Below the pieces are notes generated by a model. That model was not told where the DNA came from, searched no databases, and saw only the letters and a program-made list of their open reading frames with translations. Shown piece by piece: positions 1 through 49,712 of a stretch of 49,712 nucleotides of DNA. Each line of letters begins with the position of its first letter. Within the stretch, counting starts at the first letter, position 1. The stretch is from Verrucomicrobiaceae bacterium (lineage in GTDB: Bacteria; Verrucomicrobiota; Verrucomicrobiia; Verrucomicrobiales; V1-33), in assembly GCA_027483175.1 (NCBI GenBank), contig JAIXVE010000060.1, positions 1 through 49,712 on the forward strand, written 5' to 3'. A program made the translations under genes and the position numbers.

Positions 1-66
1 GCGGTCGGGATTTGTTTTGGCGACCGCTGAGAATGAAGAATGTGGCCTGAGAGATCAGGCAGAGAG

Positions 67-105
67 CAGCGGCCCTGGAGGAGATCCGGGGCCGCTGTTT
101 GTTTT
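67..105 (+). terminator. Rho-independent terminator of a gene before the window
   Basis: A perfect 9-bp stem (CAGCGGCCC at 67-75 with GGGCCGCTG at 89-97) is followed directly by TTTGTTTT at 98-105. This is the form of an intrinsic terminator reading rightwards, so it probably ends a plus-strand gene or RNA lying left of the window. Two more perfect hairpins stand just before it: GCGGTCG/CGACCGC at 1-27 and GCCTGA/TCAGGC at 45-60. Confidence 0.6.
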
Positions 106-142
106 GAGGTTTGGAGGGGGAGCCGGTTGGGGCGGGGAGGGA

Positions 143-355
143 TCAGAGGATGGAGCTGTCGTCGGAGCGTTCGAGTTTGCCGATCCGTTTTTTGAGGGAT
201 TCGAGTTCGACGGTGAGGCGGTGGAGGATGGGGTAGCAGTCGTCCTGGGTTTCCTTGTCGGCGAGGTGGGGGATGGCCGGGTGGATTTTCATCATGAGGC
301 GGGCGATGTCGCGGCAGGCGTCGCGGATTTGCTGAATGGCGTCGGGGCGTTCCAT
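143..355 (-). CDS. Small helical hypothetical protein
   Basis: This 70-residue reading frame has no function I recognise. The sequence suggests two amphipathic helices: residues 1-25 (MERPDAIQQIRDACRDIARL) and a charged heptad-like helix near residues 45-63 (LHRLTVELESLKKRIGKLE), so a small coiled-coil protein is likely. It has no signal peptide or membrane segment. I chose the ATG at 355 because the upstream in-frame extension is low-complexity and unlike the rest. No good ribosome binding site precedes it. It is divergent from the kinase that starts at 474. That it is a real gene is an inference from its balanced composition. Confidence 0.5.
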   Translation of the reverse strand: MERPDAIQQIRDACRDIARLMMKIHPAIPHLADKETQDDCYPILHRLTVELESLKKRIGKLERSDDSSIL

Positions 356-473
356 GGTGGGGGAAGCTGAGCGGGAAGGTGGATGGTGCAAACTGAATCC
401 TGTCATTGCGCAGTGGCTGGCGGCCCCCTACGATCGACGCCTTTTCCGACCCTTTACCGAAAATCAAGTCAGC

Positions 474-1517
474 ATGGATCCAGCCGTCATACCGTCACTC
501 TGTGAGGAAAGCCGCCAGATGGTACCTGGGTGGGGTAGTGCGGTGCCGGAGGTGGTGCCGATTGAGAAGGGCGGGTCGGACCGGAGGTATTACCGGCTGA
601 CTGGGGTGGGTCGTGAGGGTGGGCCGGAGACGGCGATATTGATGGTGTATACGGCGAACCGGCCGGACAACCTGAGTTTTTTTGCGGCGACGGAAGTGCT
701 GGCTGGGGCTGGGTTGAGGATGCCGAGGATTTACGCGCATGATGGGGAGCGGCGGTGTGCGTGGCTGGAGGATCTGGGGCGCGATGACTTGTGGGAGTGG
801 CGGGAGCGGGACGAGGAGCGCGGGGCATTGTACCGGAGTACCTTGAGGCAGGCGGCGAAGATTCATGCGATTGAGCCTGGGGCGTTGAGCGGGCTGGTTG
901 GCGGGGAGTTGCAGCCGCCGTTTGATGAAGGGTTGTATCAGTGGGAGCAGGACTATTTTTTCCGGGAGTTTGCGTCGCGGTTTTCGGTGCTGACGGCTGA
1001 GGAGCTGGAGGAAGTGAGGTTAGGGGAAGGGCTGGCGGAAGTTAGGCGGACGCTGGCGGCGCTGCCGCGGCGGATGGTGCACCGGGATTTTCAGTCGCAG
1101 AACGTGATCGTGAGGGACGGGCAGGCGTGGCTGATTGATTATCAGGGATTGAGGCCGGGGCGGCCGGAGTATGATCTGGCGTCGCTGCTGTATGATCCGT
1201 ATGTGAGGCTGCCGGAGGGTGAGCGGCGGGAGTTGCTGGCGTACTATGCGGGATTGCATGGGGCGGGTGAGGCGTTCGGGAGTGATGCGGGGGTGTTTGC
1301 GCGGTGTGCGTGTCAGCGGTTGATGCAGGCGCTGGGGGCGTATGGGAAGCTGGGGGTGGGTGATGGGAAGAAGGCGTTTCTAGAGCACATTCCGAATGCG
1401 GTGGCGAATCTGCGGAGTGTGCTGGCGGAGTCGGGGTTACTGCCGGAATTGGTGAGGGTGCTGGAATTGCGGCCGGGGGCCGTGGAAGCGGCAGGGGGGC
1501 CGCGGTTGGGGGCATGA
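474..1517 (+). CDS. AmgK-like aminoglycoside phosphotransferase-family kinase
   Basis: A 347-residue kinase of the APH/choline kinase fold, closest in pattern to COG3178, whose characterised member AmgK phosphorylates N-acetylmuramate and N-acetylglucosamine at C1 in cell-wall recycling. Visible motifs are an N-terminal GGSDRRYYR nucleotide-loop region near residue 35, the Brenner motif MVHRDFQSQN near residue 200 with catalytic Asp, and the metal-binding LIDYQG followed by GRPEYDLASLLYDPY. The ATG at 474 is preferred because the earlier in-frame start adds 46 residues unlike the family. The stop overlaps the next start as ATGA, which implies translational coupling to the CHASE2-like gene. 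MurU, the usual AmgK partner, is not in the window, so the substrate is uncertain. Confidence 0.7.
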   Translation: MDPAVIPSLCEESRQMVPGWGSAVPEVVPIEKGGSDRRYYRLTGVGREGGPETAILMVYTANRPDNLSFFAATEVLAGAGLRMPRIYAHDGERRCAWLEDLGRDDLWEWRERDEERGALYRSTLRQAAKIHAIEPGALSGLVGGELQPPFDEGLYQWEQDYFFREFASRFSVLTAEELEEVRLGEGLAEVRRTLAALPRRMVHRDFQSQNVIVRDGQAWLIDYQGLRPGRPEYDLASLLYDPYVRLPEGERRELLAYYAGLHGAGEAFGSDAGVFARCACQRLMQALGAYGKLGVGDGKKAFLEHIPNAVANLRSVLAESGLLPELVRVLELRPGAVEAAGGPRLGA

Positions 1518-2956
1518 GCGTGAGGCACACGCTGGTTTATCTACTGCTAGGAAGTGCGGTGGGGTTGCTGCTGCACCGGGAGCAGGAGCGGGGGACGCTA
1601 GCGGAACTGGACGGGCGGCATCGGGACGTGCTGATGAGAGGGCCGTGGCAGTCGGGCCCGCCGCTGGTGCCGGGGCGCGGGGCGGTGGTGTTTGCGGGGC
1701 TGGATGACAAGGATCGGGCGGATCGGGTGTTTGAGGGATGGCCGCTGACGCCGGGGGACTGGCAGGTGTTGCTGCAGAATCTGAAAGGTTATGAGCCGAG
1801 GCAGGTGGTGGTGCCGATGGCGATGGGGGTGGAGCGGGCGGGGGCTGGGTTGGAGGCTGCGGCGCTGGCGCTGCCGCGGATGACGGGAGCGGTGGCGGTG
1901 TCGGCGGTGGCGGGAGGTGCTGTGAAGGGGATTCCGGGGGAATTGCCGGTGCTGCGGAGCGAGGGGGCGGTTGGGAGGATTCCGGAGTGTCGGCGGATTG
2001 AAGGGGTGGTGGTGCCGGTGGCGGTGGGGACTGGGGAGATTGATCTTGGGGTGAAGGGCGAGCGGCTGGCGGTGAGCGGTCCGTGGTGTCGTGTGCCGTT
2101 GCTGGCGAGGTATGGGGAATCGGTGGTGCCGACGGTGTTGCTGCGGGCGGTGCTGGCCTGGTGGGATGTTCCGGTGGAGAATGTCAGGGTGGTGCCGGGG
2201 GATGCGATCTGGTGCGGGGAGAAGCTGAGGATTCCGATCGATGCGGCGGGATTTCTGGAGTTGTATCTGCCGTTTACGGAGGAGCCAGAGGTGATGAATG
2301 GCGATACGTTTGCGCTGCCGCGGGAGCAGGTGGAGGCGGCGTTGCCGGCTGGGGATCCGCAGCGGAGATTGTTAGGTTCGCTGGGGGATCGACTGGTGTG
2401 GTTTGGGATGAACGATGCGGCGAGTGCGGTGCTGCGGTTGCCGGATGGGCGGCAGGTTTCGAGCGGGGCGCTGACGGCGCGGGCGGTGGCGGCGATGCAG
2501 AGCGGGCGGTTTCTGAGGCCGGTGGGGAGTCGGGTGCAGTGGGGCGCGGAAGGATTGGCGCTGCTGGCTGGGGTGTGGGTGCTGCACCGGAGCTGGCGCT
2601 GGGTGCTGCCGTGCTGGTTGGTGGCGGTGGTGGGGTGGATCGGGGCGGGTGTGTGGATTTACCGGGAGCGGGGAGAGTGGCAGGTGTGCTGGGCTGGGTT
2701 GGGAATGCTGACGGTGGCGGCGGTGCTGGCGTTTCTGCTGCCGCGGCGCGAGCGGGTGGTGGCGGGTGAGGCTTCGGTGGCGGAGGATGAGAAAGTGGTG
2801 GGGGCGGTCGCGGGTGAAGGGGAAGCGGGGGGTGAGGAGAGCGAGGCTAGCGGGGCGGTGGGTGCGGGGGGTGGAATGGAGCGGCGGCGTCGGCGGAGGC
2901 GGCGGGAGAATGGTGAGCGGAGGGCGGGGGAGAGGGCGGGGACGAGGCGGCGGTAA
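1514..2956 (+). CDS. CHASE2-like membrane protein with basic tail
   Basis: A 480-residue protein starting with a membrane anchor (residues 5-20). A long extracytoplasmic region resembles a CHASE2 sensor domain: VVFAGLDDKD near residue 55, then WPLTPGDW and a leucine-rich helix before a VVVPMAM strand. About three hydrophobic segments near residues 345-408 follow. The C-terminal 70 residues are acidic and Gly-rich and end in an extremely arginine-rich tail that could bind nucleic acid or phospholipid. No kinase, cyclase or other output domain follows the sensor, which is unusual for CHASE2. The ATG lies inside the stop of the AmgK-like gene. The CHASE2 assignment is pattern-based and moderate; the role is unknown. 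Confidence 0.55.
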   Translation: MSVRHTLVYLLLGSAVGLLLHREQERGTLAELDGRHRDVLMRGPWQSGPPLVPGRGAVVFAGLDDKDRADRVFEGWPLTPGDWQVLLQNLKGYEPRQVVVPMAMGVERAGAGLEAAALALPRMTGAVAVSAVAGGAVKGIPGELPVLRSEGAVGRIPECRRIEGVVVPVAVGTGEIDLGVKGERLAVSGPWCRVPLLARYGESVVPTVLLRAVLAWWDVPVENVRVVPGDAIWCGEKLRIPIDAAGFLELYLPFTEEPEVMNGDTFALPREQVEAALPAGDPQRRLLGSLGDRLVWFGMNDAASAVLRLPDGRQVSSGALTARAVAAMQSGRFLRPVGSRVQWGAEGLALLAGVWVLHRSWRWVLPCWLVAVVGWIGAGVWIYRERGEWQVCWAGLGMLTVAAVLAFLLPRRERVVAGEASVAEDEKVVGAVAGEGEAGGEESEASGAVGAGGGMERRRRRRRRENGERRAGERAGTRRR

Positions 2957-2960
2957 GGAG

Positions 2961-2995
2961 GGGGATTTGAGATTTGAGATTTGAAATCCGAGAGG
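2961..2995 (+). repeat. GATTTGA heptad repeat, copy 1
   Basis: Three perfect head-to-tail copies of the 7-base unit GATTTGA (2964-2984) are followed by AATCCGAGAG. A nearly identical copy, including both flanks, lies at 6880-6914 in the same orientation. The two copies bracket the atypical 3.0-6.9 kb segment. Confidence 0.8.
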
Positions 2996-3176
2996 GGGGT
3001 CAGTTAGGGAAGGCTGGTGGCAGTGGAGTGAGAGTTAGCTTTGGTCGATTATAGGAGGTCGAAGACGAATCTCCTAAGGTACGCTCCGCGCCGACCGCCG
3101 GGATTGATCAACCAAGAGGTGCAATTGGAGGTTGGTGCCCCTCGATCGCTCGGGCCTGAATGGTTCGGGTGCCTTG

Positions 3177-3605
3177 TCAGAACCAGTGAATCCACATGCC
3201 CGCCCACAAGAAAACGCATGCAGCAGGAATAACTGAGGGGACTAACTCAGTGATTCCACCTGAAATGCCGACTTCTTGAAATCGCGTGAAACGCAACCAC
3301 GCCCAAAGCGTGAAGACGGAAAGCTGCGCGCAAGGCACTGCAACAAGTGAGGACGGCGAAATGGAACGAAACATCGAGGTCGCCCCGTCACCAAGCGTGC
3401 TGCTCAGGGCTGTGAGATTGGTCAACACCTGGATGGGGAAGAACGCATAAGCCAGAAGTAACAGGCCATCGTTCGCCTTTTGCTGCCACAGAATTTCTGG
3501 TGAAAAGAACTCCGGGAGGCGGATGAGGGAAAGAACCAGGAAGACCAAGGTCATAATGGCCGACGCAGCCGTAATTGAGAGAATCAAAATGAGCGATAGC
3601 GTCAT
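3177..3605 (-). CDS. Small multi-pass membrane protein
   Basis: A 142-residue hydrophobic protein with about four predicted membrane segments: near residues 2-30 (MTLSLILILSITAASAIM), 45-70, 88-108 and 118-140, ending in WAGMWIHWF. I recognise no family. The ATG at 3605 is chosen because a membrane helix begins immediately there; an upstream start would overlap the preceding PEP-CTERM gene. It lies 22 bases downstream of that gene on the same strand and is probably co-transcribed. Base composition is more balanced than in neighbouring genes, in keeping with the rest of the 3.0-6.9 kb patch. Confidence 0.55.
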   Translation of the reverse strand: MTLSLILILSITAASAIMTLVFLVLSLIRLPEFFSPEILWQQKANDGLLLLAYAFFPIQVLTNLTALSSTLGDGATSMFRSISPSSLVAVPCAQLSVFTLWAWLRFTRFQEVGISGGITELVPSVIPAACVFLWAGMWIHWF

Positions 3606-3627
3606 GACGCTTTGATCCGAAAAAATG

Positions 3628-4245
3628 TTATTGGATGTAGTTGCTGGGGGCTGTCGAAACAGAAAGGCTGGTAGGAGTTGTCGCGGCGCTACTTGTCGGG
3701 AAGGCCTTGTGATTGGGCAACGCACGGGGGTGTCGACGGAGCAGGAGGTAACTGCCCCCGATCACCAGCATGATGCTTGCCGATGGTTCCGGGACCAGAC
3801 TGGTGTTCAGGATCTTGGAAAACGCATAACGCTGACCATTGACGTAGGTCTCGGCAAAGAATCTATCAATGGTTACGGATCCCGCATAGAGATCGAGTAC
3901 AAGAAGCCCCTGCAGATCCTGAAAGTGTTCGCTTTGCCCATAGAGACCGAAGAATCCATTCATTTCATGAGTCCCGTCGTGCGTGAAGTCCAGAATCGGC
4001 ACGTCTGCCAGGCCGTTCTCAAACACTCTGAAGCGCAGGATGTCGCCGAAATGGACTTTGTCGTCCCCATAGCTAAGACTCCAGCGGCTTTGCTCATACG
4101 GCTTCGGTGGGGTGAATGCCGGGCTGAGCGTGAGAGGTATCTCGATAGTAACGAGAGGGCTTCCTGTGATGACGGCTGCATTTGTGGAATGCACGGTGCA
4201 AGCCACTGTGAGGAGGGCTGCGAATGATGGCCAGTGGATTCGCAT
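3628..4245 (-). CDS. PEP-CTERM sorting-domain protein
   Basis: A 205-residue secreted protein. Residues 1-23 form a signal peptide (cleavage near TNAA). The middle is beta-rich, without a recognised enzyme motif. The tail has the PEP-CTERM tripartite signal: VPEPS at 151-155, a hydrophobic helix at 156-169, then the basic cluster RRHPR at 170-174. PEP-CTERM proteins are handled by exosortase and usually carried to the surface or extracellular polymer. Oddly, the frame continues for 31 more Ser/Thr/Pro-rich residues after the basic cluster, where the family normally stops. No exosortase gene is in the window. The small membrane protein follows 22 bases downstream. Confidence 0.75.
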   Translation of the reverse strand: MRIHWPSFAALLTVACTVHSTNAAVITGSPLVTIEIPLTLSPAFTPPKPYEQSRWSLSYGDDKVHFGDILRFRVFENGLADVPILDFTHDGTHEMNGFFGLYGQSEHFQDLQGLLVLDLYAGSVTIDRFFAETYVNGQRYAFSKILNTSLVPEPSASIMLVIGGSYLLLRRHPRALPNHKAFPTSSAATTPTSLSVSTAPSNYIQ

Positions 4246-4363
4246 GATGTTATGAGTTGCAGGGAAACGGCATCACTGTGGCAGCGGGTGGTGGCTGGTA
4301 TGCTCATGCTTGGCCCCCGGGAGCTGCCATTTCTCGTGGACGCTATCAGCGGGAGGAGTTGCT

Positions 4364-4440
4364 GTCAAACCGGAGGATGGGCGTGAGCGCAGGTGGCGAT
4401 GTGTGGGATCGGGCGGGGCTGGAAGTGAGAAGTGAGAAAG
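4364..4440 (+). repeat. Composite intergenic repeat block, copy 1
   Basis: GTCAAACCGG at 4364 is followed 39 bases later by GTGGGATCGGG at 4403 and then by GAAGTGAGAAG at 4422. The second copy has GTCAAACCGG at 6535, GTGGGATCGGG again exactly 39 bases later at 6574, and GAAGTGAGAAG at 6612. The order and the first spacing are conserved; the last spacing differs by 19 bases. Confidence 0.55.
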
Positions 4441-4510
4441 GCGGGTTGGGAGCGAAGGCTTGAACGGAGGGGGTGATCCGGTACGGGGTTGGGGCGATTT
4501 TGATGGTGAT

Positions 4511-4539
4511 CCCGGGGTGTCGCTTTGCGCCACCCCGGG
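4511..4539. repeat. Perfect CCCGGGGTG hairpin
   Basis: CCCGGGGTG (4511-4519) pairs perfectly with CACCCCGGG (4531-4539), and the loop can extend the stem with CGC-TTT-GCG. It lies downstream of the glycoside-hydrolase-like gene and could end its transcript. No T-run follows in either direction, so it may instead be a palindromic intergenic repeat. Confidence 0.5.
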
Positions 4540-4595
4540 CTCCTGCGTCCATTCATGGCGAGATCTGATGGAATCACTTCGGTTACATGTGAGAT

Positions 4596-5672
4596 TCATT
4601 TGAATAGTTGGCAGACGAGGCTGCGCGTTCCATCGGGACGAATCAGCCAAAAGCCTTTGTAGTCGGCGGCCACTTTTGGGGGTTTCTTGGATGGTTCGTT
4701 GCAGTAGAGCTGCCAGTAAACGGCATACGGGCAACCGAAGCGCTGCGCCTCTGCCAGGAGTGCGGCGGTGCGCTCGAAAGCGAGCTGTGGAGTCGCCTCC
4801 GATTCCGCCAGGCCGAACTCGCCGACATAAACGCCATGCTCGCCGAACGGCTTTGTCTGGCGCTTGTGTTTCGCGATGAAAGCCAGCGCCTCGGCGAAGT
4901 GCGTCGGGGAATCCTTTGTATCCCATGCGGAATAGGATGCCAGATCCACGGGGACCTGCGGCAACACGTCGGTTGTGACGCCTGGCGCACCCTGTACGAG
5001 CGACTGCCTGACGAGGTTGACCTCGCAGGCGTGGAAGACCCGTGCGCCTCCGGTGGTGAGTTCCGCACGCGCACGAGCGACTCCGCGCTGCCGGGCCGTC
5101 AGCCAGCGAATCATCGCTGCCGTTGCGGCGCTGGTGGGTTTGGTGGCGGGATCAAAGCTGCCGCGCAAGGCCCAATCGCCTTCCCAGTTCTGGATGATGA
5201 ACGTTTTGCGGGTGTGGGTGTAGGTGCGGAGCAAGTGGCGGGTCAGGGAGGCGAAACATGCTTCCTCGGCCTGCTCGTCATCGGCTGAAAAGCTCTCACG
5301 CCAGTAAGCAGCAGAGCGCCCCGGGCGAAAGGCGGTCAGGATGAATGTGTCGAACTCCCTTGCGAACAGTGCGCGGTAGTAGGGGGTATCTGCGAGGGCA
5401 TCAAGCATTGCCACGCTGGGCCACTGCGAGTGAAATGGATAAAGCTTCGGCGATGGGTTATCGGTGTCGAGGCTCAGACTGACCTTGATGCACCTTGCTC
5501 CGATTGCGTGTGCCGTCGCTGCGCCTTCGTTCAGGTAGTCGGTCTCTGAAAAGGAATACAGTCCGCCGATATGCGCCACGCCCAACTGAGTCCGCGCGGC
5601 TGATGGTGACGTTTGAGCAAAGGTCGGTATCGGCAGGCCTGCAAGTAGTCCGATGAAGTGGTTTCGTCGCAT
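4596..5672 (-). CDS. Secreted glycoside-hydrolase-like protein
   Basis: A 358-residue protein with a signal peptide (residues 1-20, cut after FAQ). The body resembles a TIM-barrel hydrolase: IKVSLSL after a helix (near 62), FILTAF (110-115), IIQNWEGDW (159-167) with a candidate acid/base Glu164, and VYVGEFGLAE (281-290) with Glu285 or Glu290 as candidate nucleophile, followed by YAVYWQLY. The two glutamates at barrel strand ends fit clan GH-A, but I cannot name the family. Likely a periplasmic or exported carbohydrate-active enzyme. Codon use is less skewed than in flanking genes. The ATG at 5672 directly precedes the signal peptide. Confidence 0.6.
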   Translation of the reverse strand: MRRNHFIGLLAGLPIPTFAQTSPSAARTQLGVAHIGGLYSFSETDYLNEGAATAHAIGARCIKVSLSLDTDNPSPKLYPFHSQWPSVAMLDALADTPYYRALFAREFDTFILTAFRPGRSAAYWRESFSADDEQAEEACFASLTRHLLRTYTHTRKTFIIQNWEGDWALRGSFDPATKPTSAATAAMIRWLTARQRGVARARAELTTGGARVFHACEVNLVRQSLVQGAPGVTTDVLPQVPVDLASYSAWDTKDSPTHFAEALAFIAKHKRQTKPFGEHGVYVGEFGLAESEATPQLAFERTAALLAEAQRFGCPYAVYWQLYCNEPSKKPPKVAADYKGFWLIRPDGTRSLVCQLFK

Positions 5673-5840
5673 TGTGTGGAGTGTGCGCTAGCGGCCTGAT
5701 GGGGTTCGAGTTTCCTCCATGAAAACCACAATTCATGGAATGAGTAACCGAGTGCCGGCAGAGGTCAAGGGGTTGAGGGCGACCGCGCCGGGTGTGCCAG
5801 ACTGGTGGAGTGCATGTTCGGCATTGCGGGCATATAGAGT

Positions 5841-6063
5841 TCATCGGGTGTCTGTATTGGCGTCGCTGAGCGCCTCCTGGCGCGTGGCAGCCGGAAACTC
5901 CGAAAACTGCTGTGCCAAAATCTCCGTGGCTTTGTCATAGGTAAGTTGCCGTGCCCAAACCTTCTGCGCGAGATCCATTGCGGCGATGTGAAGACGCATC
6001 GCCCGCTGCCTTGTAGTGCTCGCGGGCTTTCTTGTATGCGGTGTCCATCAACGCGTCATTCAT
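5841..6063 (-). pseudogene. Frameshifted small hypothetical gene
   Basis: On the minus strand an ATG at 6063 starts MNDALMDTAYKKAREHYKAA, then the frame degenerates and stops at 5935. A second frame, open from an ATG at 5999 to a stop at 5841 (52 residues), continues as a well-composed helical sequence beginning MRLHIAAMDLAQKVW and ending ALSDANTDTR. Both parts read like one helical protein of about 75 residues split by a one-base shift near 5997-6003. Alternatively only the 52-residue frame is expressed. No family is recognised. The position inside the atypical 3.0-6.9 kb patch fits decay of acquired DNA. Confidence 0.35.
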
Positions 6064-6144
6064 GGAGTGTGCGTAGCATCGTCGATCGTTGGAACGCATG
6101 GAGGGCTGAAAGCCATTTCATGTGAATTGTGAGAATTGTTTCGG

Positions 6145-6426
6145 TCACATGTGTGACTCCGTTTCGGTGTCGAAGGCAAATATGATGTAAAGTGTAGAAC
6201 TAGCTGCCGAGCAGATCCAGGACGGGAGGTAAAAGCGCCCGGACCTCCGGAAGAATATCAGTGTGATCGAAAGTGCAATCAGGAGAACGGCCGCGATCGG
6301 GGCGAAAAAGAGGGCAGCCTTGAACTCGCCCCGAGTATTCTTAGTAGCGAACACGAAAAGAGTGAGAAGGGCGACAATTACCCAAGCTGAAAAAGGCAGG
6401 AGAAGTCCGAAAGCGATTTTCTTCAT
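6145..6426 (-). CDS. Small membrane protein
   Basis: A 93-residue protein beginning MKKIAFGLLLPFSAWV with three hydrophobic segments near residues 5-27, 36-58 and 66-86, separated by short basic loops (KNTRGEFK and FRRSGRF). No family or function is recognised. The ATG at 6426 is chosen because the upstream in-frame sequence is a proline/histidine-rich shadow of intergenic repeat DNA. It is isolated, with the frameshifted remnant 80 bases downstream. Composition is balanced compared with the genes around it. Confidence 0.5.
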   Translation of the reverse strand: MKKIAFGLLLPFSAWVIVALLTLFVFATKNTRGEFKAALFFAPIAAVLLIALSITLIFFRRSGRFYLPSWICSAASSTLYIIFAFDTETESHM

Positions 6427-6534
6427 TTGTTTGGGCGAGCGGTGTGCTTCTGATGGCGAATTTCGACGGATGTTTTGTTGTTTGGCCGTCAAGAACCGTG
6501 GTTTGGCCGGATCATGCCATTGTGGCGAATAGCC

Positions 6535-6622
6535 GTCAAACCGGGAATGCGGCTGGCGAGTTGGTGGTGCGGCGTGGGATCGGGGATTGGGATGATGGGA
6601 GTGGAATTGGAGAAGTGAGAAG
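6535..6622 (+). repeat. Composite intergenic repeat block, copy 2
   Basis: The partner of the block at 4364-4440: GTCAAACCGG at 6535, GTGGGATCGGG at 6574 and GAAGTGAGAAG at 6612. It ends in nearly two units of the GAGAAGT heptad (6610-6622). Confidence 0.55.
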
Positions 6623-6650
6623 GGCTTGTGGGGAGAGGGCTGGTGGGGGG

Positions 6651-6806
6651 GGGCGCGAGTACGGAGCCTCGCGTGCCCGGGCTTGTTCGGAGGAGGGCTG
6701 GTTAGGGGTGGGTGTGCTTGAATGGTGCCGGGCCAGCAGGCTGGCTCCGGGAAAGCGGCAGCAGGCTTCCGCAGTCCAAGGCCTTCGGCGGGGGGCTTGT
6801 TCGGTG
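6651..6806 (+). repeat. Array of hairpin modules with GGCTTGTTCGG linkers
   Basis: Successive inverted repeats: an imperfect hairpin at 6651-6678 built on CGCGAG/CTCGCG, one at 6728-6750 (CCGGGCCAG with CTGGCTCCGG) and one at 6750-6770 (GGAAAGC with GCTTCC). A linker GGCTTGTTCGG recurs at 6680 and near 6796, and the related GGCTGGTTCGG occurs near 6933. The same kind of linker follows the related element at 38 kb. Confidence 0.5.
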
Positions 6807-6811
6807 GGCTG

Positions 6812-6872
6812 GTAGGCGCACTCCGTGCGCAGGGAGAGCTGTGATTGCTCACAGCAGTACAGAGCCTGCGGC
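6812..6872 (+). repeat. Three-way-junction repeat, copy 1
   Basis: An outer stem (GTAGGC with GCCTGC) encloses two hairpins: GCGCAC-TCC-GTGCGC and GCTGTGA-TTGC-TCACAGC. It matches the element at 38623-38683 over about 60 bases. A U-A to C-G change in the second hairpin and a wobble to Watson-Crick change in the outer stem both keep the pairing. Confidence 0.65.
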
Positions 6873-6879
6873 GTGATGA

Positions 6880-6914
6880 GGGGATTTGAGATTTGAGATT
6901 TGAAATCTGAGATG
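6880..6914 (+). repeat. GATTTGA heptad repeat, copy 2
   Basis: Three perfect GATTTGA units (6883-6903) followed by AATCTGAGA. It is the same unit, copy number, flanks and orientation as the repeat at 2961-2995. Confidence 0.8.
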
Positions 6915-7033
6915 GGGCGCGTTCGGAGGGGGGGCTGGTTCGGAGAGGGGTGGGGGTGGGGGAGTTTTTGGGGGGAGGTGGTTTTGGCGTTGTTTCGGGG
7001 ATTGGGTGGGGGCAGAGTGGCGGGGACATGGCT

Positions 7034-7993
7034 ATGAAACGCATTCTTCTTACGACGACGAGTTATCAGGACACGCCTGGCGAGCATCATGAGCTGCTGG
7101 GTTCGCAGGGGTATGAGATTGTGCGGGAGAGGGGGCCGCTGACGGAGGCGAGGATGCTGGAGCTGGCGGGGGAGTTTGACGGGTTTCTGTGCGGGGATGA
7201 TGAACTGACGAAGGCGGTGCTGGAGAAGTCGAGGCCGCGGCTGACGGTGATCAGCAAGTACGGGATCGGATTGGACAAGATTGATCTGGGTGCGGCGCAG
7301 GAGTTGGGGATACCGGTGTTGTTCACGCCGGGGGTGAATCACACGACGGTGGCGGAGCATACGTTCTGTCTGCTGCTGGCGATGGTGAGGCATCTGGTGC
7401 CGTCGGCGAATGCGACTCGGGCGGGGCAGTGGAAGCGGATGACGGGGAATGAGTTGTGGCGGAAGCGGGTGGGGATCATCGGGCTGGGGAGGATCGGGCA
7501 GGAGATGATCAAGCGGTGTCGTGGGTTTGACATGGAGGTGCATGCGTTTGGGAATTACTGGCCGGCGGAGTTTGCGGCGGAGTACGGGGTGGTGCGGCAT
7601 TTGTCGCTGGAGGCGATGCTGCCGCAGGTGGACATCCTGAGCCTGCACACGATGCTGAGTCATGAGACGAAGCATCTGATTGATGCGGACAAGCTGGGGA
7701 GGTTGCCGGAGGGGGCGTGGCTGGTGAATACGTCGCGGGGGGAGCTGGTGGATGGGGAGGCGGTGCTGGCGGCGTTGGATTCGGGGCGATTGGCTGGGTA
7801 TGCGACGGATGTGATGGAGCATGAGCCGCCGCCGGCGGATCATCCGCTGCTGAAGCATGAGAAGACGCTGGTGACGCCGCACATTGGGAGTCGGACGTAT
7901 GAGAGCGTGCCGCGGCAGGCGATGCGGGCGACGCGGAATCTGATCAACTTTTTCAACGGGGACAGTGACGTGTACGTGGCGACGCGGGATTAA
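7034..7993 (+). CDS. D-2-hydroxyacid dehydrogenase (phosphoglycerate dehydrogenase-like)
   Basis: A 319-residue NAD-dependent dehydrogenase of the D-isomer-specific family. It shows the Rossmann signature VGIIGLGRIGQE near residue 147, the family block LSLHTMLSHETKHLID, the catalytic Arg in NTSRGELVD (about 231-239), the Glu in DVMEHEPP (about 260) and the catalytic His in TPHIGSRT (about 281). These make up the Arg-Glu-His relay. It is shorter than full SerA and lacks an ACT domain, so a role in serine synthesis is possible but other 2-hydroxyacids fit equally. I chose the ATG at 7034 because GGGGA at 7022-7026 is then well spaced; an in-frame ATG at 7028 is nearly equivalent. The DUF3616 gene follows within 20 bases. 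Confidence 0.85.
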   Translation: MKRILLTTTSYQDTPGEHHELLGSQGYEIVRERGPLTEARMLELAGEFDGFLCGDDELTKAVLEKSRPRLTVISKYGIGLDKIDLGAAQELGIPVLFTPGVNHTTVAEHTFCLLLAMVRHLVPSANATRAGQWKRMTGNELWRKRVGIIGLGRIGQEMIKRCRGFDMEVHAFGNYWPAEFAAEYGVVRHLSLEAMLPQVDILSLHTMLSHETKHLIDADKLGRLPEGAWLVNTSRGELVDGEAVLAALDSGRLAGYATDVMEHEPPPADHPLLKHEKTLVTPHIGSRTYESVPRQAMRATRNLINFFNGDSDVYVATRD

Positions 7994-8010
7994 CCGTGGT
8001 AGATGAGATG

Positions 8011-9027
8011 ATGAAGACCTTGATTTGTGCGGTCGTGCTGGGTGCGGCGGGGATGTATTCCGGGTGTGTGGCGGCACCTGGGTGGAAGATTGCGGTGCTG
8101 CCTGGGGAGTGGGAGTGCACGGGGTTTGAGGAGGACAAGGATCTGAGTGCGATGGCGGCTTGGGATGCGACGCATGTGCTCGTGGCGACGGACGAGACGG
8201 TGACGATTCAGCCGGGGGTGATGGATCGAGCGGCGCGGAGGATTACGGCTGGGGCGGCGCTGGCGTTGCCGGTGGGTGGGGGTGGAGAGAAGGATGAGAA
8301 GGAGGAGGCGGACTGCGAGGGATTGGCGGTGATGCGTGAGGAGAAGGCGTATTTTCTGACGGGGTCGCATGGGTTAGGGAAGAAGAAGGCGGATTTTCAG
8401 GAGGGAAGGTGTCAGGTTTTCCGGATTCCGGTGGATCCGACGACGGGTGAGGCGAGTGGGCGTGGGATTACGACGGCGAGCCTGCTGCCGTGGGCGGCGA
8501 AGGATCCGGTGCTGGGGCGTTATGTGCGGCAGCCACTGCAGTTGAACGGGTTCAACATTGAGGGGCTGGCGGCGAAGGATGGGAAGCTGTGGTTCGGGCT
8601 GCGGGCACCTAACGAGGGTGGGAATGCGTTTGTGGTGGAGACGAGTCCGGCGGCGTTGTTTGAGAAGGGTGGTGAGGGGTCGGTGCTGCACCGGATTCCG
8701 GTGGGGGCCGGGGTGGGGATTCGGGAGATCGCGGCGTTGCGGGACGGGTTTCTGGTGCTGACGGGGAATGCGAGTGCGGAGGCGACGAAGAAGCAGCCGA
8801 AGACGATGGCTCCGGGGGACGATGTGAGTTTTACGCTGTGGTTCTGGAGGCCGGTGGGGCCGGGGGGATTCACGCAGAAGATCGGGGAATTGCCGGAGCC
8901 GACGGCGAAGGCGGAGGGATTGCTGGTGCTGGAGGAGACGGCGGATGAGGTGGAGGTGCTGGTGTTGTTTGACAGTGCGCCGGGGGGAGGACCAAAGGCC
9001 TATCGACTGAGTCGGCCGAAACCGTGA
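8011..9027 (+). CDS. DUF3616-family exported protein
   Basis: A 338-residue protein with an N-terminal export signal (MKTLICAVVLGAAG), ending either in a lipobox-like YSGC at residues 16-19 or at a signal peptidase I site just after. The body carries typical DUF3616 blocks: DCEGLAV, a FNIEGLAAKDGKLWFGLRAP stretch near residues 184-203 and GNAFVVE. It is probably a beta-propeller of unknown ligand. In-frame GTG at 7996 and ATG at 8008 are alternatives; 8011 puts the signal peptide first. It lies between the dehydrogenase and sixA, overlapping the latter's possible GTG start, so the genes probably form one transcript. Confidence 0.65.
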   Translation: MKTLICAVVLGAAGMYSGCVAAPGWKIAVLPGEWECTGFEEDKDLSAMAAWDATHVLVATDETVTIQPGVMDRAARRITAGAALALPVGGGGEKDEKEEADCEGLAVMREEKAYFLTGSHGLGKKKADFQEGRCQVFRIPVDPTTGEASGRGITTASLLPWAAKDPVLGRYVRQPLQLNGFNIEGLAAKDGKLWFGLRAPNEGGNAFVVETSPAALFEKGGEGSVLHRIPVGAGVGIREIAALRDGFLVLTGNASAEATKKQPKTMAPGDDVSFTLWFWRPVGPGGFTQKIGELPEPTAKAEGLLVLEETADEVEVLVLFDSAPGGGPKAYRLSRPKP

Positions 9028-9038
9028 GCATTGAGAAG

Positions 9039-9548
9039 ATGAAGCGACTGACACTGATTCGGCATGCGAAGAGCAGCCATGCGCATGCGTGGCAGCGGGA
9101 TTTTGAGCGGCCGCTGGACGAGCGGGGTCGCCGGGATGCGGTCTTGGTGGGGCGGTATCTGGCGGGGGATGCGGGGTTCCGGCCGACGCGGGTGGTGGTG
9201 AGTGCGGCGTTGCGGACGCGGGAGACGGCGGCGGCGCTGGCGGGTGAGGGGGCGTGGGCGCGGGAGTTGGAGGTGGAGGAAGAGAGGATTTATGAAGCGC
9301 CGCTGGAGGCGCTGCTGGAGGTGATTCGGGGGCAGCCGGAGGAGGTGAGGCATTTGTGCATGGTCGGGCACAATCCGGGGATGGAGATGCTGCTGGAGTG
9401 GTGTTGTGAGGAGGAGACTCGGGCGGTGGTGACGGGAGCGGTGTTTCACATTGACCTGCCGGACGGTCCGTGGGCGGGATTGCGGGCGTGTGAGGGAGTG
9501 CTGGTGGGATCTGTGACACCGGCGCTGCTGGGCGGCGGGCCGGATTGA
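9039..9548 (+). CDS. sixA: Phosphohistidine phosphatase SixA
   Basis: A 169-residue histidine phosphatase. The N-terminal LIRHAKSS (residues 6-13) provides the RHA catalytic arginine and His9; DERGRRDA, SAALRTRETA and MVGHNPGMEML with the second catalytic His complete the SixA pattern. SixA removes phosphate from histidine residues, in E. coli on the phosphotransferase-system protein NPr. A GTG at 9024 overlapping the previous stop is an alternative start adding five residues. The stop overlaps the ATG of pdeM by one base (TGATG), so the two are translationally coupled. Confidence 0.85.
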   Translation: MKRLTLIRHAKSSHAHAWQRDFERPLDERGRRDAVLVGRYLAGDAGFRPTRVVVSAALRTRETAAALAGEGAWARELEVEEERIYEAPLEALLEVIRGQPEEVRHLCMVGHNPGMEMLLEWCCEEETRAVVTGAVFHIDLPDGPWAGLRACEGVLVGSVTPALLGGGPD

Positions 9549-10237
9549 TGAGTGCGGTGGGTGAGCTGGGGGTGGAGGCTGGGGGCGTGCGGATGGTGCT
9601 GCGGGCGGATCGGAGCCTGTGGCTGCCGGAAGGGCGGACGCTGGTGGTTTCGGATCTGCATCTGGGGAAGGCGGCGGTGTTCCGGCATCATGGGTTGCCG
9701 GTTCCTGAGGGGGACACGGAGAGGGATCTGGGGAGGTTGAGTGAGGCGATCGGGAGTTGCGGGGCGGAGCGGTTGGTGATTGCGGGGGATTTTTTTCATG
9801 CTCCGGCGGCGCAATCGGAGGGGGTGCTGGCGGCGGTGCGGGGATGGCGGGAGCGGCATGCGGGATTGGCGGTGCGATTGGTGGTGGGCAATCATGATCG
9901 GGGGGCGGCGATGCCACCGGGGGATCTGGGGTTTGCGGTGAGTGCGCGGGACTGGACGGAGGGCGGGCTGACGTTTGTGCATGACCCTGAGGAGGTGGTT
10001 GGGGAGGGGTATGGGGTGGCTGGGCATGTGCATCCGGTGCTGCGGTTGAAGGGGCGTGGGCGGATGGCGTCGGGGCCTGCGGTGCCGTGTTTCTGGGTGC
10101 GGCGGCGGGTGCTGGTGCTGCCTGGGTTTGGGACGTTCACGGGGGGGGCGGCGGTGCGGCCGGTGGTTGGTGACCGGGTGTATGCGGTGGCTGACGGCGG
10201 GGTGGTGGAAGTGCCGCGGGAGCTGGTGCGGGGGTGA
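9548..10237 (+). CDS. pdeM: PdeM-like metallophosphoesterase
   Basis: A 229-residue calcineurin-type phosphoesterase that matches the ligase-associated DNA-damage-response endonuclease PdeM. Metal-binding motifs are SDLHLGK (35-41), GDFFHA (80-85), GNHDRG (114-119) and GHVHP (159-163), plus the family-specific CFWV and LPGFGTFTGG near the C-terminus. PdeM proteins commonly accompany an ATP-dependent DNA ligase and Lhr-type helicase; neither is in this window, so here it stands apart from that cluster. The start overlaps the sixA stop. Confidence 0.75.
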   Translation: MSAVGELGVEAGGVRMVLRADRSLWLPEGRTLVVSDLHLGKAAVFRHHGLPVPEGDTERDLGRLSEAIGSCGAERLVIAGDFFHAPAAQSEGVLAAVRGWRERHAGLAVRLVVGNHDRGAAMPPGDLGFAVSARDWTEGGLTFVHDPEEVVGEGYGVAGHVHPVLRLKGRGRMASGPAVPCFWVRRRVLVLPGFGTFTGGAAVRPVVGDRVYAVADGGVVEVPRELVRG

Positions 10238-10311
10238 GGGAGGAATGGCGGACGCGGGCAACTCTCCGCTGGTCATGCGTGCGGCGTGTGTCATTGGAGC
10301 GGTAAGCAGCA

Positions 10312-11001
10312 ATGAATTCCCAAGATCTTTTCCGTTTTGTTCCCGCCGTGGCCGCCATTGTGATGACGGTGCCTGTTTCTGCGCAGGAGGCAGCGCCAGC
10401 GAGTGCCGGGCATCCGGCGGCGGCGGTGGTGCGTGACTATCTGAATTTCGTGCTGCAGCGCGAGTGGAACAAGAGTGCGGATCTGGTGGAGCCGAAGTCG
10501 CTGGAGTCGCTGCAGAAGGATTACATGGAGCGGATCAAGCGGGCGCAGACGATGGATGAGGAGGAGATGATGTTCCGGAGGGTGGGGACGTCGACGATGG
10601 AGGATCTGACGGCGATGACGCCGCGGGATTTCTATACGGCCTATCACAAAGGGCTGCAGGACCGGATGCAGATTGACGACGCGGCCCTGGAGCGTGTGAA
10701 GAAGAGCCTGCAGCTGAATATTCTGAGCATTGCGGAGGAGGATCCGACGCATGTGCACATTCTGGTGCGGACGAAGCATGCGAACGACAAGGTTAGGATC
10801 GAGAATCTGGAATTGATTTCGCTGATCAAGACGGGGAACCGGTGGCTGGTGGGGTTGAACGAGCAGATGCCGAAGATCACGACGCTGGACGGAAAGGGGC
10901 AGGCGGTGCCTGAGGCGGCGGAGGGTGCGGCTCCGGCGGTGAAGCCTGCGGCGGCGGCACCAGCGGTGAAGCCTGCGGTGGTGAAGCCGAAAGGGAAGTG
11001 A
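10312..11001 (+). CDS. Secreted hypothetical protein with Ala/Pro/Lys tail
   Basis: A 229-residue protein with a signal peptide (residues 1-24, cut at VSAQ). The folded part (about 35-200) is helical then beta and includes DYLNFVLQREWNKSADLV and a C-terminal ITTLDG. This gives the impression of an NTF2-like or DUF4878-type small periplasmic domain, but I cannot assign it firmly. Residues 205-229 are a low-complexity tail of AAPAVKPA repeats ending in KPKGK, possibly binding peptidoglycan or nucleic acid. The start is well fixed by the signal peptide. It lies 74 bases after pdeM, and the Gfo/Idh/MocA gene follows 35 bases on. Confidence 0.6.
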   Translation: MNSQDLFRFVPAVAAIVMTVPVSAQEAAPASAGHPAAAVVRDYLNFVLQREWNKSADLVEPKSLESLQKDYMERIKRAQTMDEEEMMFRRVGTSTMEDLTAMTPRDFYTAYHKGLQDRMQIDDAALERVKKSLQLNILSIAEEDPTHVHILVRTKHANDKVRIENLELISLIKTGNRWLVGLNEQMPKITTLDGKGQAVPEAAEGAAPAVKPAAAAPAVKPAVVKPKGK

Positions 11002-11036
11002 TCGGGGAGACGGATAACTGATATCAGGAGACACAC

Positions 11037-12164
11037 ATGAAGACAGTGAGGATCGGGATTATTGGCGGCGGCCTGATGGGCCGGGAGATGGCGAGTGCGT
11101 TTGCGCGGTGGTGTGCGCTGAAGGATTTGCCGGTGCAGCCGGTGCTCACGGCGGTGGCGGATGTGAATCCGGCGGTGCTGGAGTGGTTCCGGGCGTTGCC
11201 TGGGGTGGTGCTGACGACGACTGACTATCATGAGATGCTGAGGTCGCCGGAGGTGGACGTGGTGTACGTGGCGGTGCCGCACCATCTGCATGAGCGTGTG
11301 TATTGCGACGTGCTGGCGGCGGGGAAGGATTTGTTTGCGGAGAAGCCGTTCGGTATCAATCTGGCGGCGGCGGAGGCGATTTTTGCGGCGACGCTGAAGA
11401 GCGGGGCGTTTGTGCGGTGCAGCTCGGAGTTTCCGTATTTTCCGGGGGCGCAGCGCGTATTCAAGGCGGTGGGGGCTGGTGGGATGGGGCGGTTGCTGGA
11501 GATCCGGAGCGGGTTTCATCATTCGAGTGATCTGGACCCGACGAAGGTGGCGAACTGGAAGCGGTTCAGCGGGATCTGTGGTGAGGTGGGGGTGCTGGGG
11601 GATCTGGGGATGCACACCCTGCACGTGCCATTGAGGTTAGGGTGGGTGCCGCGGACGGTGTATGCGCAGCTGCAGAAAGGTTATGCGGAGCGGCCGGACG
11701 GGAAGGGCGGGATGGCGGAGTGCGATACGTGGGACAATGCGATGCTGCACACGTGGGTGGAGTCGGGAGGAGAGGATGTGCCGATGCGGCTGGAGATGAA
11801 GCGGATGGCTCCCGGGGCGACGAATTCGTGGTTCATTGAAGTGCTAGGGACGGAGGGCGGGATGTCGTATTCGACGGCGGAGCCGAAGACCCTGAGGACG
11901 TTCCGGAGGAAGGGCGGGGAGCAGGTGTGGGAGACGGTGTCGCTTGGATTCGAGATGCCGTTTCCGGCGATCACGGGCGGGATTTTCGAGCCCGGGTTTC
12001 CTGACATCATGCAGCAGATGTGGGCGGCGTACCTGATGGAGCGGGAGGGATTGCTGGGCGAGCGGTTTGGTTGTGTGACGCCGGAGGAAGCGGTGGCCTC
12101 GCACCGGGTGTTTGCGGCGGCATTGGAGTCGCAGCGGGATGGTCGGGTAGTGAACGTCGGGTGA
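11037..12164 (+). CDS. Gfo/Idh/MocA-family oxidoreductase
   Basis: A 375-residue NAD(P)-dependent oxidoreductase. The Rossmann signature is IGIIGGGLMG at residues 6-15; DVVYVAVPHHLHE and the family lysine motif FAEKPFGINL (about 100-109) follow, and the C-terminal domain has EVGVLGDLGMHTLHVP with the conserved Asp and His. The family acts on sugars, inositols and related polyols. The substrate cannot be told from sequence. An AGGAG ribosome binding site (tatcaggagacacac) precedes the ATG. queD follows after 10 bases. Confidence 0.85.
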   Translation: MKTVRIGIIGGGLMGREMASAFARWCALKDLPVQPVLTAVADVNPAVLEWFRALPGVVLTTTDYHEMLRSPEVDVVYVAVPHHLHERVYCDVLAAGKDLFAEKPFGINLAAAEAIFAATLKSGAFVRCSSEFPYFPGAQRVFKAVGAGGMGRLLEIRSGFHHSSDLDPTKVANWKRFSGICGEVGVLGDLGMHTLHVPLRLGWVPRTVYAQLQKGYAERPDGKGGMAECDTWDNAMLHTWVESGGEDVPMRLEMKRMAPGATNSWFIEVLGTEGGMSYSTAEPKTLRTFRRKGGEQVWETVSLGFEMPFPAITGGIFEPGFPDIMQQMWAAYLMEREGLLGERFGCVTPEEAVASHRVFAAALESQRDGRVVNVG

Positions 12165-12174
12165 TTCACTGATT

Positions 12175-12543
12175 ATGCGTGCGCGGATTATCAAAGAGTT
12201 CACGTTTGAGGCGGCGCAGACCCTGCCGACGCTGCCTGAGGGTCACAAGTGCCGGATGATGCACGGGCACAGTTTCCGTGTGGAGATCACGGTGGAGGGC
12301 GAGGTGGATCCGGCGATCGGGTGGGTGTATGATCATTCGCGGATTTCGCGGGCGATGCAGCCATTGCTGGCGCAGCTGGATCACAGTTATGTGAATGACA
12401 TTCCGGGGCTGGAGGTGCCGACGATTGAGAACATGTGTGCGTGGTTGTGGCGGAAGCTGGAGGTGGATCTGCCGGGGTTGTGCGAGATTGTGCTGCACGA
12501 GACGCCGACGGCGCGGTGTGTGTTCCGCGGGGAGTTCGGATAG
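12175..12543 (+). CDS. queD: 6-carboxy-5,6,7,8-tetrahydropterin synthase QueD
   Basis: A 122-residue member of the PTPS/QueD family, which converts 7,8-dihydroneopterin triphosphate to 6-carboxytetrahydropterin in queuosine and deazapurine synthesis. PEGHKCRMMHGHS (21-33) contains the catalytic Cys26 and two zinc ligands, His30 and His32; YDHSRIS, LDHSYVND and the HETPTA block with the catalytic His and Glu complete the pattern. In E. coli QueD the first zinc ligand lies in FEAAH; here the same position reads FEAAQ (Gln15). No other queuosine gene is nearby. The gene converges on the ATP-grasp-like gene, 13 bases apart. Confidence 0.85.
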   Translation: MRARIIKEFTFEAAQTLPTLPEGHKCRMMHGHSFRVEITVEGEVDPAIGWVYDHSRISRAMQPLLAQLDHSYVNDIPGLEVPTIENMCAWLWRKLEVDLPGLCEIVLHETPTARCVFRGEFG

Positions 12544-12556
12544 CCGTTAGCGATGA

Positions 12557-13846
12557 TCAGACGAACTGGCAGGGGACGAGGATACCGTCCTTCATGCCGT
12601 GGATGATTTTTTTGTCAGCGGGGACGATGGTGGCGAGGATGCCGCCGAGGGAGACTGGGCCGTTGGGAGGAGCGAAGTAGTAGGGGCAGAGGCGGACGCG
12701 GCCGCGCATGGTGCGGATGCTGCCGGTGCCTGGTTCGAAGAACGGGTGTTCGACGATGGAGGCGGGTGCGAATTCCTGGATGATCCATGGGTGATCCGGG
12801 AACTGGGTGGAGGCGGTGGCGAGGGATTGGGACCATTCGTCCTGACTGACGTCGTGGCCGATGACGACGGAGCGGCTGCCCCATGCGAGTTCGGAGAAGC
12901 CGCTGAGTTTGAGGACGAGGCGGCGTTGTTTCTGGGAGAAGCCGGCGACGTCGAGCCACGAGGAGGCGTCGAGGTTAGGGAGGACGGCGTGAGGGGGGAG
13001 CGGGGCGGGATCGACGACCCAGCCGAAGGGGATGAGGCGGGCGAGGGCGTCGCGGTTATTGTCGCGGAGTTCCTGACGCCAGAGATCGCGGAGCGGGCGG
13101 CTCCAGAAGAGGGCGAGCCAGAGTTTTTCCTCGAGCCATGGTTTGGGAGGCGCGGAGATGCGGAGCTGGCCTGCGGCGGCGGCGTCGAGCCACTGCTGCC
13201 AGTGGGTGATGGAGGGGAGGTCGAAGAGTTCGAAGAAGCGGTAGAGGTCGCGGCCGCGGGGCTGGGCGGATTCGGCGGAGACGACGGAGAATTCCGGACC
13301 GAGCTGGGAGGCGAGCCAGTCCATTTCGGGGCGGTAGTCGGAGGATTCGGAGGAGACGGCGATGTCGGCGCCGTTAGGGAAGAGCGAGCGGAAGCCGCGG
13401 TGCATGCCGTCCGGGCCGCCGGAGATGTTAGATGAAGGGAGGAGGGAGGCGTAGGTCTGGTTGAGCCATGCGGTGAGGCCGATGCCGCCGGGGACGCTGT
13501 CGATTTCGGTGAGGCGGAAGCCGTCGTCGGTGAGGAGGAGGTCCGGGCGGATGACGGATGGGAGTTGCTGGCGGAAAGCGGGGAGCCGGGCGGCGTCGAG
13601 GAGTTCGGGAGGTTTACCGGCGTCGGCGAGGGCAGCGATCCATGAGGGGAGACGGCCGGAGCGGCTGCGGTGGTAGATGCTGTCGCAGGCGGTGAGGAAG
13701 CGCTGGAGCCGGTGGCCGAGTTTGTGGAGTTGGTCGGCGAGGGCGGTGGGGATGGGGAATGGTTCCGGGGAGGAGAGCCAGTCTTTGGCTGCGAAGAGGC
13801 CGCCGTGGGGTCGTGCGGCGTCGAGAGCGGCTGGGGAGATGGGCAT
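12557..13846 (-). CDS. ATP-grasp-like protein of unknown substrate
   Basis: A 429-residue soluble protein without a signal peptide. The N-terminal half contains IRPDLLLTDDGFRLTEIDSV (139-158 region) and PGGIGLTAWLNQTY. The C-terminal third has LVLKLSGFSELAWGSRSVVIG, HPWIIQEF and a late RVRLCPYYF. The arrangement resembles the circularly permuted ATP-grasp enzymes related to glutathionylspermidine synthase: a pre-ATP-grasp DNxxLTEIDS-like strand, a lysine strand, a glycine-rich loop and a QEF metal-binding strand. This is inference; the exact metal ligands are not certain. It is the last gene of the nuoM-led minus-strand cluster, 12 bases after ruvA. Confidence 0.5.
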   Translation of the reverse strand: MPISPAALDAARPHGGLFAAKDWLSSPEPFPIPTALADQLHKLGHRLQRFLTACDSIYHRSRSGRLPSWIAALADAGKPPELLDAARLPAFRQQLPSVIRPDLLLTDDGFRLTEIDSVPGGIGLTAWLNQTYASLLPSSNISGGPDGMHRGFRSLFPNGADIAVSSESSDYRPEMDWLASQLGPEFSVVSAESAQPRGRDLYRFFELFDLPSITHWQQWLDAAAAGQLRISAPPKPWLEEKLWLALFWSRPLRDLWRQELRDNNRDALARLIPFGWVVDPAPLPPHAVLPNLDASSWLDVAGFSQKQRRLVLKLSGFSELAWGSRSVVIGHDVSQDEWSQSLATASTQFPDHPWIIQEFAPASIVEHPFFEPGTGSIRTMRGRVRLCPYYFAPPNGPVSLGGILATIVPADKKIIHGMKDGILVPCQFV

Positions 13847-13858
13847 GGGGGGCGCGGG

Positions 13859-14476
13859 TCAGGACTGACTGAGGAGGCGGAGCGCGGAGCGGAGGAGCGT
13901 GCCCTGATCTGGTTCTTCGGTGGGGTGGGAGTCGAGGACGCGCTTGAGGGCTTTCTGGGCTTCTGGTTGTTTGTAGCCGAGATTGATGAGGGCGAGCATG
14001 ACGTCGTTGGCGGCGGAGTCGCGTGAGGAGGCGGGGAGGGCTGGGGTGGCGGAGTCTTTCCATGCGGCGGTGACGCCGACCTTGTCTTTGAGTTCGAGGA
14101 TGATGCGTTCGGCGGTTTTTTTGCCGACCCCGGAGATTTTGGAGAGGGCGGCGGCGTCGCTGCGGACGACGTTGCTTTTGAAGTCGGGGACGCTCATGCC
14201 GCTGAGGATGGCGAGGCCCATTTTGGGGCCGACGCCGGTGACGCGCTGCATGAGGAGACGGAAGAGATCGCGTTCGTCGTCGGTGGCGAAGCCGTAGAGC
14301 GTCTGTTCCTGTTCGCGGACGTGGAAGTGGACGAGGAGTTTGACGGGTTGGCCTGCGGCGGGGAGTTTGTCGTAGGTGCTGACGGGGATGAAGACCTCGT
14401 AGCCGACGCCGGCGACGTCGATGGTGACGCGGTCTGGGAGGCTTTCCGCGAGGTGGCCGCGCAGGAAGGTGATCAT
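13859..14476 (-). CDS. ruvA: Holliday junction branch migration protein RuvA
   Basis: A 205-residue RuvA, normal length for the family. Domain I begins MITFLRGHL and includes VGYEV and VHFHVREQEQTLYGF. Domain II has the two helix-hairpin-helix motifs VTGVGPKMGLAIL (about 79-91) and ISGVGKKTAERII (about 114-126). Domain III at the C-terminus (ALINLGYKQPEAQKAL) binds RuvB. It forms the tetrameric junction-binding core of RuvAB. Neither ruvB nor ruvC is in the window. It sits 6 bases after the phosphoesterase gene on the same strand. Confidence 0.95.
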   Translation of the reverse strand: MITFLRGHLAESLPDRVTIDVAGVGYEVFIPVSTYDKLPAAGQPVKLLVHFHVREQEQTLYGFATDDERDLFRLLMQRVTGVGPKMGLAILSGMSVPDFKSNVVRSDAAALSKISGVGKKTAERIILELKDKVGVTAAWKDSATPALPASSRDSAANDVMLALINLGYKQPEAQKALKRVLDSHPTEEPDQGTLLRSALRLLSQS

Positions 14477-14482
14477 GAGGGG

Positions 14483-15205
14483 TTACTTGCCGAGCGCGAG
14501 GCGTTCTGCAAGCTGGTCCGGGAGCCCGGCGGCGCGGATTTTGCGTTGAGCGGTTTCGATGTCGTAGGGGACGCGGCGGATGGTGATCTGCTGGTTATCG
14601 TGGTCGTAGAGGGCATAGGCGCTGCGCCAGTCGCCGTCTCTGGGTTGGCCGACGCTGCCGACGTTGACGAAGTATTTGCGGCCGGCCTCGATGCGGAGGG
14701 ATTCCGAGCTGTCGAGGGAGACGCTGAGGGCTTTGACGTAGAAGCGAGGGGTGTGGGTGTGGCCGAAGAAGCAGACGGGAGTGAACTGGTAGCTGAAGCT
14801 GGCCATGGCGTCGAAGCGGTTCATGACGTAGGCCCAGCTGGTGGGGGTGTCGAGGGTGGCGTGGACGATGGTGAAGTCGCGGACCTGGCGGACCATGCGG
14901 AGGTTGCGGAGCCAGTGTTTGTCTTCCTGGGTGAGCTGACGCCGGGTCCATTCGAGGGCGGCGTGGGCGAGGGGGTTGAGGCCGACGATTTCGGTGGTGG
15001 CGCTAGCTTCCTCGTCGTGGTTGCCTTTGACGACTGGGCAGCCGAGTTCCTGGAGACGTGCGACGCACTCGTGGGGGTTGGCGTTGTAGCCGACGACATC
15101 GCCGATGCAGACGAACTGGTCAGCGCCCTGGGCCTTCGCATCTTCCATGACGGCATCGAAGGCCTCGAGGTTCGCATGGATGTCTCCGAAGATGGCGAAT
15201 TTCAT
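14483..15205 (-). CDS. YfcE/MJ0936-type metallophosphoesterase
   Basis: A 240-residue calcineurin-like phosphoesterase. Motifs in order are FGDIHANLEAF (6-16), CIGDVVGYNANP, VVKGNHDEEA, a late CFFGHTHTPRFY and VNVGSVGQPRDGD. This is the family best known from bacterial phosphodiesterases of unclear physiological substrate, related also to diadenosine-type hydrolases. The ATG at 15205 gives the usual start immediately before the first metal motif; the open frame extends much further upstream, but only as a proline-rich shadow of the tatD gene. It is separated from tatD by about 100 bases and sits 6 bases before ruvA. Confidence 0.8.
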   Translation of the reverse strand: MKFAIFGDIHANLEAFDAVMEDAKAQGADQFVCIGDVVGYNANPHECVARLQELGCPVVKGNHDEEASATTEIVGLNPLAHAALEWTRRQLTQEDKHWLRNLRMVRQVRDFTIVHATLDTPTSWAYVMNRFDAMASFSYQFTPVCFFGHTHTPRFYVKALSVSLDSSESLRIEAGRKYFVNVGSVGQPRDGDWRSAYALYDHDNQQITIRRVPYDIETAQRKIRAAGLPDQLAERLALGK

Positions 15206-15309
15206 CGTGGGTTGCAGCGCGGGAGAGAGGGGTTTGTCAAGAGAGCGGGGGGGAGCGGCAATGCAAGGGAACTTCCGGCCCGATTTTCCAATTTGCTGGA
15301 GGATGAGGA

Positions 15310-16092
15310 TCAGGGTGTGAAGAGCTGCTGAAAATTGGTGGTGGTGATGGAGGCGAGGGATTCTGGGGAGAGGTGGAGGTCGGCGGCGAGGAGTGCGGCG
15401 ACGGCTGGGAGGGAGCGTGGGTCGTGGGCTCCGTTGGGGAGGAGGAAGGGGCCGAAGTCGGCGGGTGGGGGGAGGTCTGGGGCGTCGGTTTCGAGGAGGA
15501 TGCGGTCGAGCGGGATGGATTGGAAGGCGAGACGGGCTGGGGCTTTGCGAGGGTGGAGGAAGTAGGGGGAGAAGGAGAAGCGGGCGCCGCGGGCGACGAA
15601 GAACGGGATGAGGGCAGGGGGGCCGGAGAAGGCGTGGAGGAGGAAGCCACGAGGGGGCATGGGGTGGCGGAGGAGGAGCTGGCGGAGAGGTTCCCATGCG
15701 CGGACGCAGTGGATGGTGACGGGGCGGTCGAGTTTTGAGGCGAGCCGGACCTGGGCGAGGAAGAGATCGGATTGGTCGGCGAGGTTGTGGCCCTCGATCC
15801 ATGCGTCGAGGCCGATTTCGCCGATGGAGGCTTCCGGGTGCTGGAGGAGGAGGGATTCGAGGGTGGATTCCCAATCTGGAGGGCGGTGGGGGGCCTTCCA
15901 TGGGTGGATGCCGAAGGCTGGGAGGAGGGAGGGGTGCTGGCGGCAGAGGGAAGCGACCTGAGGCCAGTCATCCGGGTGGGTGCCATTGACGACGGCGGCG
16001 GAGATGCCTGCGGCGGGCAATTTGCGGAGGAGGTCGTCGCGCCACGGGTCGAGTCTGCTATCGTGGAGGTGGTTGTGGGCGTCGCACCACAT
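15310..16092 (-). CDS. TatD-family metal-dependent hydrolase
   Basis: A 260-residue TatD-type TIM-barrel hydrolase. Metal and catalytic residues are His6 and His8 in DAHNHLHD, FGIHPW, the Glu in SIGEIGLD (about 90-97), TIHCVRAW, LLHAFSG and the terminal LETDAPDL. TatD proteins are 3'-5' exonucleases or DNases linked to DNA repair. The start at 16092 lies 11 bases after sufE. Together with ruvA downstream it suggests a repair theme inside the cluster. Confidence 0.85.
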   Translation of the reverse strand: MWCDAHNHLHDSRLDPWRDDLLRKLPAAGISAAVVNGTHPDDWPQVASLCRQHPSLLPAFGIHPWKAPHRPPDWESTLESLLLQHPEASIGEIGLDAWIEGHNLADQSDLFLAQVRLASKLDRPVTIHCVRAWEPLRQLLLRHPMPPRGFLLHAFSGPPALIPFFVARGARFSFSPYFLHPRKAPARLAFQSIPLDRILLETDAPDLPPPADFGPFLLPNGAHDPRSLPAVAALLAADLHLSPESLASITTTNFQQLFTP

Positions 16093-16103
16093 GGGATGGG
16101 AGA

Positions 16104-16523
16104 TCAGGAGAGGGCGGCGGCGAGTTCGCGGATGCGGGAGGCGAGAGCGGCCATGCCGTTGAGTCTGGTGGGGGAGATCATGCGGTCGAAGCCGAGGCCT
16201 GCGATGATGGAGGTATGGTGGGCGGCGGCGGCTGGTGGGGTGCAGTTCTGGTAGACGGCGCAGACGAGGCCGGCGAGGCCGCGGACGATGGCGGAGTCAG
16301 CGTCCCATGAGAGGATGAGGGTGCCGTTGAGGGAGTTGGCGTGGAGCCAGACCCTTGAGACGCAGCCGGGGACGAGGGCGTCGTCGGTTTTGAGGGAGTC
16401 GGGTAGGCCAGGGCCAGCGGCGGATTGGGTGGCGAGGGCGAGACGCTCGTGGGCGTCTGGGATGAAGCGCCAGTGGGTTGCGAGGGCGGATTCCTGGGAG
16501 GCGGGATCGGCGGTCGCGTTCAT
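16104..16523 (-). CDS. sufE: SufE-family sulfur acceptor protein
   Basis: A 139-residue SufE. The active-site cysteine is Cys54 in VPGCVSRVWL, preceded by DALVPG as in the family; later blocks include SWDADSAIVRGLAGLVCAVY and LGFDRMISPTRLNG. SufE takes persulfide sulfur from the cysteine desulfurase SufS for Fe-S cluster assembly. No suf operon is here. Its position straight after nuoN, a subunit of the iron-sulfur-rich complex I, may be fortuitous or may help cluster supply. Confidence 0.85.
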   Translation of the reverse strand: MNATADPASQESALATHWRFIPDAHERLALATQSAAGPGLPDSLKTDDALVPGCVSRVWLHANSLNGTLILSWDADSAIVRGLAGLVCAVYQNCTPPAAAAHHTSIIAGLGFDRMISPTRLNGMAALASRIRELAAALS

Positions 16524-16556
16524 GGCTGGCGGGCGGCGAGCGGAGGCCGCGACGGT

Positions 16557-18002
16557 TCAGCGGAGCAGATTGACGAACGGCTGGAAGAGGATGCCAGCGG
16601 CGAAGGTGCCGGTGATGAGGGCGACGACGAGGAGCCGCGTGAGGGGGGGGACGGTGATGGGTGCGGCTCCTTCGGCTGGGCGGTTCCAGAAGACGTGGCG
16701 GAGGACCTTGAAGTAGTAGTAGAAGCCTGCGCTGGCGGCGGCGGCGGCGATGGCGAGGAGGGCCCACTGGTGGGCACCAGCGGCGGCGCTGAAGGCGAGG
16801 AATTTCCCGGTGAAGCCGGCGGTGAGAGGGACCCCGGCGAGGGAGGCGGCGGCGACGGTGATGGCGAAGGCGAGGAAGCGGGAGCGTTGATGGAGCCCGT
16901 TGAAGGCCTTGAGGTCGTCGGCGCTGTCGGTGCGGTTGATGACGACGAGGACGGCGAAGGCGGTGAGGCTCATGAAGAGGTAGCCTGCGAGGTAGTAGGC
17001 GACGATCATGCGCGGGGAGAGACTGCCGACGGCGGTATTGGCACCGAGGGCGAGGAGGAGGAATCCGGCGTGGGCGATGGAAGAGTAGCCGAGGAGCCGT
17101 TTGAAATTGGACTGGGGGATGGCGGCGAGGTTACCGAGCACGAGCGTGGCGGCGGCGACGGCCATGAGGAGGGCGGACGTGGTGCCGCGGAGTTGTTCGG
17201 CGGCGAGAAATGGTTCGAGGAGACGGCCGGCGACGGCGAAGCCTGCGGCTTTGGAGCCGACGGAGAGGAAGGCGGTGATGGGGGTGGGAGCGCCCTGGTA
17301 GACGTCTGGGACCCAGAGGTGGAAGGGGACGGCGGCGACCTTGAAGGAGAGGGCGACGAGGATGAGCGCGAAGGCGAAGAGGGCGGGGGCCTTGGGGGCG
17401 GAGGGGAGGGCGTTGGCGATGCCGGAGAGGGTGACCTGGCCGGTGACCCCGTAGAGCCATGTGAAGCCGTAGACGAGGAAGCCGGTGGAGAGGGCTCCGA
17501 GGATGAGGTATTTGACGCCGGCCTCGAGTGATCCGACATTCCGGCGCATGTAGGCGACGAGGATGTAGAAGCCGATGGTGGTGAGTTCGAGGCTGAGGAA
17601 GATGGTGGAGAGGTCGATGGCGGAGGCCATCCACATCATGCCGGTGCAGACGAAGAGCGGGAGGCAGTAGAATTCGCCGATGGCTGGACCGCCTCCGGCG
17701 CGGGCGCTGAATTTGGCGAGGACTGGGGCGTAATCGAGGCTGAGGATGAGGACGCCGGCGGTGGTGACGAGGGCGAGGCCCTTGTAGAAGAGGGCGAGCT
17801 TGTCGTCGCTGTAGAAGCGCCAGATACCGTCGGAGGAGAGCCCGTGGGGTTTGACGGTGAGGAGGAGGAGGAAGACGACGGTGACGGCGGCGAGGGCGGC
17901 GAGACCGACGAGACGCTTGCTGCCGGGGGCGGTGAACGTCTCTGCGAGGAGCAGGACGAGGCCGAGCACGACGAGGGCGATTTCCAGATAATAGGCCGGC
18001 AT
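16557..18002 (-). CDS. nuoN: NADH-quinone oxidoreductase subunit N
   Basis: A 481-residue antiporter-like membrane subunit of respiratory complex I, with about 13-14 hydrophobic segments. NuoN-typical blocks include LSLELTTIGFYILVAYMRR (near 130-150), GVKYLILGALSTGFLVYG, FKVAAVPFHLWVPDVYQGAPTP with the conserved Lys, and LGYSSIAHAGFLL. It acts in the plasma membrane in proton pumping. It begins 13 bases after nuoM. Only M and N occur here; the remaining nuo genes must be elsewhere. Confidence 0.95.
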   Translation of the reverse strand: MPAYYLEIALVVLGLVLLLAETFTAPGSKRLVGLAALAAVTVVFLLLLTVKPHGLSSDGIWRFYSDDKLALFYKGLALVTTAGVLILSLDYAPVLAKFSARAGGGPAIGEFYCLPLFVCTGMMWMASAIDLSTIFLSLELTTIGFYILVAYMRRNVGSLEAGVKYLILGALSTGFLVYGFTWLYGVTGQVTLSGIANALPSAPKAPALFAFALILVALSFKVAAVPFHLWVPDVYQGAPTPITAFLSVGSKAAGFAVAGRLLEPFLAAEQLRGTTSALLMAVAAATLVLGNLAAIPQSNFKRLLGYSSIAHAGFLLLALGANTAVGSLSPRMIVAYYLAGYLFMSLTAFAVLVVINRTDSADDLKAFNGLHQRSRFLAFAITVAAASLAGVPLTAGFTGKFLAFSAAAGAHQWALLAIAAAAASAGFYYYFKVLRHVFWNRPAEGAAPITVPPLTRLLVVALITGTFAAGILFQPFVNLLR

Positions 18003-18015
18003 GGGAGGAGCTGGG

Positions 18016-19506
18016 TCAGCGCGCGGCGGCGGCGGTGATGGCCTGGACGACGGGGTTGACGGCGCGCAGGAGGAGATTGGGGGCGAAGCCGGTCAGGAGG
18101 AGAGCGGCGAGGAGGAGGAGAGCGGGGATGCGTTCGGAGAGGGTGAGGTCCGAGACTGGGGATTTGAGGGCGTCCGGGAGAGGGCCTTTGAAGACGGCGC
18201 GGAAGGCGCGGAGCATGTAGACTGCGCTGATGACGACGCCCCAGAGTGCGAGGACGGTACCGGTCTGGAGCCAGCCGAAGTGGTCTGGGGATTTCGAGGC
18301 GAAGCCGCTGAAGAAGATATTGATTTCGGCGGCGAAGTTGGCGAAGCCGGGGAGCCCGATGGAGGCGAAGGCGGCCATGCCGAAGGCGAGGCCGAGGAAA
18401 GGGGCGGATTGGGCGAGACCGCCGAGGCGGTGGAACTGGAGTGTGCCGGTTTTTTCGCGGATGGAGGCGCTGAGGGCGAAGAGGAGGGCGATGGAGACCC
18501 CGTGGGCGAACATGAGGAGGACAGCGCCGGAGTAGCCGATGGCTGAGCCGCTGGCGATGCCGAGGAAGATGTACCCCATGTGCATGACGCTGGAGTTGCC
18601 GAGCATGGTATCGACTTCTTTCTGGGCGATGGTGACGAGGCCGACGAAGAGGATATTGCCGACGAGGAGGACGATGAGGAGGTGCTGGATCCATTCGGCG
18701 CTGTGGCCGAGTGGGAGCATGGGGATGGCGACGCGGAGGAGACCATAGAGGCCGAATTTCTTGAGGACCCCGGCGTGCAGCATGGAGACGGGGGCTGGGG
18801 CGGCGGCGTATGCCGGGGCGGCCCATGAGTGGAAGGGGAAGAGGGAGACGAGCGTGCCGAAGCCGAGGAGGAGGACGAGGTAGATGCGTTCCTGGACGGG
18901 GCCTTCGATGGTGCGGGTGAGTGCTCCGAGCTTCGTCATGTCGAAGGTGGAGACCCCGCCGGCCGGGGCGGTGATGAGGAAGGCGAGGCCTGCGAGGAGG
19001 ACGAGACTACCGAGGCCGAGGTAGATGGTGATTTTCCATGCGGCGTCCTTATTGTTGCCGGAGCCGCGCATGCCGATCATGAGGAATGTCGGGATGAGGG
19101 CGAGTTCGTGGAAGGCGTAGAAGAAAAGGAGGTCAGTGGAGACGAAGGCACCGGCTGCGCCGGCGGCGATGAGGAGACTGCTGGCGTAGTAGAGGGCGTC
19201 GTCGGTGCCGCGGGCTGGACGGATCCAGATGGCGGCGAAGGTGACGAGGACCGTGAGCAGGACCATGACGAGACTCATGCCATCGATGCCGACGTTGAGG
19301 CCGATGGCTGGGTTGTCGAGGACTGGGCGGACCGCGGCGAATTGGAATGCCGAGGCGTTACCGTAGTCGAAACGGAACGCGAGCAGCAGTCCGATGGCGA
19401 GGTTGGCGCAGGCGGCGGCGAGAGCGGCGGGGCGTGCAGGCAAACCAAACGCCATTACGACCGCCGCGAGAATGGGGAGGACAATCAGCAGGTCGAGCAG
19501 GCTCAA
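18016..19506 (-). CDS. nuoM: NADH-quinone oxidoreductase subunit M
   Basis: A 496-residue antiporter-like complex I subunit. Visible blocks are FYAFHELALIPTFLMIGM with the conserved Glu, FPFHSWAAPAYAAAPAPVSMLHAGVLKKFG with the conserved Lys, NSSVMHMGYIFLG, GLPGFANFAAE and RAFRAVFKGP. No ATG fits the N-terminus. The frame stays open to 19590, but the family start matches the TTG at 19506, giving SLLDLLIVLPILAA directly at the first membrane helix. It heads a seven-gene minus-strand cluster. A CRP-like palindrome at 19592-19609 lies about 86 bases upstream of the start codon. Confidence 0.93.
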   Translation of the reverse strand: MSLLDLLIVLPILAAVVMAFGLPARPAALAAACANLAIGLLLAFRFDYGNASAFQFAAVRPVLDNPAIGLNVGIDGMSLVMVLLTVLVTFAAIWIRPARGTDDALYYASSLLIAAGAAGAFVSTDLLFFYAFHELALIPTFLMIGMRGSGNNKDAAWKITIYLGLGSLVLLAGLAFLITAPAGGVSTFDMTKLGALTRTIEGPVQERIYLVLLLGFGTLVSLFPFHSWAAPAYAAAPAPVSMLHAGVLKKFGLYGLLRVAIPMLPLGHSAEWIQHLLIVLLVGNILFVGLVTIAQKEVDTMLGNSSVMHMGYIFLGIASGSAIGYSGAVLLMFAHGVSIALLFALSASIREKTGTLQFHRLGGLAQSAPFLGLAFGMAAFASIGLPGFANFAAEINIFFSGFASKSPDHFGWLQTGTVLALWGVVISAVYMLRAFRAVFKGPLPDALKSPVSDLTLSERIPALLLLAALLLTGFAPNLLLRAVNPVVQAITAAAAR

Positions 19507-19591
19507 GCAGGCGAATTCGTTGGAAGTTGACCCCGTTCGCGACGAGGATGGCCGATTATTGGAGCCCGCTAAAAAACCGGGCAAGAGCAAT

Positions 19592-19609
19592 TTGTGAAAA
19601 ATTTCACAA
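19592..19609. promoter_or_regulatory. CRP/FNR-type palindromic operator
   Basis: TTGTGAAAAATTTCACAA is a palindrome with 8-base arms around a 2-base centre. It contains TGTGA-N6-TCACA, the exact core consensus for E. coli CRP and relatives. It sits in the 128-base gap between the divergent nuoM (minus) and M48 lipoprotein (plus) genes, 26 bases before the ATG of the latter, so it could control either. Binding by a CRP/FNR-family protein is inferred. Confidence 0.55.
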
Positions 19610-19634
19610 GCGGGTGCTTTTTGGAGCTGAGACG

Positions 19635-20342
19635 ATGCGTGCGGCGATATTGAGATTGTTGATTTTGGTGCTGGTGGCGGGATGCCGGGCTCCTGATGCG
19701 GGGGTATTGTCGGTTGGGGAGGTGCGTGGGCGGGAGGAGCTTGAGGGGAGGAGAGAGCGGGAGTGGGGGAAGGCGCGATTGGAGCGGGTGGGGGGGAGAT
19801 TGGCTCGGGTGGTGCCGAGACCGGGGGGAGTGGCTGGGTGGGAGTTTCGGGTGGAGCGGGGGTGGGAGCCGCGAGCGCAAGTGGATGGGAGTGGGGTGGT
19901 GACGCTGACGACTGGGTTGCTGGCGTTTGCTGGGGACGACGACCTGCTGGCGTTTGCCTTGGCGCATGAGATGGCGCATGTGGTGGGAGGGGACGTGCGT
20001 GGGCAGCGAGGGGAGGACGTGCTGCGGCTGATGGGAGGGGTGGTGGGAGCGGTTGGGGCGTGGGGTGTGAGTGGGGAGGTTTGGTTGGGGATGGCGGCTG
20101 GGGTGTTGGCGGTGGTGGGTGGGGATCTGGCGGTGGGGCGGCCGCGGCAGCGGGGTCGTGAGCGTCGTGCGGATGCGAGGGCGCTGGGGTGGTGTGTGGC
20201 GGCGGGGTATCGTGGGGATTGCGGGGAACGGTTCTGGCGGGCGTATGCGGCGGCGCGGCCGGTGCCGGAGCGACCGGTGTGGCGTTCGAAGCATCCGGGG
20301 GATCTGGAGCGTGCGGCGGCGCTGCGGGTGGTTGGGCCTTAA
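19635..20342 (+). CDS. M48-family metalloprotease lipoprotein
   Basis: A 235-residue protein beginning with a lipoprotein signal (LLILVLVAGC, Cys16). The zinc site is ALAHEMAHVVGGD, with HEMAH at residues 111-115; the third ligand is the Glu in RERRADARALGW (about 176-187), the M48 arrangement. A hydrophobic Gly/Val-rich stretch lies between them. Similar small M48 lipoproteins act in the envelope on misfolded outer-membrane or periplasmic proteins (BepA/LoiP-like), which is a family inference. A GGAG at 19623 fits the ATG. It is divergent from nuoM. Confidence 0.75.
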   Translation: MRAAILRLLILVLVAGCRAPDAGVLSVGEVRGREELEGRREREWGKARLERVGGRLARVVPRPGGVAGWEFRVERGWEPRAQVDGSGVVTLTTGLLAFAGDDDLLAFALAHEMAHVVGGDVRGQRGEDVLRLMGGVVGAVGAWGVSGEVWLGMAAGVLAVVGGDLAVGRPRQRGRERRADARALGWCVAAGYRGDCGERFWRAYAAARPVPERPVWRSKHPGDLERAAALRVVGP

Positions 20343-20548
20343 GGGTGTTGGGGCGGGGGGGACTCCAGAAATCAGCCTGGTTGCTGGCATGGAAATCGTC
20401 CGCAGCCGCGGAGTTTCTGCAAATTGGTCATTGCTCTGGATTGGCTGGATCCGGTAGTTTTCCGGCACCCCCCTTTTCGCTGCCTGCTTATTTGTGGAGC
20501 AGGCGGGCGATTTTGCATTCACCCGCCCCTGAACCTCTGGAATTTCTC

Positions 20549-23500
20549 ATGAAACGATCCCTTTTGAAGTGTCTCGTTCCGATTGCTGCCCTGTGTGGGA
20601 CTGCCGCTGGAGTGCGTGCCGGACAGGTGGTTTTTTCGGAGGTGATGTACAATCCTCCGGCGGGGAAGCCGGAGTTTGTGGAGATTCAGAATCTGACGAG
20701 CAATCGTCATGACATGGCGAGGTGGCAGATTGTGGGAGGGATAGCGTACACCTTTCCCGGGTTTGATGCGGCGCGGACGGCGGCGCATTTCATCAATGAG
20801 TATGAGCGGATTGTGGTGAGCAGTGCGGATGAGGCGACGACGCGGGCGGCGTATCCGGGGATTCCAGGGTCGGTGCGGGTGTTCGGGCCGTGGACGGGAT
20901 CGCTGGGGAACAATGGGGACAGCATTGAGTTGCGGGATGCGGCGCGGGCGAAGCACAGTGCGCTGACGTATGGGGATTCGGATGAGTGGCCGCTTGCGGC
21001 TGACGGGGCTGGGCATTCGCTGCAGATTGTGGATGCGGATCGGGAAGAGGACGACTGGCGGAACTGGCGTGCGAGTACGGCGGCACTGGGGACGCCTGGG
21101 TATACGGAGCCGGCGCGGGCGGAGGAGCCGGTGACGAGTCCGGAGGTGGATTTGCGGATTGCGGGGACGCCGGTGAATTACACGGATGCCTGGAAGTACT
21201 GGAGGGACTTGGCTGATCCGGACGGGGCGAATCCTGAGGGGACGTGGATGGCGCCGGATTTTGCGGATGGGGCGTGGCTGAGTGGGGGTGGGTTGCTGGG
21301 GAACGAGACGAATGCGGCGCTGACGCCGCTGATTCAGACGAGTTTTGCGACGGGATACGATGCGAATGTGCTGACGTATTATTTCCGGAAGACGTTCACG
21401 TGGAATGGGGCGCTGACGGGGAACAGTTTTGTGCTCGACCAGTATGTGGACGATGGGGTGGTGTATTATCTGAACGGGCGGGAATTGGGCGGTGCGAACA
21501 GCGGGCGGGTGCGGATGAATACCGGGTTGGTGACGCATGAGAGTGCGGCGAATGCATTGCCGACGGGAGGGGATGCGTTTGAGGAGCTTGGGATTCTGAC
21601 GGGAACGCTGGACGGGCAGCTGGTGGCTGGGACGAACGTGCTTTGTGCGGAGGTGCACCAGAGCGGGATCGGGAGCAGTGATGTGATTTTCGGGGCGCGG
21701 TTCAAGATATTGTCGCAGCCGCCGGGCGGGGTGATGATCAACGAAGTGAAGCCTGGGGCGGCTGGTGGAGGGTTTGTGGAGTTTTTCAATCCGGGGACGG
21801 CTCCGGTGGATTTGAATGGATGGTATCTGAGTGACAGTGCGGCGAACCTGACGAAGTTCCGGATCAACGGTTCGATCGTGGTGCCGCCGTCGGGGTTGGT
21901 GACGTTAGGGTATGCGGAGAGCGGGTTGGGATTGGCGTCGCCGATTGTGGTGATCCTGACGCAACCGGACGGGACGACGCGGCAGAGCATGATCAGCAGC
22001 GGGATGGGAGTGGACGGACGGTCGGTGGGGCGCAAGCCGAGCGGGAGCGGGAACTGGTTTCTGTTCACGCAGCCGACGCCTGGGGCGGCGAATGAGTCAC
22101 TGCTGGCTGGAGGAGGGCGATCGCCGCTGCGGTTGAGCGAGGCTGGATTTGGGGTGACGGGCGCGGTGGAGTGGGTGGAGTTCTACAATGCCGGGAGTGG
22201 GGTGATTGACCTGACTGGGTTGTCGGTGGCGGGGCGCAGTGATCTTGGCGGCAAGGTGGGATTGAGCGGAACGATAGCGGCCGGAGGGTATGCTAGTGTG
22301 AACGTGAATTTTCCGACGGATGCGAATGGGGATGTGACGCTTTATGTGGCGGACGGGGGGAACAACGTGCTATCGGCGGCGGCGATTGAGCGGCGGCCGG
22401 GGTTGCCTTCGATGGGGACGTGGCCGGCGGGGGGTGAGGAGTGGTATGCGGCGGCGGTGTCGACGCGGAATGCGGCGAACAATCCTGTGCGGAACACGGA
22501 CATTGTGATCAATGAGATCATGTTTGATCCGCCGTCCGGGCATGTGAAGGGAGAGTATGTGGAGCTGACGAACAGGGGTGGTGCGACGGTGGATCTGTCG
22601 GGGTGGCGGTTCAGCAAAGGGATTGATTTTGATTTTCCTGCGGGCGTGACGCTGGCTCCGGGGGCATTTCTGGTGGTGGCGAACGATCCGGCGTGGATGA
22701 CGGCGACGTACGGCGGTGGGGTGCGGGTGCTGGGGCCGGTGAGCGGGACATTGAGGAATGGTGGCGAGCGGATCCGGTTAGAAGATGCGAATCAGAATCT
22801 GGCGGACACGGTGGATTACAATTCTGGCGGGCAGTGGCCGACTGGGCCGGACGGGATGGGGAACAGCCTTGAGCTGATGCATCCGGCGATGGACAACAGT
22901 CAGGCGTCGGCGTGGCGGGCGAGTGATGAGAGTGGCAAGTCGGTGTTTCAGACGTTCACGCACACGGGGACGTACAAGGAACTGCGGGGTGCGCCGACGG
23001 CGGTGACGGCGTACAAGGAATTGCTGCTGAATCTGGTGAGTGACGGGCACCTTGTGCTGCGGAACGTGCGGCTGACGGCGGCGGCGAATCCGAGTGTGAA
23101 TCTGATCCCGAATGGGGATGTGACATCGCACGGGACGGGGACGAGTGCGAATGGGTTTCTGTGCACGGGGACGCACTGTCTGAGCGACACCCTATCTGAC
23201 GGACTGCATTTGATCAGTTATGGATCCGGGGACACGAAGGCGAACAAGGCGGAGGTTGATGTGACTGGGATCACTGGGAGTGTGGGGGTGCCGGGGACGT
23301 ATACGCTGTCTTTTGAGGGACGCTGGGTTTCCGGGATGCCGCTGCTGGTGGCGCAGACGTGGGACCGGAGTTTCGGGCGGGTGTTTCGTTTTCCGGTGCC
23401 GAACAATCTGGGGACGCCGGGGGCGGCGAATTCGCGTGCGGTTGCTGCGCCGGCTCCGACGGTTGATGAGTTGATGCATGCGCCGGCGGTGCCGACGTCG

Positions 23501-26500
23501 ACGCAACCGGTGACGGTGACGGCGCGGGTGAGTTCGGTGGATCCGCTGGTGACGGTGACGCTGTGGGAGCGGTTGGACACGACGACTGGGAATGCGACGT
23601 GGAATGCGGTGGCGATGAACGATGGCGGGACGGGTGGGGATTCGAGGGCTGGGGATGGGTTGTGGACGGGGACGATTCCGGCGCGGGCGGATGGGACGAT
23701 TGTGCAGTTTCATGTGAGGGCGTCGACGGCGGCGCAGACGAATGACGATCCGCGTGATCCGCGAGGGGTGACGGGGGTGAATGGATCGGTGCTGGCGGTG
23801 CCGCAGCGACCGGCGATGTATATTGTGGACAATTCGCCGCCGGTGGCTGCGCCTGGGTTGAACATGCAGCGGTTTGTGCTGTCGCGTTTTCACCGTGGTG
23901 CGATGAATCCGGGGACAGGGTTTAGCACGACGTGGGACTGGGACCACCAGCGGATGTCGAATTTCGGGTGGAACTGCACGGTGATCATCAACGAGCGGGA
24001 TGTGAGGTATAATGGGGAGATCCGGCGGGGTGGGAGCCCCTGGACGCGGACTGCTAACAACAGCCTTGAGCGGGCGCGCTGGCGTTCGCCGGCGGACAAT
24101 CAGTACCGGAGCCAGTCGAAGTGGGCGATCGACAGTGACGGGACGACGACGAACACGGCGTCGAGGTTTCACAACCGGATGGTGCGTTACATGATGTATC
24201 TGATGGGGTATCCGGTGCCGTATGCGGAGTTTGTGCAATGGGTGGTGAACGAGGATGCGCCGTCGTTCCGTGAGGCGATGGAGATGACGGACAGTGACTT
24301 TTTTGATCGGGCGTATGGGGACGGTGGGGAGTTGTTTGAGATTGATGATTCGTGGTTCATGTATGACACGAATCTGCATGATGACCGATTGGATGCGGGG
24401 AGTGTGACTGGGCGGTGGTCGCTGACGGATTGGAGCAATACGGCAGCGGGAGCGAATCCTGGGGAGGAGAGCCCGATCTTTTTCCATGGGAACTGGCCAC
24501 TGCGGTTTCCTGAGGGCGAGTATGACGGGACGGCGTATGCCGGGCTGGCGTCGTTCATGAAGCTGGTGTATAACAACAACAGCGGGGCGATTGCGAACGA
24601 TGCGGTGTTCCGGGAGCAGTTTGAGCGGATGATGGATACGGACCGGGCGGCGCTTTATGCGGCGGTGCGTGGGTATGTGGGGGACTGGGACAATTTCACG
24701 CTGAATCGCGGGAAGAACGGGTATTTTTACCGGCGGCCGACGGATGGTCGGTTTGAGTTTCATCACTGGGACAGCGATCTGGCGTTCCAGAACACCGGGG
24801 AAGCGTTCCTTGGGACGGCGGGTGGGATTGGGTGGTCGAACCTGTCGAATCGGCCGTGGTTCCGGCAGCGGTATTCGTATTATCTGTCGGAGCTGGTGGG
24901 GCGGTATACGAATGGGTCGGCGCGGATGACGGCGTATCTGACTGCGTTGAACTATCAGTCGGCGAACACGAGTCCGCTGGCTCCGTTCAAGACGAATTCG
25001 TTCAGTTATCCGGGGTGGTTTACGGGGCGGCAGACGGCGGCGATTGCGAGCATCAATTCGATGGGTGGGACGAATTACACGCGGGCGTTTGCGGTGACGA
25101 CGGCGAACAACCAGACGGTGACGACGCCGTTGTTCACGCTGAATGGGAATGCGTCGAGCCGGACCCAGCGGGTGGTGGTGGTGGGGCATCCGGAGGCGGT
25201 GTTTGCGTGGGTGCCGACGACGTCGAATCTTGGATTGTGGACGGTGACGGGAGTGGCGCTGAACAGTGGGGCGAATGTGCTGACGGTGAATGCGCTGGAC
25301 AGCGAGGGGGTGGTGGTTGGGACGGCGGCGATCAACGTGACGCTGAGTGTGAATGCGCCGCCGGTGGCGGTGCTGGTGGCGGAGCCCTCGTCGTTGAAGG
25401 TGGCGGCCAATGAGCCGGTGGTGTTTGATGGGACGGGGAGTTTTGATCCGGATGGCGGGCCATTGACTTATGGGTGGACGGTGTCGCCTGCGACTGGGTT
25501 CAGTGCGTCCGGGACGGTGCCGGGGCGGCGGGAGTACCGGTTTTTTGTGCCGGGGGTGTATCTGGTGGGGATGACGGTGACGGACTCGGTGGGAGCGGTG
25601 GTGGCGGTGCAGACGCGGGATGTGACGGTGTATAACGCGAATGATTATGTGTCATTTGGTGGTGGGGATCCTGCGGCGGCTGGGTATCTGGTGGAGAATG
25701 TGGAGTACCGGGATAACTTTTCGCCGGGGGCCTATTATTCGCTGGAGGATTTCAGCGGGCGGCTGGTGATTGATGTGAGGGACACGGCGGCGTTGCCGCT
25801 GACGACGGTGAGTCCGGCGTTTCCGATGATTACGCGGGCATTGCCTGGGGCGACGGATTTTGTGCTGCAGAGTGAGTTTGAGCCGATGACGCGGGAGTTT
25901 GGGAATTGGCAGGCGGGGTTGTGGATGCAGGTGCAGGAGGGAGGGCAGCCGGTGACGTATGTGTTCAGTCTGGATGGCGGCACGGCGTTGAATGTGCGGC
26001 GTGGGGTGGCTCCGAGTCCGTTCACGTTCATTGGGACGGTGAGTGGGTATGCTGGGAGCGGGGCAGCGCTTCGGGTGGCGCGGTCTGGGGGGACGCTGGT
26101 GTTTCAGCGGAGGAACGGGGTGGTTTGGACGACGGTGACCACGCAGACGCTGCCGGCGGGATCGGTGGCACTGCGCGGGGGGATATTCACGTCGACGTCT
26201 GTGGCGACGAATTCGCGGACTGGATTCAACTATCTGCTGGTTTCGGATACGGCGGCGGCGAATCCTGTGCTGGCCGGGTTGCGGGTGACGGAGGTGCATT
26301 ACAATCCTGCGCCGGGGGGAGTGGAGTTCATTGAGTTGCGGAACACGGGGAATCAGACGGTGAGTTTGAGCGGGGTGACGTTTGATGCGGGGGCACCGTT
26401 TGCGATGGCGGGCACGCCGGTGACGCCGTACACGTTCGGGGCGGAGAGTCTTGCGCCGGGCGAGTTCATTGTGATTCCGGAGAATGCGGCGCAGTTTCAG

Positions 26501-27052
26501 GCGATGTATGGATCGGGGATTCGGTTGGCGCCGGCGTGGACGAGCGGCGGGCTATCGAATGGTGGCGAGCGGGTGGTGCTGATGGATGGGGCAGGGAATG
26601 TGATCCATGATTTCAGCTATGATGATGCGGTGCCGTGGCCGCTGGCTGCGGACGGGACGGGGCCGTCGCTTGAGGTGATCAGCACGTCTGGGGATTACAA
26701 TGATGGGACGAACTGGCGGGCGAGTGGTGAGTTCGGGGGGAGTCCGGGGCGACTTGGGGCGGGGCCGGACACGGATGGAGACGGGATGCCGGACAGTCTG
26801 GAGGCATTGTTCGGGACGAATCCAGCGAGTGGGGGATCATTGCCAGCGGTGACCTTGTCGGTGAATGGGGTGACTGGGGCGGTGACCCTGGCGTGGCCGA
26901 GTGTGGCTGGGGTGGCGTATCGGGTGGAGAACAGCGACAATCTGGCGTCGTGGGTGGCGTTGCAGACGGTGACTGGGGTGGGGACGTGGAGTTACACGCC
27001 TGAGGCGGGGACGGCGCGGCGGTATTACCGGGTGGTGGCGTATGTTCCGTGA
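20549..27052 (+). CDS. Giant secreted lamin-tail/CotH/PKD protein
   Basis: A 2,167-residue exported protein. A signal peptide (1-24, cut near VRAG) is followed by lamin-tail-like domains starting about residues 28 (VFSEVMYNPP), 394 (MINEVKPGA), 528 and 651 (IVINEIMFDPP). A lectin-like beta-domain lies near 210-385. A CotH-kinase-like domain spans roughly 1090-1470, with FHHWDSDLAF near 1405 as the family's acidic motif. A PKD domain (FDGTGSFDPDGG) is near 1600-1700, a laminin-G-like region near 1700-1900, another lamin-tail domain near 1911-2058, and a calcium-binding DTDGDGMPDSLE near 2074. It ends in a short beta-domain (WVALQTV...RRYYRVV) common at C-termini of such proteins. CotH proteins phosphorylate spore-coat proteins in Bacillus; the role here is unknown, but surface adhesion or structure is plausible. 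No PEP-CTERM or other sorting tail is seen. Confidence 0.8.
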   Translation: MKRSLLKCLVPIAALCGTAAGVRAGQVVFSEVMYNPPAGKPEFVEIQNLTSNRHDMARWQIVGGIAYTFPGFDAARTAAHFINEYERIVVSSADEATTRAAYPGIPGSVRVFGPWTGSLGNNGDSIELRDAARAKHSALTYGDSDEWPLAADGAGHSLQIVDADREEDDWRNWRASTAALGTPGYTEPARAEEPVTSPEVDLRIAGTPVNYTDAWKYWRDLADPDGANPEGTWMAPDFADGAWLSGGGLLGNETNAALTPLIQTSFATGYDANVLTYYFRKTFTWNGALTGNSFVLDQYVDDGVVYYLNGRELGGANSGRVRMNTGLVTHESAANALPTGGDAFEELGILTGTLDGQLVAGTNVLCAEVHQSGIGSSDVIFGARFKILSQPPGGVMINEVKPGAAGGGFVEFFNPGTAPVDLNGWYLSDSAANLTKFRINGSIVVPPSGLVTLGYAESGLGLASPIVVILTQPDGTTRQSMISSGMGVDGRSVGRKPSGSGNWFLFTQPTPGAANESLLAGGGRSPLRLSEAGFGVTGAVEWVEFYNAGSGVIDLTGLSVAGRSDLGGKVGLSGTIAAGGYASVNVNFPTDANGDVTLYVADGGNNVLSAAAIERRPGLPSMGTWPAGGEEWYAAAVSTRNAANNPVRNTDIVINEIMFDPPSGHVKGEYVELTNRGGATVDLSGWRFSKGIDFDFPAGVTLAPGAFLVVANDPAWMTATYGGGVRVLGPVSGTLRNGGERIRLEDANQNLADTVDYNSGGQWPTGPDGMGNSLELMHPAMDNSQASAWRASDESGKSVFQTFTHTGTYKELRGAPTAVTAYKELLLNLVSDGHLVLRNVRLTAAANPSVNLIPNGDVTSHGTGTSANGFLCTGTHCLSDTLSDGLHLISYGSGDTKANKAEVDVTGITGSVGVPGTYTLSFEGRWVSGMPLLVAQTWDRSFGRVFRFPVPNNLGTPGAANSRAVAAPAPTVDELMHAPAVPTSTQPVTVTARVSSVDPLVTVTLWERLDTTTGNATWNAVAMNDGGTGGDSRAGDGLWTGTIPARADGTIVQFHVRASTAAQTNDDPRDPRGVTGVNGSVLAVPQRPAMYIVDNSPPVAAPGLNMQRFVLSRFHRGAMNPGTGFSTTWDWDHQRMSNFGWNCTVIINERDVRYNGEIRRGGSPWTRTANNSLERARWRSPADNQYRSQSKWAIDSDGTTTNTASRFHNRMVRYMMYLMGYPVPYAEFVQWVVNEDAPSFREAMEMTDSDFFDRAYGDGGELFEIDDSWFMYDTNLHDDRLDAGSVTGRWSLTDWSNTAAGANPGEESPIFFHGNWPLRFPEGEYDGTAYAGLASFMKLVYNNNSGAIANDAVFREQFERMMDTDRAALYAAVRGYVGDWDNFTLNRGKNGYFYRRPTDGRFEFHHWDSDLAFQNTGEAFLGTAGGIGWSNLSNRPWFRQRYSYYLSELVGRYTNGSARMTAYLTALNYQSANTSPLAPFKTNSFSYPGWFTGRQTAAIASINSMGGTNYTRAFAVTTANNQTVTTPLFTLNGNASSRTQRVVVVGHPEAVFAWVPTTSNLGLWTVTGVALNSGANVLTVNALDSEGVVVGTAAINVTLSVNAPPVAVLVAEPSSLKVAANEPVVFDGTGSFDPDGGPLTYGWTVSPATGFSASGTVPGRREYRFFVPGVYLVGMTVTDSVGAVVAVQTRDVTVYNANDYVSFGGGDPAAAGYLVENVEYRDNFSPGAYYSLEDFSGRLVIDVRDTAALPLTTVSPAFPMITRALPGATDFVLQSEFEPMTREFGNWQAGLWMQVQEGGQPVTYVFSLDGGTALNVRRGVAPSPFTFIGTVSGYAGSGAALRVARSGGTLVFQRRNGVVWTTVTTQTLPAGSVALRGGIFTSTSVATNSRTGFNYLLVSDTAAANPVLAGLRVTEVHYNPAPGGVEFIELRNTGNQTVSLSGVTFDAGAPFAMAGTPVTPYTFGAESLAPGEFIVIPENAAQFQAMYGSGIRLAPAWTSGGLSNGGERVVLMDGAGNVIHDFSYDDAVPWPLAADGTGPSLEVISTSGDYNDGTNWRASGEFGGSPGRLGAGPDTDGDGMPDSLEALFGTNPASGGSLPAVTLSVNGVTGAVTLAWPSVAGVAYRVENSDNLASWVALQTVTGVGTWSYTPEAGTARRYYRVVAYVP

Positions 27053-27136
27053 TGGGTTGGCGTGGATGGAGACGGCGAGTTGTCGGTGGAGGCAATTCGT
27101 GATTGATTGCGGTCTTAATCCGGGTTCCCTGAACTG

Positions 27137-28996
27137 GTGTCATACCAGGTTTTCGCGCGAAAGTACCGACCGAAGACGTTTGAGGACGTTCTTGGGCAGG
27201 ATCATGTGGTTCGGACGTTGAGGAATGCGATCACGCAGAACCGATTGGCGCATGCGTATCTGTTTGTCGGGCCGCGTGGGACTGGGAAGACGAGCACGAG
27301 CCGGATTTTTGCGAAGGCGTTGAACTGCACGGGGGGGCCGCGGGTGGATTTTGATCCTGACGAGGATGTGTGTGTGGAGATTGCGGAGGGGCGGAGCCTT
27401 GATGTGACGGAGATTGACGGGGCGTCGAACAACAGTGTGGATGACATCCGGGCGCTGCGGGAGGGGGTGAATTATGCTCCGGCGCGTGGGCAGTTCCGGA
27501 TCTACTACATTGACGAAGTGCACATGCTGACGACGAATGCCTTCAATGCGTTGCTGAAGACGCTGGAGGAGCCGCCGGCGCATGTGAAGTTCATCTTTGC
27601 GACGACGGAGGCGCACAAGATCCTGCCGACGATATTGAGTCGGTGTCAGCGGTTTGATCTGCGGAAGATTCCTGCGCCGATGATTGCGAAGCATCTGCTG
27701 CACATTGCGGAGCTGGAGCGGGTGGAGCTGGAGCCGCTGGCGGCGCATGCGATTGCGGCTGGGGCGGATGGGGGGATGCGGGATGCGCAGTCGATGCTGG
27801 ACCAGCTGGTGGCGTTCTGTGGGAGCCGGATCGCGGAGCAGGATGTGCTGGATGTGTTCGGGTTCACGAGTCATCAGAGCATTGGAGGGTTGTGCGGGGC
27901 GATTTTGAGCGGGCGGAGTGCGGAGGCGCTGGACCGGGTTTGTCAGGAGGCGGAGCAGGGGCGTGATCTGACGCGATTGCTAACGGATCTGATTTTTCAT
28001 CTGAGGAATCTGATGGTGCACCAGGTGGATCCTGAGATTGCGATGAGGGACATGCCGCCGGAGACGGCGGCGATGCTGTCGGAGCAGGCTGCGCAGATCA
28101 GCCGGGAGAAGCTGCTGCTGCTGATTGATCAGTTTGCGGAGGTGGAGAGCACGATGAAGTGGGCATTGAATAAGCGCCTGTATCTTGAGGTGGGGATCAT
28201 CCGGGCGACGCAGTTGCTAGGGGAGTCGACGCTGAGTGATGTGATTCTGGCGTTGCGTGGATCGCTTGAGGGAGCGCCGGGGTTGCCTGCGGGTGGAGTG
28301 GGTGGAGTGGGTGGTGGCGGGGGAGCGGCGGTGGTGGCGGCGCGCGGAGCGGTGGAGGTGCCGGTGAGGAAGGTGGAGGTGGCGGAGGTGCCGGTGAAGA
28401 TGGGGTCGATGGCGGATGCGGTGCGTGCGGCGGTTGGAGCTGGGCGTAGTGTTCCGGTGGTGCCGGCGAGTGTTCCGGTGGTGGCTGCGGTTGAGAAGAA
28501 AGAGCCGGTGATTGAACCGGTGAAAGAGGTGGAGAGGCCGGAGGTGGCGGTGCGGGTGCCTGATGCGGCGTTGTGGGAGCAGATTCGCGGGGAGTTTTCG
28601 CGGCGGATGCCGATGCAGGGAGCGTTTGCGGCGGAGGCGGTGTTTTTGCGGGCGGAGGGACGGACGGTGGTGATTGGGTTTCCGGAGTCGCAGGCGACGG
28701 CGAGTCAGAGTCTGATGAGGCCTGCGGCGAAGGCGAGTCTGGAGCGAGTGGCGATGGAGGTATCCGGGCAGGATTTGGTGTTCCGTGCGGAGGTGCGTGC
28801 GGATCTGGTGCCGGTGCCGCTGGTGGAGGCGGCGGTTGGGTCGGTGCGGGTGGAAGTGCCGGTGGTGGTGCCTGAAGCGAAGGTTGAGGTGGCGGCGGTG
28901 GCGACGCCGGAGGCGGTGATGGCAGAGTTCATGGATGACCCGCTGATTCGTGAGGCCTTGAGGGTGTTTGAGGCGACGGTGGTTGGTGGGAAGTGA
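27137..28996 (+). CDS. dnaX: DNA polymerase III subunit gamma/tau
   Basis: A 619-residue clamp-loader ATPase. The start is a GTG giving MSYQVFARKYRPKTFEDVLGQ, as in the family. Walker A is GPRGTGKTS (45-53); YYIDEVHMLT is Walker B, NALLKTLEEPP and TTEAHKILPTILSRC (sensor I and SRC arginine finger) follow, and the C-terminal half is Val/Glu/Pro-rich with a final tau-like domain. The zinc-binding module normally has four cysteines; here only Cys64 and Cys79 remain and the middle pair is replaced by acidic residues. No A-rich slippery site for gamma production was noticed. It follows the giant secreted protein by 84 bases. Confidence 0.92.
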   Translation: MSYQVFARKYRPKTFEDVLGQDHVVRTLRNAITQNRLAHAYLFVGPRGTGKTSTSRIFAKALNCTGGPRVDFDPDEDVCVEIAEGRSLDVTEIDGASNNSVDDIRALREGVNYAPARGQFRIYYIDEVHMLTTNAFNALLKTLEEPPAHVKFIFATTEAHKILPTILSRCQRFDLRKIPAPMIAKHLLHIAELERVELEPLAAHAIAAGADGGMRDAQSMLDQLVAFCGSRIAEQDVLDVFGFTSHQSIGGLCGAILSGRSAEALDRVCQEAEQGRDLTRLLTDLIFHLRNLMVHQVDPEIAMRDMPPETAAMLSEQAAQISREKLLLLIDQFAEVESTMKWALNKRLYLEVGIIRATQLLGESTLSDVILALRGSLEGAPGLPAGGVGGVGGGGGAAVVAARGAVEVPVRKVEVAEVPVKMGSMADAVRAAVGAGRSVPVVPASVPVVAAVEKKEPVIEPVKEVERPEVAVRVPDAALWEQIRGEFSRRMPMQGAFAAEAVFLRAEGRTVVIGFPESQATASQSLMRPAAKASLERVAMEVSGQDLVFRAEVRADLVPVPLVEAAVGSVRVEVPVVVPEAKVEVAAVATPEAVMAEFMDDPLIREALRVFEATVVGGK

Positions 28997-29048
28997 GGTG
29001 GAATTGGTGGTGGGGAGGTGTTGAGAATCTGAAGCTGATGCGAACGAG

Positions 29049-30203
29049 ATGAGAGCGATGAATTTCCGAAGGTTTCCGGTGGTGCTGACGGTGCTGGCGG
29101 CGGTGTGTGTGATGAGTGGGTGCCGGACGGCGAGTGTGCCGCGGGTGGAGGTGGAGGATGCGGTGGTTGGGGTGGTGGATGAGACGGTGAGGGCGGGCAG
29201 TCTGGATGATACGGCGCGGTATCTGGCGGGATTGCCTGGGCCTGGGGCGTCGCCGTATGCGATGGGGCGGCAGACGACGCACTGGCAGAGTCACCGGCGG
29301 CGGATGGAGGAGTTGTGGCGGTATTTTTCGGCGTATCGGCAGCCGAGGATTGCGCAGTTTTGTGCGAGTGAGCTGGGGCGGGGGCGGGAGAGTGGGACGG
29401 TGTGGTATCCGTTCAGCGGGCCAGACATATTGTTTGCGGATTCATTTTTTCCGGGAGCGGGGAGTTTTGTGCTGTCGGGGCTGGAGGGATACGAAATGCT
29501 GCCGGATCCGGGGGTGCTGACTCCGGAGGAACTGGCGGCGGGGCTGGATGGGATTGAGGCGTCGATGACGACGGCGTTGAGTTGTTCGTTTTTCATCACG
29601 AAGGACATGAGGGTGGATCTGCAGAAGACCCGATTCAGGGGGACGCTGCCGGTGGTGCTGGTGTTTCTGGCGCGGATGGGTGGGAGACTGGAGAGTGTGG
29701 AGCCGGTGTCGATTGATGGGGCGGGCAATCTTGTGGCTGGGTCGGCGGAGGGAATTTGTCCTGGGTATGTGATCCGGGCGTGGACGGGTGGGCGAGCGGT
29801 GACGATTTACTATTTCCGGGCGAATCTGGCGGATGAGGTGCTGAGGGGTGATGGGCGGTTTCTTGCGTTTGTGGGACGGTTCGGGCCGGTGTCGACGTAT
29901 CTGAAGAGTGCCTCGTATCTGATGCATACGGATGAGTTCACGATGGTGCGGGAGGCGATTCTGGGGCAGAGCCGGGTGATTCTGCAGGATGACAGCGGGA
30001 TACCGCTGAGGGCGTTTGCCGGGGGGCCGTGGGAAATGCGGTATTTCGGGCGGTACACTGGGGTGCTGGAGATTTTTTCGGAGTATTACCAGCCTGAGTT
30101 GACGGAGATTTTTGGGAGCGGGGGGGCGCGGGATATTGATTTCGGGATTGGGTACAAGCATCAGCAGGGTGAGTCTTGTCTGATGCTGGCGCGGCGGCGG
30201 TGA
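29049..30203 (+). CDS. Lipoprotein of unknown function
   Basis: A 384-residue protein with a lipoprotein signal: basic start MRAMNFRRF, hydrophobic core, and lipobox MSGC with Cys25. Distinctive blocks are VWYPFSGPDILFADSFFP (about 117-134), FVLSGLEGYEMLPDP and VTIYYFRANLADE. I have the impression that the YPFSGPD block recurs in uncharacterised proteins of planctomycetes and verrucomicrobia, but no function is known to me. An in-frame ATG at 29058 is an alternative start. It sits between dnaX and the HTH-receiver gene, without obvious coupling to either. Confidence 0.65.
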   Translation: MRAMNFRRFPVVLTVLAAVCVMSGCRTASVPRVEVEDAVVGVVDETVRAGSLDDTARYLAGLPGPGASPYAMGRQTTHWQSHRRRMEELWRYFSAYRQPRIAQFCASELGRGRESGTVWYPFSGPDILFADSFFPGAGSFVLSGLEGYEMLPDPGVLTPEELAAGLDGIEASMTTALSCSFFITKDMRVDLQKTRFRGTLPVVLVFLARMGGRLESVEPVSIDGAGNLVAGSAEGICPGYVIRAWTGGRAVTIYYFRANLADEVLRGDGRFLAFVGRFGPVSTYLKSASYLMHTDEFTMVREAILGQSRVILQDDSGIPLRAFAGGPWEMRYFGRYTGVLEIFSEYYQPELTEIFGSGGARDIDFGIGYKHQQGESCLMLARRR

Positions 30204-30394
30204 GGTGGTGGGGAATTCTCACGGGTGTGTCGTGTTGGAGAAATTGGAGTCAATTATGACAATTTGCTTGCGGACACCCTGTGCCGTTCTAGGGTTGATT
30301 GGAAAGCTGATGGTTAATCGTGATTTCCATAATTCGTTTCCGGGGTGGGAGTGAGCAGCTTTTTCAGATTTCCCTCAAATTATAGCAGAGCAAC

Positions 30395-30985
30395 ATGGCT
30401 GACGACGACATTCCAGAGCCTACGGTTTCAGCGGAACTTCCGGAATTGATGACGGTGAAGGAGACCTCGCAGTATTTGAGGATTCCGTTGCCGACGGTGT
30501 ATTATTTAGTGCAGCGCGGGCAATTGCCTGCGGTGCAGATTGGGGGTCGGTGGAGGATCAAGCGGAGCCTTTTGGACCGGGATGTGTTGAAGAGCGAGGG
30601 TGCGGGGCAGCCGACGGTGCTGGTGGTGGATGACGACGCGCAGTTGCAGACTGTGTTCAAGCAGTTCCTGAAGAAGGCTGGGTTTGGGAGGATTGTGGTG
30701 GGGACGGGGGCGGAGGCGATCAGTTGTGTGGAGCGGCAGCGGTTTGATCTGGTGTTTCTGGATCTGCAGTTGCCTGACATATCCGGGGATGAGGTGTATG
30801 TGCGGATCAAGGAGATGCAGCCTGACCTGCCGGTGGTGATCATCACTGGGTATCCTGACAGTGAGATGATGAGCCGGATCCTGCGGAACGGGGCGGTGAT
30901 GATGATTCAGAAGCCGATCGATTTTTCGCAGCTGAACAGCACGGTGAAGCAGTTGGGGCACAAGGGGATGGTGGTGCCGGGGTGA
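30395..30985 (+). CDS. HTH-receiver fusion response regulator
   Basis: A 196-residue protein with reversed domain order. Residues 17-64 are an excisionase/MerR-like helix-turn-helix of the HTH_17 type (MTVKETSQYLRIPLPTVYYL, then GGRWRIKRSLLD), and residues 73-190 are a CheY-like receiver. The receiver keeps the acidic pair Asp79/Asp80 in VVDDD, the phosphoacceptor Asp123 in VFLDLQLPD, Thr151 in IITGYPD and Lys173 in IQKPID. It probably senses phosphorylation and binds DNA, although the HTH_17 type is more often found in excisionases and in fusions that read DNA sequence passively. No histidine kinase is nearby. A 190-base leader separates it from the upstream lipoprotein gene. Confidence 0.8.
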   Translation: MADDDIPEPTVSAELPELMTVKETSQYLRIPLPTVYYLVQRGQLPAVQIGGRWRIKRSLLDRDVLKSEGAGQPTVLVVDDDAQLQTVFKQFLKKAGFGRIVVGTGAEAISCVERQRFDLVFLDLQLPDISGDEVYVRIKEMQPDLPVVIITGYPDSEMMSRILRNGAVMMIQKPIDFSQLNSTVKQLGHKGMVVPG

Positions 30986-31006
30986 GTTGGGGGGGGTGAG
31001 GGCATG

Positions 31007-31035
31007 AAAAAGGGACGCGGCGTGAGCCGCGTCCC
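31007..31035 (-). terminator. Intrinsic terminator of the HhH protein gene
   Basis: A perfect 10-bp stem (GGGACGCGGC at 31012-31021 with GCCGCGTCCC at 31026-31035, GTGA loop) is followed on the minus strand by five Ts (AAAAA at 31007-31011). It lies 31 bases beyond the stop of the helix-hairpin-helix gene. The stem may also help end the convergent HTH-receiver transcript, but no T-run serves that direction. Confidence 0.85.
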
Positions 31036-31066
31036 GTGAGAGGTGAGCCAACTGGCGAGGGGAGCG

Positions 31067-31777
31067 TCAGGATTTCTTTTTGGCTGGTTTGGTGGATTCC
31101 GGGGCAGCGGCGGGTTTTTCTTCTGCTGCGGCGGCTGGTTTGACGGGCTTGGCGGGTTTGGTGGCGGGGGCTTTGTCCTTGGCTGGAGCGGGTTCAGCTT
31201 TGGCTGGTTCTGGCTTGGCGGTTTCTGGTTTGGCGGAGGGTTCCGGGGATTTCATGCCTGCGTCGACCCATTTGACGATGCCGTCGAAGGTGGATTCGCC
31301 GATGCCGTCGATCATGATGAGGTCGGCGACTTTGGCGACGGGGCGTTTGGCGATGATGTGGGCGGATTTGGATTCGCCGATGCCTGGGATGGTGATGAGG
31401 TCTTTTTGTTCGCCGGAGTTGACGAGGGCGAGGAGTTTGGACTGCTGGGCTGGGGAGAGTTTGGCGGCTTCTTTTTCGCCGTGAGCGAGGAGGGCCTTGT
31501 CTGAGGCGGAGAGTTCTTCTGCGGCTGGCTTGGGGGCTGGCTTTTTGGCGGCGGGTTCCTTGGCGGATTCCTTGGTTGCTTCTTTGGCGGATTTGGCGGC
31601 GGAGTCGGCGGTTTTTTTGATGGAATCGGCGGCTTTTTTGGTGGAGTCGGCGATTTTTTCTGTGGTGGGTGCGGCTGGTTTGGCGGCTGGTTTGGTGGAT
31701 TTATCCTGAGCGGAGGCAGAGGAGGAGAGGGCTGCGAGGGTGGCGAGGGAGGCTGCGGCGAGGAGTTGGCGGATCAT
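31067..31777 (-). CDS. Secreted ComEA-like helix-hairpin-helix protein
   Basis: A 236-residue protein with a signal peptide (1-23, cut after ASA). Residues about 25-90 are a Lys/Ala/Ser-rich helical repeat region (TKKAADSIKKTADSAAKSAK), like histone-H1 or LEA-type sequence. Residues about 115-175 contain two helix-hairpin-helix motifs, TIPGIGESKSAHII and MIDGIGESTFDGIV, as in ComEA. The C-terminal 60 residues are Pro/Ala/Lys/Glu-rich and end KKKS. ComEA is the DNA receptor of natural transformation, so an extracytoplasmic DNA-binding role is inferred. The ATG at 31777 starts the signal peptide. An intrinsic terminator follows. Confidence 0.7.
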   Translation of the reverse strand: MIRQLLAAASLATLAALSSSASAQDKSTKPAAKPAAPTTEKIADSTKKAADSIKKTADSAAKSAKEATKESAKEPAAKKPAPKPAAEELSASDKALLAHGEKEAAKLSPAQQSKLLALVNSGEQKDLITIPGIGESKSAHIIAKRPVAKVADLIMIDGIGESTFDGIVKWVDAGMKSPEPSAKPETAKPEPAKAEPAPAKDKAPATKPAKPVKPAAAAEEKPAAAPESTKPAKKKS

Positions 31778-31871
31778 GGGGGTGTGGGGTTTGGGTTTAT
31801 TGTTTGTGCCGCAATTACGGCAAGTGTGAATATGGAATGGAAGTGGGAGAGGAGGCAAGGAGGAAATTGGG

Positions 31872-32675
31872 TCATGGGGAGGCCTCGGGTTGGGGCGACA
31901 TGAGTTGGCGTTTGAGGAGGAGGAAAGGTTCTGCGTCGACTTTGACGGCGCCGCGGTAGGGTTGGTCCATGGCGGAGATGAGGGCGATCATCATGCCGAA
32001 GAAGAGGCCGAGAGCGCCGCTGATGGTGAAGTGGAGACTGCGGCGGATGTCGAGGCCGATGAGCATGATGATGATGACGGCGATGCCGAAGGCGACGATG
32101 CCCCACATGGTTTCGGGGACGCCTGAGGAGATAGTGCGTGCGCGTTCGCGGCGGAGGACGGTGTTTTCGGAGAAGAGGTGGAGGCCTTCTGCGTGGAGGA
32201 TTTCCTGACCTTTGGAGGTTGGTTCGAAGCTCATGACAGCGGTCTGGAATTTGGTCATGATGGTGACGCCGCGCAGTGGGCGTTCGCCGCGGGCGAGGGC
32301 GGGCATGGATTCGTCGATGGTGTAATTGACGTATTCCTGGAGGATGGACTGGAGTTTGGTGCGTTGGGGTTCCGGGTAACCGGAGACGGTGCGGTAGAGA
32401 GCGCCGAGGGAGGATGCTTCGCGGCCGACGAGGGATTTGACGGTATCGTAGTTCTGGTAGGAGGCGACGGCGAGGAGGCAGAGGAGGAGAGCGAAGAAGA
32501 CGCCGAAGGCGAGGAGGCAGTAGCTGAGGAGTTCGTTGGTGCGGGTTTCCGGTTTGAAGACATTTCTGACGAGCGGGCTGAGGAAGACGATCCCGAGCCA
32601 GAGGATGGCGATGATGGCACCTGCGTAGAAGATGGCGATGCCCCAGAGCGGGAGTTCATTGATGCGTGAGAGCAT
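31872..32675 (-). CDS. DUF4239 (bestrophin-like) membrane protein
   Basis: A 267-residue membrane protein with two N-terminal hydrophobic segments (about 10-32 and 52-75) and two C-terminal ones (about 195-240), with a helical cytoplasmic or periplasmic middle containing SFEPTSKGQEIL-like sequence. The pattern (NELLSYCLLAFGVFFALLL, then LGALYRTVSGYPEPQR) fits the DUF4239/bestrophin-like domain, whose function is not established. The ATG at 32675 gives MLSRINELPLWG. It is divergent from the NosR-ApbE fusion, with a 243-base intergenic region that shows nothing I can name. Confidence 0.7.
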   Translation of the reverse strand: MLSRINELPLWGIAIFYAGAIIAILWLGIVFLSPLVRNVFKPETRTNELLSYCLLAFGVFFALLLCLLAVASYQNYDTVKSLVGREASSLGALYRTVSGYPEPQRTKLQSILQEYVNYTIDESMPALARGERPLRGVTIMTKFQTAVMSFEPTSKGQEILHAEGLHLFSENTVLRRERARTISSGVPETMWGIVAFGIAVIIIMLIGLDIRRSLHFTISGALGLFFGMMIALISAMDQPYRGAVKVDAEPFLLLKRQLMSPQPEASP

Positions 32676-32918
32676 GAGAGGTCGGCAGTAGGGATAAAGT
32701 TCCGTAGCATGGGGGTGCGATGGGTGGCAACCTGCGAAACCGAGGATTGGAATAGGAGAAAGTCTGAAGGGGACGCCTGGGGTGGGGGGACTGGTAGAAG
32801 TGTGTGGAGGGATTGGGGGAGGGCGAGGGCGGGAGTGAAAGCCGTTGCTGTGAGGTTGGAGGTGGGGATAGAAGGTGGGAACCGGGCGGGGATTGTCCGG
32901 AGTTGAGATAGGCGAGAC

Positions 32919-35585
32919 ATGACGACGCGAATCCGATCCATAATTGTGAGGGTGGTACGAATGATGTTGCTGGTTGCGGTGGTGGCCGGGGTGAGGGAGT
33001 CGGGGCGATGGCGGCGAGCGCAGGAGTTGCCGGTGGTGGGAGTGGCGGAGGTGGCGGCGGTGTTTCCGGGGGTGGCCGAGGTGGGAGTGCGGGATCCGGG
33101 GAGCGGGCGTCAGGTGGTGAAGGGGGCGGATGGCCGGGAGATTGGGAGTGTGTGTCTGACATTGCCTGGGCAGCGGGAGGTGAGGGGATACAGTGGGCCG
33201 ACGCAGGTGCTGGCTGGGTTGTGGCCGGATGGGCGGTTGGCTGGGTGGACGATACTGGCGAGTGGGGAGACGCCGGAGCATGCTGGGATGGTGGCGGGGA
33301 GTGAGGTATTTCGTCGGCATCTGGATGGATGGAAGGCTGGGGAGCGGGTGCCGGAGATGCCGGTGGTGGCTGGGGCGACGCTGACGGCGACGGCGGTGAG
33401 GGAGGCGCTGGTGCGGATGTTGTCGGAGCCGGTGCGGGGGACGTCGCTGCGGTTTCCTGAGGGGCCGGATCTGGCGGAGGCGAGGGAGTTGTTTCCCGGG
33501 GCGGTTGGGTTGGTGGAGACGGGTGGGCGGTGGCGTGTGGAGGATGAAGGGGGGCGGGTGGTGGGCTGGTTGCTGCGGAGCGGGCCGGTGGCTGATGGGG
33601 TGAGGGGTTATCAGGGGCCGACGGAAGTGTTGTGCGGGCTGGATGCGGGTGGGGAGCGGATTGCGGGGGTGCGGTTGAGGAGGAGTTATGACAATGAGCC
33701 GTATGTGGGGTATGTGAGGGAGGATCTGGGTTGGCTGGGGAGTTTTCGGGGGCTGACGCTGGCGGAGATGGCGGCGATGGATTTTGAGAAGGCGGGAGTG
33801 GAGGGGGTGAGCGGGGCGACGCTGACGAGTTATGCGGTGGCGGCGAGTTTGAAGGCGGTGAGTGCGGCGGCGGAGGTGCCGGTGGTTGATAAGGGAGTGG
33901 GAGGTGAGGGGCGGTGGGCGTGGCGGTGGGAGGATGTGGTGCTGGTGCTGGTGGTGGTGGGTGGGGTGGTGATGGGGATGACGAAGTTGCGTGGGCGGGA
34001 GCGGGTGAGGAAAGTGTGGCAGGCGGTGCTGGTGGTGGTGCCTGGGTTGTGGCTAGGGAGCATGGTGGCGCTGCCGCAGCTGGCTGGGTGGATGGAGCAC
34101 GGGGTTTCATGGCGAGCGGGTTTGGGGATGTTGGTGATGGCGTCGGTGGCGCTGTTGATGCCGTGGGCGACGGGGAGGCAGGTGTATTGCCATCAGATTT
34201 GTCCGCATGGAGCGGCGCAGACGTGGGTGGGGCGGCTGGGGGTGAAGAAGCTGGTGGTGCCGGTGCGATGGCACGGGGTGCTGCGGAGAGTGCCGGGGGT
34301 GCTGCTGGTGGCGGCGGTGTTGTCGGTGGTGTTTGCGTGGGGATGGCCGCTGGCGTCGATGGAGCCGTTTGATGCGTGGGTGCCGCGGGTGGCTGGGGTG
34401 GCGTCGCTGGTACTGGCGGTGGCTGGGCTGGCGGCTGCGGCGGTGGTGCCGCAGGCGTATTGTCAGTATGGTTGTCCGACGGGGGCGTTGCTGAGGTATG
34501 TGAGGTCGAGCGGGCTGGTGGACCGGTTGGGGTGGCGGGATGGGGTGGCGATGTTGTGTGCGGTGGCGGCGTGGGTGCCGGTGTGGCAGTATCGGGTGAT
34601 GGGTGGGGCTGGGGCTGGTGGGTCGGTGGGAGTGGCGGTGCCGACGCGGGTGGCGGGGATGGCGTTTGGGACCTCGTGGAGCGTGTCGCTGCGGGAGCCG
34701 GTGCCGGAAGGGCTGGGGGTGGAGTTGGAGACGGCGTTGGGGGAATTGGAGAAGGAGTTGTCGTGCTGGCGGGGAGATTCGGTGATTTCGGTGTTCAATG
34801 GGTTGGCTGGGCCGGTGGAGTTTCCGGTGCCGGGGCGGGTGAGCGAGTTGGCGGGCGTGGCGGCGGGGATCAGTCGGGCGACGGGGGGGGCGTTTGACTG
34901 CACTATGGGGCCGCTGGTGCGGGCGTGGGGATTTGGGCCACCGCCGCATGGGGAGCGTGTGCCGGGTGAGGAGGAGCGGCGGCGGTTACTGGCGATGGCG
35001 GGTTGGGAGAAGCTGGGGGTTTCGGCTGGGAAGCTGGAGAAGCGGACGGCTGGGGTGACGCTGGATCTGACCCCGGTGGGGGAGGGAGCGGCGCTGGAGG
35101 CGATGGGGCGGGTGCTGGATGGGGCTGGGTTGGGGGAGTGGCTGATTTCGTTTGGCGGGGAGTTGAAGGCCCGTGGGGAGTGGCGGGTGGAGGTGGAGGA
35201 TTCGGGTCGGGAGGAAGTGCTGGTGGATGCGGCGATGTCGACGAGCGGGGTGCGGCGGGCGCGGCGCGGGGGGGTGAGTCATCTGATTGACGGGCGCACG
35301 GGTGTGCCGGTGCGGCATGACACCGTGTCGGTGACGGTGCGTCATGAGTCGGCGGTGGAGGCGGACGGGTGGGCGACGGCCTTGGCGGTGCTGGGGAGCG
35401 GCGAAGGCTTGGCGGTGGCGCGGCGCGCGGGGGTGGCGGCTCAGTTTGTGAGCGAGCGGAATGGGGCCGTGGAGGTGGAGACGAGCCCTGCGTGGGAGGA
35501 GGGCGGGTGGGCGCTTACCAGAAGCGTTCCATCATCCGGGCGAACGGACCTTTTTCCGAGTATTTCTGAGTCGAGCGCTGATTGA
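32919..35585 (+). CDS. NosR-like flavo-iron-sulfur protein fused to ApbE
   Basis: An 888-residue protein joining an electron-transfer protein to its own flavin transferase. A membrane anchor lies at about 13-25, followed by two FMN-binding domains. The first motif is AGATLTAT (151-158) and the second the canonical SGATLTS (298-304), where Thr303 would carry covalent FMN. About five membrane segments (338-555) contain the two NosR-type CxxxCP motifs, Cys424/Cys428 and Cys515/Cys519. Residues 576-855 form an ApbE domain (FAD:protein FMN transferase) with FDCTMGPLVRAWGF, DLTPVGEGAALE (716-727), SFGGEL, STSG (774-777), HLIDGRTGVPV and the metal-binding ADGWATAL (815-822). The usual Lys of the D-x5-KG motif is Glu722. 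ApbE acts outside the cytoplasm. The last 71 bases overlap the convergent cyclophilin gene. Confidence 0.85.
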   Translation: MTTRIRSIIVRVVRMMLLVAVVAGVRESGRWRRAQELPVVGVAEVAAVFPGVAEVGVRDPGSGRQVVKGADGREIGSVCLTLPGQREVRGYSGPTQVLAGLWPDGRLAGWTILASGETPEHAGMVAGSEVFRRHLDGWKAGERVPEMPVVAGATLTATAVREALVRMLSEPVRGTSLRFPEGPDLAEARELFPGAVGLVETGGRWRVEDEGGRVVGWLLRSGPVADGVRGYQGPTEVLCGLDAGGERIAGVRLRRSYDNEPYVGYVREDLGWLGSFRGLTLAEMAAMDFEKAGVEGVSGATLTSYAVAASLKAVSAAAEVPVVDKGVGGEGRWAWRWEDVVLVLVVVGGVVMGMTKLRGRERVRKVWQAVLVVVPGLWLGSMVALPQLAGWMEHGVSWRAGLGMLVMASVALLMPWATGRQVYCHQICPHGAAQTWVGRLGVKKLVVPVRWHGVLRRVPGVLLVAAVLSVVFAWGWPLASMEPFDAWVPRVAGVASLVLAVAGLAAAAVVPQAYCQYGCPTGALLRYVRSSGLVDRLGWRDGVAMLCAVAAWVPVWQYRVMGGAGAGGSVGVAVPTRVAGMAFGTSWSVSLREPVPEGLGVELETALGELEKELSCWRGDSVISVFNGLAGPVEFPVPGRVSELAGVAAGISRATGGAFDCTMGPLVRAWGFGPPPHGERVPGEEERRRLLAMAGWEKLGVSAGKLEKRTAGVTLDLTPVGEGAALEAMGRVLDGAGLGEWLISFGGELKARGEWRVEVEDSGREEVLVDAAMSTSGVRRARRGGVSHLIDGRTGVPVRHDTVSVTVRHESAVEADGWATALAVLGSGEGLAVARRAGVAAQFVSERNGAVEVETSPAWEEGGWALTRSVPSSGRTDLFPSISESSAD

Positions 35586-36312
35586 GGCGTTCGGGCTGGA
35601 GTTCCGGGCTGTCTGGCGGGACGAGGCGGACGCTTTTGATTTCGAAGCGGCGGGTGGGGGTGTCGTTGGTGTCGACGGTCATGCCGGCGATGGCTTCGAG
35701 GGCTTCGAGGCCGTAGGTGACCTTGCCGAAGACGGAGTATTTGCCGTCGAGGGCTTTGGCGGAGCGGAGCATGATGTAGAACTGGCTGCCGCTGGCTTGT
35801 TTGTCTGGAGCGTCGATGGGGCCCTGGCGAGCCATGGCGATGGCTCCTTTGTCGTGGATGCCTTTGAGTTCCGGGGCGATGCGGTAGCCTGCGTCGGTGA
35901 GGCCCCATTCGGAGCGGCGGTTTTCGTCGCGGGAGGCTGGGTCGCCGGTCTGGACGAGGTAGCCGCGCATGGCGCGGTGGAAGGCGAGGCCGTCGTAGAA
36001 CTTGGCGTTCACGAGTTTCTGGAAATTGGCGACGGTTTTGGGTGCGATGTCCGGGCGCAGTTCCATGACGATTTTGCGGCGACCGCCGTTGATGTCGACG
36101 ACCATGACGGCGTGGTCGTAGGCGAGGCCGGGTTTGAGGTCGGCGGGGTTGGTGGTGCCTTGGGGTGAGGCTTCTTCTTCTGCGGGTGCCTTAGGGCGGA
36201 AGATGCCCATGGTTTTGTCTGCGGCGGTATTGACGGCTTTGCTGACGGTGCCGCACGAGGACAGCGCGGTGGCCGCGGAGGCCGCGAGGAGGAACCGGAA
36301 GTGGAGCGTCAT
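35515..36312 (-). CDS. Cyclophilin-type peptidyl-prolyl isomerase lipoprotein
   Basis: A 265-residue protein with a lipoprotein signal (lipobox LSSC, Cys20). The cyclophilin domain starts about residue 65 with VVDINGGRRKIVMEL and contains NFQKLV, YDGLAFHRAMRGYLVQTGDP with the catalytic FHR arginine, a Gly/Ser-Gln-Phe-Tyr block (SGSQFYIML) and YSVFGKV. It folds or isomerises proteins in the periplasm. The C-terminal 35 residues (LNQRSTQKYSEKGPFARMME) extend past the domain and are encoded opposite the end of the NosR-ApbE gene. The start is fixed by the signal. Confidence 0.85.
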   Translation of the reverse strand: MTLHFRFLLAASAATALSSCGTVSKAVNTAADKTMGIFRPKAPAEEEASPQGTTNPADLKPGLAYDHAVMVVDINGGRRKIVMELRPDIAPKTVANFQKLVNAKFYDGLAFHRAMRGYLVQTGDPASRDENRRSEWGLTDAGYRIAPELKGIHDKGAIAMARQGPIDAPDKQASGSQFYIMLRSAKALDGKYSVFGKVTYGLEALEAIAGMTVDTNDTPTRRFEIKSVRLVPPDSPELQPERLNQRSTQKYSEKGPFARMMERFW

Positions 36313-36403
36313 AAGCGTGGCACGTTTGGTTTGGATGCGGGAAGGTCAAGGGACTTTCGCGGGGAGCGGTGAGGGGGGAGGAAGAAGGGATGACGCTTTT
36401 CTT

Positions 36404-36431
36404 TTGACAATGCGTTGGCGTTGATTAGGTG
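36404..36431 (+). promoter_or_regulatory. Candidate promoter of tRNA-Met
   Basis: A perfect TTGACA (36404-36409), then 16 bases, then TAGGTG (36426-36431) as a weak -10 box. The predicted transcription start is about 30 bases before the tRNA. Confidence 0.4.
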
Positions 36432-36468
36432 GATGCCCGCGCGTTGCTTGGCGACGGCGCTGGAAACC

Positions 36469-36543
36469 GGCAGGGTAGCTCAGCGGTAGAGCAGGGGACT
36501 CATAAGCCCTTGGTCGCGAGTTCGATTCTCGCCCTTGCCACCA
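36469..36543 (+). tRNA. tRNA-Met (CAT anticodon), CCA encoded
   Basis: A complete cloverleaf. The acceptor stem GGCAGGG/CCTTGCC has one G-T wobble; the D arm is GCTC-AGCGGTA-GAGC; the anticodon loop is CTCATAA with anticodon CAT; the T arm is GCGAG-TTCGATT-CTCGC, then discriminator A and encoded CCA (36541-36543). The anticodon stem GGGGA/GCCCT has an A31-G39 mismatch at the loop end. The first acceptor pair is G1-C72. Initiator tRNAs lack a Watson-Crick pair there and carry three G-C pairs next to the loop, so this is more likely an elongator tRNA-Met. A CAT tRNA later modified to read Ile cannot be excluded. Confidence 0.93.
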
Positions 36544-36610
36544 ATTTCATGGTGAATCGGTTTTCGGGAGAGGTTGCGTGGGTGAGGGGAGTGAGTTACG
36601 GCGGCGGGCG

Positions 36611-38548
36611 ATGAATGAGACGCTGAGCCGAAATGTTTTGCTGCATGGGACTGAGATTGCGCCGGATGGTGGGCGTGAGTTGAGAGCGGGGCCTTTGCGG
36701 ATGGTGCTGGGGGACGGGCAGGTGAGGCGGGTGATGCTGGGGGGGCGGGAGGTGGTGAGGCGGATCTACGGGGCGGTGCGGGACGGGTTCTGGAACACGG
36801 TGCCTGGGGAGATCAGCGGGATGCGGGTGGTGGAGGGGGATTGGGGATTTGTGGTGAAGTTTCGGTCTGAGCACCGGCAGTTTGAGGCTGATTTCACGTG
36901 GGAGGCGGAGATCACGGGGAGTGCGGACGGGACATTGAGGTATGTGTTTGAGGGACGTGCGGGGCGGACCTTTGCGCGGAACCGGATTGGGTTGTGTGTG
37001 CTGCATCCTGACGATCTGGCGGGGGCGGGATGCGAGGTGGAGCACGTGAGCGGGGAAGTGGCGGCGCGGGTGTTTCCGGGATTGGTGGATCCGATGCAGC
37101 CGGTGAGGGGTCTGCATGATTTCCGGGCGATTCGTTATGGGGTGGGTGAGGGAGTGGAGCTGGAGGTGAGGTGTGAGGGGGATGTGTTTGAGATTGAGGA
37201 TCAGAGGAACTGGACGGATGCGAGTTTCAAGACGTACAGCACGCCGCAGCGGATTCCGCTGCCGGGGACGATCCGTGAGGGGCAGGTGGTGAGGCAGGTG
37301 GTGACGGTTAGGTTGTTAGGTGAGGGCGCGGGGGGGCTGACGGCGGCGGAGCCGGCGGGTGCGGTGGGTGAGGTGGCGTTGCGGCTGAGTGGTGGGGAGG
37401 TTCCGCTGGTGAGGTATGGGCTTGGGGTGGCGGTGCCTGGGGCGAGAGTGCTGACGGAGGTGGAAGCCGGGCGGGTGGCGCAGGCTGGGGTGGCGTGGCT
37501 GCGGGTGGATCTGGACATGAGCGGGGAGGGCTGGAGGGAGACGTTAGGGGACGGGCTGGTGCAGGCGGGGTCGTGCGGGGCGAAGGTGGAGGTGGTGCTG
37601 CATCTGCCGGAGGAGCCGCGGGGAGTGCTGGAGATGCTGCGCGGGCTGGAGAGTGCGTGGAGCGGGCGGGTGGAGCGGTGGCTGGTGCTGACGAAGGGGA
37701 AGCCGGCGACGAGTGCGGCGGCGCTGACGGCGGCGCGGGAAGTGCTAGGCGGGACGGCTCCGGTGGGTGGCGGGACGGATGCGGATTTCTTTCAATTGAA
37801 CAACAACCGCCCGCCGGCTGGGCTGATGGATTTTGTGAGTGTGCCGCTGAGGCCGCTGGCGCATCAGTTTGACGAGGAGACCCTGTTTGAGAATCTGGGT
37901 GGGCAGCGGCATGTGCTGCGGGCGGTGGCGGCGGTGTTTCCGGGGGTGCCGGTGCATGTATCGCCGGTGAGTTTCCGGACGAGGGCGCAGAAGGGACCGC
38001 CGATGCCAGAGGGGCAGATGCCCGCGCAGGCGGATGTGAGGCAGATGGCGCTGGCTGGGGCGGCGTGGCTGCTGGGTTGTTTGAAGGCGGTGGGGGAGAC
38101 GGGAGCGGCGGGAGTGACGTTATTTCAGACGACGGGATTGCGGGGTGTGATGGAGACGGCGGGTGGGAGTGCGGTGCCGGGGGTGTTTCGATCGCTGCCT
38201 GGGGCGGTGTATCCGTGCTGGCATGTGCTGGCGGCGCTGGCACCGTTTGCGGGTGGGGTGATGCGGGTGGTGGAGAGCAGCGAGCCGCTGATGGCGGGAG
38301 GAGTGCTGGTGGAGCGGGATGGGCGGCGGCGGCTGCTGGTGATGAATGAGACGGCGGAGCGGCGGCGCGTGGTGATTCCGTCGGAGGTGAGAGGTGCGGG
38401 GTTGAGGTTCAAAGTGCTGGATGCTAGTGTGGCGGAAGCGGCGATGGTGGGGCCGGAGGCGTTTGTGGCTGGTGAGGCTGGAGTGGTGGTGGCGGAGGAT
38501 GGGGTGGTGGAGTTGGATGGGTATGCGGTGGCTTGGGCGGATTGCTGA
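36611..38548 (+). CDS. ApnL-like (D-apionate lactonase family) protein
   Basis: A 645-residue soluble protein without a signal peptide. The N-terminal beta-rich region has LRAGPLRMVLGDGQVRRV, IYGAVRDGFWNT, NRIGLCVLHP (about 127-137) and the conspicuous EDQRNWTDASFKTY (about 196-209). A TIM-barrel-like middle (VAWLRVDLDM, VEVVLHLPEEP, FQLNNNRPP) and a C-terminal beta domain (LLVMNETAERRRVVIP) follow, resembling a clan GH-A hydrolase. From memory these blocks match ApnL D-apionate lactonases, which open the lactone in apiose breakdown; this could not be checked and no other apn gene is near. The ATG at 36611 is preferred over an upstream GTG at 36578. The tRNA ends 67 bases before it. Confidence 0.5.
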   Translation: MNETLSRNVLLHGTEIAPDGGRELRAGPLRMVLGDGQVRRVMLGGREVVRRIYGAVRDGFWNTVPGEISGMRVVEGDWGFVVKFRSEHRQFEADFTWEAEITGSADGTLRYVFEGRAGRTFARNRIGLCVLHPDDLAGAGCEVEHVSGEVAARVFPGLVDPMQPVRGLHDFRAIRYGVGEGVELEVRCEGDVFEIEDQRNWTDASFKTYSTPQRIPLPGTIREGQVVRQVVTVRLLGEGAGGLTAAEPAGAVGEVALRLSGGEVPLVRYGLGVAVPGARVLTEVEAGRVAQAGVAWLRVDLDMSGEGWRETLGDGLVQAGSCGAKVEVVLHLPEEPRGVLEMLRGLESAWSGRVERWLVLTKGKPATSAAALTAAREVLGGTAPVGGGTDADFFQLNNNRPPAGLMDFVSVPLRPLAHQFDEETLFENLGGQRHVLRAVAAVFPGVPVHVSPVSFRTRAQKGPPMPEGQMPAQADVRQMALAGAAWLLGCLKAVGETGAAGVTLFQTTGLRGVMETAGGSAVPGVFRSLPGAVYPCWHVLAALAPFAGGVMRVVESSEPLMAGGVLVERDGRRRLLVMNETAERRRVVIPSEVRGAGLRFKVLDASVAEAAMVGPEAFVAGEAGVVVAEDGVVELDGYAVAWADC

Positions 38549-38550
38549 GT

Positions 38551-38584
38551 GAGAAGTGAGAAGTGAGAAGTGGGAAGTGAGAAG
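38551..38584 (+). repeat. GAGAAGT heptad repeat
   Basis: Tandem 7-base units: GAGAAGT at 38551, 38558 and 38565, GGGAAGT at 38572, then GAGAAG at 38579. It begins directly after the stop of the ApnL-like gene. Shorter runs of the same unit occur at 4422-4440 and 6610-6622. Confidence 0.8.
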
Positions 38585-38622
38585 GGCCGTTTGGTCGGAG
38601 GGGGGCTTTTTGGGAGGAGGCT

Positions 38623-38683
38623 AGCAGGCGCACTCCGTGCGCAGAGAGAGCTGCGATTCTAGCAGCAGTCCAGAGCCTGCGGC
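38623..38683 (+). repeat. Three-way-junction repeat, copy 2
   Basis: An outer stem (GCAGGC with GCCTGC) encloses GCGCAC-TCC-GTGCGC and GCTGC-GATTCTA-GCAGC. It is homologous to 6812-6872 over the whole length, with pairing kept where bases differ. It is followed by GGCTGCTGGTTCGG, a relative of the linker seen near 6680-6940. Confidence 0.65.
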
Positions 38684-38735
38684 TGCTGGTTCGGACGGGG
38701 CGTGTTGGGAGGGTGCTGTCAGGGGTAGAACGCGA

Positions 38736-38765
38736 ACAGGCGCACGGAGTGAACCGTGCGCCTGT
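38736..38765 (-). terminator. Probable pnp terminator hairpin
   Basis: A perfect 12-bp stem: ACAGGCGCACGG (38736-38747) and CCGTGCGCCTGT (38754-38765) around a 6-base loop. It lies 33 bases beyond the pnp stop on the minus strand. No strong T-run follows, so it may stabilise the 3' end or act with Rho. It contains GCGCACGGAGTG, the reverse complement of part of the nearby three-way-junction repeat. Confidence 0.6.
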
Positions 38766-38797
38766 GGCGGAATGGGATTTCCCGTTAGGGAGAGGCC

Positions 38798-40951
38798 TTA
38801 TTCGGCGGATGGAGCGGACTGGGCGTCAGCGGCGGCGTGCTGCTGTTCCTTTTCGCGGAGGAGAGCGCGGCGGCTCATTTTCACGCGGCCCTTTTCATCG
38901 ATGCCGATGCACTTGGCGGAGACGATGTCGCCGGTTTTGACGACGTCTTCGACTTTGTTGACGCGGAAGTCAGCGAGTTCCGAGATGTGGATGAGTCCAT
39001 CACGGCCTGGGAAGAGTTCCATGAAGGCACCGAAGTTGGTGGTGCTGACGACGCGGCCGGTGTAGGTGGCACCCACTTCCGCTTCGGCGAAGATATTGCG
39101 GACGAGGCGCATGGCGACGTCGAGCGATTCCTTGCGGACGGCGTAGATGTGGACCGTGCCATCGTCTTCGATGTCGATTTTGGCGCCGGATTCGGCCTGG
39201 ATGCCTTTGATGACCTTACCGCCGGGCCCGATGAGTTCGCCGATCCGATCTGGTGGGATCTTGGTGCTTTCGATGCGCGGGGCGTATGGGCTGAGTTCAG
39301 CGGGTTTGCTGATGGCGGCGTTCATCACCTTGATGATGTCGAGCCGAGCTTTGCGCGCCTTGTGGATGGCTTCCTCGAGGATGCTGAGGGGGATCCCTGG
39401 GAGTTTGAGGTCGAGCTGGTAGCCGGTGACGCCGGTTTCCGTGCCGCAGAGTTTGAAGTCCATGTCACCGAAGTGGTCCTCGCTGCCGAGGATGTCGATC
39501 ATGGTGAGGTAGCGCGACATTTTGTCGTTCTCGTCGAACTCGCTGACGAGGCCGACGGAGATACCGGCGACTGGCGAGGAGAGCGGGACACCGGCGGCGA
39601 GGAGAGCGAGGACGCCTGCGCAGGTGGTGGCCATGGAGGTGGAACCGTTGGATTCCATCACTTCACTGCTGATGCGGATGGCGTAGGGGAATTCCTTCTC
39701 TGAAGGGAGGACTGGGAAGATCGACTTCTCGGCGAGAGCGCCGTGACCGATTTCGCGACGATTCTGGCCGCCGAAGCGACCGGTCTCGCCCACGGAGAAC
39801 GGAGGGAAGTTGTAGTGGAGGAGGAAGCGCTTGCTGTCTTCGCCACCGGTATAGTTGTCGAATTCCTGGGCTTCGTCGAGCGGAGCGAGGGTGGTGAGGG
39901 CGACTGCCTGGGTTTCGCCGCGGGCGAAGAGGGCGGAGCCGTGGACGCGCGGGAGGACGTCGATTTCCGCGGTGAGAGGGCGGATTTCGTCGAGACCGCG
40001 ACCGTCGCAGCGCTTCTGCTTGTCGAGGATGGAGATGCGGAAGGCCTTTTTCTGGAGGTAGTCGAAGGCCTGGCTGATTTCGAAACCGCCGGCGTCCGGG
40101 TATTTGGCGAGGATGGCGGCTTTGACCTCATCCTTGAGTTCGCCGATGGCCTTGGAGCGAGCGGTTTTGCCGGGGGTGTAGATGGCGGCCTCGATGCGGG
40201 AACCGGCGACGTCGTAGGCGACTTCGAGGAGTTCGGCGCGGGCGTTGAGGAGTTTGAATTCGCGGACCGGTTTACCGCATTTGGCGCGGAGTTCCTTTTG
40301 GGCGGCGATGAGGGGTTGGACGGCGGCGTGTCCGAAGTGGAGCGCCTTGATGAATTCCTCGTCCGGGACTTCGAAGGCGTCGCCTTCGATCATGATGACC
40401 TCGTCTTCCGAGCCGACGTAGATGAGATCGATATCGCTGTCGAGGCGCTGGGAGTGAGTTGGGTTGGCGACGAACTGGCCGTTGACGCGACCGACGCGGA
40501 CTGCGCCGAACGGTTTGGCCATGGGGAGGTCCGAGAGGAAGACGGCGGCGGAAGCGCCGTTCATGGCGAGGACGTCGGAGTCATTTTCTCCGTCGGCGGA
40601 GAGGAGGAGCGCGACGATCTGGGTGTCGTAGAAATAGCCTTTAGGGAAGAGCGGGCGCAGCGGGCGGTCCGTCATCCGGCAGGTGAGGATTTCTTTTTCG
40701 GTGGGGCGGCCTTCGCGTTTGAAGTAGCCGCCTGGGAAGCGGCCTGCGGCGGACGCTTTTTCTTTGTATTCGACGCTGAGTGGGAAGAAGTCCTGACCGT
40801 CCTTGAGGTTGGTGGAGGAGACAGCGGTGACGATGACCATGGTGTCGCCGAGGCGGACAGTGACAGCGCCGTCCGCGAGGCGGGCGAGTTTGCCGGTTTC
40901 GATGGTGATCTGGGCGGAGCCGACCTGGCTCACAGTGGAATGGATACTCAT
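38798..40951 (-). CDS. pnp: Polyribonucleotide nucleotidyltransferase
   Basis: A 717-residue PNPase, full family length. In order it has the first RNase PH domain (residues about 10-145, with [18 protein letters not shown] and RPLRPLF), a helical linker, and the second RNase PH domain (about 310-540, with [31 protein letters not shown] and [19 protein letters not shown]). The KH domain has [11 protein letters not shown] (about 575-585) and the S1 domain [30 protein letters not shown]. PNPase degrades RNA phosphorolytically and is part of the degradosome. rpsO lies upstream, the arrangement found in many bacteria. The leader between them carries two hairpins, one of 21 bp. Confidence 0.97.
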
Positions 40952-41008
40952 GTTATTTGCTTTCTTATTTTCTGTTTTGGAAAGCGGGTGCCGGATCTTC
41001 TGGGAAAA

Positions 41009-41079
41009 TTTTCAGTTTTCAGATTTCATGCTTCTGAGGTCCGATGAGGAGGGAAGGATGAAACCTGAACACTGAAAAC
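41009..41079 (-). promoter_or_regulatory. Long stem in the pnp leader, built of heptads
   Basis: The arms at 41009-41029 and 41059-41079 are inverted copies; in the minus-strand transcript they pair over 21 positions with one A-G mismatch and one G-U wobble, enclosing a 29-base loop. The arm is three imperfect 7-base units (TTTTCAG, TTTTCAG, ATTTCAT). It lies 57 bases upstream of pnp. In E. coli a comparable long stem in the pnp leader is cut by RNase III in PNPase autoregulation; the same role here is inferred. Confidence 0.6.
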
Positions 41080-41108
41080 TCCGGCAGCCCGCGTGGTATT
41101 AACGCGAA

Positions 41109-41140
41109 ACCCCGCCGATGGGAACTCCAACGGGCGGGGT
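41109..41140 (-). terminator. Hairpin between rpsO and pnp
   Basis: ACCCCGCC (41109-41116) pairs with GGCGGGGT (41133-41140), 37 bases beyond the rpsO stop. Only TT follows on the minus strand, so it is likely a partial terminator or an RNA-stabilising stem that lets some transcription continue into pnp. Confidence 0.5.
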
Positions 41141-41177
41141 GCGCGTCAAATTCATTGCGATGGCCTGACGGGCGCGG

Positions 41178-41435
41178 TCAGCGGCGGAGGCCGAGACCCT
41201 TGATGGCCTTCTGGTAGCGTTCCGGCGCGGTGTTCTTGAGGTAATCAAGGAGGCGGCGGCGCTGGGCGACTTGTTTCAGCAGACCGCGACGAGAGGAGAA
41301 GTCCTTCTTGTTTGCGATGAGGTGCTGAGTGAGGTGATTGATGCGCTGGGTGAGCAGGGCGACTTGGAAGTCGGCGCTACCGGTATCGCCTTCGTGAAGT
41401 TGGAACTGTTTTGGATCGATTGGGGTTGTGATCAT
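41178..41435 (-). CDS. rpsO: 30S ribosomal protein S15
   Basis: An 85-residue S15, close to the usual 88-89. Family blocks present are [51 protein letters not shown] and the basic C-terminus. It binds the central domain of 16S rRNA, helices 20-22. AAGG precedes the ATG at short spacing. It lies upstream of pnp on the same strand and divergent from the DUF58 gene. Confidence 0.97.
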
Positions 41436-41613
41436 GGCCTTGATTGGTGACTCGAAGCTGCCGATGGGCTACCTCGCTTCCCTCCCGTGGGTGAAGGCCG
41501 GGACAGAAACACAATTGGAGGAGCCTGCAACAGGTTTTTGCGGGGTGAGGATTTGCAGGTGCGGAAGGGGGATGATGTGGTAATGGCGGGGGATGGATGG
41601 AGGGCTTGAGCGA

Positions 41614-42492
41614 ATGGATGAGGAGACTGTGCGTGGGAGCGTGCGGGCGGGAGCGGCGTGGGCGGAGGTATTCAGTCTGCCGTTGAGGGGTCGGGCGTGG
41701 CGCGGGGTGACGGGCGGGCATGCGGGGATGGGGACGGGGAGTTCGCTGGATTTTCAGGATCACCGGGAGTACCAGGCGGGGGATGATCCGCGGCATATCA
41801 ACTGGCAGGCGTATGCGCGGACTGGGCAGTACACGATGAAGCAGTATCGTGAGGAAGTGCGGCCGGTGGTGGACATTGTGATGGATGTGTCGCCGAGCAT
41901 GTTTTTTCTGGAGGAGAAGGCGGAGCGGAGTGTGGAGTTGCTGGGTTTTGCGGTGGAAGCGGCGAGGCGAGCGGGGACATCGCCGCGGGTGTGGCTGGCG
42001 GATGCGGAGGGGGTGAAGGTGGCTGGGTGGGAGGAACTGGAGAGTGGGCGGTGGGTTGGCGGGGGCGTGGGAGGGCAGGTGGCGATGTCAAAGCCGCCGT
42101 TGGTGGGGCGCGTGGCGTTGCGGCCGCAGTCGTTGCGGGTGCTGATCAGTGACTTGCTGTATCCGGGGGTGGAGCGGGAGGTGATGGGGTGGCTGGGTGC
42201 GGGGCAGGCGAGGGCGGTGGTGCTGGTGCCGTGGACTGAGTCGGAGGCGGATCCAGGGTGGGAGGGGAACATGGAGTTGGTGGATGCGGAGGATGGGGGC
42301 GTGCATCCGCGGAGGATTGAGGAGGCGACGCTGGTGCAGTATCGGAGGGCGTATGCGATGCATTTTGAGGTGTGGAAGGAGGCGGCGGTGCGGCATGGGG
42401 TGATGATGAGCCGGGTGGCGGCGGGTCGGGGGTTTGGTGAGGCGATGCAGCAGGAGGCGCTCCGGGCAGGGGCGGTGGAGACGTGGGATTGA
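41614..42492 (+). CDS. DUF58 / von Willebrand-like domain protein
   Basis: A 292-residue protein of the DUF58 family. The signature YQAGDDPRHINWQAYARTGQ lies near residues 51-70, and the von Willebrand fold has a MIDAS-type DVSPS (about 93-97). In many bacteria DUF58 proteins sit between a MoxR AAA ATPase and BatA/BatB proteins, in envelope-stress or metal-insertion chaperone systems. Here only the BatA-like gene is present; no MoxR gene is adjacent. GGAGGG at 41599-41604 lies 9 bases before the ATG at 41614, which decides that start over the upstream ATG at 41593. The stop overlaps the next gene. Confidence 0.8.
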   Translation: MDEETVRGSVRAGAAWAEVFSLPLRGRAWRGVTGGHAGMGTGSSLDFQDHREYQAGDDPRHINWQAYARTGQYTMKQYREEVRPVVDIVMDVSPSMFFLEEKAERSVELLGFAVEAARRAGTSPRVWLADAEGVKVAGWEELESGRWVGGGVGGQVAMSKPPLVGRVALRPQSLRVLISDLLYPGVEREVMGWLGAGQARAVVLVPWTESEADPGWEGNMELVDAEDGGVHPRRIEEATLVQYRRAYAMHFEVWKEAAVRHGVMMSRVAAGRGFGEAMQQEALRAGAVETWD

Positions 42493-44300
42493 CTCTGGGG
42501 AATCCGCTGGGGTTGCTGGCGCTGCTAGGGTTGCCGGCGGTGCTGGCGGTGCATTTTCTGCAGCGTCGGGCGAAGCGCGAGGTGGTGAGTACGTTGTTTC
42601 TGCTGACGCCGCTGCATCGGGAGAGTGAGAGCGGGCGGCGTTGGGAGCGGTTGCGGACCTCGTGGCCGCTGTGGTTGCAGTTGCTGGCGGTGCTGGTGCT
42701 GGCGTGGCTGATGGCGGAGCCGCGGTGGTTAGAGAAGAACAGCGTGCAGCGGGTGGCGCTGGTGCTGGACGGGTCGGCGTCGATGCGGGTTTCGAAGGAG
42801 CGGTTGGTGAAGTATCTTCGGGAGGATCTGGGGGGGTTAGGGAGGCTGAGCGGGACGACCGAGTACACCGTGCTGGATTCGCGGGTGGGGCAGGGTCGGT
42901 TGTATCATGGGACGGAGTTGAGCGGCGTGGTGGCGGCGGTGGAGACGTGGGTGCCTGCGGCGGGGACGCATGATCCGGGGCCGGCGTTGCGGCTGGCGCG
43001 GAGTTTGAGTGGGCCGGATGGGGTGGTTTGGTATGTGACGGACCATGCGGTGGAGACGTCGGTGGCTGGGGTGCAGGTGTATGCGGTGGGGGAGAGTGCG
43101 GAGAATTGCGGGATTGCTGGGGTGACGGTGGAGGAGACGGCGGGTCGGCGAGTGTGGCGGGCGCTGCTGAGGAATTACAGTGATCGGGCGGTGGAGCGGA
43201 CGTGGCGGGTGACGGACCGGAGTGGGGCGGCGTCGGTGCCGGAGAAGGTGACGATTCCGGCGCGGGGGAATCTGGCGGTGCAGGGTGCGTTTCCTGAGGG
43301 GAGCGAGGGATTGGTGATTGCGGTGGATGCCGATGTGTTTCCGCTGGATGACGTGGCACCGGTGTTGCGGCCGCGGCCGAGACGGTTGGCGGCGGTGCTG
43401 CCTGAGGGGGCTGGGGAGGCGTCGTGGCGGAAGTTAGTGGAGAGCCTGCCTGATTTCGGGGTGACGGCGGATGCCGGGCTGGCGGATCTGGAGATTGTGG
43501 AGGCCGGGGGAGGGGCGGAGGTGGCGGCGGAGCGGCCTGGGGTGGTGTTTGTGAAGGCTGGAGAGACGGCTGCGCCGATGCGCGGCGTGGTGTTGGTGGA
43601 GCGGCACCGGTTGACGCAGGATTTGAACTGGCAGGCGGTGGCGGCGGAGGCGGTTCCGGGGGTGGCGATGCGTGAGGGTGATGAAGTGCTGGTGTGGATA
43701 GGGGATCGGGCGCTGGTGCTGCTGCGCGGCGGGGAGAACCGGAGGCAGTTGATCTTCAATTTTGATCCGGCTAGGTCGAATGCGTTGCGGCAGCCGGCGA
43801 TGGTGGTGACCTTGTTGAGGTTTCTGGAGGAGAGGCGGGGTCAGGTGCCTAGGGAGGAGATTTCGAATGTGGATTGCGGGCAGCTGGTGGATCAGCCGTT
43901 GAAGTTAGGGTCGGGGGATCCGGCGGTGGAGATGACGTGGGAGACGATTGGGGCTGGCGGGGTGGTAGGGAAGGTGGAGGGGCGGAGCGTGGCGGCGGAG
44001 CGGGCGGCGGTGCTGCGGGCACCGGAGGAACCGGCGTTTTTCAAGGTGCGGCAGGGCGGTCGGACCGTGCTGACTGCGGCGGCGGCGTTCCGGGATGCGC
44101 GGGAGGCGGATTTTTCGAAGGCGGTGACGAAGCGGGAGGTGGAGACGGTGAGGGAAGCGCTGAGCGATCGGCACAGCCAGGCGGATGGTCACTGGAGGCT
44201 GTGGGTTCTGGTGCTGCTGGGATTGTTGCTAGGTTCGTGGCTGCTGGCGGGGAAGGCGAGGCGGAGCGATCAGCGGGAAGGCGGGGTGTTGGGAGTTTGA
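42483..44300 (+). CDS. BatA-like protein with von Willebrand domain
   Basis: A 605-residue membrane protein. The N-terminus is a BatA/aerotolerance-regulator segment: NPLGLLALLGLPAVLAVHFLQRR (residues about 6-28), then a second helix near 60-78. A von Willebrand fold with MIDAS DGSAS (about 96-100) follows, then beta domains and a final membrane segment (RLWVLVLLGLLLGSWLLAG, about 572-590). The start is the GTG at 42483, overlapping DUF58; the TTG at 42489, in a TTGA overlap with GGAG 8 bases upstream, is equally plausible. It is coupled to DUF58 and probably forms a complex with it in the membrane. The last 31 bases overlap the convergent FAD oxidoreductase gene. Confidence 0.75.
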   Translation: MGLTLGNPLGLLALLGLPAVLAVHFLQRRAKREVVSTLFLLTPLHRESESGRRWERLRTSWPLWLQLLAVLVLAWLMAEPRWLEKNSVQRVALVLDGSASMRVSKERLVKYLREDLGGLGRLSGTTEYTVLDSRVGQGRLYHGTELSGVVAAVETWVPAAGTHDPGPALRLARSLSGPDGVVWYVTDHAVETSVAGVQVYAVGESAENCGIAGVTVEETAGRRVWRALLRNYSDRAVERTWRVTDRSGAASVPEKVTIPARGNLAVQGAFPEGSEGLVIAVDADVFPLDDVAPVLRPRPRRLAAVLPEGAGEASWRKLVESLPDFGVTADAGLADLEIVEAGGGAEVAAERPGVVFVKAGETAAPMRGVVLVERHRLTQDLNWQAVAAEAVPGVAMREGDEVLVWIGDRALVLLRGGENRRQLIFNFDPARSNALRQPAMVVTLLRFLEERRGQVPREEISNVDCGQLVDQPLKLGSGDPAVEMTWETIGAGGVVGKVEGRSVAAERAAVLRAPEEPAFFKVRQGGRTVLTAAAAFRDAREADFSKAVTKREVETVREALSDRHSQADGHWRLWVLVLLGLLLGSWLLAGKARRSDQREGGVLGV

Positions 44301-46363
44301 GGGGTGGGGGATTTGGCGGGGATGAAGCGGACGGCGTCGAGGATGACGTGGCCGTTCGCGTCTTTGGAGAAGAACGTGACGGAGGTGGTGGCGGGGAGAT
44401 TGAACGTGCCGACGGGGATGAACAGCGGGTTGCCGCCTTGTTGCTGATTGATGGAGACCTCGCGGGGGCCGGCGGTGGTGAGGATGGAGAGACGGACCTT
44501 TCTGGCGCGGTTTTCGTGCGGGGCGCAGGCGATCTGGATTTCCCATGGGCCGGCGTGGGGGAGCGTGGTGTTGAAGATGGCGCTGTTAGAGGGATTGGCG
44601 GTGGCGCTGTCGTGGTGGTAGCCTGAGCCGTGGAACGGTTTGATGGCGGAGCTGGGTTTCCATGAGCCGGAGAGGGAAGCGGCGGAGTCGTCGATGGTGA
44701 TGCTGCCTGCGGCGGCGGCGTCGGGAGAGTGGGAAGGCCATGAGAGGATCTGGCCGTCGGCGGCGAGACGATCGCGGAGGATTTGGTAGGGGATCTCGTG
44801 GGGAGAGGAGGCGCGGTCGAGGGCGAGACAGGCTCCGGTGGCGGCGGACTGGGCGAGGATCATGAAGACCGGTTCCATGCGGATGGAGCCGAAGGCGATG
44901 TGGGAGCTGGAGAGACAGACGGGGACGAGGAGATTGGAGAGTTGGTCGCGTTTGGGGAGGAGGGCGCGCCATGAGACTGGATAGGGAGCGGGGAGTGGAG
45001 CGCCGACATCGCCCTCGTTCTGGACGTGGCCGTCGGGGGTGATGTAGCGCTGGACGTTGTGAGAGTCGATGGTGTAGGAGCCCATGCCGACGGGATCGGG
45101 GACGGGATTGGTGCCGGTGAGTTCGTGTTCGGTCATGACGAATTCGCCGGTGAGGCGTCGTGCTTCGCGGATGTAGAGCTGGTGGGGCCAGTGGCCGTTG
45201 TCGGTGAATTCGTCTTTGGCGAGGCCCCATGACTGCATGGCGGAGCGGACGTCGGAGGGGACGCGCGGGTCATTGGCGATGAAGTAGAGCCAGCCCTGCT
45301 GGTAGTCGCGATGGGCTTGGATGATGCGGGCGCGGGTGGCGTCGTCGCCGTCCGGGTATTGGTAATTGGCGCCGATGAAGTCGAAGCTGACGGGGCCGTG
45401 GTTATTGGTATCGGTTTTCCGGTTAGGGATGGGGTCGAATTTGGCAAAGGTTTCGCGCCAGCCGGCGTTGAAGACGCGGAGGAGGAGCTCGTAGGTATCC
45501 GGGTTGTATTGGGATGGTTTGGGGAAGGGGACGCGGTTTTCGGGGTGATTGGTGAGGCAGAGGCGGAAGCAGTAGGCCTGGATGCGGTGGTCGGCTGAGC
45601 CGAAAGTGCCTGGGGGATCGGTGCTGATGAGCGGGAGCGTGCCGGAGGCAGGGTTGCCGGGGATTTTGAAGGGACTGATGGGTGAGGGGAGGACGCCGAA
45701 GTGGTGGCGGTGGTGGAGGATGCCGGTCTGGACCCCGTTCCATTTTTCCTTGTAGGTGGCGAGGGATTCGCGACCCGCGTGCCATGAGGCACCGGCGGCG
45801 GCCATGAGATCGCCTTCGTAGGTGGCGTCGATGAACATGCCGCCGGAGAAGGAGAGACCGTTTTTGGTGGTTAGGGAGACGATGCGGGTGCCGTCGCGAC
45901 GGATGCCGTGGGAGCGGTCGAGCGGGGCGTTGCGGTGGACGGGGATGTGGTATTCGCGGATGAGGTTTTCGAAGACATTTTCAGCGGCGTGGGGTTCGAA
46001 GATCCACATGGTGCGCTGGGTGCCGTCGATGGCTGGGGTGCCCTGGCCCTTATTGCCGTAGTCGGCTGGGGATTGGAACGGCCATGAGGCGGGGAGCTGG
46101 TAGTGCTGCCAGATGCGGTGATAGAATTCGCGGGCGAGGCCTCCGATGACGGCTTTGTTGCCGGTGTCGGTGAAGCCGAGGCCTCCGGAGGAGAGACCGC
46201 CGAGATGGGTGTCGGGGGAGATGATGACCGTGGATTTGCCCATGCGGCGGGCCTGGACGGCGGCGATGACGGCGGCTGACGTGCCGCCGTAGATGACGAC
46301 GTCGGCGTGTTCGGCGAGGGAGACGGCGGGGAGGGCGAGGGCGAGGAGGAGGGGGAAGCGCAT
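44270..46363 (-). CDS. Secreted FAD-dependent oxidoreductase
   Basis: A 697-residue protein with a signal peptide (1-17, cut after SLA). The FAD fold begins DVVIYGGTSAAVIAA (21-35) and continues with VIISPDTHLGGLSSGGLG, FIDATYEGDLMAAAGA and IDSHNVQRYITPDG, the pattern of the PF12831 oxidoreductases often annotated as xanthan-lyase-related. The last 130 residues form a beta-sandwich ending IPVGTFNLPATTSVTFFSKD, typical of golvesin-like C-terminal domains. It probably acts on a sugar or sugar acid outside the cytoplasm. The start is 6 bases after the sulfatase stop. Confidence 0.75.
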   Translation of the reverse strand: MRFPLLLALALPAVSLAEHADVVIYGGTSAAVIAAVQARRMGKSTVIISPDTHLGGLSSGGLGFTDTGNKAVIGGLAREFYHRIWQHYQLPASWPFQSPADYGNKGQGTPAIDGTQRTMWIFEPHAAENVFENLIREYHIPVHRNAPLDRSHGIRRDGTRIVSLTTKNGLSFSGGMFIDATYEGDLMAAAGASWHAGRESLATYKEKWNGVQTGILHHRHHFGVLPSPISPFKIPGNPASGTLPLISTDPPGTFGSADHRIQAYCFRLCLTNHPENRVPFPKPSQYNPDTYELLLRVFNAGWRETFAKFDPIPNRKTDTNNHGPVSFDFIGANYQYPDGDDATRARIIQAHRDYQQGWLYFIANDPRVPSDVRSAMQSWGLAKDEFTDNGHWPHQLYIREARRLTGEFVMTEHELTGTNPVPDPVGMGSYTIDSHNVQRYITPDGHVQNEGDVGAPLPAPYPVSWRALLPKRDQLSNLLVPVCLSSSHIAFGSIRMEPVFMILAQSAATGACLALDRASSPHEIPYQILRDRLAADGQILSWPSHSPDAAAAGSITIDDSAASLSGSWKPSSAIKPFHGSGYHHDSATANPSNSAIFNTTLPHAGPWEIQIACAPHENRARKVRLSILTTAGPREVSINQQQGGNPLFIPVGTFNLPATTSVTFFSKDANGHVILDAVRFIPAKSPTPQTPNTPPSR

Positions 46364-46369
46364 GGGGAT

Positions 46370-47974
46370 TCAGCGAGGGCGGCGGGGTGAGGGGAGGTCG
46401 GAGAAGGGAGGGCGGTCGAAGGCGAGCCCGTCGCCGGAGACGCGAGGGTCGCCGGCGGCGCGGAGGGAGTCGAGGAGCTGGCGGGAGAGAGAATCTTTGG
46501 TGGCGGCGTGGGCTGGGTCGGCGGCGAGATTGACGAGCTGGGCTGGGTCTTTGCGGAGATCGTAGAGTTCTTCGGCGGGGCGTTTGGCGAAGGCGAGGTC
46601 GTAGAATTTCTGCCACTCGGGCTGGCGGCCGTTGAGGATGAGCCATGCTTTGGTGGGGCTGGCGTCCATGTCAGCGAAGGCGAGGTGGGTGTTAGAGGAG
46701 AGGGATTCGGCGGATGGGGCGTCTGGGGATTCGGCGGCTTTGGGATTTCCCATGGGCCAGCGATCGGGAGCGAAGTTGCGGATGTAGAGGTGGTCGGCGG
46801 TGCGAAGGGCGCGTTGTGGGTAGGGGAGGGCGAGGTCGCGGGCGTTGGCGACGTGGCGTTCGCGGCCTGTGATGACGTGGTTACGGGCGGGGTCGATGAG
46901 GCCGGATTTGTCAGAGTCGAGGAGCGGCAGGAGCGAGCGGCCGTGCATGCCTGTGGGGATGGGGAGGCCTGCGGTTTCGAGGAACGTCGGGGCGAGGTCC
47001 ATGAGGGAAGTGAAGTCGTCGATGATGCGGTTGCCGGGGCGGCCTGGGAAGCGGGCGGCGAGGGTGACGGCGGTGCCGAAGTCGTAGAGATTGCATTTGC
47101 CGCGAGGCATGCCGGGCATGCCGTGGTCGCCGCTGATGATGACGAGCGTGTTATCGAGCTGGCCGGAGGATTCGAGGCGTTTGAGGAGGATGCCGATGGC
47201 GGCGTCGAAGGCCTGGATTTCGCCGAAGTAGTCGGAGAAGTCCTCACGGGTGGCGGGGACGTCGGGGAGGTGGGGAGGGATGCGGCCCTTGAAGCGATCG
47301 GGGTCGATGTTCCAGAGGGCTTTGCCGGAGCCTTGTTTCCATGAGCGGTGGACGTTGGTGGGGCCGAACCAGTAGAGCCATGGGGAGTTGGGTTGGCGGG
47401 CGGCGAGGAATTCGTCGAAGTTGGTGCCGATGCCGTCGAGGAGCTGGCGTGAGGCTTCTGGGAAGGGAGTGCCTGCGGCGACGAGGGTGGAGGCGTTTTT
47501 GGAGAAGCCGTTGAAGCGTTGGCCGTGTTTTTCGTAGGCGTAGCGGCCGGTGCCGAAGGGGGCGTCGGCTGGGTCGCCGGGGCTCCAGACCTTGAAGGTT
47601 TCGCCGATGTGGTGGCCGGCGTCGCGGAGGAGGAGAGGGAAGGAAGGGATGGTGCTGTCCCAGTAGGCACCCTGGAGGATTGCGCCGCGGCCGGTGCTGA
47701 AGAAGTGGCGGCCGGAGAGGAGGGCGCTGCGGCAGGGCGTGCAGGACGGGGCGTTGACGAAGGCGTGGCGGAAGAGAGCGCCTTCGCGGGCGATGCGGTC
47801 GATGTTGGGCGTGTGGATGAGTTCGTGGATGGAGCCCTTGCCGTCGACGGCGGCGTAGGCGCTGGCGTAGCGGCCCCAGTCGTCGGCGAAGCAGAAGAGG
47901 ATGTTGAGAGGGCGTTTGGGATCTGCGTGGAGGGGGAGGAGAGAGCAGAGCAGGAGGAGGGCGAGCCTGAGCAT
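46370..47974 (-). CDS. Secreted type I sulfatase
   Basis: A 534-residue sulfatase with a signal peptide (1-17). It has the metal-binding LFCFADDWG (26-34), TPNIDRIAREG (55-65), the modification motif SCTPCRSALLSGRH with Cys78 as formylglycine precursor (C-x-P-x-R rule kept), IISGDHGMPGMPRGK, and RPAEELYDLRKDPAQLVNLA near the end, as in S1-family sulfatases. Maturation needs a formylglycine-generating enzyme, not in this window. It is co-directional with, and 6 bases upstream of, the FAD oxidoreductase, suggesting breakdown of a sulfated polysaccharide. Confidence 0.88.
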   Translation of the reverse strand: MLRLALLLLCSLLPLHADPKRPLNILFCFADDWGRYASAYAAVDGKGSIHELIHTPNIDRIAREGALFRHAFVNAPSCTPCRSALLSGRHFFSTGRGAILQGAYWDSTIPSFPLLLRDAGHHIGETFKVWSPGDPADAPFGTGRYAYEKHGQRFNGFSKNASTLVAAGTPFPEASRQLLDGIGTNFDEFLAARQPNSPWLYWFGPTNVHRSWKQGSGKALWNIDPDRFKGRIPPHLPDVPATREDFSDYFGEIQAFDAAIGILLKRLESSGQLDNTLVIISGDHGMPGMPRGKCNLYDFGTAVTLAARFPGRPGNRIIDDFTSLMDLAPTFLETAGLPIPTGMHGRSLLPLLDSDKSGLIDPARNHVITGRERHVANARDLALPYPQRALRTADHLYIRNFAPDRWPMGNPKAAESPDAPSAESLSSNTHLAFADMDASPTKAWLILNGRQPEWQKFYDLAFAKRPAEELYDLRKDPAQLVNLAADPAHAATKDSLSRQLLDSLRAAGDPRVSGDGLAFDRPPFSDLPSPRRPR

Positions 47975-48114
47975 GGGTGGGATGTGGGCGAGGAGGGGAG
48001 GAGGTGCGAGCCGGAGTCACATCCGCAGACGCGCGTGGGGTGGAGAGGGGGAAAGTGTCAGGGTTGGAGCATTCCGGCGCTTGACTGGGCTGGGCGGTCC
48101 GGCACCATGAGGCG

Positions 48115-49245
48115 ATGATAAATCACTGCTGCCGGGTGCTGGGGGTGCTGATGGTGACGGCTGCTGCGGCTGCGGCGGCGGGGGACGTGCTGCCGCGGAT
48201 TGCGTTTGAGGATTTTCCGGGTGGGACGGGGGAGTCGGTGCGGGAGATTGTGAGGGCGGAGCTGGCGAGGTCGGGTCGGTTCCGGGAGGGAGTGTCGCCG
48301 CAGGGGTGGACGGTGCGGGCGTCGTCGTCGGCTGGGCGGATTGACGGGGCGCTGATGTCTGCGGGTGGGGCGATGGTGTTCAACAATCAGTATGACCGGA
48401 TTGATCTGCGGGACAATGCGCATGCGTTTGCGGATGACATTGTGGCGGCGGTGACTGGTGAGCCGGGGATAGCGCTGAGCCGGATTGCGTTTGTGAGTGA
48501 CCGGAGCGGGGCGAAGGAAGTGTATTTGTGCGACAGTGACGGGCAGCGGATTGAGCAGGTGACGCAGGAGGGGGGGATTTGCGGGGCACCGGCGCTGAGT
48601 CCGGGGTCGGTGTTTCTGGCTTATACTGGTTATCAGTCAGGGTTTGCGGATGTGTATCTGGTGAATCTGTCACGGGGAGACCGGCGGCGGATCATCAGTG
48701 CGCCGGGGACGAACAGCGGGGCGGCGTTTTCGCCGGATGGGACGCGGCTGGCGGTGACGATGAGTCATGGGGGGACGCCGGATATTTTTGTGACCTTGAT
48801 GGGGGGAGGGAGGCAGGAGCGATTGATGGCGTCGCGGGCGGTGGAGGCGTCGCCGTCGTGGGCACCGGACGGGCAGCATCTGGTGTTTGTGTCGGATGCG
48901 ACGGGAGCGCCGCAGTTGTATTTGTGTTCGCGGCGGAAGCGGAAGCCTGAGCGGATTGACACTGGGTGGGCGCGGTGCACGGCACCGGATTGGTCGCCGG
49001 ACGGGCAGCGGATTGCGTTTACGGGATGGCGCGGGGAGAGGAAGAGTGTGGTGGTGTGCGATCTGGAGACGGCGGTGGTGAAGGAAGTGATGAGCGGGGC
49101 GGAGGATCCGGTGTGGGCACCGGACGGGCGGCATCTGGCGGCGGTGCAGGGGAATGCGATTGTGACTTTGAATACGGTGACTGGGGAGAAGCGGCGGCTG
49201 GTGACGGGGATGGGGCGGGTGAGTGAGCCGACGTGGTCGCGATAG
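48115..49245 (+). CDS. TolB-like beta-propeller protein
   Basis: A 376-residue exported protein with a signal peptide (1-22, Ala-rich). Residues about 28-115 form a TolB N-terminal-like domain (IRE-type helix VREIVRAELARSGRF, then DRIDLRDNAHAFADDIVAAVTG). Residues about 120-376 form a WD40-like beta-propeller with repeats built on IAFVSDRSG, AAFSPDGTRLAVT, PSWAPDGQHLVF, PDWSPDGQRIAFT and PVWAPDGRHLA. TolB works in the Tol-Pal envelope system; tolQ/R/A and pal are not in view. It is divergent from the sulfatase. Confidence 0.75.
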   Translation: MINHCCRVLGVLMVTAAAAAAAGDVLPRIAFEDFPGGTGESVREIVRAELARSGRFREGVSPQGWTVRASSSAGRIDGALMSAGGAMVFNNQYDRIDLRDNAHAFADDIVAAVTGEPGIALSRIAFVSDRSGAKEVYLCDSDGQRIEQVTQEGGICGAPALSPGSVFLAYTGYQSGFADVYLVNLSRGDRRRIISAPGTNSGAAFSPDGTRLAVTMSHGGTPDIFVTLMGGGRQERLMASRAVEASPSWAPDGQHLVFVSDATGAPQLYLCSRRKRKPERIDTGWARCTAPDWSPDGQRIAFTGWRGERKSVVVCDLETAVVKEVMSGAEDPVWAPDGRHLAAVQGNAIVTLNTVTGEKRRLVTGMGRVSEPTWSR

Positions 49246-49284
49246 AGGGTTGGCGGGGAGGCGGTGGGTGTGCGATGGGAGGGG

Positions 49285-49712
49285 ATGCGCGCTGTGATTC
49301 CGAGAGTGTTGGCGATGGTGTTGGCGATGCCGGTGGTGGCGGAGCCGCCGGTGGGGAAGGTGTCGGTGACGTGGAACGGGCCGATGATTGAGGGCTGGCA
49401 GGGAGAGGGGCCTGATCCAGAGGATCCGGTGGCGGTGTTCGGGGCGGTGTTTGGGGCGTTGCCGGATGAGGTGATGGTGTATCCGACGGAGAATTACTAT
49501 TACTGGGAGCTGCAGGCGGGCGGGCGGACCTTGAGGGGGAATCTGCGGCTGGCGTCGGGGAGGCGGGAGCGTGGCGAGCTGTGTTTTGGTTATGCGGAGG
49601 GAGTGGCGCGACTGGATGAGGAGCGGGAGGTGCTGACAAAGTCGCGGTGGTTTGGAGCGGGGGATGGGGTGGAGGTGAAGTGCGAGGGGGCGATGGCGTG
49701 TGTGGTTAGGTA
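49285..49712 (+). CDS. Truncated secreted hypothetical protein
   Basis: An open frame running off the right end, 142 codons seen. It begins MRAVIPRVLAMVLAMPVVAEP, a signal peptide, and goes on with YPTENYYYWELQAGG and a beta-rich region containing GELCFGYAEG. No family is recognised. GGAGG-like sequence (49276-49283) precedes the ATG at short spacing. It lies 39 bases after the TolB-like gene and probably shares its transcript. Confidence 0.6.
   Translation, partial: MRAVIPRVLAMVLAMPVVAEPPVGKVSVTWNGPMIEGWQGEGPDPEDPVAVFGAVFGALPDEVMVYPTENYYYWELQAGGRTLRGNLRLASGRRERGELCFGYAEGVARLDEEREVLTKSRWFGAGDGVEVKCEGAMACVVR

Follow-up and report, generated by a model that had tools for sequence, protein, structure and literature searches.

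A predicted double-flavin membrane conduit fused to an ApbE flavin transferase in a Verrucomicrobiaceae bacterium

Known flavinylated conduits and ApbE fusions

The NapH-like FMN-binding systems, which include RdhC/PceC and NosR, carry FMN attached by ApbE (Meheust et al. 2021, PMC8238504), and the partners described for such conduits are nirS, exaA, nos, and rdh. ApbE fused to its own substrate is also already known in principle. In the ApbE-DUF2271 fusions (e.g., RUL87804.1, PMC8238504), as in the protein described here, the transferase and its substrate domain share a single exported bacterial chain, but DUF2271 is a different substrate domain and the transmembrane electron module is lacking. 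The fumarate reductase of trypanosomatids likewise has ApbE fused to the substrate, which the fused ApbE is reported to flavinylate in T. brucei (PMC12052999); this enzyme differs in being glycosomal, eukaryotic, and soluble, with ApbE at the N terminus. These precedents qualify the starting assumption that ApbE is normally a separate enzyme.

The protein described here would, like the NapH-like systems (PMC8238504), carry FMN attached by ApbE, but it differs from them in its two FMN_bind domains, a seventh helix, a C-terminal ApbE, and a FAD_oxidored protein as the likely partner. In the open-access literature (subscription papers lie outside this scope), we found no description of this module-ApbE fusion and none of PF12831 paired with flavinylation.

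Architecture and membrane topology

The fusion lies in a window of 49,712 nt, the whole stretch of DNA analyzed. Its features are as follows.

32919..35585, + strand: 888-aa chain joining a pair of FMN_bind domains to a membrane module (seven helices, two CxxxCP motifs) and ApbE (ORF, Pfam, sister copy, AlphaFold2)
32922..33023, + strand: N-terminal TM helix (AlphaFold2 residues 2-35; hydropathy core 7-25)
33186..33422, + strand: residues 90-168, the first FMN_bind domain; FMN attachment predicted at Thr154 (33378-33380)
33606..33857, + strand: residues 230-313 (approximate), the second FMN_bind domain; FMN attachment predicted at Thr301 (33819-33821)
33927..34601, + strand: membrane module, helices 337-354, 361-378, 402-418, 449-472, 494-507, and 539-561 (Pfam, hydropathy, AlphaFold2)
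34605..34637, + strand: disordered linker between helix 7 and ApbE, residues 563-573 (pLDDT under 50)
34665..35441, + strand: ApbE flavin transferase domain, Ser776/His788/Asp816 (Pfam, motif alignment, Foldseek)

One uninterrupted open reading frame encodes all 888 residues, and the Pfam matches bear out the original prediction of a single chain with two FMN domains, a membrane module, and ApbE. Within the module, Pfam recognizes two Fer4_5 stretches (46.7 bits against a cut-off of 22). Hydropathy gives seven helices, and the distribution of positive charges assigns to the inside, the predicted cytoplasmic side, both the start of the chain and the two loops that contain CHQICP (424-429) and CQYGCP (515-520); all four cysteines of these motifs are invariant in 81/81 relatives. 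The AlphaFold2 model, built from a 121-row alignment, has seven helices in agreement with hydropathy (mean pLDDT 89.4, pTM 0.67). Helix count and charge pattern together place both FMN domains and ApbE in a predicted extracytoplasmic position, with both CxxxCP motifs inside. In the related PceC, the FMN domain was located outside by experiment (PMC5928378). An arrangement with ApbE and the FMN domains across the membrane from each other, which had been named as fatal to the original prediction, finds no support in the helix count and charges; the predicted topology gives one side, the outer, for both.

The module has the RdhC-type layout, with an FMN domain lying between the first two helices plus a pair of CX3CP motifs. 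The C-terminal 4Fe-4S cluster pair of NosR is absent: the only stretches of this kind are those of Fer4_5, and ApbE follows helix 7. The earlier description of the module as NosR-like is corrected here: its resemblance to RdhC/NapH-like proteins is the closer one. A NosR that lost its nosZ was considered and rejected, as the C-terminal NosR domain is missing and NosZ was not found with model TIGR04246, which gave only a 19.7-bit partial match (cut-off 625) in this 94.6% complete genome. The reductive dehalogenase family PF13486 has zero matches in the genome, as in the control genomes, and a search for viral folds also returned zero matches.

Flavin sites and the ApbE domain

Pfam FMN_bind (PF04205) matches two stretches of the protein (58.3 bits against a cut-off of 22), and a GATLT motif occurs at residues 152 and 299. 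The domain 2 site, SGAT (298-301), fits the [S/T]GAT type of FMN site, while the domain 1 site, AGAT (151-154), departs from it at the first residue and lacks the leading Asp of the motif. The last residue of the flavinylation motif, Ser or Thr, bears the FMN. In the SaFMN3-D2 structure, FMN is carried by Thr72, and Thr74 contacts the flavin N3 (PMC10339131). By homology, covalent FMN is expected on Thr154 and Thr301, and Thr156 and Thr303, invariant in 81/81 relatives, should contact the flavin. Thr303 had been proposed as the FMN-bearing residue; its homology to Thr74 of SaFMN3-D2 argues for a flavin contact instead, and the carrier role would pass to Thr301 (and Thr154).

The Pfam ApbE profile (PF02424) covers residues 583-841 at 177.3 bits against a cut-off of 25.6, and the match spans profile positions 1-264 of 266. 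Ser776, His788, and Asp816 correspond by motif position to the conserved ApbE Ser-His-Asp (V. cholerae 241, 257, and 285). The closest solved structure to the domain is the P. stutzeri ApbE (PDB 5mgy; Foldseek TMt 0.88, E 4.7e-21), which, going by a title cited in PMC8238504, is the transferase that matures NosR. That enzyme is a stand-alone protein, whereas the ApbE studied here is part of its own predicted substrate. Profile, triad, and fold agree in predicting a complete ApbE FAD:protein FMN transferase. The lipoprotein or signal-peptide anchor typical of most ApbEs is absent from the fused domain, with helix 7 of the module in its place. Read by eye, the separate ApbEs have their own hydrophobic N terminus and the fused ones do not. 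The genome encodes three further ApbEs, one of which is an ApbE-DUF2271 fusion (locus L067, 6425-8047, contig C27).

Distribution and evolution of the fusion

At E 1e-3, the module, mostly unfused, has matches in 154 of the order's 289 genomes, some of them spanning only its second half. Fused versions occur in families f1 (G000, G011), f2 (G250), f3 (G150), f4 (G033), and f13 (G378, G550, G629), and the suggested survey for the same fusion, run across the class, added six genomes (G250, G150, G033, G378, G550, and G629) to those of f1. Across the class, apbE can be unlinked, adjacent, or fused to the module. In some genomes it lies directly 3' of the module and encodes its own hydrophobic N terminus, and several f4 g11 genomes have an unlinked ApbE of about 36-40% identity.

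Every tested ApbE that neighbors the module or is joined to it falls in one clade (98/98), separate from the other ApbEs of the tree, all of which are from f1 genomes, including two from the studied genome. The module tree requires at least two fusion events. A single origin, with one fused clade, is rejected (p-AU 6e-07) in a test where the fused group was picked by architecture and the tree has long branches. The occurrence of the same gene pair in unlinked, adjacent, and fused form indicates that a specific ApbE is tied to a specific substrate.

Possible flavinylation in cis or in trans

The protein is probably a transmembrane electron conduit with a built-in maturation enzyme and a PF12831 partner. 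A membrane module of RdhC/NosR/NapH-like type would be built from helices 2-7 together with both CxxxCP motifs. The two flavin domains would sit outside the membrane, with helix 7 returning the chain to that side and the short flexible linker tethering ApbE there. Using extracytoplasmic FAD, ApbE would move FMN onto Thr154 and Thr301, either in its own chain or in a neighboring copy, with AMP freed. Electrons may then pass between a quinone or cytoplasmic pool and the membrane module, between the module and the two flavins, and from or to an exported FAD oxidoreductase (PF12831) whose gene lies on contig C68. Flavinylation in cis, this electron path, and the oxidoreductase partnership are what we infer from the architecture and the comparisons described here.

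Self-flavinylation is possible because the flavin domains and ApbE are predicted on the same outer side. The proposal of a self-flavinylating extracytoplasmic protein gains from this shared side, from the intact catalytic residues, and from the co-inherited ApbE clade; the transfer may run in cis or between copies. The fusion may instead mainly set the place and amount of ApbE, which would act in trans on other copies or substrates, with the module flavinylated by any available ApbE. The three other ApbEs of the genome, one of them DUF2271-fused, are consistent with this alternative, as is G008 of the same family, the nearest unfused relative, which has the module but no cognate-clade ApbE among its matches; there another ApbE can presumably serve. 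Against it, the studied fusion is the sole FMN_bind protein in its genome, and inheritance of the module goes together with that of its ApbE; this alternative is rather unlikely. The preferred reading is a conduit that carries its own transferase. The finding of the gene pair in separate and fused forms also makes cis flavinylation testable with a single gene.

A candidate redox partner

In families f2, f3, f6, and f13, the gene immediately upstream of the module encodes a FAD_oxidored (PF12831) protein. The 32 such pairs, with coordinates transcribed by hand like the co-occurrence lists, are separated by gaps mostly of <210 nt and often of tens of bases. In the f13, f2, and f6 loci, the upstream protein has a signal peptide, as judged by eye, and in many cases ends in a Golvesin_C tail. 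The studied genome has a PF12831 orthologue of 58% identity over the full length, encoded on contig C68 and unlinked to the module, and its gene overlaps a PF10142 gene by 4 nt. The surrounding region (L193, 3303-8621) contains an ammonium-transporter-like gene, a PF10142 PhoPQ-related gene, the FAD oxidoreductase, and LytS/LytTR-like regulators (transporter and regulators assigned by eye).

Among the 289 genomes of the order, 147 have both module and oxidoreductase, 7 only the module, 6 only the oxidoreductase, and 129 neither, with an oxidoreductase cut of E 1e-130 picked after seeing the list. The Fisher p of about 1e-64 for these counts ignores shared ancestry and is inflated by related genomes. 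At a looser cut of 1e-80, the counts become 149, 5, 23, and 112, respectively. Within f1, the two genes are jointly present or absent except in one 75%-complete genome. A close orthologue of the oxidoreductase was not found in the fused genomes G250 and G150.

These operons and the co-occurrence make the exported PF12831 oxidoreductase a strong candidate for the redox partner of the module. The original prediction had left the electron partner open for want of a nearby nosZ or other denitrification gene; the failure to find NosZ extends to the whole genome (TIGR04246), and the partner now has a named candidate. The two genes could instead mark a shared lifestyle or ancestry with no electron exchange between them. 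They are unlinked in the studied genome and in f4, relatedness inflates the co-occurrence test, and the oxidoreductase fold fits many FAD enzymes. This explanation is nonetheless distinctly improbable given the direct upstream position in f2, f3, f6, and f13, often within tens of bases, and the joint presence or absence in f1.

Foldseek matches the middle part of the oxidoreductase to generic FAD enzymes only, and CBM35-like and xanthan-lyase C-terminal folds appear among many such matches; a glycan-linked substrate is therefore only a guess. No function for a module-linked FAD oxidoreductase was found in the literature searched. The judgment is evenly balanced on a broader reading, an undescribed extracytoplasmic system of Verrucomicrobiota in which electrons would pass between the membrane chain and the exported FAD oxidoreductase, with its sugar-binding-like ends (N-terminal CBM35-like, C-terminal Golvesin), by way of a double-flavin conduit, self-flavinylating in some lineages. 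Following up the fusion has in this way given an orphan NapH-like conduit a candidate partner, an exported oxidoreductase that accompanies the conduit throughout a bacterial order.

Integrity of the reading frame and neighboring genes

Residues 555-580, where a split frame would have undone the prediction, are open in both the studied gene and the copy of a sister species (G011), which is full length on a single contig at 92% identity. A codon comparison of the two genes finds substitutions enriched at third positions and one 1-residue gap in the linker; the junction is accordingly taken to be coding sequence in the two species. A full-protein scan of genome contigs gave a sister Verrucomicrobiaceae MAG (JAIXPK01) as the sole match. 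That an assembly or sequencing error fused two adjacent genes is a negligible prospect: apbE does lie directly 3' of the module in other families, but G011 retains the open frame and linker at 92% identity on two contigs, the same architecture is present in other genera, and the sister-species copies rule out a missed stop or frame error.

A local operon partner was sought and rejected, as the neighboring genes are on the opposite strand and unrelated (bestrophin-like and cyclophilin). Elsewhere in the window, 36578-38548 (+) encodes a 656-aa protein with zero Pfam matches, and 44270-46363 (-) and 46370-47974 (-) hold a second exported PF12831 protein with a Golvesin tail (E 9e-104) beside a sulfatase. 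The two fusion copies in G011 (loci L008 and L018), one full length and the other covering residues 1-836, are about 92-94% identical to the studied protein; two copies on two contigs of one MAG represent either mixed strains or a duplication.
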